From Paenibacillus sp. Root52 (lineage in GTDB: Bacteria; Bacillota; Bacilli; Paenibacillales; Paenibacillaceae): a stretch of 64,000 nucleotides of DNA. The notes beneath the pieces were generated by a model, which did not search any database, was not told the origin of the DNA, and saw only the letters and a program-made list of their open reading frames with translations. Shown piece after piece: positions 1 through 64,000 of this stretch (its first letter is position 1; each line of letters starts with the position of its first letter). The position numbers and the translations under genes are program-made. The stretch is from contig NZ_LMFO01000029.1 of the NCBI RefSeq assembly GCF_001426865.1, positions 434,001 through 498,000 of the forward strand, given 5' to 3'.

Positions 1-2
1 TT

Positions 3-32
3 GCTCTAGAAGAGATATTGAATGAGATATGA
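3..32 (+). CDS. C-terminal tail of an upstream gene (partial)
   Basis: An open frame entering from the left edge reads ALEEILNEI and stops at a TGA. It is too short to identify. It may be the end of a preceding gene in the same direction, or chance. Confidence 0.25.
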   Translation, partial: ALEEILNEI

Positions 33-89
33 ACGGTAAACATTGAATCATGAATGAGCTGGATATTAGGAGAACGAGAGGGAGCGACT

Positions 90-659
90 ATGTTTTCGTT
101 TAGGAGAAAGCGAACCATATCATTAGAAGATCAAATCGATAAGTTATCTGTATTAGGTATTAGCTTGAATCCAGCAATCAATATAAGCGACTTGTTAGAG
201 GCGCACTCTCGAACTGAATTTGAAGAAGATCCATTTCAATTATTACTTATCTGTCTGGGTGGTGAAATACATAAGAATGAAAAATGGTATGAAGCTTCTG
301 AACATGTCTGGTATTTTGATACGGAGTGTATTGAGGATCAGGGGGATTATGTATGGATAATTGAAAAATTAAAAAAAATGACGAAAGTAGATATTCGCAA
401 TGTAAAAGATACAATACGTCCAGATGTAGAGGAAGCCATGGTTTCATTTGAGTACAATAACCAACAGATTGAATGGAAACTTAACTTCGAGGATGATTGG
501 CTTGACCTTGAGATATTTCATCGTTTCAATCAGCTTACCAATGAAGAACGAGATAAGAGAATTGCCGTAATGAGTTTAGACCAGAGTTGTTTAATTGCTT
601 ATCTGACGCGGGCAGAACGTAAGGTATTGAATAAGTTGCTAAAATATAAATTCCAATGA
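90..659 (+). CDS. Hypothetical protein, 189 aa
   Basis: The frame is open further upstream, but the ATG at 90 (MFSFRRKR...) is preceded by a GAGGGAG ribosome site at good spacing, so it is the better start. The protein begins with a basic stretch and is otherwise acidic and soluble, with no membrane segment or signal peptide. I do not recognise a family. It opens a run of same-direction small genes; the next gene starts 28 bases after its stop. Confidence 0.7.
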   Translation: MFSFRRKRTISLEDQIDKLSVLGISLNPAINISDLLEAHSRTEFEEDPFQLLLICLGGEIHKNEKWYEASEHVWYFDTECIEDQGDYVWIIEKLKKMTKVDIRNVKDTIRPDVEEAMVSFEYNNQQIEWKLNFEDDWLDLEIFHRFNQLTNEERDKRIAVMSLDQSCLIAYLTRAERKVLNKLLKYKFQ

Positions 660-687
660 AGTGTGTTGGTCAGAAAGTAGGTGAAGT

Positions 688-1488
688 ATGTACGAACTTC
701 GTAAAGAACAATTCACCCTCGTTTTACCCTGGCTGGAGGATATTCGAAACAAAGCAGTGTATGCGTTCTCGGTTATTGAACTGATCCAAGAGGGCAGGGT
801 GTTTGTGAATCATCTAGACAATCCGACAGCTTGTTTTATAACAAGTTCAGGTGGCTTTTATTGTTTGGCTGGTAGAGAAGATGATGCCCTTTTCAATCAA
901 GCAGTTATTTGTTATATGAACAATTCCGTGCATCACAACGGATTTTTTGCATTAGGTGTGTTTACGGATGCTTGGGAATTTGAAATAAGCAAATATACAA
1001 TACATCATTCGATTCGAATTTCACGATCTTACTTCAGTTTTAATCGGGATAAATTTCTTCATACATATCCAGATACAGATATGCCACTTAATAAAGACTA
1101 CGACTATATTCCTCTGAATGAACAGATTTCAAAAGAATACAGGGAGCACTTCTATCCATATTACAAGCTAGCCTGGAGTTCCAATGCCCAATTCTGTGAT
1201 TTTGGAGTAGGACATTTTCTTAAATATAAACAAGACCTAGTCAGTGTGTGCACATCTCCATACATTGGAGGGGGATTTGCTGAGATTGATATCATTACAA
1301 TAGAAAGCTTCAAGAGAAGAGGTCTTGCAACTTGGATGGGTACTCAGTTTATTAAAGAATGTCTTCACAAACAATTGACACCTAACTGGTGCTGTCATTC
1401 AGATAATGTGGAATCTAATCATCTAGCTGCTAAACTATGCTTTGAGAAAATCGATGAGAGACCGATGTATTGGTACCATAACGAGTAA
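688..1488 (+). CDS. GNAT-family N-acetyltransferase (PF12746-like), 266 aa
   Basis: Likely acyl-CoA-dependent acetyltransferase acting on an unknown small molecule. The C-terminal third carries the acetyl-CoA pyrophosphate-binding loop RRGLAT (residues 210-215) followed by a helix, then a strand with WCCHSDN and the typical SNHLAAKLCFEK segment. The 266-aa length with a long N-terminal half fits the GNAT_acetyltran (PF12746) group better than the common 150-180-aa GNATs. GTAGGTGAAGT precedes the ATG. It is one of five GNATs in the first 7.5 kb. Confidence 0.85.
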   Translation: MYELRKEQFTLVLPWLEDIRNKAVYAFSVIELIQEGRVFVNHLDNPTACFITSSGGFYCLAGREDDALFNQAVICYMNNSVHHNGFFALGVFTDAWEFEISKYTIHHSIRISRSYFSFNRDKFLHTYPDTDMPLNKDYDYIPLNEQISKEYREHFYPYYKLAWSSNAQFCDFGVGHFLKYKQDLVSVCTSPYIGGGFAEIDIITIESFKRRGLATWMGTQFIKECLHKQLTPNWCCHSDNVESNHLAAKLCFEKIDERPMYWYHNE

Positions 1489-1551
1489 GTTAGTTACTAA
1501 GGTTCCGTAACGTTATCCAGAATTGATCTTTTTACGAAGAGAGGTGACTCC

Positions 1552-2040
1552 ATGAATATAAACAAAAGGATGCTTATTCTCGTTCTATTTTTACCATTAA
1601 TTGGATGTAGTACCTCGAAAAAAATTGAGAACGATCTCATGGTTGAACAATATGTCCTTGATCGAGGGTATACGATTGTTCATAATGAGGGCATTGTTCA
1701 TGAATACACGTTACATAAGAAACAACTGGTGGAGATGCCTTATGTACAATATTGGAGCGTTCAGGATGTAGATCCCTTAATGTATGTTGGTGAGAAGATT
1801 AGCACAAGTAAGTTCATAGTGTCGGGTCATCCGCTAGATGAGAATAGTGATTATGATAATCCACAAACAACTGTTTATGTTATGAGTTCAGCCACGGGGA
1901 TCATTGGTGGGTACAGCTATCTGACGCACAGTGAGATGAACGACGGATGGGTATACACGATAGATGGCCAAACGCTTGAGCAGCACACGGGAACATTTTA
2001 TAGAGACTGGTTAGAACAATGGCAGGATAAATATAAATAA
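1552..2040 (+). CDS. Putative lipoprotein, 162 aa
   Basis: A short basic N-terminus is followed by a hydrophobic stretch and the lipobox LIGC near residue 19, so the mature protein is probably lipid-anchored on the outside of the membrane. The rest is soluble with many aromatic residues and no recognised domain. The start has AGAGAGGTGA upstream. It lies inside the small-gene run between two acetyltransferase genes. Function unknown. Confidence 0.75.
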   Translation: MNINKRMLILVLFLPLIGCSTSKKIENDLMVEQYVLDRGYTIVHNEGIVHEYTLHKKQLVEMPYVQYWSVQDVDPLMYVGEKISTSKFIVSGHPLDENSDYDNPQTTVYVMSSATGIIGGYSYLTHSEMNDGWVYTIDGQTLEQHTGTFYRDWLEQWQDKYK

Positions 2041-2064
2041 TGTTTAGTAGAGAGAAGGTAAGTA

Positions 2065-2586
2065 ATGAAAGACTACGCCCAGATCGTCAAAGTTTCAGAG
2101 GATGAGAAGTCCATACTAAGGCAACTTATCGAATTATATGAATACGATTTCAGTGAATTTAATGGAGCTGATGTGAACGCACAAGGCTTCTATGGATATA
2201 GCTATCTGGATCATTATTGGACGGAAGAGAAGCGACAAGCGTACTTTGTAAAAGCTGATGGACAATATGCAGGCTTTGTACTGGTCAATGATTTTTGCTA
2301 TCTAGTTCAGGAAAATGCTAGATCCATTGCTGAATTTTTTATTATGCGAAAGTACCGTCGAAATGGATTAGGACAACAGGTTGCTAGATTGGTTTTTGAT
2401 ACGCATAAGGGCAATTGGGAAGTTCTTCAGCATGGAAATAATGACGCTGCACAGCACTTCTGGAAACGAGTCATTCATGAATATACGAATGGTGACTATC
2501 GTGTTGGGGATGTGAGAACAGAGTATTGGGAAGGTAAAGGTATGGTGTTTAACACATCTGCAGAACAAGTGAAAGGCGACGTATAA
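2065..2586 (+). CDS. GNAT-family N-acetyltransferase, 173 aa
   Basis: The acetyl-CoA-binding motif A is present as RRNGLGQQ (R98-R99-N-G-L-G103), preceded by the strand AEFFIMRKY and followed by a helix and the N-D-A-A-Q-H-F-W segment typical of motif B. The acceptor cannot be inferred. AGAGAAGGTAAGTA precedes the ATG. The next gene begins one base after its stop, so the two are likely translationally coupled. Confidence 0.85.
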   Translation: MKDYAQIVKVSEDEKSILRQLIELYEYDFSEFNGADVNAQGFYGYSYLDHYWTEEKRQAYFVKADGQYAGFVLVNDFCYLVQENARSIAEFFIMRKYRRNGLGQQVARLVFDTHKGNWEVLQHGNNDAAQHFWKRVIHEYTNGDYRVGDVRTEYWEGKGMVFNTSAEQVKGDV

Positions 2587-2587
2587 T

Positions 2588-3730
2588 ATGGGACTCGACT
2601 ATCGTTATGTGCTTGTTATTCAAGAAAATCAGCAAGCAGAGTTGCTGAAGTATGTCAGTAAACATGGAGTTATTAATGGGACAGATTGCTTATCCATATG
2701 TGTTGATGTAGATTCTTCTGTTCTGAAATATGTAGAAGGTGGGTTCGGTTGGAAGCCTAAGGATGATCAAGATGAGGTTAAGCATTATTTCAATGGTGAT
2801 CACCAAGCCCAAATAGGTTGTATCTATTATTCTATTGAGAAGATGGATACGAACTGCAACGAGCTCATCGTTAGTTTCACCGCAGCAACATCGGATATGA
2901 GTCTATTATTTGAAGATTCGAAGGTAGTACAAAAATGGTTTATCGCCTTAAGTCAATATCTCGATGCTCGAATTGCTTACTTAGATATGGAATCTGAGGG
3001 ACATAGAATTCTCTATCTGAATGGGAGTGAAACATGGTTGGCATTTAAGGGTGAAGGTTTCTTTTACATGAAAAAAGAGAACTACCTCAGCATTATGGAT
3101 GAGTTTAGTATGCATCTCCCGGGTATGCTCCGCTCTTATGTAGAGAACAATTACAAGTTTGAAAAGAAGTATTCAATCGTCATGAGTAAAGATCATGTTG
3201 AACAATTGTATCAATATATTGAGCAGCATGGCCATTGGCATCAGGAACAGAATCAACTTGGATTGAAGGTAGATGTAGACTCTACCATACTTAAATATTT
3301 GGAAGATGGTTATGGGGAAAGGGAATATGGTATATCTCAAGGAGTAATCCCCCGTTTCCGCAAAGAACTCGTCTATAAATACATCGATGCCAATCATCAA
3401 GTGCAGTTAAGTCCAATTGAATGTACTCAAGAACTCGTACCTGAGGATGGAGAGAACATTGTCGTACATTTTACACCAAAGAAATGGCAAGTGGATCAAT
3501 TGTTTGAACAATCCCTGTCCATTCGCCAATGGTTTGTAAATCTCAGTCTCGCAGTTTCAGCCAAGATGACTTTCCAAACTTTATGGCTAGATGGATATGC
3601 TCATCGAATCATTGTTTATGAAGGTGAAGAGACGGATGTTGCATTCACAGGACATTACGATCTAGAGGTTGAAACTTTCAATGGGATCTACAACGCACTG
3701 GCTAATGTAATCAAGCATTTCCATGACTAA
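2588..3730 (+). CDS. Hypothetical protein with two tandem homologous halves, 380 aa
   Basis: The protein contains an internal duplication. Residues 1-60 (RYVLVIQEN, VDVDSSVLKYVEGGFG) and residues from about 193 (KKYSIVMSK, VDVDSTILKYLEDGYG) align in order. Both halves also share a central strand pattern ending IVSFTA/VVHFTP and a QKWFIALS/RQWFVNLS segment. No membrane segment or known catalytic motif was seen. The start follows the preceding stop by one base. The family is unknown to me; the fold probably consists of two copies of one domain. Confidence 0.75.
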   Translation: MGLDYRYVLVIQENQQAELLKYVSKHGVINGTDCLSICVDVDSSVLKYVEGGFGWKPKDDQDEVKHYFNGDHQAQIGCIYYSIEKMDTNCNELIVSFTAATSDMSLLFEDSKVVQKWFIALSQYLDARIAYLDMESEGHRILYLNGSETWLAFKGEGFFYMKKENYLSIMDEFSMHLPGMLRSYVENNYKFEKKYSIVMSKDHVEQLYQYIEQHGHWHQEQNQLGLKVDVDSTILKYLEDGYGEREYGISQGVIPRFRKELVYKYIDANHQVQLSPIECTQELVPEDGENIVVHFTPKKWQVDQLFEQSLSIRQWFVNLSLAVSAKMTFQTLWLDGYAHRIIVYEGEETDVAFTGHYDLEVETFNGIYNALANVIKHFHD

Positions 3731-3756
3731 CAGTGGCGACAACCAAATAAGATAAG

Positions 3757-4449
3757 TTGGAAGAAGGCGGTGAAGTACTCATTAACAGTCTGTTGAATCC
3801 AATTAGATCGGTGCAACCAGCAACAACTAAGAAAAAAGTGGTTTCTATCCTGTATACAATCCTGTTGGGCGTTATTATGGGTTTAGCAGCCAAGCTTGTT
3901 GATGCACCAGGAATTAATCCGATATTTGACGATATCGGTGGACGTCTTGGCATATGGATATTCGTAGCAACGCTGTTATCGGTGTTCAGTTATTCTCCTC
4001 GCGTGGCAGCAGTTAAAGTCTTTGCATTCTTCGGCTCTATGCTTACGGTGTATTATATTTATACCGTATGGATTCTACACTTTTTTCCAGCAAGGGAAAT
4101 GCTATTCTGGGGAATATGCATGGTGATCTCTCCGCTTTGTGCCTATCTAATGTGGTATGCACGTGGTCATGGTTTATTTTCAACAATCATCGCTTCTTTT
4201 TCGATCACCGTTATATTATCCGAGGGATATCAATTGCGTTACGCTTATCTCCCTATTCACACACACTACTACTTAATTCCATTTCTAATGGGAATCTATC
4301 TGATCATGATCGCTGTATTACTATTACTCATTCCAAAGGACAAAAAGAAAGGAATCTTAATCCTAACTTTGACTATAATCTTATCCAGTATCTTTATCTA
4401 TTTTAATGTGTTAGGAAGGATATTTGGTGGAATGAATGGATTTTTATGA
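3757..4449 (+). CDS. Multi-pass membrane protein of unknown function, about 222-230 aa
   Basis: Six to seven hydrophobic segments are spread over the protein (for example ILYTILLGVIMGLAA, IWIFVATLLSVFSY and YLIPFLMGIYLIMIAVLLLLI), so it is an integral membrane protein. The most upstream start is TTG at 3757. The best ribosome site, AAGGCGGTGA at 3764-3773, lies downstream of it and seven bases before ATT at 3781, so the true start may be the non-standard ATT (INSLLNPIRS...). Family not recognised. Confidence 0.65.
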   Translation: MEEGGEVLINSLLNPIRSVQPATTKKKVVSILYTILLGVIMGLAAKLVDAPGINPIFDDIGGRLGIWIFVATLLSVFSYSPRVAAVKVFAFFGSMLTVYYIYTVWILHFFPAREMLFWGICMVISPLCAYLMWYARGHGLFSTIIASFSITVILSEGYQLRYAYLPIHTHYYLIPFLMGIYLIMIAVLLLLIPKDKKKGILILTLTIILSSIFIYFNVLGRIFGGMNGFL

Positions 4450-4537
4450 AGAGTGATGATTTTGTAGATCCAAAAATATGTGTGCGGCGTATGGGTGGAA
4501 AATGGACTGTACTGGACTGAAAGTTGGGGGATCGGCT

Positions 4538-5074
4538 ATGAGAAAAATCTTCATTATTGGCATTGTGGCTAGTGGTAAAACAACTCTGGCGAAACGGTTA
4601 TCGAATCAACTTAGTATTCCCTGGCATGAATTAGACAACATTGTTCATCATCACACGTTAGAGGGAAGAAACAAGCGTACACCAGAGGAACAAGTTGAAG
4701 TTATTTATGATATCGACCGTAGCGGAGATTGGATTTTTGAAGGAGTGCACCGGGAGTCTTATAACTGTTTATTGGATATGGCAGACACCATTATATTTCT
4801 CGATCCTCCTCTATGGAAGCGGAAGATTCGAATTTTGACTCGGTATATTAAACAAAACCTGGGTCTGGAGCGTTGCGATTATAAACCGGATATAGCCATG
4901 CTAAAAATGATGTATACATGGACAAGTAACTTTGAACATAATAGGCCTGCTTTTGAAGCGAAGTTGAATCTCTACAGACATAAAGTTACGAGAGTCACGA
5001 ATAGTGAGGCATTAGATAAGGTACTGCGGAATGAAAGAGTCTTAGAAGACAGTGAAGGAGTTATACATGGATGA
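4538..5074 (+). CDS. FlaR/adenylate-kinase-like P-loop kinase, 178 aa
   Basis: A Walker A loop GIVASGKTT spans residues 8-16, followed by WHELDNIVHH and the W-I-F-E-G-V-H segment that is characteristic of the 'topology modulation protein' FlaR group. A D-T-I-I-F-L-D-P-P strand acts as Walker B. The substrate of this family is not firmly known. The ATG at 4538 has GGGGG upstream and gives the usual family N-terminus (MRKIFIIG); the frame extends further upstream without a good start. The end overlaps the next gene by 8 bases. Confidence 0.8.
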   Translation: MRKIFIIGIVASGKTTLAKRLSNQLSIPWHELDNIVHHHTLEGRNKRTPEEQVEVIYDIDRSGDWIFEGVHRESYNCLLDMADTIIFLDPPLWKRKIRILTRYIKQNLGLERCDYKPDIAMLKMMYTWTSNFEHNRPAFEAKLNLYRHKVTRVTNSEALDKVLRNERVLEDSEGVIHG

Positions 5075-5396
5075 TCTAAAAGTAAAGGCATATAAGAGTA
5101 TTTTATTTCAAGCATTGCTGGACATCAGACAGCTTTCTGGAGGAATCGTATGGGACGGGCAACCAGAACCGAAAGAGGGAGTACAGCAATTATTAACGGA
5201 AAATGTAGTTCAACATGCACAAGAAATTTTCCATATTAGCAATGCTTATCACAACTTAGCGGATGCATTAATTGATGATTTAGCTCATTTCAATGAAGAG
5301 AATTTTTGGAATCAGATTGATCATTTAAGCAACACCTTTGCAAGCTTCAAGCATTATAAGTTGTTGTATGAACAATATTTGATGAAGCAAAAATGA
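5067..5396 (+). CDS. Hypothetical protein, 109 aa
   Basis: The ATG at 5067 has GAAGGAG directly upstream with ideal spacing and overlaps the end of the FlaR-like gene, so the two are coupled. The product is a mostly helical soluble protein rich in His, Leu and Asn, without signal or membrane segments. Not recognised. Confidence 0.7.
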   Translation: MDDLKVKAYKSILFQALLDIRQLSGGIVWDGQPEPKEGVQQLLTENVVQHAQEIFHISNAYHNLADALIDDLAHFNEENFWNQIDHLSNTFASFKHYKLLYEQYLMKQK

Positions 5397-5415
5397 TAGA
5401 TTAGGAGGTTCCGAT

Positions 5416-5976
5416 ATGCGTGGTTTACCCACAGTGACACTTGAGCGACTCTTATTACGTCCGTTCCAGCTGCATGATGCAGATTCCGTTCAACAGTTAG
5501 CAGGGGATCCTCATATCGCGGAAATGACACTCTATATCCCTCATCCGTATGAGAATGGTATGGCTGAGGAATGGATTCGCACACATCATGATCAATTTAT
5601 TGAAGGAAAATCAGTTACATTAGCTATTGTACACAAAGAGGAATCATATCTAATTGGTGCAATAACGATAGCGCTCCATACTAAGTTTAATCACGGTGAA
5701 CTGGCGTATTGGATTGGTGTTCCATTTATGAATAATGGCTATTGTACAGAAGCGGCCAGAGGCATGATGGCATATGCGTTTGACGAATTAAAGTTAAATC
5801 GTGTGTACGCTCGTCACCTAGGTAAGAATCCAGCTTCAGGTAAAGTGATGGAGAAATTGGGCATGAAATTTGAAGGATGCTTAAGGCGACATGTTACAAA
5901 GGGAGATACGTATGAGGATCTCGCATATTATGGTCTACTTCAAGAGGAGTATCTGACCGAAAGGAGATCAATATGA
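5416..5976 (+). CDS. RimJ/RimL-type GNAT acetyltransferase, 186 aa
   Basis: The N-terminus TLERLLLRPFQLHDADSV is the hallmark of the RimJ/RimL (Acetyltransf_3) branch, which acetylates protein N-termini or amino sugars. The middle has GELAYWIGVPFMNNGYCTEA, in which the acetyl-CoA loop is of the N-x-G-x-x-T-E-A type. The end has NPASGKVMEKLGMKFEG. TTAGGAGG precedes the ATG. Its stop overlaps the next start (ATGA), so the pair is one transcript. Confidence 0.88.
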   Translation: MRGLPTVTLERLLLRPFQLHDADSVQQLAGDPHIAEMTLYIPHPYENGMAEEWIRTHHDQFIEGKSVTLAIVHKEESYLIGAITIALHTKFNHGELAYWIGVPFMNNGYCTEAARGMMAYAFDELKLNRVYARHLGKNPASGKVMEKLGMKFEGCLRRHVTKGDTYEDLAYYGLLQEEYLTERRSI

Positions 5977-6476
5977 AGCTTTATCATTTTAGTGAAGAAT
6001 CTGATATTACATTATTTGAACCAAGAACGATTTATAATCAGACGGATGCCAAAGTGTGGACAATTGATGCGTATCATGCTGCACATTATTTTTTCCCAAG
6101 AGAGTGTCCGAGAGTGTGCGTATGGACTAAGGAAGATGCAGAAGAACTCATTTTAGCTCGGGAATTTGGCATCACTTCTACCCAACGTATGATTGCGATT
6201 GAATCGGATTGGTATGACCGGGTGCGCGAAGGACACATCTATAGATATACTTTCGAGGATGAGCGTTTTGAGTTAGAAAACGAAGATGCAGGTTATTACA
6301 CTTCGAAATGTGCTGTTCGACCAATCGCTGTGGAACGCATGGATGATTTAATCGGTGCAATTTTAAAAGAGGACATCGAGTTCAGAGTCATGCCTTCACT
6401 GATGCCTTTGAAACAAAAAGTGCTGGAGTCGAATGTACAATTTTCGATGATACGAATGAGAAATGCAAAGGAGTGA
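5973..6476 (+). CDS. DUF6886-family protein, 167 aa
   Basis: The N-terminal KLYHFSEESDITLFEPR and the VWTIDAYHAAHYFFPRECPR segment are typical of a family of small Firmicute proteins (DUF6886 as I recall it) usually found beside GNAT and NUDIX genes. H5, S7 and E8 and the H-x-x-H-Y-F-F-P pattern look conserved, but no reaction is established. It is translationally coupled to the acetyltransferase genes on both sides. Confidence 0.65.
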   Translation: MKLYHFSEESDITLFEPRTIYNQTDAKVWTIDAYHAAHYFFPRECPRVCVWTKEDAEELILAREFGITSTQRMIAIESDWYDRVREGHIYRYTFEDERFELENEDAGYYTSKCAVRPIAVERMDDLIGAILKEDIEFRVMPSLMPLKQKVLESNVQFSMIRMRNAKE

Positions 6477-6994
6477 TTACGATCGTCACTTTTCCAATGA
6501 TTGAAACGGATCGATTAGTACTGCGAGAACTGACTATGTTGGACGTTCAAGCGGTGTTCCAGCATTTCTCGGATGCAACGGTGACTCAATTCATGGATAT
6601 TGAGCCTTGTGTGAGCCTTACTGAAGCAGAAGAGATCATCCAATTTCATATCGCAGATTCAGGTTGTAGATATGGTCTGTTTCTTAAGCTTAACCATGAG
6701 TTTGTAGGCACATGTGGGTTCCATTGTTGGGATCAGGGACAGCCTTCGAAAGCGGAAATTGGCTTCGATTTGTCTGCATCCTATTGGGGTCAAGGTCTAA
6801 TGCATGAAGCGCTGACTGAGGTCGTGAAAATTGGGTTTGACCATATGAAAGTTGATTACATTGAGGCAACGGTGGAGCAAGAAAATGCTCGATCCATTAG
6901 ACTTCTGCAGAAGATGCATTTTTATAAACATGATGAGCTTGTTGACAAGCTACTCTATTATACGTTGACCAAGAGAGAAGCAGCAGGTACTTAG
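6473..6994 (+). CDS. GNAT-family acetyltransferase (RimJ/RimL type), about 165-173 aa
   Basis: The sequence ETDRLVLREL near the N-terminus, then GTCGFHCWD, AEIGFDLSASYWGQGLMHEAL (the acetyl-CoA loop being W-G-Q-G-L-M) and ENARSIRLLQKMHF define a RimJ/RimL-type transferase. The start is uncertain. GTG at 6473 is immediately adjacent to the AAAGGAG site. ATC at 6482 sits at ideal distance. The first ATG (6497) has no ribosome site. Overlap with the preceding gene suggests coupling. Confidence 0.85.
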   Translation: MITIVTFPMIETDRLVLRELTMLDVQAVFQHFSDATVTQFMDIEPCVSLTEAEEIIQFHIADSGCRYGLFLKLNHEFVGTCGFHCWDQGQPSKAEIGFDLSASYWGQGLMHEALTEVVKIGFDHMKVDYIEATVEQENARSIRLLQKMHFYKHDELVDKLLYYTLTKREAAGT

Positions 6995-7033
6995 TAGCGC
7001 ACGAATCTAATAAAAAAGGAACAGGTGAATGTT

Positions 7034-7507
7034 ATGGACTCGCCCAATATCACATTACGACGTATTACAAAAGAAAATGAATTAGCTTGTATAGCTCTCA
7101 AACCGCGAGAAGATCAATTATCACTCGTTGCTACTAACGCTGATTCACTTGTACATGCGGTAAAAGAGGTTACTTCGATACCTCACGGAATCTATGCAGA
7201 TGATCTTATGGTTGGGTTTGTCCTATTTGACAATGAAGTGTATTCAGATGGATACTACTGGATTTTGCGGCTGATGATTGACGAAAAATATCAGGGGCAG
7301 GGTTATGGTAGAAGCGCGATCAAGCAACTTATTAATCAATTGAAAGATAGAACGGATTGTAGACAAATTAGAGTGTCACATGTGCCTCACAATACAGTAG
7401 CTAATCGCTTATACAAGCGGTGTGGATTTCAAGAAACAGGTGAGTTTGAAGACAATGGAGACATCATTTTGAGCTATTCATTTGAGGTGAATGGACATGG
7501 TGATTAG
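7034..7507 (+). CDS. GNAT acetyltransferase, diamine-acetyltransferase-like, 157 aa
   Basis: The order NITLRRITKENELACIALKPRE, then YWILRLMIDEKYQGQGYGRSAIKQLI, then VSHVPHNTVANRLYKRCGFQETGE follows the BltD/PaiA-like spermine/spermidine acetyltransferases. The acetyl-CoA loop is Q-G-Q-G-Y-G-R. A polyamine substrate is inferred only from this resemblance. The start chosen (7034) has AGGTGA five bases upstream; the in-frame GTG at 7025 is less well placed. The stop overlaps the NUDIX gene. Confidence 0.82.
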   Translation: MDSPNITLRRITKENELACIALKPREDQLSLVATNADSLVHAVKEVTSIPHGIYADDLMVGFVLFDNEVYSDGYYWILRLMIDEKYQGQGYGRSAIKQLINQLKDRTDCRQIRVSHVPHNTVANRLYKRCGFQETGEFEDNGDIILSYSFEVNGHGD

Positions 7508-7988
7508 AACAGTTTCGCTATGTCTAATTCGTAAAGGGGATAACATTTTAGTTCAGGAAATCGTTGATCCAGTTGTTAAGCAAACCTTCTATAGACCCAT
7601 TGGCGGAACCGTAGAGTATGGTGAGAACAGCAAAGATACAATTATCCGAGAAGTAAAGGAAGAAATAGATGCGGAGATCAAAGAGCCAAAGTTGCTGTTC
7701 GTTATTGAAAATATTTTTGCATACTTAGATGACGTAGGTCATGAAGTTGATTTTATATATGAAGCGGAATTAGTTGAACGAAGTTTGTACGATAATAACG
7801 AAATTCAAGGCATAGAAGGGGCTACTTCGTTCAAAGCTGTATGGAAATCGATTCATGAACTCTCATCACTTACGTCACATGCACAAGCGAAACTTGTCCC
7901 CGATGGGTTGTTAAATTTACTGTTATCGGGTACCTCAGAGCCAAGGAATCCAGTTGGACATTATAGAAGCCGCTCGATAAGGACTTAA
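7497..7988 (+). CDS. NUDIX hydrolase, 163 aa
   Basis: The NUDIX box is clear: G-x5-E-x7-REV-x-EE (from GTVEYGE to REVKEEID), preceded by YRPIGG. The usual Gly after the EE pair is replaced by Asp. Such enzymes hydrolyse nucleoside-diphosphate-linked compounds; the substrate is unknown. GAGGTGA at 7484-7490 is immediately adjacent to the ATG at 7491 but six bases from the ATG at 7497, so 7497 is chosen. It overlaps the upstream GNAT gene by 11 bases. Confidence 0.85.
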   Translation: MVIRTVSLCLIRKGDNILVQEIVDPVVKQTFYRPIGGTVEYGENSKDTIIREVKEEIDAEIKEPKLLFVIENIFAYLDDVGHEVDFIYEAELVERSLYDNNEIQGIEGATSFKAVWKSIHELSSLTSHAQAKLVPDGLLNLLLSGTSEPRNPVGHYRSRSIRT

Positions 7989-8075
7989 TCAGATCATATA
8001 CAAATACGTGTTAACCGAATTTCAGACCATGGCTGACGGTGTACTATACGATATTTAACCAACACAAGTGAATGG

Positions 8076-8094
8076 GTTTCATATATAATGAAAC
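8076..8094. promoter_or_regulatory. Palindromic operator enclosing a -10 box, upstream of glutathione peroxidase
   Basis: A perfect 7-5-7 dyad, GTTTCAT and ATGAAAC around ATATA, contains TATAAT at 8084-8089. No good -35 is seen 17 bases upstream. The position suggests control of the peroxidase gene by a dimeric regulator; its resemblance to PerR/Fur-type sites is only partial. Confidence 0.5.
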
Positions 8095-8141
8095 TGTATT
8101 CCAATATACATATACTATCAATCGCGAGGAGCACCACACAC

Positions 8142-8690
8142 ATGCCAACCATCTATGATTTTACTGTGACCAAAACGAGTGGGGAACGATTCCCGCTCTA
8201 TCAATATGAGGGTAAGCCTATGTTGATCGTAAATACGGCAAGCAAATGTAAGTATACTCATCAGTTTGATGATATGCAGAAGCTGTTTGATCAGTATAAA
8301 GATCAGGGCTTACAAATTATCGGTTTTCCTTGCAATCAGTTTGCAGAGCAAGAGCCGGGAAGTAGTGCAGAAGCAGAATCCTTCTGTCAGATTAATTATG
8401 GTGTGAAGTTCCCGATGTTCTCCAAAATGGACGTGAATGGTGAAGCGGCTCATCCATTGTATGACTTTCTCAAAAAGTCGGGGCCATTTGCAGGTTTTGA
8501 TGAGACAGATGTGCAGGCGAAGTTGCTGAAACTAATGGTTTCGGATAAGGCTCCAGAGTGGCTACATGGAGATGCGATCAAATGGAATTTCACTAAATTT
8601 CTGATTGATAGCGAGGGACGTGTTGTTAAACGTTTTGAGCCGATTGATTCCATAGCTGATATCCAGACTAGCATTGAGCAACTTCTGTAA
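8142..8690 (+). CDS. Glutathione peroxidase family protein (Cys type), 182 aa
   Basis: A thiol-dependent peroxidase of the GPx fold that detoxifies hydroperoxides, in bacteria usually with thioredoxin as reductant. NTASKC puts the peroxidatic Cys at residue 36 in place of selenocysteine. The GFPCNQF motif (with the catalytic Gln region) and KWNFTKFLID (catalytic Trp/Asn) follow. The usual C-G-F-T-P-Q is here C-K-Y-T-H-Q. GAGGAG precedes the chosen ATG; an upstream in-frame ATG at 8088 lies within the promoter palindrome and is unlikely. Confidence 0.93.
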   Translation: MPTIYDFTVTKTSGERFPLYQYEGKPMLIVNTASKCKYTHQFDDMQKLFDQYKDQGLQIIGFPCNQFAEQEPGSSAEAESFCQINYGVKFPMFSKMDVNGEAAHPLYDFLKKSGPFAGFDETDVQAKLLKLMVSDKAPEWLHGDAIKWNFTKFLIDSEGRVVKRFEPIDSIADIQTSIEQLL

Positions 8691-8837
8691 TTGGACAAGG
8701 GGCAGAGTGCGTTAGCATTAGTTTATAATACATGCTGTTCCATAGAGGCCATGACACGTAACGTATTCATTATATGTGTTCATGGCTTCTGTTCGCTGTA
8801 AGGAACCAAAACCTCTCTCCAACAGGAGGTATTATTG

Positions 8838-9689
8838 ATGCCACGAATGATGCATTTTACGAACCCGCTTGAATATAGTTATCGCTCCACCAGTTTATTT
8901 AACGTGGGGAAGTCGGATGGATTCCATGCGCACGCTCAGTATGAGATCTATTATTTTCATGCTGGGGAGTGCACATACATCATTGGAGATCGTGTCTATG
9001 TGCTAGCGCCGGGAGACTTAGTTCTAATGCATGGCATGACGCTCCACAGACCCCACCCCATTGCGGGTAAGCGCTATGAACGAACGACGCTGCACTTCGA
9101 TCCCTCGGCAGTTCGCAGCCATTTACATCCAGATCGAATGGATGAAGTGCTTCAGCCTTTTGAGGAATTAGGGAATTGCCGTATTAATCTAAAAGGAGAA
9201 GTCCGAGCAGAGTTTGAACAATTGTTATTGCAGCTTCATCAACTTTCATTGCATTCAAGCTCCTTCGTACAGGAACGATTGAACATTCGCTTATGCGAAC
9301 TCTTATATGTTATTGCTGGCATCTGTCAGGGTAATCTGGAGGAGCATCGCCCTTCTTCAGATAAAGAACGACATGTCCAACACATCATTCGATATGTAGA
9401 CATGCATTATATGCATGATATTAGTCTAGATGATCTGGCGAATGAGCTTCATTTATCGAAGCCTTATATGGCGGGGTTGTTCAAGGAAACGACAGGCAGT
9501 ACGATCTTTAAATATCTGTACGACCGGCGAATCAACCAGGCGAAGGTATTATTTCAATTTCAACCCGGCATTAGTGTAACCGAAGCTGCCCGTCTGTCAG
9601 GGTTCAAGCGCTTGTCTCATTTTAGTCGTATCTTCAAACAAAGTGTAGGTTGTGGCCCGGATCTGTACCGGACTCGTTTACATCAATGA
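8838..9689 (+). CDS. AraC-family transcriptional regulator with N-terminal cupin, 283 aa
   Basis: An N-terminal cupin sensor region (HAHAQYEIYYFHAGECTYIIG; RVYVLAPGDLVLMH) is followed by a C-terminal double helix-turn-helix from about residue 185 (DISLDDLANELHLSKPYMAGLFKETTG and VTEAARLSGFKRLSHFSRIFKQ). The architecture is that of sugar-responsive AraC regulators. AGGAGGT lies seven bases before the ATG at 8838. No obvious target gene is adjacent; the upstream peroxidase is in the same direction. Confidence 0.9.
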   Translation: MPRMMHFTNPLEYSYRSTSLFNVGKSDGFHAHAQYEIYYFHAGECTYIIGDRVYVLAPGDLVLMHGMTLHRPHPIAGKRYERTTLHFDPSAVRSHLHPDRMDEVLQPFEELGNCRINLKGEVRAEFEQLLLQLHQLSLHSSSFVQERLNIRLCELLYVIAGICQGNLEEHRPSSDKERHVQHIIRYVDMHYMHDISLDDLANELHLSKPYMAGLFKETTGSTIFKYLYDRRINQAKVLFQFQPGISVTEAARLSGFKRLSHFSRIFKQSVGCGPDLYRTRLHQ

Positions 9690-9698
9690 CATATTATG

Positions 9699-9728
9699 GT
9701 CGGTCAGCTTATGCTGATCGGCTTTTTT
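9699..9728 (+). terminator. Rho-independent terminator after the AraC gene
   Basis: Stem TCGGTCAGC / GCTGATCGG with a TTAT loop, followed by a run of Ts. Confidence 0.8.
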
Positions 9729-9851
9729 GTTATACATGATGATGCTCACTAAGCTGCAGATACGCCACTCTTTTTGTTTAGAAGACATGCAGAAAAGGTA
9801 AAGAAAGGATAAAGAGAAGATCAGCATCTCAATTCGAAGGAGGCGTTTAGA

Positions 9852-10091
9852 ATGGAAAACAACAAAGTGGGCGATACTACATCATCGAAACAGAAATACA
9901 CGAGAGACCATCCAGAGCAGTATGCCACCGAGAAGGAAAGTTTGTTCGATAAATATGCAGAGGAACAGACGGTAGATCCGATTCCGATGGAGGATCTGAA
10001 TATGGAGAAGCAGGAAGAGAAACGCAAGGATCAGACGAAGAGCAATTCGTCCACAGAGGAAAAATATCGCGCAGATTATCGGAAATCGTAA
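9852..10091 (+). CDS. Small highly charged protein, 79 aa
   Basis: GAAGGAGGCG lies just upstream of the ATG. The protein is extremely hydrophilic (Lys, Glu, Asp, Gln, Thr), without hydrophobic core or Cys, and so is probably intrinsically disordered. It resembles small stress- or spore-related proteins in composition only; no family is recognised. It stands alone between two terminators or promoters. Confidence 0.65.
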   Translation: MENNKVGDTTSSKQKYTRDHPEQYATEKESLFDKYAEEQTVDPIPMEDLNMEKQEEKRKDQTKSNSSTEEKYRADYRKS

Positions 10092-10183
10092 GGTTTTGAT
10101 GGATGTCATAGCTCGGAGAGTATGCATTGTATTGTAATGAGGGATAACAGAGTTTGTATATTTAGTGAAAATAAAATAGTTTA

Positions 10184-10222
10184 TTGACTAATGTTTGTTA
10201 CTATATTATGGTTACTAATGTT
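10184..10222 (+). promoter_or_regulatory. Promoter and repeated operator half-sites before the nitroreductase
   Basis: A -35 TTGACT (10184-10189) is followed 17 bases later by a weak -10. Two copies of ACTAATGTT (10187-10195, 10214-10222) and two of GTTACTA (10197-10203, 10211-10217) overlap it. These may be sites for a redox- or quinone-sensing MarR/HxlR-type regulator. Confidence 0.45.
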
Positions 10223-10259
10223 GGTATGATGAATGACAAATTTAGGAGGCGAATATGTA

Positions 10260-10862
10260 ATGTCTACAACTTTCTTTGACGCATTGAAAAACAGAAGATC
10301 TTATTATGGAATCAGTAAAGAATCCACTATCTCGGATGCTAAAATCCAAGAGATCGTAGAAGAAGCGGTGAAATACACGCCAACTTCATTCAACTCACAA
10401 ACATCCCGCGCAGTGGTATTGCTGGGCGAGCAACATGATAAATTGTGGAATCACACAGAAGAAATTTTGCGTGAGGTTGTAGGTAACGAAGAAGCATTCA
10501 AATCTACATCTGAGAAAATGGCAGGATTCCGTAGCGGTTATGGTACGGTTCTGTTCTTCGAAGACAACAACGTAATCGCACAACTTCAACAGAACTTTGC
10601 AGCTTATGCGGATAACTTCCCAATCTGGGCTAACCAATCCAATGGTATGTTGCAACTGGTGATCTGGACAGCATTGGAACAAGAAGGATTGGGCGCTTCT
10701 CTGCAACACTACAATCCACTGATTGATGAGAAAGTTAAACAAGAGTGGAACATTCCAGAAAACTGGAGACTGATTGCTCAGATGCCATTTGGTAAACCGA
10801 CAGCTACACCAGGTGAGAAGGAATTCCAACCGATTGAAGAGCGTGTAAAAGTACACAAATAA
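10260..10862 (+). CDS. Nitroreductase family protein (Frm2-like), 200 aa
   Basis: An FMN-dependent oxidoreductase of the nitroreductase fold. The N-terminus FFDALKNRRSYYGISKES, YTPTSFNSQTSRAVVLLG (FMN contact region) and the C-terminal IAQMPFGKP match the Frm2/Hbn1-like branch, which acts in nitro-compound or quinone and lipid hydroperoxide stress. AGGAGGC precedes the ATG at 10260; the earlier in-frame ATG at 10233 would include that ribosome site. A single-gene transcript bounded by its own promoter and terminator. Confidence 0.92.
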   Translation: MSTTFFDALKNRRSYYGISKESTISDAKIQEIVEEAVKYTPTSFNSQTSRAVVLLGEQHDKLWNHTEEILREVVGNEEAFKSTSEKMAGFRSGYGTVLFFEDNNVIAQLQQNFAAYADNFPIWANQSNGMLQLVIWTALEQEGLGASLQHYNPLIDEKVKQEWNIPENWRLIAQMPFGKPTATPGEKEFQPIEERVKVHK

Positions 10863-10917
10863 GCTACATTACTTTTAGCTGCTTTCAATCCAATTCCCAA
10901 CATTTAACCACATACGG

Positions 10918-10975
10918 CCTCGCTTCAATTTGGTACGATGATCTATGATCGTACTCCAATGAAGCGAGGCTTTTT
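10918..10975 (+). terminator. Long terminator hairpin between nitroreductase and the GH18 gene
   Basis: The outer stem CCTCGCTTCA (10918-10927) pairs with TGAAGCGAGG (10960-10969). An inner stem GTACGAT / ATCGTAC extends it, and five Ts follow. The 3' arm also contains the only GAGG that could serve as ribosome site for the gene starting at 10979. Confidence 0.85.
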
Positions 10976-10978
10976 AAT

Positions 10979-12613
10979 GTGATAAATGGAAGAAAGAAAT
11001 TAACCTATAAACGGATATTAAAGCTGGTATTGAGTGGAGTGGTTCTACTTGGCTGGGTGACGAGTTACAACACTAATGCAGCTCAAGCTGCGAGCGCTAC
11101 ACAGCAATTTCAAGACATCAGTAATAGTTATGCTCGTGTTGCTATTATGAATCTAGTAAATAAGGGAATCGCCGCGGGTACCACCGACCGTACTTTTGAG
11201 CCTAAGAAAGCAGTGACCCGAGCTGAGTTTGCCACTTTTGCGGTTAGAGTACTGGGATTGAAACCAGTGAAAAACAATCTGAATCCCTATCAGGATACGA
11301 GTTCAAATGCTTGGTATTATGGCAATATCTCTGCGATGACAAACCTTAATATTATGGAAGGGAAGGGTCAGGGGATATTTCAACCTAATGCCAACATTAC
11401 GAGAGAGGAAGCAGCAACACTACTCGTAAGAATGCTGAAAAAACAGGTAGGTTCTACAGGACTTCTTCCTTATACTTATGCAGATGCATCTCTTATATCA
11501 AGTTGGGCCAAACCTTATGTACAAGCAGTCTATCAATTAGGTTTAATGCGAGGTAGTGATGGATACTTCCGACCACATGATCAGGTGACTAGAGAAGAAG
11601 CGGCGGTTATGCTTGATGCGATTCTGCAGAATAAAGCATGGTCTGAGCAGCTGCAAACACCAGATCAATTGGGGATTCAACTCGGTTGGCAATATGATTC
11701 AACGACAGCAGAATTTAAACAACAGGTGCAACAATCGGAAGTGAACACACTCGTGCCTCGATGGTTCTTCCTGAATAGCAGTATGCAGGTGACTGACCAT
11801 ACCGATTCGACATTGTTAACATGGGCAAGGTCTACGGGGCGGGAGGTGTGGCCTCTTCTGGGGAACCGTTCGAATCCGACACTAACCCATCAGATGTTAT
11901 CTAGTGCTACAAATCGAGCCAATGTGATATCCCAGGTAGTTGCTTATGTGAAAAAGTATGATTTACATGGCATTAATGTGGATTTTGAAAATGTACAGCC
12001 TGCTGACCGAGAGGGGTTGACTTCATTTGTCACATCCCTGGCGACATCTCTACATGCTGTAGGTGCTGTTATATCTGTGGATGTATCCCCTAATCTTGGA
12101 ACCGATTGGACAGCGGCATTTGATTACGCTAGGTTAGGGGCAGTATCTGATTACATGGTACTGATGGGATATGAAGAGCATTGGAATGGTGACCCCATTG
12201 CTGGTTCGGTTGCATCGCTGCCATGGGTAGAACAAGGATTAGAGACCATGCTTACTGACGTTGTACGCTCCAAAGTAATATTGGCACTCCCGCTCTACAC
12301 ACGGGATTGGTCATCACGGAACCCGGCTACAAGTTCATGGGATATTACGCTTGGGGAGCAAGGCATGCGAGCCAAGGCTCAAGGCTCTGTGAGACAATGG
12401 AATGCTAGTTTGGCACAGTATGTTATTGGTTATTCAAGTAGCGGTATTCCACGATATATCTGGGCAGAAGATAGCCGTTCTTTAACTGCCAAAGTGAGGA
12501 TGAGCACTGCAAGGAATATTGCTGGTTTAGCGTACTGGTATATGGGTGGAGAAACCTCAGATGTGTGGAATGCCATTTCGAATGCTAATCGCTTTGAGTC
12601 ATATGTATTTTGA
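10979..12613 (+). CDS. S-layer-anchored GH18-family hydrolase, 544 aa
   Basis: A signal peptide (hydrophobic residues about 13-35, cleavage near AQA-AS) is followed by three SLH domains (about 44-95, 103-155 and 163-215) that bind pyruvylated cell-wall polymer. A GH18-type TIM barrel then occupies about 230-544. The active-site strand reads GINVDFEN: catalytic Glu is E337 and D335 is kept, while the first two Asp of DxxDxDxE are replaced, as in YaaH/SleL-type peptidoglycan glucosaminidases. A cell-wall substrate is therefore more likely than chitin. GTG is the only plausible start. Confidence 0.88.
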   Translation: MINGRKKLTYKRILKLVLSGVVLLGWVTSYNTNAAQAASATQQFQDISNSYARVAIMNLVNKGIAAGTTDRTFEPKKAVTRAEFATFAVRVLGLKPVKNNLNPYQDTSSNAWYYGNISAMTNLNIMEGKGQGIFQPNANITREEAATLLVRMLKKQVGSTGLLPYTYADASLISSWAKPYVQAVYQLGLMRGSDGYFRPHDQVTREEAAVMLDAILQNKAWSEQLQTPDQLGIQLGWQYDSTTAEFKQQVQQSEVNTLVPRWFFLNSSMQVTDHTDSTLLTWARSTGREVWPLLGNRSNPTLTHQMLSSATNRANVISQVVAYVKKYDLHGINVDFENVQPADREGLTSFVTSLATSLHAVGAVISVDVSPNLGTDWTAAFDYARLGAVSDYMVLMGYEEHWNGDPIAGSVASLPWVEQGLETMLTDVVRSKVILALPLYTRDWSSRNPATSSWDITLGEQGMRAKAQGSVRQWNASLAQYVIGYSSSGIPRYIWAEDSRSLTAKVRMSTARNIAGLAYWYMGGETSDVWNAISNANRFESYVF

Positions 12614-12625
12614 ATATCTACATTC

Positions 12626-12672
12626 AACCCAAATGAACCGAGTTGCTCGCGGACGGTTTGGGTTGTTTGCTT
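12626..12672 (+). terminator. Terminator after the SLH-GH18 gene
   Basis: Stem AACCCAAA / TTTGGGTT with inner CCG/CGG pairing, followed by a T-rich but interrupted tail. Confidence 0.6.
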
Positions 12673-12785
12673 TGGAACAAACTATAGGTAGGCGTTTGAG
12701 TTAGTGTAGTTGGTTTAATGTATATAAGGGTTTTATGAAACTACACATAGAAAATAGAAGATGATAGCATTGGAGGAGAGAGAGC

Positions 12786-13715
12786 ATGCAGAATTATGAT
12801 TCCATTATTGTAGGCGGAGGAATTGCAGGGCTTCAGGCGGCTATCCAGCTGGGACGTTATAGCTCACATCGTGTGCTTGTAATTGATGCGGGAGAAGGAC
12901 GATCCACCCTGTGCCGAACCTATCACAATATTCTTGGTTATCCTGACGGCGTTTCTGGAGAAGAGTTACGTGCCAAAGGTAGAACGCAGGCAGAACGAAC
13001 CGGAGTTGAATTTCAAAAGGGTCGTGTGATCGAAGCTAAACGGAAAGGGGAACGTATCCAGCTTACCAGTGATAATGGGATGACTGTCGAAACGAGCACC
13101 GTTCTACTAGCCACTGGACTTTCTGATCGAATACCGGACATTCAGGGGTTAAACCCAACACTTGGCAAGACGGTGTATGTGTGCCCAGATTGTGATGGCT
13201 ATGAGATACAAGATCGTAAGACCGTCTTATTAGGTTCTGGAGAAGCTGGTGCGAATATGGCACTAATATTAATTGAACGAACCAATGATCTGTTATATGT
13301 GAATCATGAACATAAGCAAATCTCGGCTGAGCTTCATCGTAGAATGAAGGAAGAGGGAATTCGTTATCTGGAAGCCACTGTGCAGGAAGTGCAGCAATCA
13401 GAAGAGGGTTATATTACAGGAATTCTAACAGATGATGGTCAGATGTTTGAATCTGAGCGCGGTTTTATCGCTTTTGGAGGCAACCGGGTACACTATGAAT
13501 TAGCAGAGCAATTGGGTGCAGAGATTGCTGACAATAGACATGTGAAAGCTGACCCACGTACAATGATAGCAGCTCCGAATGTTTGGATTGCAGGGGATCT
13601 CGGTTTGCACGCCGAACAAGCGACAGTAGCGATGGGAGAAGGCGCCATTGCGGCGATCTGGATTCACAAGGAATTGCAGCGTATTGCTAAGGAATCAAAG
13701 GTAAGCCAGTTCTAA
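12786..13715 (+). CDS. FAD/NAD(P)-dependent oxidoreductase, thioredoxin-reductase-like, 309 aa
   Basis: A Rossmann FAD motif VGGGIAGLQAA lies at the N-terminus. The redox pair C133-P-D-C136 sits in the context V-C-P-D-C-D-G-Y-E, where thioredoxin reductases have C-A-T/V-C. A second dinucleotide-binding loop LGSGEAGANMA and the FAD-closing segment VWIAGDLGLHAEQATVAMGEG follow. It belongs to the low-molecular-weight TrxR superfamily; the electron acceptor is unclear. GGAGGAGAG precedes the ATG. Confidence 0.9.
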   Translation: MQNYDSIIVGGGIAGLQAAIQLGRYSSHRVLVIDAGEGRSTLCRTYHNILGYPDGVSGEELRAKGRTQAERTGVEFQKGRVIEAKRKGERIQLTSDNGMTVETSTVLLATGLSDRIPDIQGLNPTLGKTVYVCPDCDGYEIQDRKTVLLGSGEAGANMALILIERTNDLLYVNHEHKQISAELHRRMKEEGIRYLEATVQEVQQSEEGYITGILTDDGQMFESERGFIAFGGNRVHYELAEQLGAEIADNRHVKADPRTMIAAPNVWIAGDLGLHAEQATVAMGEGAIAAIWIHKELQRIAKESKVSQF

Positions 13716-13728
13716 TCAGGTGAAAATT

Positions 13729-13772
13729 TCTGTAATTGATATCTCAAAAATCTGTAATCGATATCGCAAAAT
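13729..13772. repeat. Tandem 22-bp imperfect repeat
   Basis: Two adjacent units, 13729-13750 and 13751-13772, both begin TCTGTAAT and share GATATC-like cores, with about four differences. They lie between the flavoprotein stop and a terminator. Function unknown. Confidence 0.6.
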
Positions 13773-13781
13773 AATCAAGAA

Positions 13782-13823
13782 GAAAAAGTCCTTTTACCCT
13801 GGATAGGGTAGAAGGACTTTTTT
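13782..13823. terminator. Bidirectional terminator
   Basis: Stem AAAAAGTCCTT / AAGGACTTTTTT with an inner CCCT/AGGG stem. It serves the flavoprotein gene on the plus strand and the small gene on the minus strand. Confidence 0.88.
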
Positions 13824-13839
13824 GATTCTGTAGCCAGTG

Positions 13840-14028
13840 TTATGAATCTTTTTTATCAATTTGTTCTTTTTTGGAATTCTTTTTGGGGTGAGCTATATTG
13901 TCTACAATGTCCCCAACAGCATTCTCAATCATGTCCGTTGGCCCCGGATTATCTTGGTCTGGGTGTAAGATGGTGTTTACACCGGGTTTGAGATTTTTAT
14001 TCGTTTTATCTTTTTTTGACTCACTCAT
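13840..14028 (-). CDS. Small hydrophilic protein, 62 aa
   Basis: On the minus strand AGAAGGAGGA lies seven bases before the ATG at 14028 (an ATG also stands at 14031). The product is Lys-, Asn- and Asp-rich with a PTDMIENAVGDIVDN segment that could form one amphipathic helix. No signal or known domain. Convergent with the flavoprotein gene, sharing its terminator. Confidence 0.65.
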   Translation of the reverse strand: MSESKKDKTNKNLKPGVNTILHPDQDNPGPTDMIENAVGDIVDNIAHPKKNSKKEQIDKKDS

Positions 14029-14113
14029 CATTTAGTCCTCCTTCTGATATGAAGTACAAGGTATACCTAACATCTGCAATTGTTGTAATCTATATGTAAA
14101 CGATTAACCAATT

Positions 14114-14129
14114 CGTTTCATTTGAAACG
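14114..14129. promoter_or_regulatory. Perfect 7-2-7 palindrome between divergent genes
   Basis: CGTTTCA and TGAAACG are separated by TT. It lies between the small minus-strand gene and the FAD oxidase and could be an operator for either; GTTT...GGTAAA spacing is also compatible with an alternative-sigma (SigB-like) promoter toward the oxidase. Confidence 0.45.
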
Positions 14130-14154
14130 TGGTAAACGGAGGGATCGAGTGTAA

Positions 14155-15597
14155 GTGGTCAAAAAAGGTGTGATACTCCTATTACTGGCGATGTTATGTA
14201 TTTGGTCTTACTGGAGAACGAGTGGAAGTGATCAAGACCCTTATCTAATTACTGATTATAGTCGTCTACATCCTGTAAAGGTGGAGCGTATTGTACCAGG
14301 ACAAGAGGAAGAGCAGCTAATTAAGCTGCTACAGGACGCCAAAAGGCATAATCTGACCGTATCGATTGCTGGGCAGCGACATAGTCAGGGTGGTCATACT
14401 TACTACGAGGATGGAATTGTAATTGATATGACATCGTATAATCGGGTACTTGAGATTCAGCCTGATGCGAAGAAAATGACAGTACAGGCGGGAGCTACCT
14501 GGGCGGATGTACAACGGGCGATTAATCCCTATGGACTATCTGTGAAAAGTATGCAGTCCCAAAACATATTTACGGTGGGTGGCTCGATTAGTGTAAATGC
14601 ACATGGACGTGAACTCCGTAATGGAACATTAATGGAGAGTGTTGAATCCTTTCGGCTGCTAACAGCAGAGGGGCAGATTCGTGAAGTCAGTCGTACGCAT
14701 AATGCCGAACTGTTTTCTTTGGCATTAGGTGGATATGGTTTGTTTGGTGTAATACTTGACGTCACGTTAACGTTAACCGATGATGAATTGTATCATTTGA
14801 CGACGGATCAGGTTCTCGTTGAAGATTATCCGGCGTATTTCCGTAAAGACATCTTAGGGGATTCGAGTATGCGGATGCATCTGGCACGCATTTCGTTGAT
14901 ACCGAGTGAAGGCTATTTTCAGAATATGTATGCCATCAATTACGCTTTAGATTCTGAAGGTGACTTGAATGATTACAATCATCTTGCCAAGCGAGAGCAG
15001 GGTGTATTACCAGCCAAAGTCCTGTTTAATCTAAACCGAGAATTTCCGTGGGCAAAGGACTGGTTCTGGCAATTACAGCAACGTTATTTTGAGTCTCAGG
15101 ATGGTCAGCGGATCAGCCGCAATAATGCAATGGCATCTCCGTCCGCATTTATGGAGTATCATCAGCCTGGAAGTAATGACCTGCTTCAAGAATATTTTAT
15201 CCCGATTGATGAATTTCCGGCCTTTGTGCAAGAGATGGGGAAGATTGTAACCGAACAAGAATTAGATTTGCTCAATATAACGGTACGTTACGTGAAACAG
15301 GATGAAGAGGCTATGCTCTCGTATGCGACACAGGATATGTTTGGGCTGGTCTGTCTTTTTCACGCTTCATTATCGGAGGAAGAACAGACTACGTTCAAAT
15401 CTGGTCTTCAGCGGATCATTGATGCAGCTATTGCGCACAACGGTACATATTATTTGCCTTACGAGGCTTATGCCACGTCAGAACAATTCGAACAAGCCTA
15501 TAAGCATAAGCAGGCTTTTTTTGCGGCCAAAGAACGATATGATCCTGAGCATCGGTTTATGAATTATTTTATGGAGCAGTATGGGGGGGGGACGTAA
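14155..15597 (+). CDS. Membrane-anchored FAD-binding oxidase (FAD_binding_4 family), 480 aa
   Basis: An N-terminal hydrophobic helix (residues about 4-20) suggests export or anchoring. A vanillyl-alcohol-oxidase-type FAD domain follows: SIAGQRHSQGGHTYYEDGIVIDM, VQAGATWADVQ, then FTVGGSISVNAHGR. The C-terminus PEHRFMNYFMEQYG matches the end of alditol or gulonolactone oxidase-like proteins. Substrate unknown. GTG is used with GGAGGG 11 bases upstream. The last codons lie in a run of nine Gs, and the next gene starts directly after the stop. Confidence 0.85.
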   Translation: MVKKGVILLLLAMLCIWSYWRTSGSDQDPYLITDYSRLHPVKVERIVPGQEEEQLIKLLQDAKRHNLTVSIAGQRHSQGGHTYYEDGIVIDMTSYNRVLEIQPDAKKMTVQAGATWADVQRAINPYGLSVKSMQSQNIFTVGGSISVNAHGRELRNGTLMESVESFRLLTAEGQIREVSRTHNAELFSLALGGYGLFGVILDVTLTLTDDELYHLTTDQVLVEDYPAYFRKDILGDSSMRMHLARISLIPSEGYFQNMYAINYALDSEGDLNDYNHLAKREQGVLPAKVLFNLNREFPWAKDWFWQLQQRYFESQDGQRISRNNAMASPSAFMEYHQPGSNDLLQEYFIPIDEFPAFVQEMGKIVTEQELDLLNITVRYVKQDEEAMLSYATQDMFGLVCLFHASLSEEEQTTFKSGLQRIIDAAIAHNGTYYLPYEAYATSEQFEQAYKHKQAFFAAKERYDPEHRFMNYFMEQYGGGT

Positions 15598-16143
15598 ATG
15601 AGTATTCAATGGCTTGTTCGCTCACAGAGCATCGTCACCTTGGCATCAGGCATGATCTACCCGTATTATTTGCTTTTTCTCAAAAATCTAGGCAATAGCT
15701 TCTCGAAATACGGTCTAGCCTTTGCCGTTTTTACGATCAGCTCCGCAGCTGCTTCCCAATGGCTCGCACCTCGTTTAGATCAACATGCGAAGCAATGGCT
15801 TATTGTCAGTTCACTAGGCATGGCGGTTGCCATGATCGCTTTTCCATGGGTCTTGTCGTATATATGGGTATTGATATTACAGATGGTCATGGGCTTGTGT
15901 AATGCCATGCAACGTATGAGTGAACGTACACTACTAGCTGATCATACCTTACCGGGTCAGCGTGGAAAGGCTATGGGGAACTATCATTTTTGGACATCGG
16001 CGGCTTCAGGCTTTGCTGTTATTTTGGGAGGCGTGCTGATTGATTGGCTCACGATTGATGTACTATTTTATCTGAGCGCAGCATTATACGTAGGTGGGGC
16101 ATGGGCTGTGGGGAGATCCACATCTTCCGTGGAAACGAAGTGA
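15598..16143 (+). CDS. Half-length MFS-type transporter, 181 aa
   Basis: About six membrane segments, with an MFS-like loop (ADHTLPGQRGKAMGNYHFW, resembling the A-like motif after TM10) and G-rich helices such as SGFAVILGGVLIDWL. Full MFS proteins have 12 helices in about 400 aa, so this equals one half, most like a C-terminal half. No remaining half is found up- or downstream. It starts with no gap after the FAD oxidase. It is either a natural half-transporter or a decayed remnant. Confidence 0.7.
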   Translation: MSIQWLVRSQSIVTLASGMIYPYYLLFLKNLGNSFSKYGLAFAVFTISSAAASQWLAPRLDQHAKQWLIVSSLGMAVAMIAFPWVLSYIWVLILQMVMGLCNAMQRMSERTLLADHTLPGQRGKAMGNYHFWTSAASGFAVILGGVLIDWLTIDVLFYLSAALYVGGAWAVGRSTSSVETK

Positions 16144-16239
16144 TGGTAAAAAGTAGCATGTAGCACTGGCTGATTAATCTTTGAGCAGAGGTTTATATTA
16201 TAAGTAGTTATATTAATCACACTCAAGGAGGAATTCCGA

Positions 16240-16584
16240 ATGACTGAAAACAACCATGTTATTCATAAAGATGGGCAGGTCGCTACAGAACAAGTAGAAG
16301 GTGCAATCAACAAAATTCCTTCCGAACAGAGGGATAACATTTTAGAAAACTTTGATGCCTTTAAGGAATACCTTGGAAAACGTATTGCCGTTGGAGAGTC
16401 CATCGGACTGGGTGAAGAACAAATGGCCAAAATCGCTGAGAAAGTAGCCGATTATCTGGCTGCGAAGGAAGAGCCGCGCAACCGGGAAGAGAAATTGCTG
16501 CAGGAGCTATGGAATGTGGGCAAGGAAGAAGAACGTCATTTGCTTGCTCATATGCTCGTCCGGTTAGCCCAGCGTGCACAATAG
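16240..16584 (+). CDS. DUF3243-family protein, 114 aa
   Basis: The helical core FDAFKEYLGKRIAVGESIGLGEEQMAKIAEKVADYLA followed by EPRNREEKLLQELWNVG matches the DUF3243 family (YmfJ of B. subtilis). It is a cytosolic helical protein of unknown role. CAAGGAGGA is positioned well before the ATG. Own terminator downstream. Confidence 0.88.
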   Translation: MTENNHVIHKDGQVATEQVEGAINKIPSEQRDNILENFDAFKEYLGKRIAVGESIGLGEEQMAKIAEKVADYLAAKEEPRNREEKLLQELWNVGKEEERHLLAHMLVRLAQRAQ

Positions 16585-16597
16585 TCGATAACAATAG

Positions 16598-16630
16598 AGA
16601 CCTTGGATGAGAACATCCAAGGTCTTTCAT
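16598..16630 (+). terminator. Terminator after the DUF3243 gene
   Basis: Perfect stem AGACCTTGGATG / CATCCAAGGTCT with a GAGAA-type loop, then TTT. Confidence 0.88.
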
Positions 16631-16856
16631 TATTCTGACTTCATTACCGTTCTCAGTATAGTCCGATCGTTATCGTAATTAAGGAGAGCAGTGGTAACGT
16701 TCATTGTAACTATTTTTCATCTGGCTGATACTTTTACAATATCGACTTCACGTATGATATAGAAAGTTAGAATCAACCGATTAACTCATGTAGCGTTTGA
16801 GATGGAAGGCTTACGGTTAAGGAATAGTAACGTTCATATAAGGAGAGATGCTGCCT

Positions 16857-17423
16857 ATGAAGAACGCGGCGAAACAATGGAAACTACGAATGCTGGGTAT
16901 TGCGGTTGCGGTGCTGGGCATGATTGTGATTGCTACATATGTATTAACACCTGCTAATGCAGAAGAGAATGCAACTGTTAATCCAGCTGCTGCCAAGCAA
17001 GTTCAGGCTAACAACTCTGAGATGTTTACAGCTTATGTAGACGACCTACAGCAGGAGAACGGCAAGCTGTATCTTGTGGTCGATAAAATTGGCTGGTATC
17101 AAGGTGAAGAAGCAGATAAAGTGTTTGAACAACGCAATCCGAACTCTGGTCTAGACGGTGCTCCGGATGGGTACTATATCGTCAATGATAATGAGGAGCA
17201 GGAGAAGTTTGAAGTGAGTGCAGATGCTGAGGTGTTGATGCAACTGTATGACCGAGATGGAACGATTCAGGGTGCTGATATTCAATGGAATGAGCCAATT
17301 GAACTCAGTACATTCGAAACACTGTATGACAAAAAAGATATTTTGGATCTTGCTGTATTTCCATATCATCTGACGGTGCAAGACGGCAAAGTGGTCAAAA
17401 TTGTTCAACAGTATATTCCTTAA
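16857..17423 (+). CDS. Secreted or membrane-anchored hypothetical protein, 188 aa
   Basis: A basic N-terminus, one hydrophobic helix (about 12-30) and a possible signal-peptidase site after TPANA indicate export. The mature part is acidic with a strand-rich region (YVDDLQQENGKLYLVVDKIGWYQG and VSADAEVLMQLYDRDG). No family recognised. The ATG at 16857 sits nine bases after AAGGAGAG; the ATG at 16848 is adjacent to that site and less likely. Confidence 0.75.
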   Translation: MKNAAKQWKLRMLGIAVAVLGMIVIATYVLTPANAEENATVNPAAAKQVQANNSEMFTAYVDDLQQENGKLYLVVDKIGWYQGEEADKVFEQRNPNSGLDGAPDGYYIVNDNEEQEKFEVSADAEVLMQLYDRDGTIQGADIQWNEPIELSTFETLYDKKDILDLAVFPYHLTVQDGKVVKIVQQYIP

Positions 17424-17441
17424 AGGTAAAGGACAAGATTG

Positions 17442-17486
17442 AAGCATTCCTTCCGTTCGACAAGAGCGGTTAGGAATGCTTTTTTG
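17442..17486 (+). terminator. Terminator after the secreted protein gene
   Basis: Stem AAGCATTCCT / AGGAATGCTT with an inner CCG/CGG pairing, followed by six Ts. Confidence 0.85.
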
Positions 17487-17659
17487 GTTGGAACCATTCT
17501 ATAATACCTTCAGCTACTTCCAAGTCGTTACAAAATCAATGATAAATACGCAATAAAATGGATTCAGTTATGACAAATAATCGAAGAAGATTGTAATTCA
17601 TTGTAGGTACAGGTATCATTAGAAGAATGGTTTTTTTACATATCTTCAGGGGGATGGTC

Positions 17660-18517
17660 ATGCTTAAAGACATGATTGCTTTAACAAAACCAGGATTGCT
17701 GCGGTTAAATGTATTTGCGGTAGCCGTAGGCTTCTGGGTCGCTTCAAAGTGGGATATTTCTTGGTTATCCTTGTTCATGGTCGTGATTGGATCTACATTG
17801 GTCATTGCCTCAGCTTGTGTTATTAATAACTATTGGGATCGGGAACTTGATCAGAAGATGGAACGGACGAAGAAGCGGATTGAGTACATCAATCATCTGA
17901 AGCCGGCGTTTGTTCTCTGGTACGGAATTGTACTTGGTGTCGCAGGGTTCATTGTATTGTATATCATGGTTAATCCGTTGTCGGCATGGCTCGGCCTGGG
18001 TGGATGGTTTGCTTACATTGCGATCTATACCATCTGGCTGAAACGCAGCTCGACCTGGAGTACATCCCTTGGGGGAATCGCAGGTGCAATGCCACCCGTC
18101 ATTGGATACTGTGCTGTTACGAATCAGATTGATATCGGTGCATGGTTGCTCTTCGCTCTGTTATTTCTCTGGCAGCCGCCCCATTTCTGGTCACTTGGCA
18201 TTCGGCGGGTGGAGGAATATCGCGCGGCTGGATTCCCCTTGCTGCCTGTTGTCAAAGGGGTAAAGCGCACGAAACTACAGATGATTCCTTATGTATTGCT
18301 GCTGCTACCCTCGGTGTTTCTACTGTACTACTACAACTATGTAGGGTTGGTATTTCTGATCGTAGCTCTAGGCGGCGGACTTCTCTGGTTAATTCATACG
18401 TTGAGTGGTATCAAAACGAAGGATACAGAGAAATGGGCGAAAATTAACTTTTTGATCTCGGTCAACTACCTGATGGTGGTATTTATCGTGATGGTGGCTA
18501 ATACGACTTGGTCGTAG
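17660..18517 (+). CDS. ctaB: Heme O synthase (protoheme IX farnesyltransferase)
   Basis: An integral-membrane UbiA-type prenyltransferase that attaches farnesyl to heme b, giving heme O for cytochrome oxidases. TKPGLLRLN at the N-terminus, the first Asp-rich motif N57-x-x-D60-x-x-x-D64 followed by MERTKKR, and W-Q-P-P-H-F-W-S-L are diagnostic. Eight to nine membrane helices and 285 aa fit the family. The ATG at 17660 is six bases after AGGGGG. It stands alone here, without ctaA or oxidase genes, and so may be a second copy. Confidence 0.93.
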   Translation: MLKDMIALTKPGLLRLNVFAVAVGFWVASKWDISWLSLFMVVIGSTLVIASACVINNYWDRELDQKMERTKKRIEYINHLKPAFVLWYGIVLGVAGFIVLYIMVNPLSAWLGLGGWFAYIAIYTIWLKRSSTWSTSLGGIAGAMPPVIGYCAVTNQIDIGAWLLFALLFLWQPPHFWSLGIRRVEEYRAAGFPLLPVVKGVKRTKLQMIPYVLLLLPSVFLLYYYNYVGLVFLIVALGGGLLWLIHTLSGIKTKDTEKWAKINFLISVNYLMVVFIVMVANTTWS

Positions 18518-18542
18518 CAAGTAGTCTCTGTAAATAACCTCT

Positions 18543-18610
18543 AAAAGCATTCTATGGAGAATAGATGGACAACCTTTGTTGTCTATACAACCTCCCTGGG
18601 GTGCTTTTTT
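18543..18610 (+). terminator. Probable terminator after ctaB
   Basis: AAAAGCA pairs with TGCTTTTTT across a loop that itself holds the hairpin GACAAC / GTTGTC. The T-run follows the outer stem. Confidence 0.6.
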
Positions 18611-18672
18611 AGTATATGATATAATCATAAGATGTACATAAAAGGATGTTTATGGGAGAACGGAGCATAGAG

Positions 18673-19155
18673 ATGAATGAATTACAGCAGTCTATTGCGT
18701 TAAGACAAGAGGGAAAAGCCGAAGAGGCGATTGTATTATTGAAAAACATTACGAATCAGGAGCCGACTCATGCTCAGGCATGGTATCAGCTCGCATGGGC
18801 ACACGACAATCTAGGATTGGAGCGAGATGCTGTTCCATATTACGAAAAGGCGATAGAGCTTGGACTAGACAAGGAAGATCAAGCTGGAGCTATTCTTGGT
18901 TTGGGGAGCACGTATCGAACATTAGGGGAGTACACACAAGCTGAGAAGTGGTTGGCTCAAGGGATCCAGTTATTCCCTGAACGGCGTGAATTTGAAGTGT
19001 TTTATGCTATGGTTTTATATAATCTGGGTAAACATACCGAAGCAATGCAACGTCTGCTGATCCAATTGGTAGATACGTCTAACGATTCAAATATTGTTGA
19101 TTATCAGAAAGCCATTCGTTATTACGCAGATCAGCTTGATCGCGTGTGGGAGTAA
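18673..19155 (+). CDS. TPR-repeat protein, 160 aa
   Basis: Three to four tetratricopeptide repeats are visible, for example AEEAIVLLKNITNQEPTHAQ, AWYQLAWAHDNLGLERDAVP and AILGLGSTYRTLGEYTQAEK. They make a helical scaffold for protein contacts. The ATG at 18673 has CGGAG eight bases upstream; earlier in-frame ATGs at 18646 and 18652 are possible. The AAA ATPase gene follows after 24 bases, so the two probably share a transcript. Confidence 0.85.
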   Translation: MNELQQSIALRQEGKAEEAIVLLKNITNQEPTHAQAWYQLAWAHDNLGLERDAVPYYEKAIELGLDKEDQAGAILGLGSTYRTLGEYTQAEKWLAQGIQLFPERREFEVFYAMVLYNLGKHTEAMQRLLIQLVDTSNDSNIVDYQKAIRYYADQLDRVWE

Positions 19156-19179
19156 TACTTAAATTCGGGAGGTATCCGC

Positions 19180-19920
19180 ATGCCTTTTCTTAAAAAAGTC
19201 GTACTTCGATGGCACGATTGTCCACCGGAGCAACAAGATCTGTTTCCCTATCAAATTCCCGCATTACGTAATCTTGATGAACTGGAATTCAGACATAATG
19301 TAACTTTCTTGGTGGGGGAGAATGGTTCAGGCAAGTCTACACTGCTCGAAGCAATCGGCGTAAGTTGTGGTTTTAGCATTGTTGGTGGCAAGGATCTGGT
19401 TATTACGAATGAAAAAGACGATGCCTCATTATCAACCATTATGAACCTGCAATGGATGCCGAGAGTTAAGCAGGGATTTTATTTTCGTGCTGAAACCTTT
19501 GACACATTTGCCAAGTATATCGATGAACTCGCAGATGATCCTGACGTTGGCAAGAGCGCGTATGCACCGTACGGAGGGAAGTCTTTGAATGTACGATCAC
19601 ATGGGCAGGGATTTCTTGAATTTCTGACCAATCGTCTGAGTACAAAAGGATTATATTTACTGGATGAGCCCGAATCTGCTCTATCGCCTCAGAACCAGCT
19701 TGTCTTGTTACGGATGATCCATGAGATGGAGAGTAGTGGGTCGCAATTCATCATCGCGACGCACTCCCCCATATTAATGTCGTATCCAGGTGCTTGCATA
19801 TACGAGTTCAGCGAAGAAGGGATTATGGAAGTGGCATATGAAGATACGGAGCACTTTCAACTGACCCGTGACTTTCTTAATTACCGAGAACGGTATTATA
19901 AACAGTTGTTCGAGGACTAG
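19180..19920 (+). CDS. AAA/ABC-type ATPase, 246 aa
   Basis: Walker A is GENGSGKST (residues 46-54). An ABC-signature-like SHGQG lies near 141-145, Walker B is LYLLDEPESALSP (about 154-166) and the switch His is in ATHSP. This is the compact SMC/RecF-like ATPase type (AAA_21-like) found in many Firmicutes and not linked to a permease. CGGGAGG precedes the ATG. It ends nose to nose with the LysR gene, with eight bases between the stops. Role unknown. Confidence 0.87.
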   Translation: MPFLKKVVLRWHDCPPEQQDLFPYQIPALRNLDELEFRHNVTFLVGENGSGKSTLLEAIGVSCGFSIVGGKDLVITNEKDDASLSTIMNLQWMPRVKQGFYFRAETFDTFAKYIDELADDPDVGKSAYAPYGGKSLNVRSHGQGFLEFLTNRLSTKGLYLLDEPESALSPQNQLVLLRMIHEMESSGSQFIIATHSPILMSYPGACIYEFSEEGIMEVAYEDTEHFQLTRDFLNYRERYYKQLFED

Positions 19921-19933
19921 GGCATGTCCTAGT
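19916..19933. terminator. Short palindrome spanning both convergent stops
   Basis: ACTAGG (19916-19921) and CCTAGT (19928-19933) form a six-base stem over the stop codons of the ATPase and LysR genes. No U-run follows, so a terminator role is uncertain. Confidence 0.4.
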
Positions 19934-20804
19934 TGGATTGCGGCAACCATTCCTGTACGTTTTCAATAAATCGACGTGATGCGGGTGCGAGATTACCGAG
20001 TGAGGTACAGGCGATGCCAATGGTACGATAAGGCTCACCTGTAATGGGGACAAGAGCGAACTCATCGGTGTGACCCTGTACCACCATTTCAGGCAACAGG
20101 CTGATTCCTAGCCCATTTCGAACCATCGCCATGATGGCTTGATCTTCGGCAACTTCGTAGATTACGTTAAGTTTCACGGCATGCATGCGAATTAAACGTT
20201 CAATTTCGTTGTCACCGCCCCATTTCGGCAAAATGAAAGGTTGTTCCTGTAATACATCGAAACTAACAGATGTGTTGTGAGCCAGGGGGTGATCTAGAGG
20301 CAGGATGCACATCATCCTGTCTTTTTGTAATAGAATCGTTTCATATGGTGTAGTTTCACCAAGGGACAAAAATCCAAGATCAATCGCCCCACCGGCAAGC
20401 CAACCCTCGATTTCTGCATAATCACCCTCCCATAGCTTGATCTCGATTCCGGGATGACGCAGCCGAAATTGCGTAAGAATTCCAGGTAGCCATTGCGTTG
20501 ACACGCTGGCGAATGTTCCAATGCGAACGGTACCCACCTCAGCCCCTCGGATCAGAGAAATTTCTTGATTCATTAATTCTGTCCAGCGCAGAATCTCGCG
20601 TGTATATCCTAGAACTCGTTCACCCTCGAGTGTAATTCGAACCCCTGAACGTCCTCGGCTCAGTAGAGGGAATCCACACTCTTTCTCAAGACTGGCGATC
20701 GCATGACTAACAGCCGATTGCGTGATATTAAGTGCTTCTGCAGCTTTGGTGAGGCTGCCATATTCCACGATGGTATTGAAAATTTCGTATTTAATTAACG
20801 ACAT
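19929..20804 (-). CDS. LysR-family transcriptional regulator, 291 aa
   Basis: The N-terminal winged helix (YEIFNTIVEYGSLTKAAEALNITQSAVSHAIASLE) is canonical LysR. The C-terminal co-inducer domain has the usual VRIGTFASVSTQWLPGIL opening. It is divergent from the EamA transporter, separated by a 165-base region with a dyad at 20834-20850, which makes the transporter the likely target. Confidence 0.93.
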   Translation of the reverse strand: MSLIKYEIFNTIVEYGSLTKAAEALNITQSAVSHAIASLEKECGFPLLSRGRSGVRITLEGERVLGYTREILRWTELMNQEISLIRGAEVGTVRIGTFASVSTQWLPGILTQFRLRHPGIEIKLWEGDYAEIEGWLAGGAIDLGFLSLGETTPYETILLQKDRMMCILPLDHPLAHNTSVSFDVLQEQPFILPKWGGDNEIERLIRMHAVKLNVIYEVAEDQAIMAMVRNGLGISLLPEMVVQGHTDEFALVPITGEPYRTIGIACTSLGNLAPASRRFIENVQEWLPQSN

Positions 20805-20833
20805 GAGCGCATGATTCCTCTCGTTTCAAATTG

Positions 20834-20850
20834 CATGAATTTATTTCATG
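20834..20850. promoter_or_regulatory. Dyad in the LysR/EamA intergenic region
   Basis: CATGAA and TTCATG flank a TTTAT centre. This is the expected size and place for a LysR recognition site near the regulator's own start. Confidence 0.5.
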
Positions 20851-20969
20851 TATATTATTATAATTATTCATTTTAATAATGCAAAGAGATCGTTTATACT
20901 TGCCAAGGCGAATTCATTTGCGCTGACATATAAGCAGATAAGATCATACAGAATGAAGGTAGACGTAGA

Positions 20970-21917
20970 ATGAGTAGAGTAAGCAGTAAACCTATTAATG
21001 GAGCGAGAAGAGCTGACATTCAGATGTTGCTCGCAACCGTTATTTGGGGATCATCGTATTTATTTATGAAATCTGGACTGGAATCGATGCAGGAATTAAA
21101 CTTAGTCGCTTTCCGGTTTGCAATTGCATTTATTGCCGCCGCCGTTATTTTTCACCGTAGGTTATTCCGAATGGATGTCCGCACATTTGTAGCTGGGGCG
21201 GTAATGGGAACAGCATTATTTGCAGCATTTGTGTTCATTACATATGGCGTACAACGAACAACGACATCACAGGCTGGTTTTTTGATTAGTTTAGCTGTTA
21301 TTTTTGTACCGATCCTAACAACCACTATCCATAGACGTATGCCAGATCGACGTCTCATGATGAGTATCATTGTTGCCGTTACTGGGCTGGGATTGTTGAC
21401 TCTTCAGCACGAGCTCAGCTTACATACCGGAGATATCCTATGTATTGTTGCAGCATTGATCTACGCGATATACATTATGATCGCTGGTAAATTCACACCG
21501 AAGCATGACCCATTAACGCTGGGAACGGTGCAATTAGGGGTTGCTGCTATATGGGGTATCGTAGCCACCTTTTTGTTCGAAAGTCCTCGACTGCCGGATT
21601 CACCTGAGTCTTGGGCGGCGATTCTAGGGTTGGGTGTGTTGTGCAGCGGTATAGGTTATATATTGCAGACATTAGCGCAGCGTCATGCTTCACCGACTCG
21701 GACAAGTCTAATATTCTCTTTAGAGCCGCTATTTGCTGCTGCGTTTGCTTTTAGTTTTCAAGGAGAAACCTTAACGCTACAAGGATACACAGGGGCAGCA
21801 CTGATGTTGGTTGGTGTATTAATTACCGAGATCAAAGCCGTTGATATGATGTTCTGGCGTCGCAAGCAACCTAGTATACCAACAGAACTTGGAGAACGGG
21901 GAGCACCTGGCGTGTAG
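20970..21917 (+). CDS. EamA/DMT-family transporter, 315 aa
   Basis: Ten hydrophobic segments arranged as two EamA repeats. LLATVIWGSSYLFMK with FRFAIAFIAAAVIF begins the first, and DILCIVAALIYAIYIMIAGKF with the final SLEPLFAAAFAF block marks the second. The family exports metabolites, often amino acids or drugs; substrate unknown. Probably controlled by the divergent LysR protein. Confidence 0.92.
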   Translation: MSRVSSKPINGARRADIQMLLATVIWGSSYLFMKSGLESMQELNLVAFRFAIAFIAAAVIFHRRLFRMDVRTFVAGAVMGTALFAAFVFITYGVQRTTTSQAGFLISLAVIFVPILTTTIHRRMPDRRLMMSIIVAVTGLGLLTLQHELSLHTGDILCIVAALIYAIYIMIAGKFTPKHDPLTLGTVQLGVAAIWGIVATFLFESPRLPDSPESWAAILGLGVLCSGIGYILQTLAQRHASPTRTSLIFSLEPLFAAAFAFSFQGETLTLQGYTGAALMLVGVLITEIKAVDMMFWRRKQPSIPTELGERGAPGV

Positions 21918-21944
21918 TCGATCGTATCTTTGGTGATATATAGA

Positions 21945-21990
21945 GAGTGGGGAATCTGTTCATTCAAATGAAGAGAGCCCCACTTTTTTG
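21945..21990 (+). terminator. Terminator after the EamA gene
   Basis: Stem AGTGGGG / CCCCACT with inner TTCATT-type pairing, followed by six Ts. Confidence 0.85.
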
Positions 21991-22059
21991 TTTTGCATTC
22001 TCAATCTAATAATGGATTATCAAATATGATATTTCGGAAAAAAATTGCCATAACAACCA

Positions 22060-22083
22060 AACAAAACAATAACTTGTTTTGTT
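22060..22083. promoter_or_regulatory. Operator palindrome upstream of the LacI-type gene
   Basis: Perfect arms AACAAAACAA (22060-22069) and TTGTTTTGTT (22074-22083) around TAAC. Matching half-sites occur in the beta-mannosidase promoter, so the LacI protein probably represses both. Confidence 0.65.
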
Positions 22084-22138
22084 GAATCCTAGTTTTTGTG
22101 CTACACTGGATGAAAATAAGGGAAAACGGGTGAGTCGT

Positions 22139-23164
22139 ATGGCTAAAAAGGTAACGATGCAGCAAATCGCCGATGCTGCCGGCGTATCGAAGTTTGCTGT
22201 CTCTCGTGCTCTAACAGGTAAGCCGGGGGTAAGTGAGTATACACGGGAGATGATTATAAAGACGGCAGCTCAGTTAGGTTACTTCAAGGCTGAACCGAAA
22301 CGTTATCCGACAGAACAGGCAGTGGAGCAGGATCATATTGCAGATAACACAGGAACCATTTTGGTGCTGTTCCCTAATATTCGATCACAGAATCGCTCTT
22401 CCCTCTACTGGGGACCCGTTTTCGAGGGTATTTCAGCGCGCTTGAATGAGAAGGGGTTAGACATATTAACCCTAACGGAACCTTCATCAGATCGGATGTT
22501 CTCTGTACTGAATCCAGAAGCGATCAGGGGAATTATCACGGTGGGTGCAATTTCTACTTCTGTATTACTGGAAATCTATCGGTTGCGAATTCCGCTTGTG
22601 ATGGTGGATCATGAGGAACCGGCGGTTCATGCAGACACTGTGTTCACAGATAATGTCAAATGTATGAGGGAACTTGTGCTTATGCTGATTGGCAAAGGGT
22701 ACAGACACTTTCAGTTTGCCGGCGAGCTGCCTGATGCAGCGAGTTTCAGAGAGCGCTGGTTTGGCTATCGTTCCGTGCTGGAAGAGATGCAGATTCAATC
22801 CAATCAGCAGCCTGGACTACTTGGGCCAAACAATGAACATATTCGCAAAGCAATTGAAGAAATGGAGATTGAAGATCTTCCCGAGGTCTTTGTCTGTGCC
22901 AATGATTTTACAGCTGTGGTCGTGCTACGTGCCCTTAAGAATAAAGGGATTGATGTCCCAGAACGATGCTCTGTTACTGGCTTCGACAATACAAGGGCTG
23001 AGGAGCCGATCATGGCTTCCATCCATATTGATAAAGAGCATCTTGGCAAGAGAGCGGTTGATCATTTATTGTGGCGAATTGAACACCCCGATCAGCCTTT
23101 TGAGCGCAAGTTAATATACTCAGAGTTAGTTGTACGTGATATGCATCAGACGAAACTGCTGTAG
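22139..23164 (+). CDS. LacI-family transcriptional regulator, 341 aa
   Basis: The N-terminal HTH reads VTMQQIADAAGVSKFAVSRALTGKPGVSEYTREMI. A periplasmic-binding-like effector domain follows (ILVLFPNI..., then VFVCANDFTAVVVLRALKNKGIDVPERCSVTGFDN). The ATG at 22139 (MAKKVTMQQ) has GGGTGAG upstream. It precedes a GH2 beta-mannosidase and shares operator-like sequences with it, so it is probably a sugar-responsive repressor of mannoside use. Confidence 0.92.
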   Translation: MAKKVTMQQIADAAGVSKFAVSRALTGKPGVSEYTREMIIKTAAQLGYFKAEPKRYPTEQAVEQDHIADNTGTILVLFPNIRSQNRSSLYWGPVFEGISARLNEKGLDILTLTEPSSDRMFSVLNPEAIRGIITVGAISTSVLLEIYRLRIPLVMVDHEEPAVHADTVFTDNVKCMRELVLMLIGKGYRHFQFAGELPDAASFRERWFGYRSVLEEMQIQSNQQPGLLGPNNEHIRKAIEEMEIEDLPEVFVCANDFTAVVVLRALKNKGIDVPERCSVTGFDNTRAEEPIMASIHIDKEHLGKRAVDHLLWRIEHPDQPFERKLIYSELVVRDMHQTKLL

Positions 23165-23210
23165 AATAAGCGCATAGGCTCCACAGCATAAATGACCAGA
23201 ATTTCCACAA

Positions 23211-23246
23211 AGACATGGGCATGTTGCAGCCTAATGTCTTTTTTTT
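23211..23246 (+). terminator. Terminator after the LacI-type gene
   Basis: Stem AGACAT / ATGTCT around an 17-base loop with internal pairing, followed by eight Ts. Confidence 0.7.
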
Positions 23247-23290
23247 GTTTGCCTGAATAAACCTAATGTAGACCAATCACAAAACGACTG

Positions 23291-23368
23291 TTGACTATTC
23301 TGAGGTTGTCATGTTATTTTTGTTTTGTAAGTTATTCATTTTAAAATAACAAAACCTAACAAAATGTT
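23291..23368 (+). promoter_or_regulatory. Promoter and operator region of the beta-mannosidase
   Basis: -35 TTGACT (23291-23296) is followed 18 bases later by -10 TATTTT. TTGTTTTGT (23320-23328) and AACAAAACC (about 23349-23357) are half-sites like those of the palindrome before the LacI gene. GTTATTTT and AAAATAAC form an additional larger dyad. Confidence 0.55.
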
Positions 23369-23413
23369 TTTTCTAATGTTTGCAAAAAAAATTTATTCAT
23401 AACGGAGGCCATG

Positions 23414-25960
23414 ATGAGTACGATACAATCACAGGTTTTTCAGAACTGGACGTTTAAGGCATGCGAGGATCAAGAATGGTTACCCGCACAGGTACCGGGC
23501 TGTGTACATACGGATTTGCTGAAGCTGGGGAAGATTCCAGATCCGTTCTATGGAACGAATGAGAAAGAGGTTCAATGGATTGATAAGAAAGATTGGGAAT
23601 ACCAAACGAAATTTGATGTTCAAGAGAAGTTATTTGCACAGGAGCATCTGGAGCTTGTATTCGATGGACTAGACACCTATGCCGATGTGTATGTGAATGA
23701 TCAACATGTGTTGTCTGCTGACAATATGTTTCGTGTATGGAACGTTGATGTGAAAGCGGTTGTCAAAGCGCAAGATAATGTACTTAGAATTCGTTTCCGT
23801 TCTCCGATTCAAGAAGACCTGCCTAAGCTTGAGAAGCTTGGATACGCACTGCCTGCAGCAAATGATCAATCCGATGTAGGCGAACTCGGAGACAAAAAGG
23901 TGAGTATTTTTGCCCGGAAGGCTCCATATCACTATGGATGGGATTGGGGTCCACGGTTCGTAACAAGTGGCATCTGGCGTGAGGCGCGGTTGGAAGGCTG
24001 GTCTGAGGTGCGAATTAATGATGTATTTATCCAGCAACAGGAAGTGAGCGCGTCGGTCGCTTCATTAACCGCTGTGGTAGAGATTGATGCAGACCATGCG
24101 GGTGATACCGTCATTCGGATCAGTACAGATGGTCAGGTCTGGGAACAGGCTGTAACGTTAAAGTCAGGCCTACAGACCGTAGAAGTTCCTGTTACGATGG
24201 ATCAACCGAAGTTATGGTGGAGCCGCGGACTTGGTGAAGCACATTTGTATTCTTTTGTGACAGAGGTGCTTGCTGGAGAGCGTGTATTGGCGGAATCAAC
24301 GGTTAAGACGGGTATTCGTTCAATTCGTTTGGTTCGTGACAAAGATGAGGTTGGAGCGTCCTTTTATTTTGAGTTGAACGGCGTGGCGGTTTTTGCCAAA
24401 GGAGCTAACCATATTCCGAACGACAGTTTCATTACCGAAATTACGGCTGAGCGTTATCGCCATGAAATTGTCTCCGCTGCGGAGTCCAATATGAATATGT
24501 TAAGAGTATGGGGCGGAGGCATCTACGAAGAGGATGTATTCTACGATTTGTGTGATGAATACGGTCTGTTGGTATGGCAGGACTTCATGTTCGCGTGCAG
24601 TATGTACCCTGGAGATGAAGCGTTCCTAAATAGTGTGAGACACGAAGCTATAGATAACGTTAAACGTCTGCGTAATCACCCTAGTATCGCATTATGGTGT
24701 GGTAACAATGAGATAGATTCAGCGTGGGCTCACTTCAATGAGAATGGTGGCTGGGGCTGGAAGAAAGACTTCAATACAGAGCAACGCGAGAGCATCTGGG
24801 CAGATTACAAAGCCGTTTTCCATGATCTATTGCCAGAAGTAGTGGAAGCCTATGCACCTGGTATTGATTATTGGCCATCTTCACCGCTTGTATCTCTAAC
24901 AGATGACGAGAAACAACATGCTCATCCTTCTACATCCGAAGGAGACATCCATTACTGGGGCGTATGGCATAGTGTTGAACCATTTGAGAACTATAACGTT
25001 CACGTTGGCCGCTTCATGAGTGAATATGGATTCCAATCCTTCCCTGAATATAAATCAGTGCGTACTTATGCCGAGGAACAGGATCTGGCGCTTGAATCCG
25101 AAGTGATGCTGGCTCACCAGAAGAACGGAGCAGGCAATCGTCTGATCAAACAATACATGGATATGTACATGCACGAACCGAAGGATTTCCCTTCCTTCCT
25201 GTACATGAGTCAAGTTCTTCAAGCAGAAGCGATGAAGACAGCTATTGAAGCGCATCGTCGCCGCAAACCGTACTGTATGGGCACGCTCTACTGGCAAATG
25301 AATGATTGTTGGCCTGTAGCTTCATGGGCAGGTATGGACTATCTCGGTCGTTGGAAAGCATTGCAGTACTACGCTAAACGCAGCTTCAGTGATGTACTGA
25401 TTTCAGTAGATGGTACCAAGGAAGATACAACGGATATCTACCTAATCTCTGATCAATTAAAGGCTGTGGAAGGAACATTGCAACTACGGCTCATCGGATT
25501 TGATGGAACTGTGCATCGTGAAGAAGAGCATGAGGTAACGCTTGCGCCGAATTCCGGCCAACAGGTGCTTTCGCTCAATCAAGCAGAATGGTTACAAGGG
25601 CATAGTCCAGCGACAACGTTACTACGACTTGATCTGAAGCAAGAAGGACAGGCGGATATTGTGCAAGAGCACTATTTTGCTCCGTCGAAGGATATCGGCC
25701 TGAAGCAGGCTGAGATTCAGGTAAAAGAAGTTAAGGAGAACGATACAGTGTATCTCGTACTTGAAAGTGATGTTCTTGCTAAACAAGTATGGATCTCGAC
25801 AGAAGCAGAAGGCGTTTTCTCGGATAATTTCTTCGATCTCATTCCAGGTATCCCTGTTAAGGTGAAGTTTACATCAAGAGCCGGACTACAAGATTCAAGT
25901 GCAGTATCGTCTGCGGGTACCATTCAGGTTCGTTCGATGGCTGATTTTATTACGTTATAA
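23414..25960 (+). CDS. GH2-family beta-mannosidase, 848 aa
   Basis: Cytosolic glycosidase cleaving terminal beta-mannosyl residues from mannan or glycan oligosaccharides. The N-terminal sugar-binding fold has WIDKKDWEYQTKFDV and LDTYADVYVND. The signature HYGWDWGPRFVTSGIW is typical of beta-mannosidases. The acid/base Glu is in ALWCGNNEID (E434 counted from 23411), and the nucleophile Glu is in SEYGFQSFPE (E538). No signal peptide. GGAGG lies five bases before the ATG at 23414; an ATG at 23411 is closer. Likely induced through the LacI-type neighbour. Confidence 0.93.
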   Translation: MSTIQSQVFQNWTFKACEDQEWLPAQVPGCVHTDLLKLGKIPDPFYGTNEKEVQWIDKKDWEYQTKFDVQEKLFAQEHLELVFDGLDTYADVYVNDQHVLSADNMFRVWNVDVKAVVKAQDNVLRIRFRSPIQEDLPKLEKLGYALPAANDQSDVGELGDKKVSIFARKAPYHYGWDWGPRFVTSGIWREARLEGWSEVRINDVFIQQQEVSASVASLTAVVEIDADHAGDTVIRISTDGQVWEQAVTLKSGLQTVEVPVTMDQPKLWWSRGLGEAHLYSFVTEVLAGERVLAESTVKTGIRSIRLVRDKDEVGASFYFELNGVAVFAKGANHIPNDSFITEITAERYRHEIVSAAESNMNMLRVWGGGIYEEDVFYDLCDEYGLLVWQDFMFACSMYPGDEAFLNSVRHEAIDNVKRLRNHPSIALWCGNNEIDSAWAHFNENGGWGWKKDFNTEQRESIWADYKAVFHDLLPEVVEAYAPGIDYWPSSPLVSLTDDEKQHAHPSTSEGDIHYWGVWHSVEPFENYNVHVGRFMSEYGFQSFPEYKSVRTYAEEQDLALESEVMLAHQKNGAGNRLIKQYMDMYMHEPKDFPSFLYMSQVLQAEAMKTAIEAHRRRKPYCMGTLYWQMNDCWPVASWAGMDYLGRWKALQYYAKRSFSDVLISVDGTKEDTTDIYLISDQLKAVEGTLQLRLIGFDGTVHREEEHEVTLAPNSGQQVLSLNQAEWLQGHSPATTLLRLDLKQEGQADIVQEHYFAPSKDIGLKQAEIQVKEVKENDTVYLVLESDVLAKQVWISTEAEGVFSDNFFDLIPGIPVKVKFTSRAGLQDSSAVSSAGTIQVRSMADFITL

Positions 25961-25998
25961 TTCACATGTTCTGAATTAAGAAGTGACCTGATGATTAC

Positions 25999-26045
25999 AA
26001 GGCTGTTGACTCTCCCTTTGCGGGGGGGAGCAACGGTCTTTTTTA
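25999..26045 (+). terminator. Terminator after the beta-mannosidase
   Basis: GCTGTTG-CTC-CCC pairs imperfectly with GGGGGAGCAACGG, followed by six Ts. Confidence 0.75.
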
Positions 26046-26128
26046 CTTTATATCAGATTTATTTCTTCCTCAAAGGAGTAACGAATGTTCAACTTGTGCT
26101 TCAATTTGTGGTGCAAATTCGTTATCAT

Positions 26129-26143
26129 TGATAATTATTATCA
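26129..26143. promoter_or_regulatory. Perfect Fur box upstream of the AraC/SBP gene
   Basis: TGATAATTATTATCA is an exact 7-1-7 inverted repeat of the Bacillus-type Fur consensus. It lies 62 bases before the start codon, so expression of the gene should be repressed when iron is plentiful. Confidence 0.88.
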
Positions 26144-26204
26144 TTTGGATGTGATGTAGCTAGGTTAGAGTGATCTATAGAAAGATAGGGGAAAGGAAAA
26201 CAAC

Positions 26205-28112
26205 ATGAGTGTGCATGATCATATTCAATTATGGGATCAAGTTCAGGTACGTGTTCTAGATGTACGTTTCACGATGATCCAGAAGAACGAACAGATGCGA
26301 CGATATGTACTACCTACAAGTACGTTTATATTTATAAGTGGGCGGGGACAACTGTGGTTGAACCATGAGGTGTGGTCTTCGAACCGATTTTTACTATTAC
26401 ATGGAGGCAAAGGCCGATACTTGACGATTGAGGCTACAGAGGCCATTGAAGTTTATTTCATTTTTTACAAAGCAACATTACCATCTAATGTGCTGCGAGA
26501 GTACCATATGATGCTGCTTAACAGTAATCCTTTTGAGCAGAACTGGGCAGAGGAACCGGAACATCCACTGGAGCTACGGGAGCTCTCTCAACATATTCAT
26601 CGCTGCTGGAATGAACAGGATCACCTGGGCAAACTGCAAATCAAAGGGTACTTTTTTCAATTGGTTCAACTTGTGTCCCGGCAGAAGGCAGAGAGACAAG
26701 GCAACGAACAGCTTCCTTCACTGACTGAACAGGTTTTGCGTTATATCTCGAGGCATTTTCGAGAACAGCTCTCGCTGGATACGCTGGCAGAGTCATTGAA
26801 TTATAGCCCGCAGTATCTATCTCGTAAGTTCAAAGAACAGACAGGGGTTACACCTACGGAATACATCATTCAGATGAGAATGAACGAAGCGCGGAACTTA
26901 CTTATCTCAACAGAAGCGACTTTAAATGAGATTGCTGCCTATGTTGGCTACCCAGATCCCTTTTACTTCAACAGAGCTTTCAAGAAGGAAATGGGAACAA
27001 CACCGGGTAAGTTTCGTATTGAGCATCATAAACAATCAAATTGGGTTTCGAAAAACACAAAAAACGCAGCAAATAAGTCCATTGTAAGCGGGCAGCTAGG
27101 ACGTTATCCTTTAGTTGATGATGATAATCATTATCAATTTAATGGAGATGAGGAAGCGGAAATGTTTAACAATCTTAAAGCAGCACTGATGTCACTTGTG
27201 CTGATCTTCACATTGAGTGCTTGTGGCACAGCCACGCAGAGCGCCGTATTGTCTGATGCAGCGGCTGAAGATGTCGAACAGCCTGCTGTTGTAGAGATGA
27301 AAACCGTGAAAACGGCATTTGGGGATGTAGAAATTCCTGCACATCCGCAGCGAGTTGCCGCCATAGATTATTTGGGAACAGTACTTGCTCTTGGTGTGAA
27401 GCCCGTTGGTGGAGGGCAATTTCTGATGAATAGTCCGTATCTAGAGAGCCATTTGGATGGTATTGAAGTCATTGGAGACTCCGTTGAGCAATTAATGGAA
27501 CTGGAGCCAGATCTCATTATCACATTGAATCCCGACAAAGCAGCTTATGAAAAATACAGTCAGATTGCACCAACTGTCTCGATTGCGTCGATTACCTTCC
27601 CAGCACTTAAGGATGAGGTGAATTATTTCGGCGAAGTGCTTGGCAAAGAGGCAGAAGCCCAGGAATGGCTGGCTAACTTTGATGAAGAGATTGCTCAAAT
27701 TAAGCAAAAGGTCAATGATGTTGTACCAGCCGATACAACGTTCTCGGTCATGCAGGAATATGATCGGCAGGTATTTATATTTGGTAATCAGTCGGGACGT
27801 GGAGGACGTAACATTTATGAGTTGCTCGGCCTACAAGCACCTGCAGTAGTACCTGCCGAGTTAATGGAGGGTGCATATCATGAATTCTCCATTGAATTGC
27901 TCTCTAAATACGCAGGAGATTATCTCATTTTGACTAGCAAAGCGCAGCTTGAGGAGCTTCAAGCAGATCCGGTGTGGGGCTCATTGCCTGCTGTTCAGAA
28001 TGGACGTGTGTATTTGTGGACTGAGGAAGAGTCTTGGTTCCGTGATCCGATTGCTCTGCTGAAGCAGACACAAGATCTGGCTGAATGGATCATTGATCTC
28101 AATACACAATAA
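26205..28112 (+). CDS. AraC-type regulator fused in frame to a siderophore-binding lipoprotein, 635 aa
   Basis: Residues 1-170 are a cupin-like sensor. Residues about 175-275 are an AraC double HTH (LSLDTLAESLNYSPQYLSRKF and NEIAAYVGYPDPFYFNRAFKKE). Residues 350-635 are a FecB/FeuA-type metal-siderophore binding domain (VAAIDYLGTVLALGVKPVG). The layout recalls Btr of B. subtilis, whose binding domain senses Fe-bacillibactin in the cytosol. The oddity is residues 320-340: Met, Lys, a hydrophobic stretch and lipobox LSAC (C340), a complete lipoprotein signal with its own upstream GAGG and Fur box. There is no stop between the two parts. Confidence 0.85.
   Translation: MSVHDHIQLWDQVQVRVLDVRFTMIQKNEQMRRYVLPTSTFIFISGRGQLWLNHEVWSSNRFLLLHGGKGRYLTIEATEAIEVYFIFYKATLPSNVLREYHMMLLNSNPFEQNWAEEPEHPLELRELSQHIHRCWNEQDHLGKLQIKGYFFQLVQLVSRQKAERQGNEQLPSLTEQVLRYISRHFREQLSLDTLAESLNYSPQYLSRKFKEQTGVTPTEYIIQMRMNEARNLLISTEATLNEIAAYVGYPDPFYFNRAFKKEMGTTPGKFRIEHHKQSNWVSKNTKNAANKSIVSGQLGRYPLVDDDNHYQFNGDEEAEMFNNLKAALMSLVLIFTLSACGTATQSAVLSDAAAEDVEQPAVVEMKTVKTAFGDVEIPAHPQRVAAIDYLGTVLALGVKPVGGGQFLMNSPYLESHLDGIEVIGDSVEQLMELEPDLIITLNPDKAAYEKYSQIAPTVSIASITFPALKDEVNYFGEVLGKEAEAQEWLANFDEEIAQIKQKVNDVVPADTTFSVMQEYDRQVFIFGNQSGRGGRNIYELLGLQAPAVVPAELMEGAYHEFSIELLSKYAGDYLILTSKAQLEELQADPVWGSLPAVQNGRVYLWTEEESWFRDPIALLKQTQDLAEWIIDLNTQ
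27122..27136. promoter_or_regulatory. Second perfect Fur box, inside the AraC/SBP ORF
   Basis: TGATAATCATTATCA, an exact 7-1-7 Fur site, lies 26 bases before the internal ATG at 27162. A possible promoter (TTGTAA at 27082, TATCCT at 27105, spacing 17) precedes it. Confidence 0.85.
27162..28112 (+). CDS. Possible separately translated siderophore-binding lipoprotein (internal start), 316 aa
   Basis: The ATG at 27162 is in frame with the upstream AraC part and is preceded by GAGG at about nine bases. From here the product is a standard iron-siderophore ABC substrate-binding lipoprotein: signal MFNNLKAALMSLVLIF, lipobox LSAC with lipid-Cys at residue 21, then the PBP fold. Whether cells make this form, the long fusion or both cannot be told from sequence. 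No permease or ATPase gene lies nearby. Confidence 0.6.
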   Translation: MFNNLKAALMSLVLIFTLSACGTATQSAVLSDAAAEDVEQPAVVEMKTVKTAFGDVEIPAHPQRVAAIDYLGTVLALGVKPVGGGQFLMNSPYLESHLDGIEVIGDSVEQLMELEPDLIITLNPDKAAYEKYSQIAPTVSIASITFPALKDEVNYFGEVLGKEAEAQEWLANFDEEIAQIKQKVNDVVPADTTFSVMQEYDRQVFIFGNQSGRGGRNIYELLGLQAPAVVPAELMEGAYHEFSIELLSKYAGDYLILTSKAQLEELQADPVWGSLPAVQNGRVYLWTEEESWFRDPIALLKQTQDLAEWIIDLNTQ

Positions 28113-28161
28113 TAATCACATGAATATAAATTATTCAGCTTACGTATTCCATGTAAAAAAC

Positions 28162-28200
28162 GTGCTGCTCCGTTTTCTCCGGTGCAGCACATTTTTGTTA
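28162..28200 (+). terminator. Terminator after the AraC/SBP gene
   Basis: GTGCTGCTCCG pairs with CGGTGCAGCAC with one mismatch, followed by TTTTT. Confidence 0.85.
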
Positions 28201-28283
28201 TATGTAAGACTTATCGTGTGTGCGAGAGAAAGTATCCGCCGTAAAAGAACATTGGGCAGGACTTAGCGCTTGCAAGCCTGCAG

Positions 28284-28958
28284 TTATTTGCTCTGTTCTT
28301 CACTTTGAATTTGGTTCAATTGATCGAGACTTAATGTAAGGTCATTTTCGGGATTGGCACTGACAATCACTGGAGATGTCGTTTGTTGCTCTGTAGACTG
28401 GCTGGATTTGCTCGCCGGTTTGATCACATACAGACTTTGAATGGAGTTGAGGAGACTGGCGGGTGTGTCTTCGTAGGTTTCAAGGAAGAGCACATAATCC
28501 TTCGTAGGAATCAGTGAGACGTGGTCATCATTGATAATCTCAGTGTTATTCAGTTGTCCTCCCAGTTGTTTAACTTCAAGCGTATCCCCTGCTACGAATG
28601 CACCTTTGTAGGATTCGGCAACTTGAATCGTATGAATGGTGTAGATTTTGTCAAAAGCAAGCTCTGCATTTCCAGCATCTAACGTAACCTCTTGGGTATT
28701 CTCCTGATCAGCTTCGGAAGCTTGTACCCTATCATTCAATGCTTCTACACGCGTTTGGATCACATTACCCTTAATAATGGTATCCGCTCGATCAGAGAGG
28801 TCGTTGATGCTTGAATAGTTGGGAAAGTCTTCAGAAGCAATTAGAGTGATCGGAGCCTGAGGCGTTGATGCCGTTTGGGTCGTGACAGAAGAGCAACCTA
28901 GTGTGGACAGAATGAAGATTGAAGAGGCAAACAGGGTTAATATTTGGATTTTTCTCAT
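28284..28958 (-). CDS. Putative lipoprotein, 224 aa
   Basis: The signal sequence ends in lipobox TLGC (C22), then a Ser/Thr/Gln-rich linker. The folded part contains ADTIIKGNVIQTRVEA and YTIHTIQVAESYKGAFVAGDTLEVKQLGG, a beta-rich pattern also seen in extracellular proteins that accompany secreted enzymes; the family is not identified. The tail is Gln/Ser-rich. GGAGG precedes the ATG. It follows the zinc-protease gene by 55 bases in the same direction, so they are probably co-transcribed. Confidence 0.75.
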   Translation of the reverse strand: MRKIQILTLFASSIFILSTLGCSSVTTQTASTPQAPITLIASEDFPNYSSINDLSDRADTIIKGNVIQTRVEALNDRVQASEADQENTQEVTLDAGNAELAFDKIYTIHTIQVAESYKGAFVAGDTLEVKQLGGQLNNTEIINDDHVSLIPTKDYVLFLETYEDTPASLLNSIQSLYVIKPASKSSQSTEQQTTSPVIVSANPENDLTLSLDQLNQIQSEEQSK

Positions 28959-29013
28959 GGATATCGTTCCTCCTTGGAATAGGTTTAGTAGAGAGAGGTA
29001 TTAGAACGAGGCG

Positions 29014-29535
29014 TTAGTATCTGGATCTAACATTGTTGATATCAAAAGTCTGCGGCTTGGTCATAGAATTGCGATTACGGGTGTAGGACATGATGGAAGG
29101 GCTAGACGTAGTGGGGTTATCTCCAAGCCAAACGGAGTGACCTAGTTCGTGCACGAACACACTCTGAATGAAGTTAGATAAGTTGGTTGCGTCTGCTGAT
29201 ATGGTAGAAGCGTTGAGTTCAATGCGGAAGCTTACGACTTGACTACCTGATACAGAAGCATAATTGACACCATAAGCAGTGTTATTGAAGTTTCCAGCGG
29301 TGATGGTATTAGGGGAATTGTTTGATTTGGTGAACTGCACTTTGGCACCTGCGTTGTTCCAGTTGGTGATAGAAGCGTCCATCGGGGCTTGCCATGTAGA
29401 GGTGTAATTATAAGGACGAATAGGAATAGTGGAGCTGGGATAGCCATAATTCAAGAAGGTTGCGGCATAGATTGTACTGCCAAACATCGCGAGGGCTGAG
29501 AACAACATGATGCTCATAAGAATTTTCCTTTTCAT
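29014..29535 (-). CDS. Secreted matrixin-like zinc metalloprotease, 173 aa
   Basis: A signal peptide (residues 1-24, ending IYA-A) precedes a small metzincin-like domain. The zinc motif is H129-E-L-G-H133-S-V-W-L-G-D139: HExxH with Asp as the likely third ligand, as in snapalysin-type proteases. A Met-turn-like SPSIMSY follows about ten residues later. At 173 aa it is close to the smallest metzincins, with no pro-domain. TTGGAGG lies eight bases before the ATG at 29535. Confidence 0.85.
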   Translation of the reverse strand: MKRKILMSIMLFSALAMFGSTIYAATFLNYGYPSSTIPIRPYNYTSTWQAPMDASITNWNNAGAKVQFTKSNNSPNTITAGNFNNTAYGVNYASVSGSQVVSFRIELNASTISADATNLSNFIQSVFVHELGHSVWLGDNPTTSSPSIMSYTRNRNSMTKPQTFDINNVRSRY

Positions 29536-29563
29536 ACTTAAAACCTCCAATAAATGTATTATT

Positions 29564-29580
29564 TTACTCTATTAGAGTAA
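29564..29580. promoter_or_regulatory. Palindrome upstream of the protease operon, with otherwise empty spacer to 29876
   Basis: TTACTC and GAGTAA flank TATTA just upstream of the protease ribosome site; the adjacent AT-rich sequence could hold its -10. In the remaining stretch to 29876 I see no gene, only AT-rich sequence and the ribosome site of the SRAP gene. Confidence 0.4.
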
Positions 29581-29876
29581 CAGGGAATTCAGCTATTGAA
29601 ATGAGTCTCAAGTCATTGTTTTAAAGGATAAATCTCTCCTTTTTTCATTAAAATTAAGCTTATTTCGTCTAAGTATCTGGATTACTGTCGAATCATAACA
29701 GGCTCACAAACATGTTGAGGGACACCGAATCCGTGATTATTAACAATCAATGTAAGCTAGAAGTTCAAGAAGAAGTATGAAATAAGACGAGTATTTTGTA
29801 CAGTTATACATGCATAATTTCCCTCCGAATACAAACAATACAAACAACTTAGAGAGGGAAAGGAAGTGCCTTGAGC

Positions 29877-30554
29877 ATGTGCAACCGATTTTCGTTGGCA
29901 GCAGATTTAGATGAGGTTAGAGATCATTTCAAAATACAGCGAGTGATGTATTATTACAAAAACCGTTATAATATCAGTCCTACCCAGCATACGCCAATCA
30001 TTCTTCATCAGGATGGGGAGCGTGTATTGGATGAGTTTCGTTGGGGGTTCATTCCATTTTGGGGACGTGATGCGGTGAATGCGAACCTGATGACTGTGCA
30101 TGATAATCCTTCGTATTACAAACTGGTGGAAACGAAGCGGTGCGTTATTCCATGCAACGGTCTCTATTACTGGCGTCAAGAAGGCAAAAAAAGCTTTGCT
30201 GTTCGTGTAGTTATGCCGGATCGTGGTTTGTTCGGAATTGCCGGATTATATGAGATTTGGAAAGACACTCGAAAACAACCGCTTCGTACCTGCACGATGC
30301 TAATGACGGGAGCCAACATGGTTACCCGGGAGTTTGGCAGCAAGATGCCTGCGATCTTGTCGGGAACGGAGATTGATACATGGCTAGATCCTGCGAACAC
30401 TCGTGTAACGCAGCTTCTACCCCTCTTGAAATCTTACAATAGTTCAGACATGCATCTGTATCCAGTGACACCAATGGTTGCGAATGATGAACATGACTGT
30501 TATGAATGCGTAGAAGAGGTAGAACAGAAGCTAGCATATGTGCGCAGCTACTAA
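29877..30554 (+). CDS. SRAP (YedK/HMCES)-like protein with degenerate active site, 225 aa
   Basis: SRAP proteins cross-link through Cys2 to abasic sites in single-stranded DNA. Here the start at 29877 gives M-C-N-R-F-S, so Cys2 is present, and N68 in the VNANLMT segment matches the conserved Asn. The usual G-F-Y-E-W motif reads G-L-Y-Y-W, with Tyr98 replacing the catalytic Glu. The H-D-R-M-P motif reads G-S-K-M-P, so the His is Gly154. The R-x-E after the Asn is also changed. The protein may bind but not process abasic sites. Confidence 0.85.
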   Translation: MCNRFSLAADLDEVRDHFKIQRVMYYYKNRYNISPTQHTPIILHQDGERVLDEFRWGFIPFWGRDAVNANLMTVHDNPSYYKLVETKRCVIPCNGLYYWRQEGKKSFAVRVVMPDRGLFGIAGLYEIWKDTRKQPLRTCTMLMTGANMVTREFGSKMPAILSGTEIDTWLDPANTRVTQLLPLLKSYNSSDMHLYPVTPMVANDEHDCYECVEEVEQKLAYVRSY

Positions 30555-30569
30555 ATCAACTCAACCAAT

Positions 30570-30790
30570 ATAGAGCCCATTAAAGGCGGAAAGTCTCTAA
30601 GGTGTGCCTGATAACTCCGAAGGACGCAGAATTATCCGGATTTTCGTTCCAAGCAAGGAAGTTTTCTGAAGACGTGCCGGAGCGCGTCAAGGGAAAATGA
30701 CGAAGCAGGGAGCCAAAATATGGTGAAAGATGCGCTTCAGCGAGTTTTGAGATACGTCCTATGCTTCCCGCCTTTTTTCGGGTTTGAGAG
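30570..30790 (+). ncRNA. Candidate structured RNA between SRAP and OYE genes
   Basis: The region has no convincing ORF but many short stems: AGAGCC near 30572 with GGC/CTCT, TCC-GAA-GGA at 30616-30623, CAGAA (30627) with TTCTG (30663) enclosing GTTCC-AAGCAA-GGAAG, and GACGTG-CCGGAG-CGCGTC (30671-30688). Base composition is more GC-rich than the flanking spacers. It does not match the core motifs I know for TPP, SAM, FMN, lysine, glycine, cobalamin, c-di-GMP-I or ykkC riboswitches. Strand is assumed from the neighbours. Confidence 0.4.
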
Positions 30791-30842
30791 ACTGAATTTC
30801 CGTTTAATGGAGAGGGTGCTCGTTCTGCTGAGAAAAGAAAAG

Positions 30843-30871
30843 TTGAAATGCAATCGAATAGTAACTATAAT
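30843..30871 (+). promoter_or_regulatory. Sigma-A type promoter of the OYE gene
   Basis: TTGAAA (30843-30848), a 17-base spacer, and TATAAT (30866-30871). GTAA and TTAC flank the -10 as a possible operator dyad. Confidence 0.75.
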
Positions 30872-30944
30872 AATTACAGTAAAAAGAAATACGTATTCAT
30901 ATATCTATTAAAAGAGATATTTATATTCAGGAGGGAAACCCAAA

Positions 30945-32075
30945 ATGAATCCAAAATTCAACAAAATGTTTGAACAAGTCTCTCTACCCAATGGCATTGC
31001 TCTCAAAAACCGGATTGTATTGGCACCAATGACACATATGTCTTCCAACGCCGATGGCACCGTATCCGATGAGGAGCTTGAATATTATGCTCGTCGTACC
31101 GGCGGTGCCGGCATGTCTGTAACAGCTGTAACCTACGTTACACCAAACGGTATCGGCTTCCCTGCACAATTTGCAGCTTATGATGACAGCTTCATTCCTG
31201 GACTGAAACGTCTGGCAGATACAATCAAACAACAAGGCTCCAAAGCCGTATTGCAAATCTTCCACGCAGGTCGATTGACTCCTGAACAAGCTGTTCCAGC
31301 AGGTCAAGTGGTAGCTCCAAGTGCAGTTGCCAGTGAGCGTCCAGGCTCTCCATTACCAAGAGAACTATCCGATGAAGAGATTACGTCAATTATTAAGGAT
31401 TTTGGTGAAGCTACACGCCGCGCGATTGAAGCTGGATTCGACGGTGTTGAAATTCATGGTGCGAACGGATATCTGATTCAACAATTCTTCTCGCCACATT
31501 CGAATCGCCGTGAAGACCGCTGGGGCGGTAGTGTTGAAAAACGTCTGACGTTCCCACTTGCGGTGGTTGATGAAGTTCAAGAGGTTGTGGCAAAACATAC
31601 CAAACTACCATTCATCGTTGGTTATCGTTTCTCACCAGAGGAACCGGAAACACCGGGTCTGACAATGGAAGAGACGTATGCACTGATCGATGCATTGAAA
31701 GAGAAAAACTTAGATTATTTGCACGTATCCCTGAACGAGTTCTGGTCTAAACCAAGACGTGGTGAAGCAGATACACGCTCTAGAATGGAGTTTATCCTTG
31801 ATCGTGTAGGTGGTAAATTGCCAGTTATCGGTGTAGGTTCAATCCATACAGCAGATCAAGCAGCTGAAGCGCTCGAGAGTGGTGTACCTTTGCTTGCCAT
31901 TGGACGTGAGCTGATTATCGAGCCGGATTGGGTAGAGAAGATTGAAAGTGGTCGTGAGGAAGATATTGAGACCATTCTGACCAAATCGGATCAGGAGCGT
32001 CTAGTCATTCCAGATGGCTTGTGGAATGCTATTATTCATACACCGGGATGGTTCCCAATGGCTGATGACAAATAA
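30945..32075 (+). CDS. NADH:flavin oxidoreductase, old yellow enzyme family (YqiG-like), 376 aa
   Basis: FMN-dependent ene-reductase fold. LPNGIALKNRIVLAPMT at the N-terminus, the FDGVEIHGANGYLIQQFFSPHSN block with the substrate-binding His/Asn context, NRREDRWGGS, and the C-terminal PVIGVGSIHTADQAAEALESG and IGRELIIEPDW motifs are all standard. Substrates are probably activated alkenes or quinones. CAGGAGG precedes the ATG. It is driven by a good promoter at 30843 and ended by its own terminator. Confidence 0.93.
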   Translation: MNPKFNKMFEQVSLPNGIALKNRIVLAPMTHMSSNADGTVSDEELEYYARRTGGAGMSVTAVTYVTPNGIGFPAQFAAYDDSFIPGLKRLADTIKQQGSKAVLQIFHAGRLTPEQAVPAGQVVAPSAVASERPGSPLPRELSDEEITSIIKDFGEATRRAIEAGFDGVEIHGANGYLIQQFFSPHSNRREDRWGGSVEKRLTFPLAVVDEVQEVVAKHTKLPFIVGYRFSPEEPETPGLTMEETYALIDALKEKNLDYLHVSLNEFWSKPRRGEADTRSRMEFILDRVGGKLPVIGVGSIHTADQAAEALESGVPLLAIGRELIIEPDWVEKIESGREEDIETILTKSDQERLVIPDGLWNAIIHTPGWFPMADDK

Positions 32076-32141
32076 TGACCGATTTCATTAGAATCGATCA
32101 TAGTTGATTCTGTCCAGTAATGCAGGACACATGAAGATTAA

Positions 32142-32167
32142 GGGGGAGCAGAGGCTCCCTCTTTTTT
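32142..32167 (+). terminator. Terminator after the OYE gene
   Basis: GGGAGC-AGAG-GCTCCC followed by a T-rich tail. Confidence 0.88.
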
Positions 32168-32259
32168 GACATGGTTTCGAAATTCTCCTTCGAAGGGCAC
32201 TGTGGTATGATGGATGAACAGAAAAGTCTTGGATAATCAACGGTTTGGAGTGAAGGAAT

Positions 32260-33027
32260 ATGCTCGTTGCGGAACGGTATGAGAAAATAGTGGAATGGGT
32301 GGACGCACAAGGGAGCATGCGCGTTACAGAGCTAAGTGAGCGCTGCGGTGTAACGGAAGAGACGATACGGCGAGATCTGGACAAGCTGGAGCAGGCGGGT
32401 AGACTCAGGCGGTCACACGGTGGAGCGGTCACGATTAAATACAAAGATGAGGGACAGCCGGAGATTCCATATCCGGAGAGGGCTGTAACCCATGCCGAGG
32501 AGAAGCGTAGAATCGCAGATGAAGCAGTCAAACTGGTCGAGTCTGGCGATCGAATTGCCCTCGATGCGAGTACGACAGCTTGGTATATGGCGGCAGGATT
32601 ACCGAATATCCCACTTACAGTTCTTACGAATTCGATTAAAGTGGCGGCAGAGCTTAGCAATAAGGAACAGATTCGCGTGATTGCGACAGGAGGTCAATTA
32701 GCCTCAAAGTCCCTGTCCTTTGTAGGGCCGCTGGCTGAGCGTTCTTTGGACGCATATCATGTGGACAAGGTGTTTTTATCATGTAAAGGTGTGCATCTAA
32801 CCAAGGGAATTAGCGAATCGAATGAATTGCAGGCTCTGGTGAAGCAAAAGATGATAAGTATTGCGGATGAGGTCATTTTGCTGGCAGATTCGAGCAAGTT
32901 CAATGTACAGGCGTTTACTCGGGTCGCACAGATTGATAGTGTGTCGAAAGTAATCACGGATCATGGTTTGGATCCAGAGCAGGTTAGTATGCTAGAAGAA
33001 CAAATGATTGAATTAATACGAGTCTAA
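32260..33027 (+). CDS. DeoR/GlpR-family transcriptional regulator, 255 aa
   Basis: The N-terminal DeoR HTH (GSMRVTELSERCGVTEETIRRDLDKLEQAGRLRRSHGGAV) is followed by the DeoRC sugar-phosphate-sensing domain (DRIALDASTTAWYMA, LTVLTNSIKVAAELS and GPLAERSLDAYHVDKVFLSCKGV). It is a close paralogue of the regulator at 43046-43807. The OsmC gene follows 44 bases later, so the two may share a transcript. Effector and target are unknown; control of sugar metabolism is the family norm. Confidence 0.93.
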   Translation: MLVAERYEKIVEWVDAQGSMRVTELSERCGVTEETIRRDLDKLEQAGRLRRSHGGAVTIKYKDEGQPEIPYPERAVTHAEEKRRIADEAVKLVESGDRIALDASTTAWYMAAGLPNIPLTVLTNSIKVAAELSNKEQIRVIATGGQLASKSLSFVGPLAERSLDAYHVDKVFLSCKGVHLTKGISESNELQALVKQKMISIADEVILLADSSKFNVQAFTRVAQIDSVSKVITDHGLDPEQVSMLEEQMIELIRV

Positions 33028-33070
33028 TCGTTGACAATAACTATCGTAGTATGAAAGGAATGAATGTGTA

Positions 33071-33529
33071 ATGAAGCATCCTTTTCACTTAAAGGCTGTA
33101 TGGAATGGTGGACGCAACAGTGAGGGACATATTGATGCTGGCGGATTGAAATCCGTTATCTCCATTCCACAGGAGATGGGTGGCCCGGGAACAGGCACGA
33201 ACCCAGATGAAATGTTGCTCGGAGCGGCCGCTACTTGTTACGTTATTACGCTGGCAGCGATGTTAGAGCGTTCTGATATTACACCTCATGAATTGACTCT
33301 GGAATCAGAGGCAACCGTGGATGTAACGAATAACATTTTTACGTATGAGCGTATTGTGCATCGACCTAGAATTGTACTGCAAGCAGATGCCAGCGAGTCT
33401 GATGAAGTGAAGGCAGAGCGTCTGGCTCACAAGGCAGAGGAATCTTGTATGATATCAAGAGCTGTAGCAGGAAATGTAACCATTGAAACGGAGCCCGTAA
33501 TTGTTAAAGCAAGTGTTGGCCCGATGTGA
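33071..33529 (+). CDS. OsmC-family peroxiredoxin, 152 aa
   Basis: Thiol peroxidase family active on organic hydroperoxides. The two conserved cysteines are present in GAAATCYVITLAAML and EESCMISRAVAGNV. The N-terminal NSEGHIDAGGLKSVISIPQEMGG matches the OsmC subgroup rather than Ohr. GAAAGGA precedes the ATG. It sits downstream of a DeoR gene and near the OYE gene, suggesting a small oxidative/electrophile stress neighbourhood. Confidence 0.9.
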   Translation: MKHPFHLKAVWNGGRNSEGHIDAGGLKSVISIPQEMGGPGTGTNPDEMLLGAAATCYVITLAAMLERSDITPHELTLESEATVDVTNNIFTYERIVHRPRIVLQADASESDEVKAERLAHKAEESCMISRAVAGNVTIETEPVIVKASVGPM

Positions 33530-33588
33530 CCAACAGAAGAATAGACGGCAATAGCCGTCATTTTGAGTAAGATGAAGGGAAGTTCAGT

Positions 33589-34176
33589 ATGAGTATACAG
33601 AAAAATAAGACTACCCGATTTGCACGTTTGGGACGTGCCATGAAGCTGAATTTTCTCAAATTGTTACGTGCTCCAGGTGGTGCTCACAAAGTATCGACGG
33701 GGTTCGCCATAGGGTTTGGATTGGAACTGATCGTTATTTCCACTGCATCGCTAATTTATCTGGTGTTCTATCCGATTGTTCGGCTATCAGGTGGGTCTTT
33801 ACCAGCCGCAATTGTAGGGAATGTTGTTGGCAAGCTTACATTCTTACCTATCATTCTAATGCCGCTTGCGAAGCAGATTGGTTCTTGGATCTTGCCGGCA
33901 CATAGCATGGGAAATGGGATTGTGCATGAAAGTGCATGGATGGAATTGTTCCGTGGGAATTGGTCAGCTCTGAGCGAGCTATTGTTAGGTGGACTTGATA
34001 TTTTGGCAGGCATGTCAATCTTTGGGGCAACGCTGGGGTTGATTTCTTATTTTGTCGTGAAGTTCTTCTATGTAAGGGCGCTAAAGCGTCGGTATGAACG
34101 CCGATTGGAGAAACGCCATCAAGCGGCGTCATCTCCATCGACTGCCGTACTAATTAGGAAACCATCACAATCATGA
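33589..34176 (+). CDS. DUF2062-family membrane protein, 195 aa
   Basis: LNFLKLLRAPGGAHKVSTGFAIGFGLELIV at the N-terminus and AAIVGNVVGKLTFLPIILMPLAKQIGSWIL are typical of DUF2062. There are about four membrane segments and a basic C-terminal tail. Function is unknown. The last 23 bases overlap the convergent AEC transporter gene on the other strand. Confidence 0.85.
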   Translation: MSIQKNKTTRFARLGRAMKLNFLKLLRAPGGAHKVSTGFAIGFGLELIVISTASLIYLVFYPIVRLSGGSLPAAIVGNVVGKLTFLPIILMPLAKQIGSWILPAHSMGNGIVHESAWMELFRGNWSALSELLLGGLDILAGMSIFGATLGLISYFVVKFFYVRALKRRYERRLEKRHQAASSPSTAVLIRKPSQS

Positions 34177-35083
34177 TAGGCAGTATGCCCATGGAAGCGA
34201 CGGTTGTCCACAGAATGCAGCGCGACACAAACTGAGGCGAGGCATTGAATTGTTCTGCGAGTATCACTGCATTTACTGCTGTTGGCATAGATGACAGGAT
34301 CAGCAGAACGCGGAATAATGTTCCCTCAACTTGAAGGGCACGAAGGATGAAGTAGGACAGTATGGGTGCTGCGGCTAGGCGCACAACAAGACCTGTCCAA
34401 AAGGCGCGATGAACGTTCGAAGGCCATGGTTCCGTTGATCCACGTGGACGCAGCATTTGGGCTCCAAGGATGGCGAGCACAACGGGAGCGTATCCTGTTG
34501 CAATCAGGGAGATGCCTCCATCTAACGCTTCGGGCAATCGAAGATCGGATGTACGAAGGAAAATAGCGATGGTTGCCGCATAGATCGAAGGCATACGAAA
34601 GACGGACAACATAGCCTTTTGGACTGTGAATTCAGATCGTGCTGCAAAAAAGATACCTACCGTATTTACAATAATCATCTGTCCAATCACATAAACCGAA
34701 GCCTTATCTAGTCCAAGCTGGCCAAAGGCTAACAGTACAAGCGGGAGTCCGTAATTCACACAGTTCGTAAACGTGGAGACAAGGGTAAGTCCCGCTTTTT
34801 CGCTTGCCCCAAGCTTAAAGACACGGCTCAGTAATTCGGCAAGGAGCCAGAGTGCGATAAGATTAATAATTGAAAACCAGAGGGTGCTGGTAACGTCTGT
34901 CCATGTAATTTCGGCGTGAAGCAATGTATCAAAGATAAGAGCTGGGCTCAAAATATAGAGGGAAAAGGTGGATAGTGGCCTTGTGTCCCAATTCTTGAAT
35001 CGTTTGAGTAGAAGACCTGCAATAACAGGAAGTGAGATCGGGAGAAATACGTGATATAGCGTCAACATAAATGAATGCAGCAA
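34154..35083 (-). CDS. AEC-family (auxin efflux carrier type) transporter, 309 aa
   Basis: About ten membrane helices in two repeats. ISLPVIAGLLLKRF and the conserved STFTNCVNYGLPLVLLAFG loop (N-x-x-N/Y-G-L-P) are AEC signatures; the C-terminal SSMPTAVNAVILAEQF block is likewise typical. Family members export small organic anions such as malate. TTG at 35083 has GAAAGGA upstream; the ATG at 35068 is an alternative. It overlaps the DUF2062 gene tail to tail. Confidence 0.88.
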   Translation of the reverse strand: MLHSFMLTLYHVFLPISLPVIAGLLLKRFKNWDTRPLSTFSLYILSPALIFDTLLHAEITWTDVTSTLWFSIINLIALWLLAELLSRVFKLGASEKAGLTLVSTFTNCVNYGLPLVLLAFGQLGLDKASVYVIGQMIIVNTVGIFFAARSEFTVQKAMLSVFRMPSIYAATIAIFLRTSDLRLPEALDGGISLIATGYAPVVLAILGAQMLRPRGSTEPWPSNVHRAFWTGLVVRLAAAPILSYFILRALQVEGTLFRVLLILSSMPTAVNAVILAEQFNASPQFVSRCILWTTVASMGILPIMIVMVS

Positions 35084-35295
35084 CGTTGTTCAGTCCTTTC
35101 TAGATGTCAAACCTCACTCATCATATCAGAAATGCATCTTAGGATGAATGGATTGGCTATAATCCATGGAATGTGGGTACTGTAATATGGCTTGTCTCCA
35201 GTGTATGGAGAGAGGGTGGATTGCTATTTTGATATGACAGATTTATTATAGAAGAGGTGCAACAAGATTACATACACATAGAGGAGGAAACTATA

Positions 35296-36378
35296 ATGAG
35301 TGAATCTAAACGCTTGATCGTACTGACTGGCTCTTATGCCGAAGCTGAGAACGAGGGCATTTATGCATATGAATTGAATGAGGATACAGGAAGTCTGGCG
35401 AAGCTAGACGGCATCTCCGGGGTGAAAAACCCAACGTTTGTTAACGTTGATGCAGAAGGCAACAAGCTGTATGCGATTGGTGAAGCAACTTCTGCTGAAG
35501 GCAACAAAATGTCTGAAGCGGTAGCACTGAGTATCGATCCTGCAACAGGCAAATTGTCCTTGCTGAACCGCAAAAACTCCATTTCCGCTCCTCCTTGTCA
35601 TATCCAGCGCGACCCATCCGGACGATACTTGATTCTGTCGAGTTACCACGGTGGATTGGTTGGTCTGCAAGCTGTTACGGATAACGGCGAAATCGGTGAG
35701 CTATTGGATGAGAAGAAACATGAAGGTCAAGGCGCACACCCTGAACGTCAAGACAAACCACATGTACACTCCGCATTCTTCAGCCCTGATGGCAAATATA
35801 TGATGGTACAAGATCTCGGTGCAGATAAAATTGCAATCTATTCCATTGATGCAGACAAGAATGAATTGGTACTGCACAGTGAAACGAAAACTCACGCGGG
35901 TGCAGGCCCACGTCATTTGGCGTTTCATCCAAATGGTCAATTCGCTTATGTAATCAATGAGGTGGATTCTTCAATTACTTCTTTCCGTTATGATGCTGCT
36001 GCGGGTACGTTGACAGAAGTATCTACGGTGTCTACACTTCCAGATGGTTATGACGGTAAGGAGAATACAACAGCTGAGATTACGGTTTCTAACGATGGAC
36101 GTTTCGTCTATGGTTCCAACCGTGGTCATGACAGCATCGTTGTGTATGCTGTGGATGCTGATGCTGGACATCTGAAACTGGTGGAGCACGTATCGGCAGA
36201 GGGTGAACACCCACGTCATTTCGCGTTGACTCCAAACGGCAAATTGCTGATTGCAGCTAACCGTGACACAAACAACATTGTAACGTTCACTGTAGATCAA
36301 GAAAGCGGACGTTTGAAATACACAGGACACAGCACAGGTGTATCCAAGCCGGTATGTGTGAAGCCTGTATATCTGTAA
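35296..36378 (+). CDS. Lactonase-family beta-propeller protein (6-phosphogluconolactonase type), 360 aa
   Basis: Seven-bladed propeller of the YkgB/Pgl (Lactonase, PF10282) family, which hydrolyses 6-phosphogluconolactone. Diagnostic pieces are GSYAEAENEGIYAYEL, NPTFVNVDAEGNKLYAI, PCHIQRDPSGRYLILSSYHGG, HVHSAFFSPDGKYM, GAGPRHLAFHPNGQFAYVINE and GEHPRHFALTPNGKLL. The ATG at 35296 is preceded by GAGGAGGA. A single-gene transcript with its own terminator. Confidence 0.9.
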   Translation: MSESKRLIVLTGSYAEAENEGIYAYELNEDTGSLAKLDGISGVKNPTFVNVDAEGNKLYAIGEATSAEGNKMSEAVALSIDPATGKLSLLNRKNSISAPPCHIQRDPSGRYLILSSYHGGLVGLQAVTDNGEIGELLDEKKHEGQGAHPERQDKPHVHSAFFSPDGKYMMVQDLGADKIAIYSIDADKNELVLHSETKTHAGAGPRHLAFHPNGQFAYVINEVDSSITSFRYDAAAGTLTEVSTVSTLPDGYDGKENTTAEITVSNDGRFVYGSNRGHDSIVVYAVDADAGHLKLVEHVSAEGEHPRHFALTPNGKLLIAANRDTNNIVTFTVDQESGRLKYTGHSTGVSKPVCVKPVYL

Positions 36379-36448
36379 GCTGTTCATCCTGCAATAGGTA
36401 ATTGTATGATCTATTGATCAAACGTATTGCCTTATTAAAGGATTGTCT

Positions 36449-36489
36449 AAGAGATCACTTCCTTTCTAAGAGAGGGGTGATCTCTTTTG
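36449..36489 (+). terminator. Terminator after the lactonase gene
   Basis: AAGAGATCAC pairs with GTGATCTCTT, with T-rich sequence after it. Confidence 0.85.
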
Positions 36490-36591
36490 TGTTTTTTTGA
36501 CCTAAGCATTAAATAGAGATATCAAATGAAGTTCTTATAACAACGTAACTTTATCAATAGTATCGTGCAAGTAACTACCTCACTTCAAAGT

Positions 36592-36716
36592 GCGTACTTC
36601 CAGAATGGATAGTCAGGGTCTACAATAAATGAGTAGCAACAACCAAACTTTGCATGCATCGAAGCAGATGGAATGGTGCAAGTTAAACATTTAGAGTCAC
36701 TTTACAGGAAGTACGC
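36592..36716. promoter_or_regulatory. Candidate HxlR-responsive control region of hxlAB
   Basis: GCGTACTTCC (36592-36601) and GGAAGTACGC (36707-36716) are an exact 10-base inverted pair 105 bases apart. GTGCAAGT also occurs twice (near 36564 and 36676), each followed by CACTT. The rest of the 36490-36752 spacer shows no gene. HxlR of B. subtilis binds repeated sites upstream of hxlAB, so these are plausible targets. Confidence 0.45.
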
Positions 36717-36752
36717 CATACTCATATTTGAACAACAAAGGAGAAATAAATT

Positions 36753-37385
36753 ATGAAATTACAACTCGCACTGGATCTCGTTAATATCCCTGATGGTATC
36801 GCACTTGTTAAAGAAGTTGAACAATATATTGACATCGTTGAGATTGGTACACCAATCGTAATTAACGAAGGATTGCACGCGGTTAAAGCAATGAAAGAAG
36901 CTTTCCCTAACCTGCAAGTTCTTGCTGACCTGAAAATTATGGACGCAGGTGGTTACGAAATTATGAAAGCTGCTGAAGCAGGTGCAGATCTGGTAACTGT
37001 CCTTGGTGCAACCAACGACATGACGATCAAAGGTGCTGTTGAAGAAGCTAAAAAACAAAACAAACAAGTTCTGGTAGATATGATTAACGTACCTGACCTT
37101 GAAAAACGTGCACGTGAAATTGATGCGCTTGGCGTTGACTACATCTGTGTACACACAGGTTATGACCAACAAGCAGCAGGACAAAGCCCATTTGAAGATC
37201 TGCAAACGATCAAACGTGCTGTAAAAAATGCAAAAACAGCTGTAGCGGGTGGAATTAAGCTCGACACGCTTCCAGAAGTAATCAAAGCACAACCGGATCT
37301 CGTAATCGTTGGCGGCGGAATTACAGGTCAGGATGACAAAGCAGCAGTTGCATCTGAAATGCAACGTCTTGTACGCCAAGGCTAA
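36753..37385 (+). CDS. hxlA: 3-Hexulose-6-phosphate synthase
   Basis: Condenses formaldehyde with ribulose 5-phosphate to hexulose 6-phosphate, the first step of the ribulose monophosphate pathway. LQLALDLV, VEIGTPIVINEG, LADLKIMDAGGYE (catalytic D-x-K-x-x-D) and VAGGIKLDTLP / VIVGGGITG phosphate-binding motifs match HxlA. 210 aa is the family length. AAAGGAG precedes the ATG. hxlB follows after four bases. In non-methylotrophs the pathway detoxifies formaldehyde. Confidence 0.95.
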   Translation: MKLQLALDLVNIPDGIALVKEVEQYIDIVEIGTPIVINEGLHAVKAMKEAFPNLQVLADLKIMDAGGYEIMKAAEAGADLVTVLGATNDMTIKGAVEEAKKQNKQVLVDMINVPDLEKRAREIDALGVDYICVHTGYDQQAAGQSPFEDLQTIKRAVKNAKTAVAGGIKLDTLPEVIKAQPDLVIVGGGITGQDDKAAVASEMQRLVRQG

Positions 37386-37389
37386 GCAT

Positions 37390-37953
37390 ATGAGCACAAA
37401 CCAATACGCAGCAGATATCTTGAAGGAGCTGGAGCGTACACTGAGCCAGATCGACGATGCAGAAATGCAGACGATGGCTGAGCATATTCTGGCCGCTGAA
37501 CAGATCTTTGTCGCAGGTGCAGGTAGATCTGGTCTGATGGGTAAAGCTTTTGCCATGAGATTGATGCAAATGGGTCTTCGGGTCTATGTGGTAGGCGAGA
37601 CCGTTACACCGGGTATTAGTCCGAAGGATTTCCTGCTGTTATGCTCAGGATCAGGGGAGACAGGCAGTCTAGCAGCGATGGCTCAAAAGGCTAACAAAGC
37701 TGGAGCACCTGTCGGTCTCATTACCATTAAACCAGAGTCTACAATTGGACAAATTGCAGATTCAGTAGTACGCATCCCGGCTTCAGCCAAAGAGGATACC
37801 GCCACTGCTGGAGCGGCAGTTACGATTCAGCCAATGGGTTCCTTGTTTGAACAGGGATTGTTACTAGGCATGGATGCACTGGTTCTTACGTTGATGGAAA
37901 TGAAGAGTATGACCGGAGCAGACATGTTTGGACGCCACGCTAACCTTGAATAG
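37390..37953 (+). CDS. hxlB: 6-Phospho-3-hexuloisomerase
   Basis: Converts hexulose 6-phosphate to fructose 6-phosphate. A SIS domain is visible: IFVAGAGRSGLMGKAFAMRLMQMG, then LLCSGSGETGSLAAMAQKAN (sugar-phosphate binding) and the C-terminal SLFEQGLLLGMDALVLTLM. The ATG at 37390 gives 187 aa, the usual length; the frame is open further upstream into hxlA but without a reason to start there. Operon with hxlA. Confidence 0.94.
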   Translation: MSTNQYAADILKELERTLSQIDDAEMQTMAEHILAAEQIFVAGAGRSGLMGKAFAMRLMQMGLRVYVVGETVTPGISPKDFLLLCSGSGETGSLAAMAQKANKAGAPVGLITIKPESTIGQIADSVVRIPASAKEDTATAGAAVTIQPMGSLFEQGLLLGMDALVLTLMEMKSMTGADMFGRHANLE

Positions 37954-38000
37954 TAGATTTGTCATCGTGTTCGATGAAATGCAATAAATAGATCGATGGA

Positions 38001-38039
38001 AGACCGGAAACCTTTGAATGCAAAGGCTCCGGTCTTTTT
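38001..38039 (+). terminator. Terminator after hxlAB
   Basis: AGACCGG and CCTTTG pair with CAAAGG and CCGGTCT, followed by TTTTT. Confidence 0.9.
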
Positions 38040-38233
38040 CCATGGAAGTGAACCAGCAGTCTAATTTTTCGTCTGACTTTGCTTCTTGCCCCTGCTGTAG
38101 TAGAATTAATAACAAGCTTCATTTTACAGAATGTACTTATTATGATGTATGAAACGACGAGCTTACTTGTGTGCATTGTGCATATGATAGGTGTTGTTCG
38201 CGATATACGATTTGGAGATAGGGGGCTCGGTGA

Positions 38234-38590
38234 ATGGCATCCGAAGTCAAGGAACGGATTAACCTGAAAGAGATCAATTGTGAGAAGGAACTAACGCTAG
38301 CTGTTATTGGCGGCAAATGGAAATTGATCATTCTATGGCACTTAGGATTGGAAGGTACTAAACGATTCAGTGAGTTGAAACGACTGATCCCTCATATTAC
38401 GCAGAAAATGCTGACTAACCAGCTGCGTGAACTAGAGGAAGATCAATTAATTGAGCGTAAAGTATACGCTGAGGTACCTCCACGTGTGGAGTACACCCTG
38501 ACAGATCATGGACAGAGTCTGATGCCGGTACTACATGCGATGTATAACTGGGGTAAGAACTATGGTGAGAATGTCATCTGGAAGGCATAA
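38234..38590 (+). CDS. hxlR: HxlR-family winged-helix regulator
   Basis: The core [69 protein letters not shown] carries every HxlR (PF01638) hallmark; C-rich N-terminus has one Cys in [10 protein letters not shown], the position of the redox or aldehyde-sensing Cys in this family. Its place just after hxlAB, on its own transcript, suggests it activates them in response to formaldehyde. The gene name is by context; B. subtilis hxlR is instead divergent and upstream. Confidence 0.8.
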
Positions 38591-38676
38591 TTGCCTCCGT
38601 AAGCAATATCATCTGGGATCGCTTAATACTTACATCGAATATATTTATGTTAGAAAATAGTATAGAAATTACTTCA

Positions 38677-38722
38677 ATCGCAGGATTCGTATAGGACACA
38701 CTCCATAACCTGCGATTTTTTT
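38677..38722 (+). terminator. Terminator after hxlR
   Basis: ATCGCAGG pairs with CCTGCGAT across a 24-base loop, followed by seven Ts. Confidence 0.75.
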
Positions 38723-38874
38723 AACGTTCTGAACATAGCCTGAGACGAGATGTTGCTTTTATAAATTGAACAAAATTTGAATCAAAAGTCTCAATTTAGG
38801 AGATGTCAGGTATACTTGCTCTCAATATGATAGGATGAGAGATATTGTAAATGTTAGGAGGATGAACAATAACG

Positions 38875-40677
38875 ATGGAAAAAATACGTACACGCGCTGA
38901 AGTCGCGGAGGAAACAACCTGGAATTTGCAAGATTTATTTGCCACCGACGCAGAATGGGAAGCAGAGCTTAGATCTCTCCCTGAAGCGGCTGCACATGTC
39001 GAAACATTCAAAGGTCGCTTAGGTGAAGGTGCAGAACAGTTATTGGCTTGTCTCGATGCCTTAGAAGCGCTTCAGGAACGGATCGTAAAGACCGCTTCGT
39101 ATGCTCGACTGAAGCAGTCTGAAGACAGTACGAATTCTGTAAATATTGAAAATTCTGCGAAAGCAGGGGACATCCTCTCTCATTTGTCATCGTCGTTGTC
39201 CTTTGTTCATTCTGAGATTACAGATCTTCCTGAAGGTACAGTGGAACGATATATAGAGGAGCTTCCAGGTCTCCGGAATTATGCTCGCAGTTTGAATCGA
39301 TTAATTAAAGACAAAAAACATCGCTTATCTCCCGAAACCGAGAAGGTACTTGCTTCACTTGGAGAGGTATTGGATTCACCGTACCGGATCTATCTGCGAG
39401 GTAAACTAGCAGATATGAAGTTTGATGATGCGCTCGATGAGGAAGACAACAAACGTCCATTGTCTTGGTCTTTTTATGAGAATAATTATGAAATGTCTTC
39501 GGATACGAAGCTACGTCGCTCAGCCTATGCGGCATTCAGTGCCAAACTGAACGATTACAAAAATACGTTCGCTGAAGGTTATGCCGCAGAAGTGAAAAAA
39601 CAGGTCGTGATGTCCCGGTTAAGGGGTTATGACGATGTGACGGACATGCTCCTTAATTCACAACAAGTGAGCAAAGAAATGTACAATAACGTGCTGGATA
39701 TTATCCAGAAGGAACTTGCACCACATATGCGAAGACTTGCTGCGCTTAAGAAAAGAGAACTCGGTTTGGACAAGTTAATGTTCTGTGATCTGAAGGCTCC
39801 TCTTGATCCAGAATTCAGTCCAGCGATAACCTATGAAGAAGCATGTAAGTTAATTCAAGAAGCACTTGCTGTGCTTGGACCAGAATATGGTGAGATTGTA
39901 GAGCGGGCATTCAATGATCGCTGGGTGGACTATGCGGATAATGCAGGTAAATCGACCGGAGCGTTCTGTTCCTCGATCTACGGTGCACACTCGTATATTC
40001 TCATCTCTTGGGCAAATAACATGCGCGGAGCATTTACACTTGCTCATGAAGTGGGACATGCTGGACATTTCATGCTTGCTGGACGTTACCAGAGTCTGAC
40101 CAATACCAGACCCTCGTTATATTTCATAGAAGCGCCTTCAACAATGAATGAAATGTTGCTCGCAGACCATCTACTTCAAAAATCCGATAATCCGAGAATG
40201 CGGCGCTGGGTTATTTTACAGCTTCTCAATACGTATTATCATAACTTTGTTACGCATCTATTAGAAGGTGAACTGCAGCGTCGTGTCTACGCTCTGGCAA
40301 CCAAGGATCAACCGATTACAGCCCAAACCTTGAGCCAGCTCAAAGGTGATATTCTCTCCGAGTTCTGGGGGCCGGAACTGGTCATTGACGAAGGTGCGAA
40401 GTTGACCTGGATGAGACAACCTCATTATTACATGGGATTATATCCATACACCTATGCGGCTGGCCTAACTGCATCCACTGCCGCCGCTGTACGTATACGT
40501 GAAGAAGGACAACCGGCAGTGGATCGCTGGCTCGAAGCACTTAAGTCGGGTGGAAGCCTTGATCCGCAGGAATTAATGAAGCTTGCTGGTGTGGATATGT
40601 CCGGGCCAGAACCCATTCGCTCGGCTGTAGCTTATGTTGGCAGTCTGGTCGATGAACTCGAACGTCTGTATTCCTAA
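38875..40677 (+). CDS. pepF: Oligoendopeptidase F (M3 family)
   Basis: Cytosolic zinc oligopeptidase that trims peptides of roughly 7-17 residues. The zinc site is H391-E-V-G-H395 in TLAHEVGHAGHF, with the downstream Glu in the IEAPSTMNEMLL segment. The N-terminal TTWNLQDLFATDAEWEAEL and the C-terminal PYTYAAGLTAS block agree with PepF, and 600 aa is standard. TTAGGAGG precedes the ATG. A single-gene transcript with its own terminator. Confidence 0.95.
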   Translation: MEKIRTRAEVAEETTWNLQDLFATDAEWEAELRSLPEAAAHVETFKGRLGEGAEQLLACLDALEALQERIVKTASYARLKQSEDSTNSVNIENSAKAGDILSHLSSSLSFVHSEITDLPEGTVERYIEELPGLRNYARSLNRLIKDKKHRLSPETEKVLASLGEVLDSPYRIYLRGKLADMKFDDALDEEDNKRPLSWSFYENNYEMSSDTKLRRSAYAAFSAKLNDYKNTFAEGYAAEVKKQVVMSRLRGYDDVTDMLLNSQQVSKEMYNNVLDIIQKELAPHMRRLAALKKRELGLDKLMFCDLKAPLDPEFSPAITYEEACKLIQEALAVLGPEYGEIVERAFNDRWVDYADNAGKSTGAFCSSIYGAHSYILISWANNMRGAFTLAHEVGHAGHFMLAGRYQSLTNTRPSLYFIEAPSTMNEMLLADHLLQKSDNPRMRRWVILQLLNTYYHNFVTHLLEGELQRRVYALATKDQPITAQTLSQLKGDILSEFWGPELVIDEGAKLTWMRQPHYYMGLYPYTYAAGLTASTAAAVRIREEGQPAVDRWLEALKSGGSLDPQELMKLAGVDMSGPEPIRSAVAYVGSLVDELERLYS

Positions 40678-40724
40678 CTAGAGTCATATAGTATATGGAC
40701 GGACAAGGTAAGTAGATTAATTAC

Positions 40725-40764
40725 ATGCACCGTCTCCTTGAAATTGGAGGCGGTGCATCTCATT
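40725..40764 (+). terminator. Terminator after pepF
   Basis: ATGCACCG-CTCC pairs with GGAG-CGGTGCAT; the tail is only moderately T-rich. Confidence 0.75.
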
Positions 40765-40780
40765 TCTAGCGAAAGGAACG

Positions 40781-40804
40781 ATGATGAATGAGTTTACAAC
40801 GTAA
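40781..40804 (+). other. Seven-codon in-frame leader ORF ahead of the DUF2500 gene
   Basis: GAAAGGAACG precedes ATG-ATG at 40781. The frame reads M-M-N-E-F-T-T and stops at TAA (40802-40804), directly followed by ATG at 40805 in the same frame. Either this is a stop-restart leader, or the TAA is a nonsense codon in the original start region. Confidence 0.55.
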
Positions 40805-41299
40805 ATGTTCATCTCTGGTGCATTAACTATGGATGGGTTCGGTGTCTTTGGCGACATGAATGGTGTACCAGGATTTGAGGGCAGTCAAGGCGGTTTCTTT
40901 TCAGGATTTGGCTCATTCGAGATGCTGAGCGCATGGATACCAATCATGTTTGGTGTGGTGTTTGTGGGAATTGCGGGAATTATTGCTTATGTGATCATTT
41001 CTAACTTACGCACCTGGTCTGCCAACAATGCTGCTGCATTGCTCACATTACATTCCACAATCGTGGCGAAACGGACGCAGGTAAGAGGAGGAGGAAATAG
41101 CAGAGCTTCAACTCATTATTACGTGACCTTTGAACTGGATAACGGAGAACGTATTGAACTGTTGGTTGGAGGCAGTGATTATGGAGCCTTGGTCGAAAGA
41201 GATCAGGGAATGCTTACCTATCAGGGAAGTAGATTTAAGCATTTTGAACGAGATCTACAGCAGCAGTCCGGGATCAGTACTGGACGTTTCTATACGTAA
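40805..41299 (+). CDS. DUF2500-family membrane protein, 164 aa
   Basis: A Gly/Phe/Met-rich N-terminus is followed by one hydrophobic helix (WIPIMFGVVFVGIAGIIAYVIIS). The soluble domain reads TIVAKRTQVRGG...STHYYVTFELDNGERIELLVGG and LLTYQGSRFKHFER-like sequence, which is DUF2500. Function unknown. The start at 40805 has no ribosome site of its own and depends on the leader ORF just upstream. Confidence 0.8.
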   Translation: MFISGALTMDGFGVFGDMNGVPGFEGSQGGFFSGFGSFEMLSAWIPIMFGVVFVGIAGIIAYVIISNLRTWSANNAAALLTLHSTIVAKRTQVRGGGNSRASTHYYVTFELDNGERIELLVGGSDYGALVERDQGMLTYQGSRFKHFERDLQQQSGISTGRFYT

Positions 41300-41310
41300 A
41301 TAAGAGAATG

Positions 41311-41342
41311 GTGGCTCCTTCTAGGTGAAAGGAGTCTTTTTG
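41311..41342 (+). terminator. Terminator after the DUF2500 gene
   Basis: GGCTCCTT pairs with AAGGAGTC, followed by TTTTT. Confidence 0.8.
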
Positions 41343-41372
41343 TATTCAGCAAAAAGAAAGAAACACAGGGTA

Positions 41373-41386
41373 TTCAAACGCTTACA
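41373..41386. promoter_or_regulatory. Candidate catabolite-responsive element (cre) before rhaB
   Basis: TTCAAACGCTTACA differs from the looser cre consensus WTGNAANCGNWNNCW, read from 41372, at one position (T for G). It lies about 165 bases before rhaB, consistent with CcpA control of a rhamnose/lactate operon. Confidence 0.5.
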
Positions 41387-41550
41387 ACAATGATATACTC
41401 GTAAAATAAAGCTAAACAGTATAAAACAAAAATAAACAAACAACAAAATACATGCCAAAGTACAGAAAAATGAAGTCAGCGATTGACAGAGAGTCATCAG
41501 ATAAAGAAATTCCTCATTATACAATGATATAGAAAGGTGGGTATATAGCC

Positions 41551-43044
41551 GTGAGTGTACTGGCGTATGATTTGGGCGCAAGCAGTGGCAGGGCGCTTCT
41601 TGGGCATCTGAATGATCGAGGCATTGAGACGCTCGAAATCCATCGATTCAAGAATGAACCGGTGAAGGTCGGAGAGCGGATGCATTGGGATATCCTGCGG
41701 TTACATCATGAGTTACTGACAGGATTGAATCTAGTGAAGCAGTCGGGAGAGCAGCCGGAGAGCTTGGCTATCGATTCTTGGGCTGTGGATTATGGGTTGC
41801 TAGGTAGTAATGGCGAACTGTTAGGTAATCCGTATCATTACCGTGATGCACAGTTTAGCGGCATGATGGAGCGGGTGCAAGAAGAATTAACACCGGAGGC
41901 AATATTCGAGCGTACGGGAATTCAATTTCTTAGTTTTAATACGATATATCAGTTAGCTACACTTCGTCGCCATCATTCGCCGTTGCTTAATGAAGCAGAA
42001 CGCTTTCTGATGATTCCTGATCTGCTTCGTTACTTTTTGACAGGGGAAGCTGTGAATGAATTTACGAACGCAACAACAACTCAGCTATATAACCCAACAA
42101 AGGGTCAATGGGATCGCGAGCTATTGGCGCATATTGGCATATCCGATAAGTTATTCGGTGAGGTCGTGATGCCGGGAACGCACATAGGTCAGGTTCGAAA
42201 CAGTATATGTAGTGATCTGGGGATCTCCGCCATTCCGGTGATTGCGGTTGCAGAGCATGATACAGGTTCAGCTGTTGTAGCAGTACCTGCTACGGAGCGA
42301 TCATTTGCTTACCTTAGTTGTGGAACGTGGTCATTAATGGGCACTGAGATTGATCAACCTGCCATTAGCGCAGAGAGCTTGGCGTTGAATTTCACGAATG
42401 AAGGCGGGGCAGGAGGTACGTTCCGACTACTCAAGAACATTATGGGGCTTTGGATATTACAGGAGTGCATGCGTGAGTGGGAGCGTCAAGGACAAGCGAT
42501 CAGTTATGCTGAATTGTTAGCGAAGGCAGAACGCTCGACGCCATTTGCGAGTCTTTTTGACCCGGATGATGATCTGTTCCTTGCTGCTGGCGATATGACG
42601 ACACGCATACAAAAATATTGCCGGGATACGGGGCAGGCGCAACCTCAAGATCAAGGCGCGATTGCTCGTTCGATTTTGGAGAGTCTTGCACTGAAATATC
42701 GAAGAGTTCTGGGATGGACTGAACAGCTCTCCAAACAATCTTTTAACGGATTGCATATGGTGGGTGGCGGTATTCAGAATCGTTTATTATGTCAGTGGAC
42801 AGCGAATTCAATTGGCAAACCGGTATGGGCTGGCCCCGCAGAGGGAAGTGCAATCGGAAATATGGCGGTGCAGTGGATGGCAAGTGGTGCCTTTAAAGAT
42901 ATTTGGGAAGCTCGCAGAGCCATTCGTGATTCATTCCCGATTACAACGTATGAACCACATGACAGGACAACTTGGGAAGAAGCGTATTGCAGATTCATAC
43001 GTATCACAGATTCATTCCGGGCTCAAGCTGAGAGCGAGGTGTAA
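41551..43044 (+). CDS. rhaB: Rhamnulokinase
   Basis: FGGY-type sugar kinase phosphorylating L-rhamnulose. The N-terminal phosphate loop VLAYDLGASSGRALLG, the SLAIDSWAVDYGLL strand, the substrate segment NPYHYRDAQF, and the ATPase motifs AEHDTGSAVVAVPAT, YLSCGTWSLMGTE and GLHMVGGGIQNRLLCQ identify RhaB; 497 aa fits. GTG at 41551 follows AAAGGTGGG. It is first in a run with deoR-lutABC; isomerase and aldolase genes are not in the window. Confidence 0.95.
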   Translation: MSVLAYDLGASSGRALLGHLNDRGIETLEIHRFKNEPVKVGERMHWDILRLHHELLTGLNLVKQSGEQPESLAIDSWAVDYGLLGSNGELLGNPYHYRDAQFSGMMERVQEELTPEAIFERTGIQFLSFNTIYQLATLRRHHSPLLNEAERFLMIPDLLRYFLTGEAVNEFTNATTTQLYNPTKGQWDRELLAHIGISDKLFGEVVMPGTHIGQVRNSICSDLGISAIPVIAVAEHDTGSAVVAVPATERSFAYLSCGTWSLMGTEIDQPAISAESLALNFTNEGGAGGTFRLLKNIMGLWILQECMREWERQGQAISYAELLAKAERSTPFASLFDPDDDLFLAAGDMTTRIQKYCRDTGQAQPQDQGAIARSILESLALKYRRVLGWTEQLSKQSFNGLHMVGGGIQNRLLCQWTANSIGKPVWAGPAEGSAIGNMAVQWMASGAFKDIWEARRAIRDSFPITTYEPHDRTTWEEAYCRFIRITDSFRAQAESEV

Positions 43045-43045
43045 C

Positions 43046-43807
43046 ATGCTAGCAGCAGAGCGGTATGACCGGATTGTAGAGTTGGTTAATGCAACCGGCA
43101 GTATGCGTGTATCCGAACTGAGTGAACATTGCCGTGTGACGGAAGAAACCATTCGTCGCGATCTGGATCGATTAGAGCAAGCCGGACGGTTGAAACGTTC
43201 TCATGGCGGGGCGGTTAGCATCAAGGAGGATCAACCAGAGATTCCATATCGGGTGAGAGAAACGACGCATGCGGAAGAAAAGAAACGGATTGCCTTGGCG
43301 GCGGTATCCATGATCCGCCCCGGTGATCGCATTCTGCTAGATGCCAGTACAACGGCAGGTTACATGGCCGCTAATATGCCAGATATCCCGCTTACGGTGT
43401 TAACTAACTCGATTCAAGTAGCTACAGAGCTGAGTAGCAAGGATCGAATCGAAGTGATCTCCACAGGAGGACAGTTGGCTGGACGTTCGTTGTCTTTTGT
43501 AGGGCCGCTTGCGGAGCGTTCCTTGGAGACATATCACGTTGATAAATTATTCTTGTCTTGCAAAGGCGTTCATCTGGAGAGCGGAGGTATTAGCGAGTCC
43601 AATGAGCTTCAGGCTAGATTGAAGCAGAAGATGGTTGCCATATCGGATCAAGTTATTCTACTTGCAGACACAAGCAAGTTCGGTGTCCGTGCCTTTGCTC
43701 GTGTAACTGAGCTTAGCGATGTTCACGCAATCATCACGGATCAGCCGTTAGCAGACGATCTCATGGATCGGATGAGTGGATATAACATAGAATTAACGAT
43801 TGTTTAA
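43046..43807 (+). CDS. DeoR-family regulator of the rhaB-lut operon (YulB/RhaR-like), 253 aa
   Basis: HTH GSMRVSELSEHCRVTEETIRRDLDRLEQAGRLKRSHGGAV and DeoRC domain (LDASTTAGYMAANMPDIP, GPLAERSLETYHVDKLF). It starts at the ATG at 43046, right after the rhaB stop, with GAGGTG upstream; the frame is open farther back into rhaB. B. subtilis has a comparable DeoR protein (YulB) next to rhaB. It is strongly similar along its whole length to the regulator at 32260-33027. Confidence 0.92.
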   Translation: MLAAERYDRIVELVNATGSMRVSELSEHCRVTEETIRRDLDRLEQAGRLKRSHGGAVSIKEDQPEIPYRVRETTHAEEKKRIALAAVSMIRPGDRILLDASTTAGYMAANMPDIPLTVLTNSIQVATELSSKDRIEVISTGGQLAGRSLSFVGPLAERSLETYHVDKLFLSCKGVHLESGGISESNELQARLKQKMVAISDQVILLADTSKFGVRAFARVTELSDVHAIITDQPLADDLMDRMSGYNIELTIV

Positions 43808-43825
43808 GAGATGGAGGGCGTAATC

Positions 43826-44554
43826 ATGAAAGTCTCCTTGTTTATTACCTGTCTAAGTGATGCCATCTATCCTCGTGTTGGAGAAGCGATGGTTAGATTA
43901 CTTGCCGCTCATGGCGTTCGATTGCATTTCCCACCTGTACAAACGTGTTGTGGTCAGCCTTCATATAATAGTGGCTATTGGGATGAGACACGGGTGGCAG
44001 CCAAAACGATTTTGGAAGCGTTTGATGACAGTGATTTTGTTGTGTGTCCTTCAGGCTCATGTACGTATATGATTCATCATTATCCTGAACTATTTGCCGA
44101 TGAACCAGAATGGCTGGAAAAGGCCAAAAGACTTGAAGCGAAGGCATATGAATTTACACAATTCCTTGTCCAAGTGTTAGGGATTACCGATGTCGGAGCA
44201 CATTTCCCACATAAGGTAACTTATCATCCATCCTGTCACGGTAGCCGTCTGCTCGGGGTAAAAGATGAACCAATGGCTCTGTTATCTGCGGTAAAAGGAT
44301 TGGAGTTTGTTCCGCTCCCGTTCAGTGAAGATTGCTGCGGGTTCGGGGGCACGTTTGCTATCAAAATGTCTGATATCTCTGGAGCGATGGTTACAGAGAA
44401 AGTCGATCATATCAAAGAAACAGATGCTGAGGTATTAGTTGGACTTGATATGGCATGTCTAATGAATATCGCAGGCAATCTACGATACCGCAACGAACCG
44501 GTGCGTGTGATGCACTTGGCCGAATTGCTGTATGAGGGGGTGCAGACCGGATGA
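43826..44554 (+). CDS. lutA: L-lactate oxidation iron-sulfur subunit LutA
   Basis: Two CCG domains typical of LutA/YkgE: QTCCGQPSYNSGY (cysteines 37-38 region) and EDCCGFGGTFAIKMSDIS, each preceded by a further Cys (SLFITCL and TYHPSCHGS). With LutB and LutC it oxidises L-lactate to pyruvate. The ATG at 43826 has GGAGGG upstream; 242 aa is the family length. The stop overlaps the lutB start. Confidence 0.94.
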   Translation: MKVSLFITCLSDAIYPRVGEAMVRLLAAHGVRLHFPPVQTCCGQPSYNSGYWDETRVAAKTILEAFDDSDFVVCPSGSCTYMIHHYPELFADEPEWLEKAKRLEAKAYEFTQFLVQVLGITDVGAHFPHKVTYHPSCHGSRLLGVKDEPMALLSAVKGLEFVPLPFSEDCCGFGGTFAIKMSDISGAMVTEKVDHIKETDAEVLVGLDMACLMNIAGNLRYRNEPVRVMHLAELLYEGVQTG

Positions 44555-46065
44555 GCCAGCCAGGTGTAATGGATGTTACGGTAAAGGAACGTGCTGAACT
44601 AGCATTGAACGATGATTTTTTACGTAAAGCCGTAAGGTTCACGACCGAACGTTTACGTAATGGGAAGAAGTCGGCATCCGAGGAGCATGGTAACTGGGAT
44701 GAATGGCGCGAGCGTGGACGTCAGATTCGTCTGCATACAATCGCTTATTTGGATTATTATCTGAATGAGTTCGTAAATAATGCACGTGCAAACGGGGTTC
44801 ATATTCATTTTGCAGAATCCTCTGCACAGGCGGCTGCCATTGCCCTAGATATCGCGGTTCATAATGATGCTGCGTCTGTTGTGAAGTCAAAGTCCATGGT
44901 CTCAGAAGAAGTTCATTTGAATCATGCCTTGGAATCGGCAGGGATCGAGGCGATTGAGACGGATCTAGGTGAGTACATCATCCAATTGGCTGGTGAAGCC
45001 CCATCTCATATCGTTATTCCCGCCATTCATAAGAACCGATACCAGATTGCTGATCTCTTGTCCAAAGAAGCAGGCGAAATTCTAGAGCCGGACACGACCG
45101 TGCTTGCTGGCTTTGTTCGCAAAAAGCTGCGTGAGAAGTTCCTTGAAGCTGAGATTGGCATGACAGGCTGTAATTTTGCTATCGCAGAAACAGGATCCAT
45201 GGTGCTATTCGAAAATGAAGGTAATGCTCGGATGGTATCCACGGTACCCAAAACACAAATAACACTGATGGGAATGGAACGGATTATCCCTTCGTGGACA
45301 GACCTGGAAGTGATGGCTACGCTATTGCCACGTTCGGCAACAGGTCAGAAGCTTACGATGTATATGTCTGGTATAACCGGTCCTCGTCGTAGTGAAGATG
45401 GGGATGGCCCAGATGAAATGCACATTATTATAGTAGACAACGGTCGTTCCCTTCAACTCGGTGACCCAGAATTTCAGGAATTGCTGAACTGTATTCGCTG
45501 CGGTGCTTGTCTTAATGCTTGCCCGGTCTACCGTCATATCGGTGGTCACGCCTATGGGGGAACATATAGTGGGCCAATCGGTGCTGTGCTGACACCAGCA
45601 TTGAATGGCAACATTGATGAATGGAATGATATTGCAAGTGCTTCAAGTTTGTGCGGAGCATGTTATGAGGCGTGCCCAGTCAAAATTCCGCTCCATGATA
45701 TGCTCGTGTATTTACGTAGACGCAAGGTGGAAGAAGGTCATGGCAACAAGCTTGAAAGTGCAGGCATGAAAGGGTTCGCCGCGGTTGTATCCAATTCCAA
45801 ACGATTCAGCGCGGCCTTACGTCTCGGACAGTTGGGTCAGAAAGCAGTTGTACGTAACGACGGTATATCACTTAAGATCGGCCCGCTAAAAGGATGGAAT
45901 AGTTACCGGGTTGCACCGAGTCTAGCGAAACGTTCCTTCCGGCAACAATGGAACAAGCTGGATCAAGAAATGAATCTGGAGCCGAAGAAGATGGATGCAT
46001 CCGTCCAGAATCGCATGGAGCGGATCCTGCGTGAACGTACGGAAGGAGGCGGTAAGCATGAGTAG
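44551..46065 (+). CDS. lutB: L-lactate oxidation iron-sulfur subunit LutB
   Basis: An N-terminal LUD domain (IETDLGEYIIQLAGEAPSHIV..., VGFA-like strand) is followed by two [4Fe-4S] clusters: C314-x2-C317-x2-C320-x3-C324-P and C368-x2-C371-x3-C375-P. A C-terminal DUF3390-type tail completes the 504 aa. It overlaps lutA by four bases (ATGA) and lutC by eight, so the three are translationally coupled. Confidence 0.95.
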   Translation: MSQPGVMDVTVKERAELALNDDFLRKAVRFTTERLRNGKKSASEEHGNWDEWRERGRQIRLHTIAYLDYYLNEFVNNARANGVHIHFAESSAQAAAIALDIAVHNDAASVVKSKSMVSEEVHLNHALESAGIEAIETDLGEYIIQLAGEAPSHIVIPAIHKNRYQIADLLSKEAGEILEPDTTVLAGFVRKKLREKFLEAEIGMTGCNFAIAETGSMVLFENEGNARMVSTVPKTQITLMGMERIIPSWTDLEVMATLLPRSATGQKLTMYMSGITGPRRSEDGDGPDEMHIIIVDNGRSLQLGDPEFQELLNCIRCGACLNACPVYRHIGGHAYGGTYSGPIGAVLTPALNGNIDEWNDIASASSLCGACYEACPVKIPLHDMLVYLRRRKVEEGHGNKLESAGMKGFAAVVSNSKRFSAALRLGQLGQKAVVRNDGISLKIGPLKGWNSYRVAPSLAKRSFRQQWNKLDQEMNLEPKKMDASVQNRMERILRERTEGGGKHE

Positions 46066-46783
46066 TGAACACCAGCAGTGGTTGGATCAATTAGAGAAGA
46101 AGTCTCGTGAGCAGCAGGAGCATTTCATGAATGACATTGCTTCCAAATTAAGAAGACCCAGACAGAGATATGCTCCAACGCAGCCGTTCCGTGGTGCGCC
46201 TTCGTTCTGGAATGAGCTGGAGTGGGATGAGGAGAAGCGTATTCAGGCGTTTACTGAAAACTTTGTGAGTGTGGGAGCGCATATCGCTCGCGTTCAGAAT
46301 TTAGAGGAAGCCTCACAGTTTATTACAACAAAAGCGAATGAGCTTGGTGCCAAATATCTCATTAGACAAAATGAGCAAGCGATGACCGATTTGGGACTCG
46401 AACAAGCTCTCCCCGATGTGCAAATATCTGTCTGGAATACGAAATCGGATGAGAACTGGCGAGCACGTGCTGCAGAAGCGGATATCGGCGTAGTTATGGC
46501 AGATTATGCGACAGCTTATACAGGATCTGTTACCGTGCTGTCTTCACCCGAAAAAGGAAGATCGGTTAGTTTGCTTCCTACGGTTCTAATCATTATTATT
46601 CCGGTGGAACGCCTGTACACAAGACTAGGTGAAACGCTGAATCGATTTGATGACGTTGGACGAGAAAATCTTCCCGCGGGTATTCATTTTATTTCAGGCC
46701 CGAGCCGTTCGTCGGATATTGAAAACGATCTGACCATCGGTGTACACGGACCGGGTATTGTCTATGGACTTATTATGGGCTAA
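46058..46783 (+). CDS. lutC: L-lactate oxidation LUD-domain subunit LutC
   Basis: The LUD domain is clear (VWNTKSDENWRARAAEADIGVVMADYATAYTGSVTVLSS and GRSVSLLPTVLIIIIPVERL, ending FISGPSRSSDIENDLTIGVHGPG). GGAAGGAGGCGG lies in the end of lutB before the ATG at 46058. 241 aa. In this operon lactate would come from rhamnose via L-lactaldehyde, as well as from outside the cell. Confidence 0.94.
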   Translation: MSSEHQQWLDQLEKKSREQQEHFMNDIASKLRRPRQRYAPTQPFRGAPSFWNELEWDEEKRIQAFTENFVSVGAHIARVQNLEEASQFITTKANELGAKYLIRQNEQAMTDLGLEQALPDVQISVWNTKSDENWRARAAEADIGVVMADYATAYTGSVTVLSSPEKGRSVSLLPTVLIIIIPVERLYTRLGETLNRFDDVGRENLPAGIHFISGPSRSSDIENDLTIGVHGPGIVYGLIMG

Positions 46784-46827
46784 CTGCTATTGACCCCAGT
46801 ATATCGAGCTTTATAAAGTTATTTCGG

Positions 46828-46869
46828 AACTGCCTGGAAGCGGCTAATCGTCTGCTAAGGGCAGTTTTT
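46828..46869 (+). terminator. Terminator after the lut operon
   Basis: AACTGCC pairs with GGGCAGTT with inner AGCGG/CTGCT-type pairing, followed by TTTTT. Confidence 0.82.
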
Positions 46870-46885
46870 GTTATTCTATAGAGGT

Positions 46886-47097
46886 TGTTCAAAAAGTCTA
46901 CTTTTGATTACGAGTGATGCCTAACGGCTTCTCAGCACCCGATATGGAATTCATCCGCAATAAGTAATAAGTAGATGCTTACGAAGTTTGTTTCCTTCGG
47001 AAACATGTAGTTGCTCATGTAGCTTAATCTACGCTCCGCTTCTCCATTTCTAGCTTCATCCCATCTTCTCGGTACTGAAAACCACCCTTTTTGAACA
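46886..47097. repeat. MITE-like element with perfect 11-bp terminal inverted repeats, 212 bp
   Basis: TGTTCAAAAAG (46886-46896) and CTTTTTGAACA (47087-47097) form exact termini. There is no ORF inside, and internal palindromes occur (TTTCC-TTC-GGAAA near 47012). The left part is repeated in inverted orientation near 62276. No clear target-site duplication was seen. Confidence 0.65.
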
Positions 47098-47172
47098 CGC
47101 ACCTATGGTCCTATGACTTTGAGACTGTTGAAGATTAGAGCTGGAAATGTTAGGGTAAAAGAGAGAAGGAAA

Positions 47173-47225
47173 GGGCATTTATCGAATCATTTCATAAATA
47201 CCCTGAGTGGAGACTCATTTTTTTT
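47173..47225 (+). terminator. Terminator-like hairpins upstream of the P450 gene
   Basis: ATTTAT/ATAAAT with flanking GGG/CCC makes one stem, and TGAGT-GGAG-ACTCA makes a second one followed by eight Ts. Confidence 0.6.
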
Positions 47226-47234
47226 ACTCTAAAA

Positions 47235-47257
47235 TGACCGTTATACCAATTCGGTCA
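47235..47257. promoter_or_regulatory. Dyad operator upstream of the P450 gene
   Basis: TGACCG (47235-47240) and CGGTCA (47252-47257) are separated by 11 bases. The geometry is typical of TetR-type sites such as those controlling CYP102 genes in Bacillus, but no TetR gene is adjacent. Confidence 0.6.
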
Positions 47258-47415
47258 GTTAGTCTGATTGCTGTTTTTCGGTAATTTGGATTAAATGTGA
47301 ATATTTGCAGAGAATGAAGTTATGCGGCTAGACCTAATGTATGAATCGTGAGTTAGGTTTGTCTAAGGAAGTCATTATTTCTTGTAGTACTCATTACTTG
47401 GAAAGAGGAGTGAGC

Positions 47416-50400
47416 ATGATGTCATCAATTTCAGTACCACAACCCAAAACCTTTGGTCCACTGGGGAATCTGCCGCAATTAAATTTTGATGAGCCGGTAC
47501 AATCTTTAGTCAAAATAGCAGAGGAGTACGGCCCAATCTTCCGTATGGATTATCCCGGACGAAGCGAGCTATATATTTCAGGCCATAAGCTCGTAGCCGA
47601 GGTAACCGATGAATCCAAATTTGATAAAAGAGTGTGGGCACCACTGGCGAAGGTGCGTGCTTTTGCAGGAGATGGCTTATTCACGAGCTGGACGGAGGAG
47701 CCGAATTGGAAAAAGGCTCATAATGTATTGCTTCCGAGCTTCAGCCAGCGTGCAATGCAAGGGTATCACAACAAAATGATTGATCTAGCGGTGCAGTTAG
47801 TTCAGAAATGGTCACGTCTGAATCCGGATGAGACGGTGAATGTTCCTGATGATATGACACGCTTGACGCTGGACACGATTGGATTGTGTGGCTTCAATTA
47901 TCGGTTTAATAGCTTTTACCGGGAAGAGCCTCATCCGTTCATTACAAGTATGGTGCGTGCGCTGGATGAATCCATGAGTTCACTCCAGCGTCTACGTCTG
48001 CAAGACAAATTAATGATTACGAAGAAAAAGCAGTTCGAGCAGGACATACGCTCCATGTTCTCACTGGTGGATCATATCATTGCCGAGCGCAAAGAGCAGC
48101 CACAAGAAGGGGCAGACGATCTGTTGTCTCATATGCTCAGCGGCAAAGATCCCGAGACTGGGGAGACTCTGGACGACGAAAATATTCGGTACCAGATCAT
48201 TACGTTCCTGATTGCTGGTCATGAGACAACTAGTGGTTTGTTATCCTTTGCAATCTACTATCTGATGAAGAATCCGGATAAGCTGGCCAAGGCTCAAGCG
48301 GAAGCCGATCAAATATTGAAAGATCCAGTTCCAACGTACAATCAGGTTCGTAATCTGAAGTATGTACGTATGGTGTTGAACGAAGCGCTGCGACTGTGGC
48401 CAACGGCTCCAGCGTTCTCCTTATATGCGAAGGAAGATACCGTTCTAGATGGGCAATATCCGCTACAAAAAGGAGATAGTGTGAGTGTTCTAATTCCGAA
48501 GCTTCATCGGGATGTGGAAGCGTGGGGAGAAGACGTCGAGGAGTTCCGACCAGAACGTTTCGAAGATCCAAGTAAGGTACCACATGATGCCTACAAACCA
48601 TTTGGTAATGGTCAACGTGCGTGTATCGGCCAGCAGTTTGCGCTGCAAGAAGCTACGTTAGTGCTGGGCATGGTCTTGAAACATTTTGAACTGATCGATC
48701 ATGCGGACTATCAATTGAAAGTAAAAGAGACGTTGACACTTAAGCCTGATAACTTCACGATTCGTGTTCGCGCCCGCGGAGGACAACCAGTGATGGCTGT
48801 GCCAGGCGTGGTTATGGAGGAAACGACGACTCAAGCGAAGAAAAAAGAGCCAGATGCTGTTAATGCCCATCACACACCTATGCTTGTGCTGTATGGCTCT
48901 AATCTGGGTACTGCTGAAGGCATTGCACGCGAGATTGCAGATAATGCTAGATATCAGGGCTTCCGAAGTGAGGTTGCTGCGCTAGATGATCGAGTAGGCA
49001 AGTTGCCCAAGGAAGGCGTCGTTGTCATCATTAGTGCATCCTATAACGGACAGCCGCCAAGCAATGCTAAAGCTTTCATTGATTGGATAGAGCATGCTGA
49101 TGCAGGTGAATTCCAAGGTGTGAAGTTCACTGTGCTTGGTTGCGGAGACCATAACTGGGCGAGCACATATCAACGGATCCCTCGTTTAATCGATGAGCAA
49201 CTATCTTCGAAAGGTGCAGAACGTGTATCACCAATTGGCGAAAGTGATGCGAGTGGTGACTTCGAGAAACAGGTAGGTGATTGGACAGAACAGTTGTGGC
49301 CTGATCTTGCTCGCACAATGGGTCTGAAGCTCAACATAAGCTCCAATAGCGAACGTAGCTCGTTATCCGTGCAGTTCGTCAGCGGTCTCGCTGTTACGCC
49401 ACTTGCCGAAACGTATGATGCTCATGTTGCTCAGGTGTTAGAGAATCGGGAGCTCCATGATGCTGGAAGCGAGCGGAGTACACGCCATCTGGAGATTAAG
49501 CTACCAGAAGGGATCACTTATGAAGAAGGCGATCATCTGGGTATTCTGCCACAGAATCCTCCAGAGCTCGTAGAGCTTGTACTTCAGCGATACGGCTTCA
49601 CAGGTACAGAGCATCTCGTTCTAGATGCATCAGGTCGGAGTGCGGCTCATCTGCCATTGCATCAGCCAGTCAACTTGTATGATCTATTGAGCCACAGTGT
49701 TGAGCTTCAGGAAGCAGCAACGCGAGCACAATTGCGAGAGTTAGCCGCATATACGGTGTGTCCTCCTCATAAGAAGGAGCTTGAGGCACTATTGGACGAG
49801 TCCGTATACATGACAGAAGTACGGAATAAACGGATTTCAATGCTGGATTATTTGTTAAAATATGAAGCTTGTGAATTACCGTTTGAACGATTCTTGGAAC
49901 TATTACCGTCCTTGAAAGCCAGATATTATTCCATATCCAGTTCACCACGTGTGCAGCCTGAACAAGCAAGTATTACGGTTAGTGTGGTACGTGCGCCAGC
50001 TTGGAGTGGACAAGGAGAATATAAAGGCATTGCTTCAAACTATCTTGCAAACCTCCAGCCAGGTGAAGAGGTTGTGATGTTCGTTAGAACACCTGAGTCA
50101 GGATTCAGATTGCCAGAACGTGCGGAGGTTCCTGTGATCATGGTTGGGCCAGGTACAGGAGTTGCGCCATTCCGCGGTTTCCTTCAAGCACGTCATGTTA
50201 TGAAGCAGCAAGGGCAACAAGTCGGTGAGGGTCATCTGTACTTTGGATGTCGAAATCCAGCGCATGATTATTTGTACAAGAATGAACTTGAAAAGGCGGA
50301 ACAGGAACAACTCGTTCAGCTGCATACAGCCTTTTCCCGCGTCGATGGACAAGAGAAGTGTTACGTACAGCATTTAATGCGGGATGACGCTCATCAGTTA

Positions 50401-50592
50401 ATACCTCTGTTGGAACAAGGCGGACACTTGTACATTTGCGGTGATGGTAGTAAGATGGCGCCGGATGTGGAAGATACGCTGAAGAAGGCATATGCTGAGG
50501 TGGGTGGTCATACAGCAGCAGAAGCTGATGCATGGCTCGATCGCTTACAACAAGAGGGGCGCTACGCGAAGGACGTGTGGACGGGGATTTAA
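47416..50592 (+). CDS. Self-sufficient cytochrome P450/NADPH reductase (CYP102A type), 1058 aa
   Basis: A fatty-acid hydroxylase with its reductase in one chain, as in P450 BM3. The heme domain (about 1-470) has the I-helix AGHETTSG, the ExxR in NEALRLWP and the heme-thiolate loop [11 protein letters not shown] with Cys403. A flavodoxin-like FMN domain begins at [12 protein letters not shown], and an FAD/NADPH reductase domain ends with [17 protein letters not shown] and SISSSPR-type motifs are present. The ATG at 47416 has AGAGGAG; upstream codons are not expected to be translated. Confidence 0.96.
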
Positions 50593-50665
50593 ATGTCCAT
50601 AACCACACCGCTCACTTTAATTAGGCTCGAATTATAGTCGTGCAGGTTGTAATAATGTATGTACA

Positions 50666-50706
50666 GGCGGTGGGTCAGAGAATGCTCTGTTCCTCACCGC
50701 TTTCTT
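50666..50706 (+). terminator. Terminator after the P450 gene
   Basis: GCGGTG pairs with CACCGC, with an inner CAGAG-AATG-CTCTG stem, and a T-rich tail follows. Confidence 0.82.
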
Positions 50707-50810
50707 TATGGTCTATGAACGCCAAGCAATACATCATGAGTTGAACCAAATTTCAAAGTTATACTTCAGCTCTGCTCTGATATTTTGATCTCACAATCAG
50801 CCAGTGGTAT

Positions 50811-51209
50811 TTATTTTTTTCTGTGTGTTGTTGACCGATAAATGGACTCCACTTGGCTCAGGGGAAACAGGATGCGGGAAGGGAATTTTCCTTTGCCCTG
50901 TAGTTCTAGGTAATCTCGGCCTATACCTACCAGTCGGATATTGTTGAATTCATTTCCTGACGGAAAGACCGTACGAATTCCTACACGAACACCTCGACAA
51001 GTTGGAGGAATATCAAATACACGAATGGAATAAAGACTAAGTGGAATGAACAACTGCCGATTGACTTTAATAAAATGTCGTGTGTATACACGCGAGATGC
51101 GACCTGGCTCTAGACCAGACAGGGGAGCATTAAGCTCTGCGAGCTTTCCTTGAAGTTCAGACAATCGTTGCTGAAGGCTTTTACCCGTATGAAGCGGTTT
51201 CCTGTTCAT
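50811..51209 (-). CDS. Hypothetical protein with a DUF2642-like core, 132 aa
   Basis: On the minus strand ACGGAGGA lies six bases before the ATG at 51209. The N-terminus has a short helical segment (LQQRLSELQGKLAELNAPL). The C-terminal part, VRVGIRTVFPSGNEFNNIRLVGIGRDYLELQG followed by ILFPLSQVESIY, resembles the Sm-like DUF2642 pattern (G-K-D-Y-i-e-L ... I-P-l-s-q-I) of spore-related Firmicute proteins. That link is tentative. Confidence 0.65.
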   Translation of the reverse strand: MNRKPLHTGKSLQQRLSELQGKLAELNAPLSGLEPGRISRVYTRHFIKVNRQLFIPLSLYSIRVFDIPPTCRGVRVGIRTVFPSGNEFNNIRLVGIGRDYLELQGKGKFPSRILFPLSQVESIYRSTTHRKK

Positions 51210-51329
51210 AAGTAGTCCTCCGTTCTCCATTTATACCTAATATATGAATGGATGGGGGCAAGGGGTGAGTATAGGTTAGCCCATGTTCATTAACAACCAA
51301 TTGGATAACAGACATAAGGAGTGATTGAA

Positions 51330-51674
51330 ATGATCGTGGAAATGTACAAAGATCTCATTCGAGATGACCGTGGAAATTATTATATTGCTGTGCAGATTGA
51401 ACAGAATGTACTTACACTTGTGAATGCCTTTGTAGAGGCATCCTTCACACCCGAACTGATCTACAATGAAGAATTTCGTATAAAGTATAAGGAACTTGAT
51501 GGTGGTTTTGTTGGCAAAATTGCAATGGATCTCCTTCGACATGATGTCGTGATGGGCATGAAGGAGATCGACCGTAAATTGCTGAATCTCGCGGAGGTTG
51601 AAGAGCATTATACGGTGAACTTTATCGATACCATCGAATTTTATCGTCATCCGGCATGGGAACGTAAAGCATAG
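51330..51674 (+). CDS. Hypothetical protein, 114 aa
   Basis: AAGGAG is eight bases before the ATG at 51330. The protein is mixed alpha/beta, acidic and soluble, without recognised motifs (for example FVEASFTPELIYNEEFRIKYKELDGGFVGKIA). It stands alone between two minus-strand genes. Confidence 0.6.
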   Translation: MIVEMYKDLIRDDRGNYYIAVQIEQNVLTLVNAFVEASFTPELIYNEEFRIKYKELDGGFVGKIAMDLLRHDVVMGMKEIDRKLLNLAEVEEHYTVNFIDTIEFYRHPAWERKA

Positions 51675-51726
51675 GCTAGCTTCCCTGATTACAATGGAGG
51701 AGAGTTAGATTGCACCGCATGATATA

Positions 51727-52179
51727 TTATGGAGTATCTTGTTTCAGACGCTGGAGCTCTCCAATAATGATTGATGTTTGCCCACTAAGATGCCTCAGTT
51801 CCTGCAAGGAACAATCCGCATAATTCAGTGGTAGCAATTGTAAAAACAATTTGAACAAGGAATGCTGCTCTAGGTACAGCTTTTTATCCATGCCGTCAAT
51901 TAGATTAATCGTTACACCATAAGTAGAGAAGATGTTTTTGATATTATTTTCGAGAAGGTAGAGGTTCGTATCGTTAGTGGAATCATGACTATGAATGTAA
52001 TGATCAAGCTCTTGATGATAAGCAGTCATGGTTAGGATGATGTTATGATATGAAAGGTTCGCAGATCCTTCGATATGGTTTCGAAGCTCATGATAATCAT
52101 AGACGTAGCTTGCCAGGATAATCAGGCTTAGTGCAGACAATAGCACGATCATATATCTTGATGATCTTATCTTATGCAT
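51727..52179 (-). CDS. Hypothetical protein with one N-terminal membrane helix, 150 aa
   Basis: A basic start (MHKIRSSRY) is followed by the hydrophobic helix MIVLLSALSLIILASYVYDY. The rest is an extracytoplasmic helical region rich in His, Tyr and Asn, ending with a Leu-rich amphipathic part. AAGGGA precedes the ATG at 52179. No family recognised. Confidence 0.6.
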   Translation of the reverse strand: MHKIRSSRYMIVLLSALSLIILASYVYDYHELRNHIEGSANLSYHNIILTMTAYHQELDHYIHSHDSTNDTNLYLLENNIKNIFSTYGVTINLIDGMDKKLYLEQHSLFKLFLQLLPLNYADCSLQELRHLSGQTSIIIGELQRLKQDTP

Positions 52180-52273
52180 CGTTAATTCCCTTATATATAT
52201 GTATTCTCGTAGATGGATAGAGTTATTGATCATAACATAAGAAGCTTATCGGAGATAATGGATAAAAGAGGAA

Positions 52274-52316
52274 GAGCCTAAACGTGCCTGTAGTCAGGTT
52301 CGTTTAGGCTTTTGTT
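52274..52316. terminator. Terminator hairpin at the end of the propeller glycosidase gene
   Basis: AGCCTAAACG pairs with CGTTTAGGCT, with an inner CCTG/CAGG stem. Flanking A- and T-rich sequences allow action in either direction. Confidence 0.8.
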
Positions 52317-52321
52317 GTTAA

Positions 52322-53269
52322 TTATACGGGGCTGTGTCGCAGCTCATTTTCTGGCCTCAAACGAATGTTCAATTCCTCGTCTCTTGGGCATATGAGCTTG
52401 CCATCAACGACATCAAGCCTGGCAGCTTGAATCGAAGAACGACGAGCCGGCTCACTAGCATGGTCGACACCTTCAACACGGTCAGGATGAGTAAAATAGA
52501 AAATATAGGCTTCGTTATCCTGAACAACCACATCAGCATGCAGACCGATTACACCATCATCCATTCGAACTCCGGGTTGATAGAGAATCCGATTGTTCCA
52601 CTCCCACTGCTCTAGATCATCCGAGCGATAAACGGCTTGTCCGCGCCACTCGTCCACAATCATCCAATACGAATCGCGGAATCGAAACACATTAGGGCCT
52701 TCATGAGCTGAACCTGTTATTACAGGGCCAATGACATCCCAGTGATAGAGATCAGAGCTGTCAGCTGCATAGGTATGAGCACCATTGGCTTCGTCTTTGT
52801 ACCACATGCGAAAGCGTCCATCAGGAAGTGGGTAGATGCAAGCGTCTATGACACGATCAGAGCTAAGCTTCAATGTGCCATGGAATGTCCAGGCCAACAG
52901 ATCAGGACTAGTGTAATGCAAGAGGTGGCGAGAATGACCTGCCCAATCATGAGGTACGCCTTGGATGTAGCTGACATACATATGATATATTCCATCATGC
53001 CAAAAAATCTCTGGTGCCCAGAACGTATTATGTCCCCACTCATGCTCTAGGCCGGTTAAGGTACCTCGATATGTCCAAGACTGTCCTCCATCCAATGAAG
53101 AAGCTACGCCTAGATCTGTACCGTGAACCCAAGCGAACTTGGGGCCGCCTGCCGTAGCTCTGCGATTGGTGTAGATCATCCACCACGCTTGTTCCACATG
53201 ATTCCATACAACAACGGGGTCGGCAGCACCGTCATAAATGGGATCTCGAAATAAAGGTGCACTCATCAT
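52322..53269 (-). CDS. Five-bladed beta-propeller glycoside hydrolase (GH43/GH117-like), 315 aa
   Basis: Starts after TAGGAGGC at the ATG at 53269 (or 53266). FRDPIYDGAADPVVVWN holds the first-blade Asp, FWAPEIFWHDGIYHMYVSYI gives the central W-A-P-E block, and SSDRVIDACIYPLPDGRFRMWYKDE and GSAHEGPNVFRFRDSYWMIVDEW supply the other conserved acidic positions. These features mark the GH43/68/117 clan; the substrate cannot be read. No signal peptide, so the enzyme is cytosolic. Confidence 0.82.
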   Translation of the reverse strand: MMSAPLFRDPIYDGAADPVVVWNHVEQAWWMIYTNRRATAGGPKFAWVHGTDLGVASSLDGGQSWTYRGTLTGLEHEWGHNTFWAPEIFWHDGIYHMYVSYIQGVPHDWAGHSRHLLHYTSPDLLAWTFHGTLKLSSDRVIDACIYPLPDGRFRMWYKDEANGAHTYAADSSDLYHWDVIGPVITGSAHEGPNVFRFRDSYWMIVDEWRGQAVYRSDDLEQWEWNNRILYQPGVRMDDGVIGLHADVVVQDNEAYIFYFTHPDRVEGVDHASEPARRSSIQAARLDVVDGKLICPRDEELNIRLRPENELRHSPV

Positions 53270-53557
53270 TACGCCTCCTATCGAATAAAAGCAGAATAAT
53301 TTCAATCAACTAAGACATGTCTTCAATCTATCCTATTAGAAAATAAATGGAATTACAATATGGATACTCCAATTGGTAAGAAATAATATTTATATTAATT
53401 TAAAGATACAGCGAAATTACATATTATGTAGTAGTCCTCCTGACTTTCTTTTAGTAAAACATCATGTACGATGGAAAGGAAAAATATGCTAATATTTATC
53501 TTAGTTAGGAATGAGTAGATGTTTATCAATCATTACGATGTCATAGGAGAGATGAAA

Positions 53558-54004
53558 ATGATTCAGACGAGATTGAATCAATTAGGTATTGTATTGCCAC
53601 AAGCCAGTGCACCTGCAGCCAAGTATGCAAACGCAGTCATTGTGAATGGAATCATGTACGTATCAGGCAAAGGGCCAAACACGGAAGAACGCGGCAAGCT
53701 GGGAGCAGATTTTACAACAGAGCAAGGATATGATTTTGCTCGAAATGCAGGCATTGAGGTTTTGGCTGTCGTTCAGGACGTGCTCGGCTCACTTGATCGC
53801 GTCAAACGTGTCATCAAAGTGCAAGGTTTTATTAACGCTACTGCTTCTTATCAGGAACATCACAAAGTGCTGAATGGCTTTTCGGATCTCATGATGGATG
53901 TATTTGAAGAACGCGGGGTTCATGCTCGTTCTGTATTTGGAGCCGTGTCTGTCAGAGATAACTTGCCTTTGATTATTGATTCTATTTTTGAGGTTGAGCA
54001 ATAA
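53558..54004 (+). CDS. RidA/YjgF-family protein (YjgH-like branch), 148 aa
   Basis: The family fold is shown by AVIVNGIMYVSGKGP, GKLGADFTTEQGYDFARNAGIEVLAVVQDVLGSLDRVKRVIKVQGFINAT and FEERGVHARSVFGAVSVRDNLPLIIDSIFE. The R-x-x-V/F-G near the C-terminus matches the enamine/imine deaminase Arg of RidA. The longer N-terminus (RLNQLGIVLPQASAPAAKYANA) is that of the UK114-like_1 subgroup. The ATG at 53558 sits six bases after AGGAGAG. Confidence 0.88.
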   Translation: MIQTRLNQLGIVLPQASAPAAKYANAVIVNGIMYVSGKGPNTEERGKLGADFTTEQGYDFARNAGIEVLAVVQDVLGSLDRVKRVIKVQGFINATASYQEHHKVLNGFSDLMMDVFEERGVHARSVFGAVSVRDNLPLIIDSIFEVEQ

Positions 54005-54051
54005 AGCTTAACGAAAGCGACGAATCATATTCTTAGCTGAAGCCTGTAGTC

Positions 54052-54067
54052 TTACATTTTAATGTAA
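54052..54067. promoter_or_regulatory. Perfect 7-2-7 palindrome before the kinase-methyltransferase operon
   Basis: TTACATT and AATGTAA are separated by TT, 36 bases before the first start codon. It is the only strong dyad in the 100-base spacer and a likely operator of the five-gene operon. Confidence 0.5.
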
Positions 54068-54103
54068 ACGGTTCATAACACGGTTAGTTGGGGAGAGACG
54101 CTC

Positions 54104-54916
54104 ATGAGACTACTAGGTCAAGGTAACACCGCTGATGTATATGAATATTCGCCTACTCAAATTATGAAGCTGTACAAAATGGGTTATCCATTGGATGCGG
54201 TTCAAAGAGAGTTTCGAATTACAAAGTTAGTTCGTGAAAAGGGATTAAATGTACCTCAAGTTGAGTCGTTTGTGGAAAGTGAGGGACGTAACGGCATCGT
54301 ATTCGAGCGGATTGAGGGTAGTACAATGTTGTTGCTTATGATCCAGCAGGCTCAATTAATTGAGGAGCTGTCAGCGCGTTTGGCACGTTGTCATTATGAT
54401 CTACATTCTCTAGCTGATCATGAGGGAACGCTCCCAGTACAGAAAGAGATATTGATAGGTTCAATTCACCGTGCTCCACTCCTGTCAGATCAAGATAAAG
54501 AACGAATTATTATGTATATAGCGAGCCTGCCTGAGCGCCAGCAGATTTGTCATGGGGACTTTCACCATGATAATGTCATGTATAGTGAAGCCAAAGATCA
54601 ACTTTGGTTGATTGACTGGATGACAGGGATGTCGGGCGATCCAGCGGGTGATGTCGCTCGGAGTTGGGTAATATTAATGAGCGGATCATTGCCTGAAGAT
54701 GTCGACCCTACGATGAAGTTAGGTTTCGAGGCATCTCGCAATACGTTGGTAGATCGGTATATCCAACATTATTTACAAATCTCCGGCTTACGTTGGGAGG
54801 ACATAGACGCGTGGGTCTTACCTGTTGCAGCTGCTCGACTGGATGAACACTTATCGGAACGAGAGGCCGAGCGAGTGCTTACTTTTATACACGATCGTCT
54901 GATTCTGTTAGACTGA
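54104..54916 (+). CDS. Aminoglycoside-phosphotransferase-like small-molecule kinase, 270 aa
   Basis: APH fold. The N-lobe is LGQGNTADVYEYSPTQIMKLYK (Gly-rich loop and ATP Lys). The catalytic loop is C-H-G-D-F-H-H-D-N and the metal-binding motif is LWLIDWMTG. The substrate is unknown; this family also includes choline, homoserine and macrolide kinases. GGGGAGAG precedes the ATG. First gene of a tight five-gene plus-strand operon, 33 bases before the large methyltransferase. Confidence 0.88.
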   Translation: MRLLGQGNTADVYEYSPTQIMKLYKMGYPLDAVQREFRITKLVREKGLNVPQVESFVESEGRNGIVFERIEGSTMLLLMIQQAQLIEELSARLARCHYDLHSLADHEGTLPVQKEILIGSIHRAPLLSDQDKERIIMYIASLPERQQICHGDFHHDNVMYSEAKDQLWLIDWMTGMSGDPAGDVARSWVILMSGSLPEDVDPTMKLGFEASRNTLVDRYIQHYLQISGLRWEDIDAWVLPVAAARLDEHLSEREAERVLTFIHDRLILLD

Positions 54917-54949
54917 TTCATTGACATTACATAACGAGGTGAAAGTTGT

Positions 54950-57085
54950 ATGCTGCAATCATTAGAAGCCATTCAATTATTCAGATCAGAACACATCATA
55001 GAGGCAGAGCAGCAGCCCTGGCTGAAACTGCTTGTGGAAGCAGAGCAAGTGAACATTAATCTTGAACGTATTCATTCGATAGCGGAGCTTGAAGAAACGA
55101 ATCTCGTTTTGGATTATGTGGAACGCACGCTTCAGGTGCTGGATCGACTTGAAGTGTCGTTTTGGGTGCGTGAAATTGTGGAGGAAGTGCTGGCTTGGTC
55201 AGAAATTGCTAAAGCGGGATCGATGAACCAACGCCGTGCTTGGCAGAGAGCGGGTATCAATCTATTCGTGCATAACATCGGTTCTGCACAATTGTACGAT
55301 CTGTACCACAGCAAGGGTCACAACACCAATCATCACACGACACGATATGAGATTATTCGAACGCTAATTGCAACCCACGGACTCGTGGGTCAGTATATCC
55401 GTGGGGAAATTCCTTTTGCTGAGAACACACCGCTGCATGCGTTTATTACAAAAGGGTGGCTGTCAGAGAATGAGCTTCATACCATACTCATGACATTGAA
55501 CGAATGCATTATTGCTGGCGTTAATTCTGAATTGTGGCAACAGGTGGGTAGCGAAGTGCAAGAAATTATAGGCTGGGTTGTGACGGAGCCAGATCATCCG
55601 GATTGGGCAATGAAGGAGCGGTTGTCTCGTTTGAGAAGTGCTTCAATCCGCAGAGGTGAGGATGTATATTCCGCTTATCAAGCAATACAAGCTGAGTGGG
55701 ATATAGAACAGGCACTATTGCCATTAGAACACCGAACCTTGTGGTATGTAGAGTCCGCGTTGCAGGACTTTTCATTGCAGGAGATGATTAAGGTTCTGCT
55801 GCTGACCATACATCGAGTCCCGATCCAATCACTAGCGCCTAATGTTACCACGCCTACCGACGAACGTCCTGTTTCGCTAGTTCAACACATTAGCTTCGAA
55901 CCCTTGATGAACAGCATGTATTACGACTACAAAGGCGTTAAGAAACTGAATGTGTATAAGAAAAGAATGATTGAAAAGTATCTGGATCAGTGGTCATGGG
56001 CGCAGATTGAATCAGATCAAGAGATCGTATATCCTCATTTGACTCATCGGGTAGAGCACAATCCTGAATTACCGGATACCGTATTTGTGAATTTTGAATT
56101 TTCGCCGGCTGCCGAGAAGTTAATTGCCTTCTGTATTGAAGCAGAGAAATCACCCTTGTATGACAAGGCTGTGCTGCTGTTATTTGATCTGTTTGGATTA
56201 CGGCGTGATGCTTATGATCGATTTCATAATGAAGAGACGTATCTTGCAGATATGAATAGCTCGGGTGACTACAAAAAAGTTCTGCTCGATTATATGGTAG
56301 GCAAACGGGTGTTAGATATCGGCCCAGGTGGTGGGGTATTACTGGACTTGATTGAACAGGAGAAGCCTGAGCTGGAGCCGATTGGAATTGATATCTCAAC
56401 AAATGTAATTGAAGCGTTAGAGCGTAAGAAGCAGCTGGAAGGTCATCGCTGGCAGGTCATGAAAGGGGATGCACTTCAGTTGCATCAATACGTACAGCCA
56501 GGGACGGTGGATACTGTAATTTTCTCATCGATTCTACATGAATTGTATTCCTATATTGAACAGGATGGTCGAAAATTCAATCAGGATACGGTGATTGCTG
56601 CTCTTCAAAGCTCGTTTAACGTGTTATCTCCTGGTGGGCGCATCCTTATCCGTGATGGCATCATGTCCGAACCTGTAGATCAGATGCGTCGCATTCGGTT
56701 TCTTGAGCCTGACGGGATACGTTGGTTGGAACGATATACGCAGGACTTCCAAGGACGGAAGATAACGTATGAAGCATTGTCTGAGGATGAGGTGCTGCTT
56801 CCGATCAATGATGCGATGGAGTTTCTGTACACATACACTTGGGGTGAGGAAGCCTATGTGCACGAGATTCAGGAGCAATTTGGCGTATTTACACCATCTG
56901 CCTACGAGCAATGTATTCGTGAGGCGTTGGGCGATGAAGCGCAGATCATTACATTGCAGCATTTCCTGCAACAGGGATACACAGAAGCACTTAGCGGACG
57001 AATTGAATTCATGGATGAACAAGGGCGTGAGACTTCACTGCCAGATAGCACCTGCCTAATCGTGATCGAGAAGAGAAGGGATTGA
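54950..57085 (+). CDS. Class I SAM-dependent methyltransferase with a long N-terminal region, 711 aa
   Basis: The methyltransferase domain occupies about 445-620: motif I V-L-D456-I-G-P-G-G-G, motif II PIGIDIS, VMKGDALQLH, and the post-I strand VDTVIFSSILHELYSY, then LSPGGRILIRDG. The first 440 residues are mainly helical with no recognised domain, and about 90 more follow. Few bacterial methyltransferases are this long. GAGGTGAAAG precedes the ATG. Seven bases separate it from the phosphatase gene. Substrate unknown. Confidence 0.82.
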   Translation: MLQSLEAIQLFRSEHIIEAEQQPWLKLLVEAEQVNINLERIHSIAELEETNLVLDYVERTLQVLDRLEVSFWVREIVEEVLAWSEIAKAGSMNQRRAWQRAGINLFVHNIGSAQLYDLYHSKGHNTNHHTTRYEIIRTLIATHGLVGQYIRGEIPFAENTPLHAFITKGWLSENELHTILMTLNECIIAGVNSELWQQVGSEVQEIIGWVVTEPDHPDWAMKERLSRLRSASIRRGEDVYSAYQAIQAEWDIEQALLPLEHRTLWYVESALQDFSLQEMIKVLLLTIHRVPIQSLAPNVTTPTDERPVSLVQHISFEPLMNSMYYDYKGVKKLNVYKKRMIEKYLDQWSWAQIESDQEIVYPHLTHRVEHNPELPDTVFVNFEFSPAAEKLIAFCIEAEKSPLYDKAVLLLFDLFGLRRDAYDRFHNEETYLADMNSSGDYKKVLLDYMVGKRVLDIGPGGGVLLDLIEQEKPELEPIGIDISTNVIEALERKKQLEGHRWQVMKGDALQLHQYVQPGTVDTVIFSSILHELYSYIEQDGRKFNQDTVIAALQSSFNVLSPGGRILIRDGIMSEPVDQMRRIRFLEPDGIRWLERYTQDFQGRKITYEALSEDEVLLPINDAMEFLYTYTWGEEAYVHEIQEQFGVFTPSAYEQCIREALGDEAQIITLQHFLQQGYTEALSGRIEFMDEQGRETSLPDSTCLIVIEKRRD

Positions 57086-57092
57086 CACATGC

Positions 57093-57674
57093 ATGAGCAA
57101 CGATGTCTTGACGACGTTGTATTTTGTAAGACACGCAGAATCCGAGTATGTGGAAGGGCTAGAACGTGAACGTGGATTGACAGAACAAGGTAAGCATGAT
57201 GCCGAGACGGTCTCATGCTTACTTCTTCATGAGAGTATTAATCTATTTTATTCAAGTCCATATAAGCGCGCGCTGGATACCGTTCAAAGGCTGGCAGGCG
57301 AAGTGGGAGCTGAGATCGTAACCATTGAAGACTTGCGTGAGCGTGCGCTATCCAGTTCCAATGTGCGGCATACCAACTTTCAATCAGCTAAGCGTAAGCT
57401 GTACGAAGATCGCTCATTCGCCTTTCCAGGTGGTGAATCCAGCATTCAAGCTCAGCAGCGTGCAGTTCAAGCAATATCAGACATCTTGGAACGGCATTCT
57501 GGGCAAAAGATTGTGATCGGCACACATGGGGATGTAATGACCCTGATCTTCAATTATTATGACGAATCCTATGATTATGGCTTCTGGGGAAGCACCTCGA
57601 TGCCAGATATTTATAAGCTGGAGTTTAATAAAGATCATAAGCTCATGTACGTAAGTCGGTTATGGGAGCCCTAA
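57093..57674 (+). CDS. Histidine phosphatase superfamily protein, 193 aa
   Basis: The phospho-acceptor motif is LYFVRHAES (R-H-x-E), followed by RERGLTEQGKHDAETV, FYSSPYKRALDTVQ (second Arg) and the second catalytic His in IVIGTHGDVM. These make it a phosphoglycerate-mutase-like phosphatase. It lies in the operon with an APH-type kinase, so the two could act on the same phosphorylated compound. The ATG at 57093 has GAAGGGA upstream. Confidence 0.9.
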   Translation: MSNDVLTTLYFVRHAESEYVEGLERERGLTEQGKHDAETVSCLLLHESINLFYSSPYKRALDTVQRLAGEVGAEIVTIEDLRERALSSSNVRHTNFQSAKRKLYEDRSFAFPGGESSIQAQQRAVQAISDILERHSGQKIVIGTHGDVMTLIFNYYDESYDYGFWGSTSMPDIYKLEFNKDHKLMYVSRLWEP

Positions 57675-57700
57675 TACTTAGAAGTAGAGAGGAGATAGTA

Positions 57701-58369
57701 ATGAAAACTACATTTCTTAATCATACATACACCATCGAAGATATAGACGTTTCACCTTTACAGGGGCAAACCTATTGCATATTTGATCTCGAAGGAACTG
57801 GTATTCTACCTGATCGAGAAAGTGTGACGCAATTTGGAGCGATGTTATTCAACAATCGTGACCAACTACATGAGACATTCTCGACATTATCACGTGCAGA
57901 AAAACCGATTCCGCAAGCCGTTGCGCAATTAACGGGCATTACCAATGAGGATATGATAACGGCTCCCTCATTTATAGAAGCCTTTCATGCCTTTACCGAT
58001 TTCATCGGAGATCGTGTGCTTGTAACACAAGCGGGATATGAATATGATTTGCCGATTTTAAGACGTCATTGTGAGCTGTATGGACTGCCGATGTTTAACA
58101 ATGATGTGCTGGATACCAAAGCTATGTTTACATACATCCATCCTGAGATAACGGAAGTGATCTCTACGGATTTCCTGATTCAATACTATAGCTTGCATAC
58201 AGAAGGCATTCAGAGACATGATGCACTCGCAGATTGTACCATTATCGCACTCATATTCGAACGTATTTTAGAAGAATACCGGGTGCTTGGTTTGAACGAA
58301 TTTACAGCCGATCCTGCTCGCTCAATGAAAAGATTTGTCATACCAGAGATGTATCTGAATGATAACTAG
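57701..58369 (+). CDS. DEDDh 3'-5' exonuclease (DnaQ-like), 222 aa
   Basis: ExoI is IFDLEGTGILPDRESVTQFGA (D-x-E), ExoII is in the VTQAGYEYDLPILRRHCELYG block (Asp), and ExoIII is RHDALADCTIIAL (H-D-A-x-x-D). All four acidic residues and the His are present, so it should be an active nuclease on DNA or RNA 3' ends. GAGGAGA lies before the ATG at 57701. The next gene starts 16 bases after the stop. Confidence 0.9.
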   Translation: MKTTFLNHTYTIEDIDVSPLQGQTYCIFDLEGTGILPDRESVTQFGAMLFNNRDQLHETFSTLSRAEKPIPQAVAQLTGITNEDMITAPSFIEAFHAFTDFIGDRVLVTQAGYEYDLPILRRHCELYGLPMFNNDVLDTKAMFTYIHPEITEVISTDFLIQYYSLHTEGIQRHDALADCTIIALIFERILEEYRVLGLNEFTADPARSMKRFVIPEMYLNDN

Positions 58370-58385
58370 GGGACGAACTGAAGTG

Positions 58386-59306
58386 ATGAACCAACTGACG
58401 ATGAGAAGTGCTGGATGGATCTTTTTTGTGTCCTATGTCATGGGCATTTTGTTCACGGCGTGGATTAGTTCGAAAGGCAGTCCACATCACGATAATCTAA
58501 TGTTATTTCTCGCATATGTAGCAGTTGGTCAAATCGTACTCAACGTGATACCAGCTGTGATCTGGTGTCGATACCGAAAAATATCTCTTCGAACTGCATT
58601 TAGGCTACATAAAGTTTCTTTGCGGAATATCATCCTGTCTTTGTTGATATTTGCTCTAAGTCAGATTATCTTGCTGTTTTTCCACCAGATTACCGAGGTT
58701 GTCTCTCAATGGTTAGGGGTTTCTTATGCAACATCGCATTATCCGATTGCGGACTCTCTGTTTTCCTTAGGTATTCTCTTATTAAGCATCGGGATCATTC
58801 CTCCGATCTGTGAAGAGTTGTTGTTTCGGGGCGTTTTGCTGAGCGGTTATGGCAAACGGGGGTTGTGGTTCGCAGCAATGGTTAGTTCTTTTCTGTTCGC
58901 TTTGTTCCACGACAACCCCTACCGATTAATTGAACTATTCGGAGCGGCCCTGGTTTCAGCTATCATCGTCATTCGCTCAGGCTCCATCATCCCAGGCATT
59001 ATTGTTCATATGATCACGAACTCCACGTATGTAATTAGCTCATACATCCAGGGAGGAGATATGCTGGAGGGGATTACTACTTCTGAAGGACCGAGCCTAT
59101 CCATTCTGCTGTTGACGGGTTTTGCCTCATTCATTACTTTCATGATCTGCAGATGGTTATATACTCGGTTTGATCATCCTGAGACGGGAGTAAGAGCGAA
59201 GAGGGCTGGTGCTACTGCCGGAATCCGTTCGTTGGCTTGGATTATACCGATCCTGCTATCTATAGTCGTGTTTGTTATCAAGTTTTGGATAGGACAATCT
59301 GCTTGA
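58386..59306 (+). CDS. CPBP-family intramembrane metalloprotease (Abi/CAAX type), 306 aa
   Basis: About eight membrane helices. The conserved motifs are E-E-L-L-F-R-G (motif 1), F-A-L-F-H-D (motif 2) and H-M-I-T-N (motif 3), all with the expected Glu and His residues. Members process prenylated or other membrane peptides and in some cases give bacteriocin self-immunity. The ATG at 58386 is chosen; the ATG at 58359 overlaps the exonuclease stop and is possible. It closes the operon before a strong terminator. Confidence 0.87.
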   Translation: MNQLTMRSAGWIFFVSYVMGILFTAWISSKGSPHHDNLMLFLAYVAVGQIVLNVIPAVIWCRYRKISLRTAFRLHKVSLRNIILSLLIFALSQIILLFFHQITEVVSQWLGVSYATSHYPIADSLFSLGILLLSIGIIPPICEELLFRGVLLSGYGKRGLWFAAMVSSFLFALFHDNPYRLIELFGAALVSAIIVIRSGSIIPGIIVHMITNSTYVISSYIQGGDMLEGITTSEGPSLSILLLTGFASFITFMICRWLYTRFDHPETGVRAKRAGATAGIRSLAWIIPILLSIVVFVIKFWIGQSA

Positions 59307-59333
59307 TAAGAGTGATTTGATTAAATAAAATAA

Positions 59334-59363
59334 AGGCTATCAGAACCTACCTGATAGCCTAAA
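59334..59363. terminator. Bidirectional terminator between CPBP and TetR genes
   Basis: Perfect stem AGGCTATCAG / CTGATAGCCT, flanked by A-rich and T/A-rich sequence. Confidence 0.8.
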
Positions 59364-59427
59364 TAACCGTATGTCTGTTTACTAAACTTTTCAGACTCAA
59401 ATATCTTTATTCGGTAAGTCCTCTAAG

Positions 59428-60063
59428 TTAGTCCTCATTACAAGCGTAACGCAACAGCATGCCCACCAATTGCTCCGTCATTTGCTCATTCGGTGGAGAA
59501 AGTTCAGTTGAACGCCGTGTGACCATCTTCTGAAGTGCACCCATCATCACCGTGAATATAAACTGAGCAAGCTGAAGTAGAGAAGAGGCATGCTTAATGC
59601 TGCCGTCAGCGACCCCTGCATTAAGCACATCTAACAGAAAGTGATTTTCTTTACCCATCTGATTGAATCGATCATACGTTTCTCTCAATTCAGGAGTGAA
59701 ATCATACACCTCATAGTTGATGTCAAATAGTTGAATGAATCGGATATGATCCGGATGGTTCCGCGCAAAGCTGATCCAGGCATGAAGCATGGCTTCGAGC
59801 TGTTCACGACCATTTAACTCTGTACTGCCTGAGAGACTAACATGATCCGTTAAATTCACAACCAATTGCATTTGAATAGTGAGAAGCAGCTCATCGAGCG
59901 ACTGAAAGTGCTTATAAAAGGTTACGCGGCTTAGCTCTGCCTTGGAGCAAACGTCCTTAATCTTCACCTGAAGCAGTCCGTGCTTCAAAAAGAGCTCTTT
60001 GCCTGCTGCGATCAGGTCATCACGATGTTTATTTCTAATCTGTTGATGCCAGTTTTCATTCAC
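59428..60063 (-). CDS. TetR/AcrR-family regulator, 211 aa
   Basis: The N-terminal HTH is RDDLIAAGKELFLKHGLLQVKIKDVCSKAELSRVTFYKHFQSLDEL, and the C-terminal helical ligand domain follows. GTG at 60063 overlaps the MFS stop (GTGAATGA), so the two are translationally coupled. The frame is open further upstream into the MFS gene. Coupling suggests it represses the efflux gene and itself. Confidence 0.9.
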   Translation of the reverse strand: MNENWHQQIRNKHRDDLIAAGKELFLKHGLLQVKIKDVCSKAELSRVTFYKHFQSLDELLLTIQMQLVVNLTDHVSLSGSTELNGREQLEAMLHAWISFARNHPDHIRFIQLFDINYEVYDFTPELRETYDRFNQMGKENHFLLDVLNAGVADGSIKHASSLLQLAQFIFTVMMGALQKMVTRRSTELSPPNEQMTEQLVGMLLRYACNED

Positions 60064-61258
60064 TAGTAGTTTGTAATCCTTTCTTGGACCGACGTGCATT
60101 GAGCGTTAGCGATAGTGCAGCAAGAAGCATAATTGCACCAAAAATATACGGGAAGTTCAAGTTTTTGTCAAACAATAGTCCTGCAACAAGTGGCCCAAAT
60201 ACAGTACCTAAACTGGAATACGTCGTATTTAAACCCGAAGCGTATCCTTGTCGATCCCCGGCGTTTTTGGAAATGAGTGTACTGACTGACGGCCGTAAAA
60301 ATGCATTAAAAGCAAAAAATAACGCAGAAGCGAACAAGAGATACACTAAGTTGACCTTAATTAACATAAGTAGTAGTGCAATCGGCGCCATAATTAGAGA
60401 GAGTCGAATAAGCTTGATTTCGCCGATTCTTCGCACTGACCAATCAAGCAGCCAGATCTGAACGACGATACCAATGATGGCTCCCATGGTAATAATAATG
60501 GAGATCGTTGCAGCGTCGAAGCCATATTTTTGCTCTGCAAAAAGAGAGAATACAGTCTCATAACTCATCAGACCAAAGGTCATCACGAGAAGCAGAAGCA
60601 AATACTTGAAGTAAGGAACTTGAAATGAGCTCCAGATGTGCTTGCCCAGATGATTACCTTTCTCCTTCGTCTGAGGAAGGGTTCTTTTCTCCGGAGGTAA
60701 TGTCTCTGGCAGAAGTAGAGTAAGCATACCTGCGACAAGCCCCAGACCAGCCGCGAAGAAATAGGGCATACGAATGCCCATCTCAGCGATGAAGCCGCCA
60801 AGACCAGGTCCGAGAACCATACCCAGATTCATGGCTGCACCGAAATAGCCCATCCCTTTGGCACGCGTCTCTGGGGTCGTAATATCGGCGACATATGCGA
60901 GGTTGGCTGGAACCATCAAGCCTAAGCTGATTCCACCAATAAAACGTGCGATGTATAGAAGCGGCAACGACGTGGATAGGGCAAATATGATATCCGAAAC
61001 AACGGAGAGAAACATGCCGGCAATGATTAATTTTTTGCGACCAAAGCGATCAGCCCATTGTCCACCAAGCGGTGAAAATAAAAATTGAGCCGCCCCAAAG
61101 GCAGCTACCAAAAATCCAGCGACTGTACCTCCCGCATGAAATAACTTCAAATACTCTGGCAATATGGGGATAAGCATACCCTGCCCTAATAAAGCGATAA
61201 ACAGATTTAACATTAGAATCAAAAGCGGGAAACGAACAGATTTTGGCAATGTACCCAT
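60056..61258 (-). CDS. MFS drug efflux transporter (NorA/Bmr/TetA type), 400 aa
   Basis: Twelve membrane helices. Motif A is GGQWADRFGRKKLIIAG after TM2, and the antiporter motif C is FGAAMNLGMVLGPGLGGFIAEM in TM5, so it is a drug/proton antiporter. NH2 motif FIALLGQGMLIPILPEYL fits Bmr/NorA. AAAGGAGA lies upstream of the ATG. The TetR gene follows with overlap. Confidence 0.93.
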   Translation of the reverse strand: MGTLPKSVRFPLLILMLNLFIALLGQGMLIPILPEYLKLFHAGGTVAGFLVAAFGAAQFLFSPLGGQWADRFGRKKLIIAGMFLSVVSDIIFALSTSLPLLYIARFIGGISLGLMVPANLAYVADITTPETRAKGMGYFGAAMNLGMVLGPGLGGFIAEMGIRMPYFFAAGLGLVAGMLTLLLPETLPPEKRTLPQTKEKGNHLGKHIWSSFQVPYFKYLLLLLVMTFGLMSYETVFSLFAEQKYGFDAATISIIITMGAIIGIVVQIWLLDWSVRRIGEIKLIRLSLIMAPIALLLMLIKVNLVYLLFASALFFAFNAFLRPSVSTLISKNAGDRQGYASGLNTTYSSLGTVFGPLVAGLLFDKNLNFPYIFGAIMLLAALSLTLNARRSKKGLQTTSE

Positions 61259-61277
61259 GAACGTATATTTCTCCTTT

Positions 61278-61311
61278 GTTTACACAGTGTTAACCTTTAC
61301 GATATGTAAAC
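61278..61311. promoter_or_regulatory. Inverted repeat upstream of the MFS/TetR operon
   Basis: GTTTACA (61278-61284) and TGTAAAC (61305-61311) face each other about 20 bases apart in the short divergent region before the MFS start. A candidate TetR operator. Confidence 0.45.
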
Positions 61312-61370
61312 CATAGTAATGCAGTATAATTGATTTTGTAAATCATTTTTTTGGGGAAGGATGAGCTTTA

Positions 61371-62111
61371 TTGATCAACCATAACAACCTTGAAGAGTAC
61401 CGAGATCCGATGAATTATGACCTTGAGTTCGGCGGTGAGACGAACAAACACGATTTTTATCTGGAGATGGCAAGATCTAATCCTGGGAAAGTGCTAGATC
61501 TCGCTTGTGGTACGGGCATGACAACGATTCATCTGGCTCGTGCAGGGATCAATATCACTGGTGTAGATATAGCTGCCTCAATGCTGGCATATGCAAGTGT
61601 AAAGGCTGAAGGTCTGCCGGTGGAGTTTATTGAGGCGGACGCTCGCACTTTCGAATCCGATCAGTGTTATGCAATGATCTATTTGACAGGGAACGCGTTT
61701 CAGGCATTTTTGAGCGGTGAGGATCAGAAGGCATTACTACATACCGTTCACGAACTTTTGGAGCCGGGTGGTCTGTTTGTTTTTGAAACACGTAATCCTG
61801 AGGGCAGTGATCTAAGTAATGAAGGGGAAGAGAGCTGGGGAACATTCGTCGATATCGATGGGGTTACAGTTAAGGTATCTGGAACCCAAACGTATGATGC
61901 AGCCAACCAGATCATGCATTGGGTCACAATTCGAGATTGGGGTTCTAGGCAAACAACTTCACGAATCGCTTGTCGCTTTACAGACAATGCTACACTTCAT
62001 GATCTGCTGGCGAGTCAAAACTTTACTATTGAACATCAATATGCGGACTGGGATAAAACGCCTTTTACCCCGCTGGATTCATCCATTGTTAGTGTTTGTC
62101 GCAAAAATTAG
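61371..62111 (+). CDS. Class I SAM-dependent methyltransferase, 246 aa
   Basis: Motif I is V-L-D-L-A-C-G-T-G-M, then NITGVDIAASMLAYA, VEFIEADARTF and LEPGGLFVFETRNPEG. It is the short ubiquinone/sarcosine-type methyltransferase fold; substrate unknown. The start is TTG at 61371 with GGAAGGATGAG upstream. Divergent from the MFS gene. Confidence 0.88.
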   Translation: MINHNNLEEYRDPMNYDLEFGGETNKHDFYLEMARSNPGKVLDLACGTGMTTIHLARAGINITGVDIAASMLAYASVKAEGLPVEFIEADARTFESDQCYAMIYLTGNAFQAFLSGEDQKALLHTVHELLEPGGLFVFETRNPEGSDLSNEGEESWGTFVDIDGVTVKVSGTQTYDAANQIMHWVTIRDWGSRQTTSRIACRFTDNATLHDLLASQNFTIEHQYADWDKTPFTPLDSSIVSVCRKN

Positions 62112-62131
62112 ATCGCAAATCAAGAATGACG

Positions 62132-62155
62132 GAGTCGCCGATGGCGGCTTTATTT
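62132..62155 (+). terminator. Terminator after the methyltransferase
   Basis: GTCGCC-GAT-GGCGGC (one G-U pair) followed by TTTATTT. Confidence 0.75.
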
Positions 62156-62159
62156 AGTT

Positions 62160-62276
62160 TCAGCATACAAACCTTCATAAGCATCCACTTATCTCGGCTG
62201 AGTCCTATATTCGACGCTAAGATCCCGCCAGGTATCCTTCGTAATCAAAAGCGTACTTTTTTGAACAACCTCTTAC
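62160..62276 (-). repeat. Truncated inverted copy of the 46886 MITE-like element
   Basis: Read on the minus strand from 62276 it begins GAGGTTGTTCAAAAAAGT and continues with CTTTTGATTACGA and, farther in, ATAAGTGGATGCTTATGAAG, paralleling 46881 to about 47010 with scattered differences. The second terminal repeat is missing. Confidence 0.6.
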
Positions 62277-62399
62277 ATAGAAAATACTCAAGCAGATGTC
62301 CTTGATTGCAGGAGTGCGACATATCTTAGAGTGAAGGACGATTCGCAAGGGTCAAATGCCTTTAAGCACAGCCATATCATGGCAGATGGGAGAGCTGTA

Positions 62400-64000
62400 A
62401 TGACGAAACGGGTAGTTCTGTTGGAGGATGGTACGGCAGAGATGAAGGGGCTTATAGGCAGTCAAGGAGCCGGTCTTTCTGAGTTACTTCATGCTGGCTG
62501 GCCAATCCCAGCCGGGTTCGCTGTAACAACGGAATGCTGTCGCGAGTTCAGTACCCGTCTTGGACATTCTTCAACTGATGCAGCTCAGGAGGTGGAAATT
62601 GCGATCCATCATTTGGAACAGCGCACGGGTAAGCTCTTCGGTGATGCTAAGACACCGCTTCTACTTTCCGTTATGCCGAGTGAAGTTCGTTCCACAACGA
62701 ATGAACGGGAGTCGTTCCTTTATGTTGGCCTTAACGATGTGACGGTGGAAGGGCTCGCTGACCAAACGCAAGATCGCTGTTATGCACTTCATTGTTATCG
62801 AAGCTTATTGCAGGACTTTGGTTATTTGGTACATGGAATTCCGTATGAATTATTTGGCGAGTTCATAAGTGAGCCTGAGATACAGGACGAACTTGAATTA
62901 GAACGCATCATCACCGAACACAAAATAATAATTGAAATTCATGGCAGGACACCATTTCCTCAAGATGTGAAGTCTCAACTCCATGAAGCGCTGGGAGCCT
63001 TCTCCCATTCACATTGCAGTCCAGTCCTGGTACAGGTAATGGTGAATGAGGAATATGGAGAGCATATGAGTTCAGAAGCAGCATGCAAGACGGCTGTCGA
63101 TATGGTGAGTGAAGGTTTGATTACAAAAGAAGAAGCTTTATTGCGAATAGAGCCATCACAAGTGACGGAATTAATCGAATGCATAGAGCAGCCTTCACAG
63201 CAATCATTGGCCGTGCAACAGTTGCTTGAATGGGCTGATGAGGTGAGGTCTGTATTGGTGCTTGCCAATGTAAACCATCCAAGGGATGGTGTCCTCGCAC
63301 GAGCGTTAGGAGCAGAAGGGATAGGACAGTGTCAGATCGAGACAATGCTGTTATCACCATCCCGAATCCATTTTGTCCAGAAGATGATCACAGCTGACAA
63401 CGAATACGAACGTAGACGTGGGGTAGAACGTTTGCTCCCGATGCTGCAAGCAGACTTTGAGCATTTTTTTGAAGTGATGGATGGTTATCCGGTAACGATT
63501 AATCTGCTAGACCCGGCATGGGATGAACGATTGCTTGATGTCGAAGCTGATATGCTCGATATGCAGATTGAAGCGATTTTTCGCGCAGCCTTAAAAACTA
63601 TTCGTCAGGGACTATGGGTACGACCCGAAATTTTGATTCCATCTGTAAGCGATTCCAATGAATTGCAGCGATTGAGGGAGCTGGTGGATCATATAGCTGA
63701 CCAGATTTTGGGCGAGGAAAAAAGGCATTGTCTGTATAAAGTAGGTACAACTATAGAAATTTCTAGAGCGGGCACAATCGCAACTCAAATGGCTCGCCAT
63801 GCTGACTTTTTCTCATTCAGAGCGTTGGATGTTCAAGAAAATAAAAATCTTGTGGAAATGAGCGTTGTTAAGGGTAAAGCCCGTAAACCGTATCTCAGGT
63901 CAGGGGTCTGTGGAGAACAAGCTGCGAATGCAGATACGATTGCTTACTGCCATCGCATAGGATTAGATTATGTGAGCTGTTCCCCAGAGCAAGTTCCGTT
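62400..64000 (+). CDS. Degenerate pyruvate-phosphate-dikinase-like protein (partial, runs off the window)
   Basis: 533 codons are visible and no stop is reached. The N-terminus (GSQGAGLSELLHAGWPIPAGFAVTT) and LLLSVMPSEV/YVGLNDVTVEGLA derive from the PPDK ATP-grasp region. GLITKEEALLRIEP is then followed within about 40 residues by LANVNHPRDGVLARALGAEGIG, so the swivelling phospho-His domain is missing. In the PEP barrel C-R-T-E reads C-Q312-I-E, T-I-R-L reads T-I-N368-L, and S-F-G-T-N-D reads S-F-R-A-L-D. E453 and C504 remain. GGGAGAG precedes the ATG. A pseudoenzyme or repurposed binding protein is likely. Confidence 0.82.
   Translation, partial: MTKRVVLLEDGTAEMKGLIGSQGAGLSELLHAGWPIPAGFAVTTECCREFSTRLGHSSTDAAQEVEIAIHHLEQRTGKLFGDAKTPLLLSVMPSEVRSTTNERESFLYVGLNDVTVEGLADQTQDRCYALHCYRSLLQDFGYLVHGIPYELFGEFISEPEIQDELELERIITEHKIIIEIHGRTPFPQDVKSQLHEALGAFSHSHCSPVLVQVMVNEEYGEHMSSEAACKTAVDMVSEGLITKEEALLRIEPSQVTELIECIEQPSQQSLAVQQLLEWADEVRSVLVLANVNHPRDGVLARALGAEGIGQCQIETMLLSPSRIHFVQKMITADNEYERRRGVERLLPMLQADFEHFFEVMDGYPVTINLLDPAWDERLLDVEADMLDMQIEAIFRAALKTIRQGLWVRPEILIPSVSDSNELQRLRELVDHIADQILGEEKRHCLYKVGTTIEISRAGTIATQMARHADFFSFRALDVQENKNLVEMSVVKGKARKPYLRSGVCGEQAANADTIAYCHRIGLDYVSCSPEQVP

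Follow-up and report, generated by a model that had tools for sequence, protein, structure and literature searches.

Does the open reading frame (ORF) at 26205-28112 on the + strand of the window, meaning the whole 64-kb stretch of DNA analyzed here, encode one protein or two? Read from its first ATG, it specifies an AraC-type regulator joined to a siderophore-binding domain. The linker between these two halves contains a second set of apparent expression signals, followed by the signal sequence of a lipoprotein. A sequence-only reading of the window proposed two starts in one frame, the second giving a Fur-controlled lipoprotein, or else two adjacent genes that have lost the stop codon between them. 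Herein, the locus is described from its domains to its linker, and each element is compared with relatives.

Domains and outer signals of the long ORF

The long ORF consists of 635 codons that are open throughout, and full-length relatives exist. The nearest named one, from Paenibacillus xylanilyticus, is 77% identical. Given this relative, the window's family is taken as Paenibacillaceae and the class as Bacilli. The assignment of the long ORF to the AraC family is based on HTH_18, the AraC-type DNA-binding domain, which spans 26784-27017 (+; residues 194-271) and scores 88.3 bits against a cut-off of 33.6. The siderophore-binding half contains a Peripla_BP_2 domain at 27480-28025 (+; residues 426-607; 95.2 bits, cut-off 27.5) and is FhuD-like, with FhuD and ferrichrome-binding proteins being the closest solved chains (E 1e-41). 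The fusion of regulator and lipoprotein noted in the sequence-only reading is, thus, a single open frame with both domains above their cut-offs.

The ORF is preceded by an exact outer Fur box (TGATAATTATTATCA, 26129-26143, +) and by a ribosome site of the long product that is read directly from the sequence (AGGGGAAAGGA, 26187-26197, +). Exact matches to TGATAATNATTATCA occur only twice in the 64 kb, at 26129-26143 and within the linker at 27122-27136, so that both Fur boxes reported earlier are present and unique in the window. When up to three mismatches are allowed, 11 Fur-like sites are found, as compared with 7.35 expected by chance. A weaker Fur-like site with two mismatches is located at 39477-39491.

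Architecture of the proposed inner start

The linker (27031-27161, +) is open in frame and, as judged from the comparison of linkers from 33 clusters, appears to serve as regulatory DNA as well. The internal Fur box (27122-27136, +) is exact and encodes most of the peptide DNHYQ. It is followed by the ribosome site of the internal start (GGAGATGAGG, 27144-27153, +), recognized by direct reading and by comparison, and by an in-frame ATG at 27162. From this codon, a FhuD-like siderophore-binding lipoprotein of 316 aa would be translated (27162-28112, +). Its N terminus, MFNNLKAALMSLVLIFTLSAC, carries a signal peptide (27162-27224, +) that ends in the lipobox LSAC with the cysteine codon at 27222-27224, and the same arrangement is seen in relatives. 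Ribosome site, ATG, and lipoprotein signal are, hence, read directly in the DNA where they had first been proposed.

For the comparison, 176 distinct genes with an inner signal were collected, some belonging to the family of the window and some to further families within the class; they form 33 clusters under 60% binding-domain identity. They stem from loci hand-picked among the matches listed, and each had to have a lipobox and a frame open for 540 codons or more. Not included are ten open frames scored as signal-less and 16 long frames that lack the motif; one of the ten, L201, visibly has a lipobox and the Fur-box peptide and fell below the hydrophobicity limit. A smaller set of 150 genes in 31 clusters, for which a narrower motif missed some genes (e.g., paralogue L004 of the window's genome), underlies the results on promoter hexamers, outer boxes, synonymous diversity, repeats before the outer start, trees, and charges. 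The window's 6.6-Mb genome itself contains five joined genes with an inner signal, L001-L005.

With one representative taken per cluster, the 100 nt 5' of the inner start include a Fur box of at least 11/14 in 32 of 33 cases, 16 of them exact, as opposed to 4 of 541 control windows from the same genes. Within a span of 19 codons, the ATG, GTG, or TTG with the best score was taken as the inner start, no other codons being considered and the control being chosen alike. In this same search mode, start and ribosome site reach a score of -10.5 or lower in 28/33 clusters and 34/1011 control spans. The chosen codon is ATG in 30 clusters, GTG in two, and TTG in one (169, 5, and 2 among all 176 genes). 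The distance from Fur box to inner start is exactly 40 nt in 22 of 32 clusters, and the encoded peptide varies. An outer Fur box of at least 12/14 is found in 21/31 cluster representatives, counted without a control set and with the outer start placed roughly. One paralogue in the window's genome, L005, has lost the inner Fur box (7/14) and keeps start, ribosome site, and lipobox, together with an outer box of 13/14. The comparison shows that the open frame and the predicted inner Fur box, ribosome site, start, signal, and lipobox are conserved across relatives. Since the same anatomy recurs in 33 diverged clusters, chance is an unlikely explanation for it.

Synonymous diversity points in the same direction. 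In seven of the eight largest clusters, it is lowest in the 15 codons 5' of the inner start (0 of 554-580 other windows in each); in the eighth, 5/584 other 15-codon windows are as low. In the cluster of the window, comprising 22 genes, the six codons of the Fur box are free of synonymous change, and none of 554 other windows is as low as the 15 codons before the start. The linker peptide itself is more variable than the domains, with a non-synonymous diversity of 0.28-0.50 in the eight clusters. Synonymous re-coding of the linker peptide was also tried and discarded as a single-gene test since it has little power: in the 14 clusters examined (p 0.05 to 0.99), a ribosome site or something like a Fur box often survives the re-coding, meaning that in single genes these signals do not exceed what the peptide already gives. 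Signals recurring in 33 clusters and suppressed synonymous change, thus, argue for two starts in one frame with the second probably giving a Fur-controlled lipoprotein. The orthologue comparison suggested along with that proposal finds the signal and the fused frame together throughout the 176 genes, which were selected for both.

Putative inner promoter and linker repeats

Two hexamers flank the internal Fur box, TTGATG as a possible, weak -35 element (27115-27120, +) and TTTAAT as an equally weak -10 element (27138-27143, +). Their spacing is 17 nt, and together they match the hexamers at 9 of 12 positions. The promoter scan tool lists none on the + strand of 25950-28250 at its threshold. 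Hexamers of at least 8/12 around the inner Fur box are present in 27/31 clusters and in 239/687 control windows, which is only modestly better in such an AT-rich region. The possible promoter of the sequence-only reading is the weakest part of the proposed anatomy.

The linker further contains a putative regulator-binding box, TCCATTG (27078-27084, +), assigned from the family pattern, as TCCATTG recurs when the linkers are aligned on the Fur box. A partial further box, GACGTTA (27100-27106, +), follows exactly 22 nt on and agrees with TCCGTTA at 5/7 positions. In the window's copy, the array's first box (27056, CACAAAA) cannot be recognized. By sequence comparison, the 22-nt repeats are a family-wide feature, yet the window's own linker exhibits only one clear, exact copy and the partial one.

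Repeat pairs of at least 11/14 occur in 15/33 clusters compared with 17/541 controls, and the spacing of these good pairs is 22 nt in 12 of 15 clusters but in only 1 of 17 controls, with 16-30 allowed. A third, degenerate copy lies 22 nt further, and the triple score reaches at least 13 in 25/33 clusters and 2/541 windows. The counts of pairs and triples are flattered since the box words were derived from the same linkers, the spacing result being less affected. As 22 is not divisible by three, the copies fall into different reading frames and, hence, look like DNA signals instead of a peptide repeat. AraC family regulators act on tandem repeats that are about two helical turns apart, and the linker repeats resemble an AraC-type operator placed just 5' of the putative inner promoter. 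Before the outer start, such repeats were not found above the control level.

A comparable set of signals is found in front of stand-alone lipoprotein genes. L006, L224-L226, L228, and L229 form one orthologue group of such genes adjoining Btr-like regulators, and their intergenic DNA carries TCCATG twins 24 nt apart, a Fur box of 12/14, and a strong ribosome site. Since these signals lie in ordinary intergenic DNA, a normal promoter region appears to have been absorbed into the coding frame of the dual gene. Among 20 stand-alone lipoprotein genes, examined without a control set, Fur box and ribosome site recur upstream. Repeat pairs outside the L006 group reach 8-10/14, a level attained by controls too.

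Proposed mechanism and location of the long product

The locus is probably a dual-output iron-uptake gene, in which a Fur-controlled, siderophore-responsive long regulator and a lipoprotein from an embedded promoter and start share one frame. Low iron would release Fur from both the outer and the inner promoter. Transcription from the outer promoter would cover the whole ORF and yield the AraC regulator joined to its siderophore-binding domain. This long regulator, presumably with a ferric siderophore in its own domain, would bind the direct repeats in the DNA of its own linker and, with Fur absent, switch on the inner promoter. The inner transcript would be translated from 27162 into the binding domain only, which would be exported as a lipoprotein and feed a FecCD permease encoded elsewhere; 16 FecCD matches are found elsewhere in the genome and none on contig C29. 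Here, we infer the inner promoter, the binding of the regulator to the repeats, the control by a ligand, the permease partner, and the location of the long product.

The long product may be cytosolic, as suggested by the sequence-only reading; because it contains the same signal peptide as the short one, it could equally span the membrane. It would then be a type II membrane protein with the AraC half inside, the binding domain outside, and the lipoprotein signal serving as the anchor, an arrangement that we regard as possible rather than probable. Siderophores would herein be sensed directly on the outside, lipoprotein signal peptidase may cut the protein into a membrane-tethered regulator and a lipoprotein, and the inner start would supply extra lipoprotein. 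Signal and lipobox are indeed retained inside the long frame, in genes that were selected for a lipobox; yet the short form needs this signal anyway, so that its conservation is uninformative about the long form. In 148/150 genes, the short form begins with nine residues of net charge +1 to +4, a positive part consistent with the N-inside orientation; the preceding 15 residues are net negative in 137/150. Against a membrane anchor, this domain order also occurs signal-less in the genome's Btr-like regulators, which makes sensing on the inside possible, and one gene within the dual clade, L221, has lost the lipobox and retained the joined frame.

A more elaborate version makes the long form a membrane-spanning AraC receptor. 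Outside siderophore would control the cutting at the lipobox and thereby free or silence the regulator, and the inner promoter would make plain lipoprotein. We consider this rather doubtful; if it were true, sensor, receptor, operator, and promoter would all reside in one sequence.

Distribution of the joined frame

Returning to the dual-output gene, its frame is widespread. With the joined protein as the query, 58 of the genus's 75 genomes match at an E value of 1e-70 or better. A profile built from seven such proteins matches 107/197 genomes of the family (1e-80) and 35/299 of the class (1e-100), some of these matches having the binding domain alone or lacking the signal. Outside the window's own family, the class matches lie in 15 genomes, including G267 with the binding domain only and G366 with a gene that lacks the lipobox (L221).

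Could the frame simply result from two neighboring genes whose stop codon was lost, giving a joined product without a role? Over the 33 clusters, the linkers contain no stop codon in frame and 53 and 188 in the other two frames, the absence in frame following by selection since the genes were picked as open. A less biased test is given by the AraC half alone as the query, which matched 80/197 genomes: 145 of the 150 AraC-half matches listed, counted by eye, sit in a frame of at least 634 codons, a length that alone does not prove an inner signal. Two of these 145 (G039:C6 and G201:C1:5555635, i.e., L094 and L208) have a stop inside the AraC half.

The remaining five of the 150 matches listed, L243-L247, are not joined. 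In L246, the frame is broken in the linker, both halves otherwise look intact, and the lipoprotein gene from the inner start is kept, so that loss of the joined frame need not involve other damage to either half. L245 is broken near the start of the linker and also misses the lipobox, and L243 is broken within the signal. L244 and L247 have no recognizable signal and a binding domain out of frame, L247 in addition a stop in the AraC half. Further broken copies are L112 and L113 (genomes G005 and G054), where a frame break directly after the lipobox would hit both products, L230 with breaks in both halves, and L056 with a cut binding domain. Together with L094 and L208, none of these is broken in the linker.

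Several candidates for split genes were discarded. The partial matches L223-L226, L228, and L229 each combine a Btr-like regulator with a separate lipoprotein gene downstream, and L115 has no AraC gene in the kilobase upstream. For L227, the AraC half is not seen in the stretch examined.

Apparent exchange of binding domains

In a tree of AraC halves, the 13 Btr-like regulators form one clade (0.991), and the 31 dual genes tested fall outside of it. The dual genes form a group of their own in this tree, with a support of 0.86; the signal-less L102 stands at the base of this group and the signal-less L221 inside. By contrast, the binding domains of the dual genes, taken from 31 cluster representatives, intermingle with stand-alone lipoproteins. 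Since the AraC halves are grouped and the binding domains intermingled, the joined frame seems to outlast domain exchange. It appears as if a cassette of AraC half and linker was kept while binding domains were repeatedly swapped behind it.

These results leave the lost stop codon very unlikely. The split L246 with its intact-looking halves and the variable linker peptide speak for it; the open linkers in 33 clusters (of genes chosen as open), the joined state of nearly all AraC-half matches listed, and a frame that seems to have survived the exchange of its binding domain speak against it. Open linkers are common to relatives at about 30-48% identity and to nearly all matches listed. The second option of the sequence-only reading is, thus, abandoned, and conservation of the joined frame likewise rejects an assembly error. 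A further reading holds that only the joined protein is made: the inner ATG would be a plain methionine codon, and the inner Fur box would act as a roadblock or second operator. This is highly improbable given a strong ribosome site at a fixed distance from the Fur box despite peptide variation and the use of GTG or TTG where the methionine is absent (L134, L202, L097; only ATG, GTG, and TTG were considered).

L221 (1384-3492) seems to be a former dual gene that has become a Btr-like regulator without a signal. Its recognizable Fur box, ribosome site, and lipobox are gone and the joined frame is kept; this is one example only, in which a weak signal may still be present. L246, with its break in the linker, is the mirror image.

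Comparison with known systems

The most similar known system is Btr (YbbB) with feuA of Bacillus. Btr is a bacillibactin-responsive activator that is not known to carry a signal between its halves, and its lipoprotein is encoded by a separate gene. The Btr-like genes of the window's genome follow this scheme, lacking a signal between the halves and having a separate lipoprotein gene; a signal-less AraC/binding-domain regulator beside such a gene is the usual arrangement and is seen in several places of this genome. Like the dual gene, Btr has an AraC half followed by a siderophore-binding domain, Fur control, and a partner with a related domain. In the dual gene, however, both are held in one frame, with putative promoter parts within the coding linker. 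In PMC3896406, ybbB (btr) is given as the regulator upstream of feuA, and both are listed under fur. With the Btr model NCBIfam NF049932, the ORF shares an AraC half and a siderophore-binding domain in one chain but not the signal-free junction, as a signal with LSAC lies between the halves, and it scores 95.5 bits against a curated cut-off of 900. The description as Btr-like, hence, is apt only as regards the domain order; the AraC half lies outside the Btr-like clade.

The hydroxamate-siderophore-binding lipoproteins FhuD and FhuD2 likewise have a lipoprotein signal and a Fur box and represent the nearest solved binding domains. They differ in that the lipoprotein of the dual gene would be read from within the frame of a regulator and has no FecCD permease match on its contig. 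If the long form inserts into the membrane, it would be similar to membrane-bound one-component regulators of the ToxR and CadC type, which have the DNA-binding half inside, one membrane segment, and the sensor outside. It would still deviate from them by an AraC-type instead of a winged-helix domain, by a segment that is a lipoprotein signal, and by the second start.

Several products from one bacterial gene are described for the AerR isoforms (PMC6199135) and for HBP35, where hbp35 mRNA gives three cytoplasmic proteins and a modified cell-surface form (PMC2907840). Compared with these two, the dual gene stands apart in that a separate Fur-controlled promoter is predicted for its short product, which also carries a complete export signal, and that regulator and regulated protein lie in one frame. 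Among the open-licence literature matches listed, titles and abstract openings contain no description of a joined regulator/lipoprotein arrangement.

If the dual-output reading is true, an entire promoter, comprising the repeats bound by the regulator, the Fur box, the ribosome site, and the start codon, would lie inside the coding linker of the very regulator acting there. As one binding domain would serve two products, the specificities of sensor and receptor could never drift apart. The locus would then be a clear and widespread example of one bacterial gene yielding two differently located products, and annotation as one protein would overlook the lipoprotein.

Neighboring and degraded copies

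G034, which is assigned to the same species as the window's genome (G000), contains no close match to the window gene, the best one having an E value of 1.4e-94 among the matches listed. Its copy of the C9 paralogue (L230) is broken in several places. At L037, L038, L039, and other loci matched within the genus, two dual genes sometimes occur head to tail in one genome, e.g., G049:C1:1247969-1249894 and 1250111-1252051.
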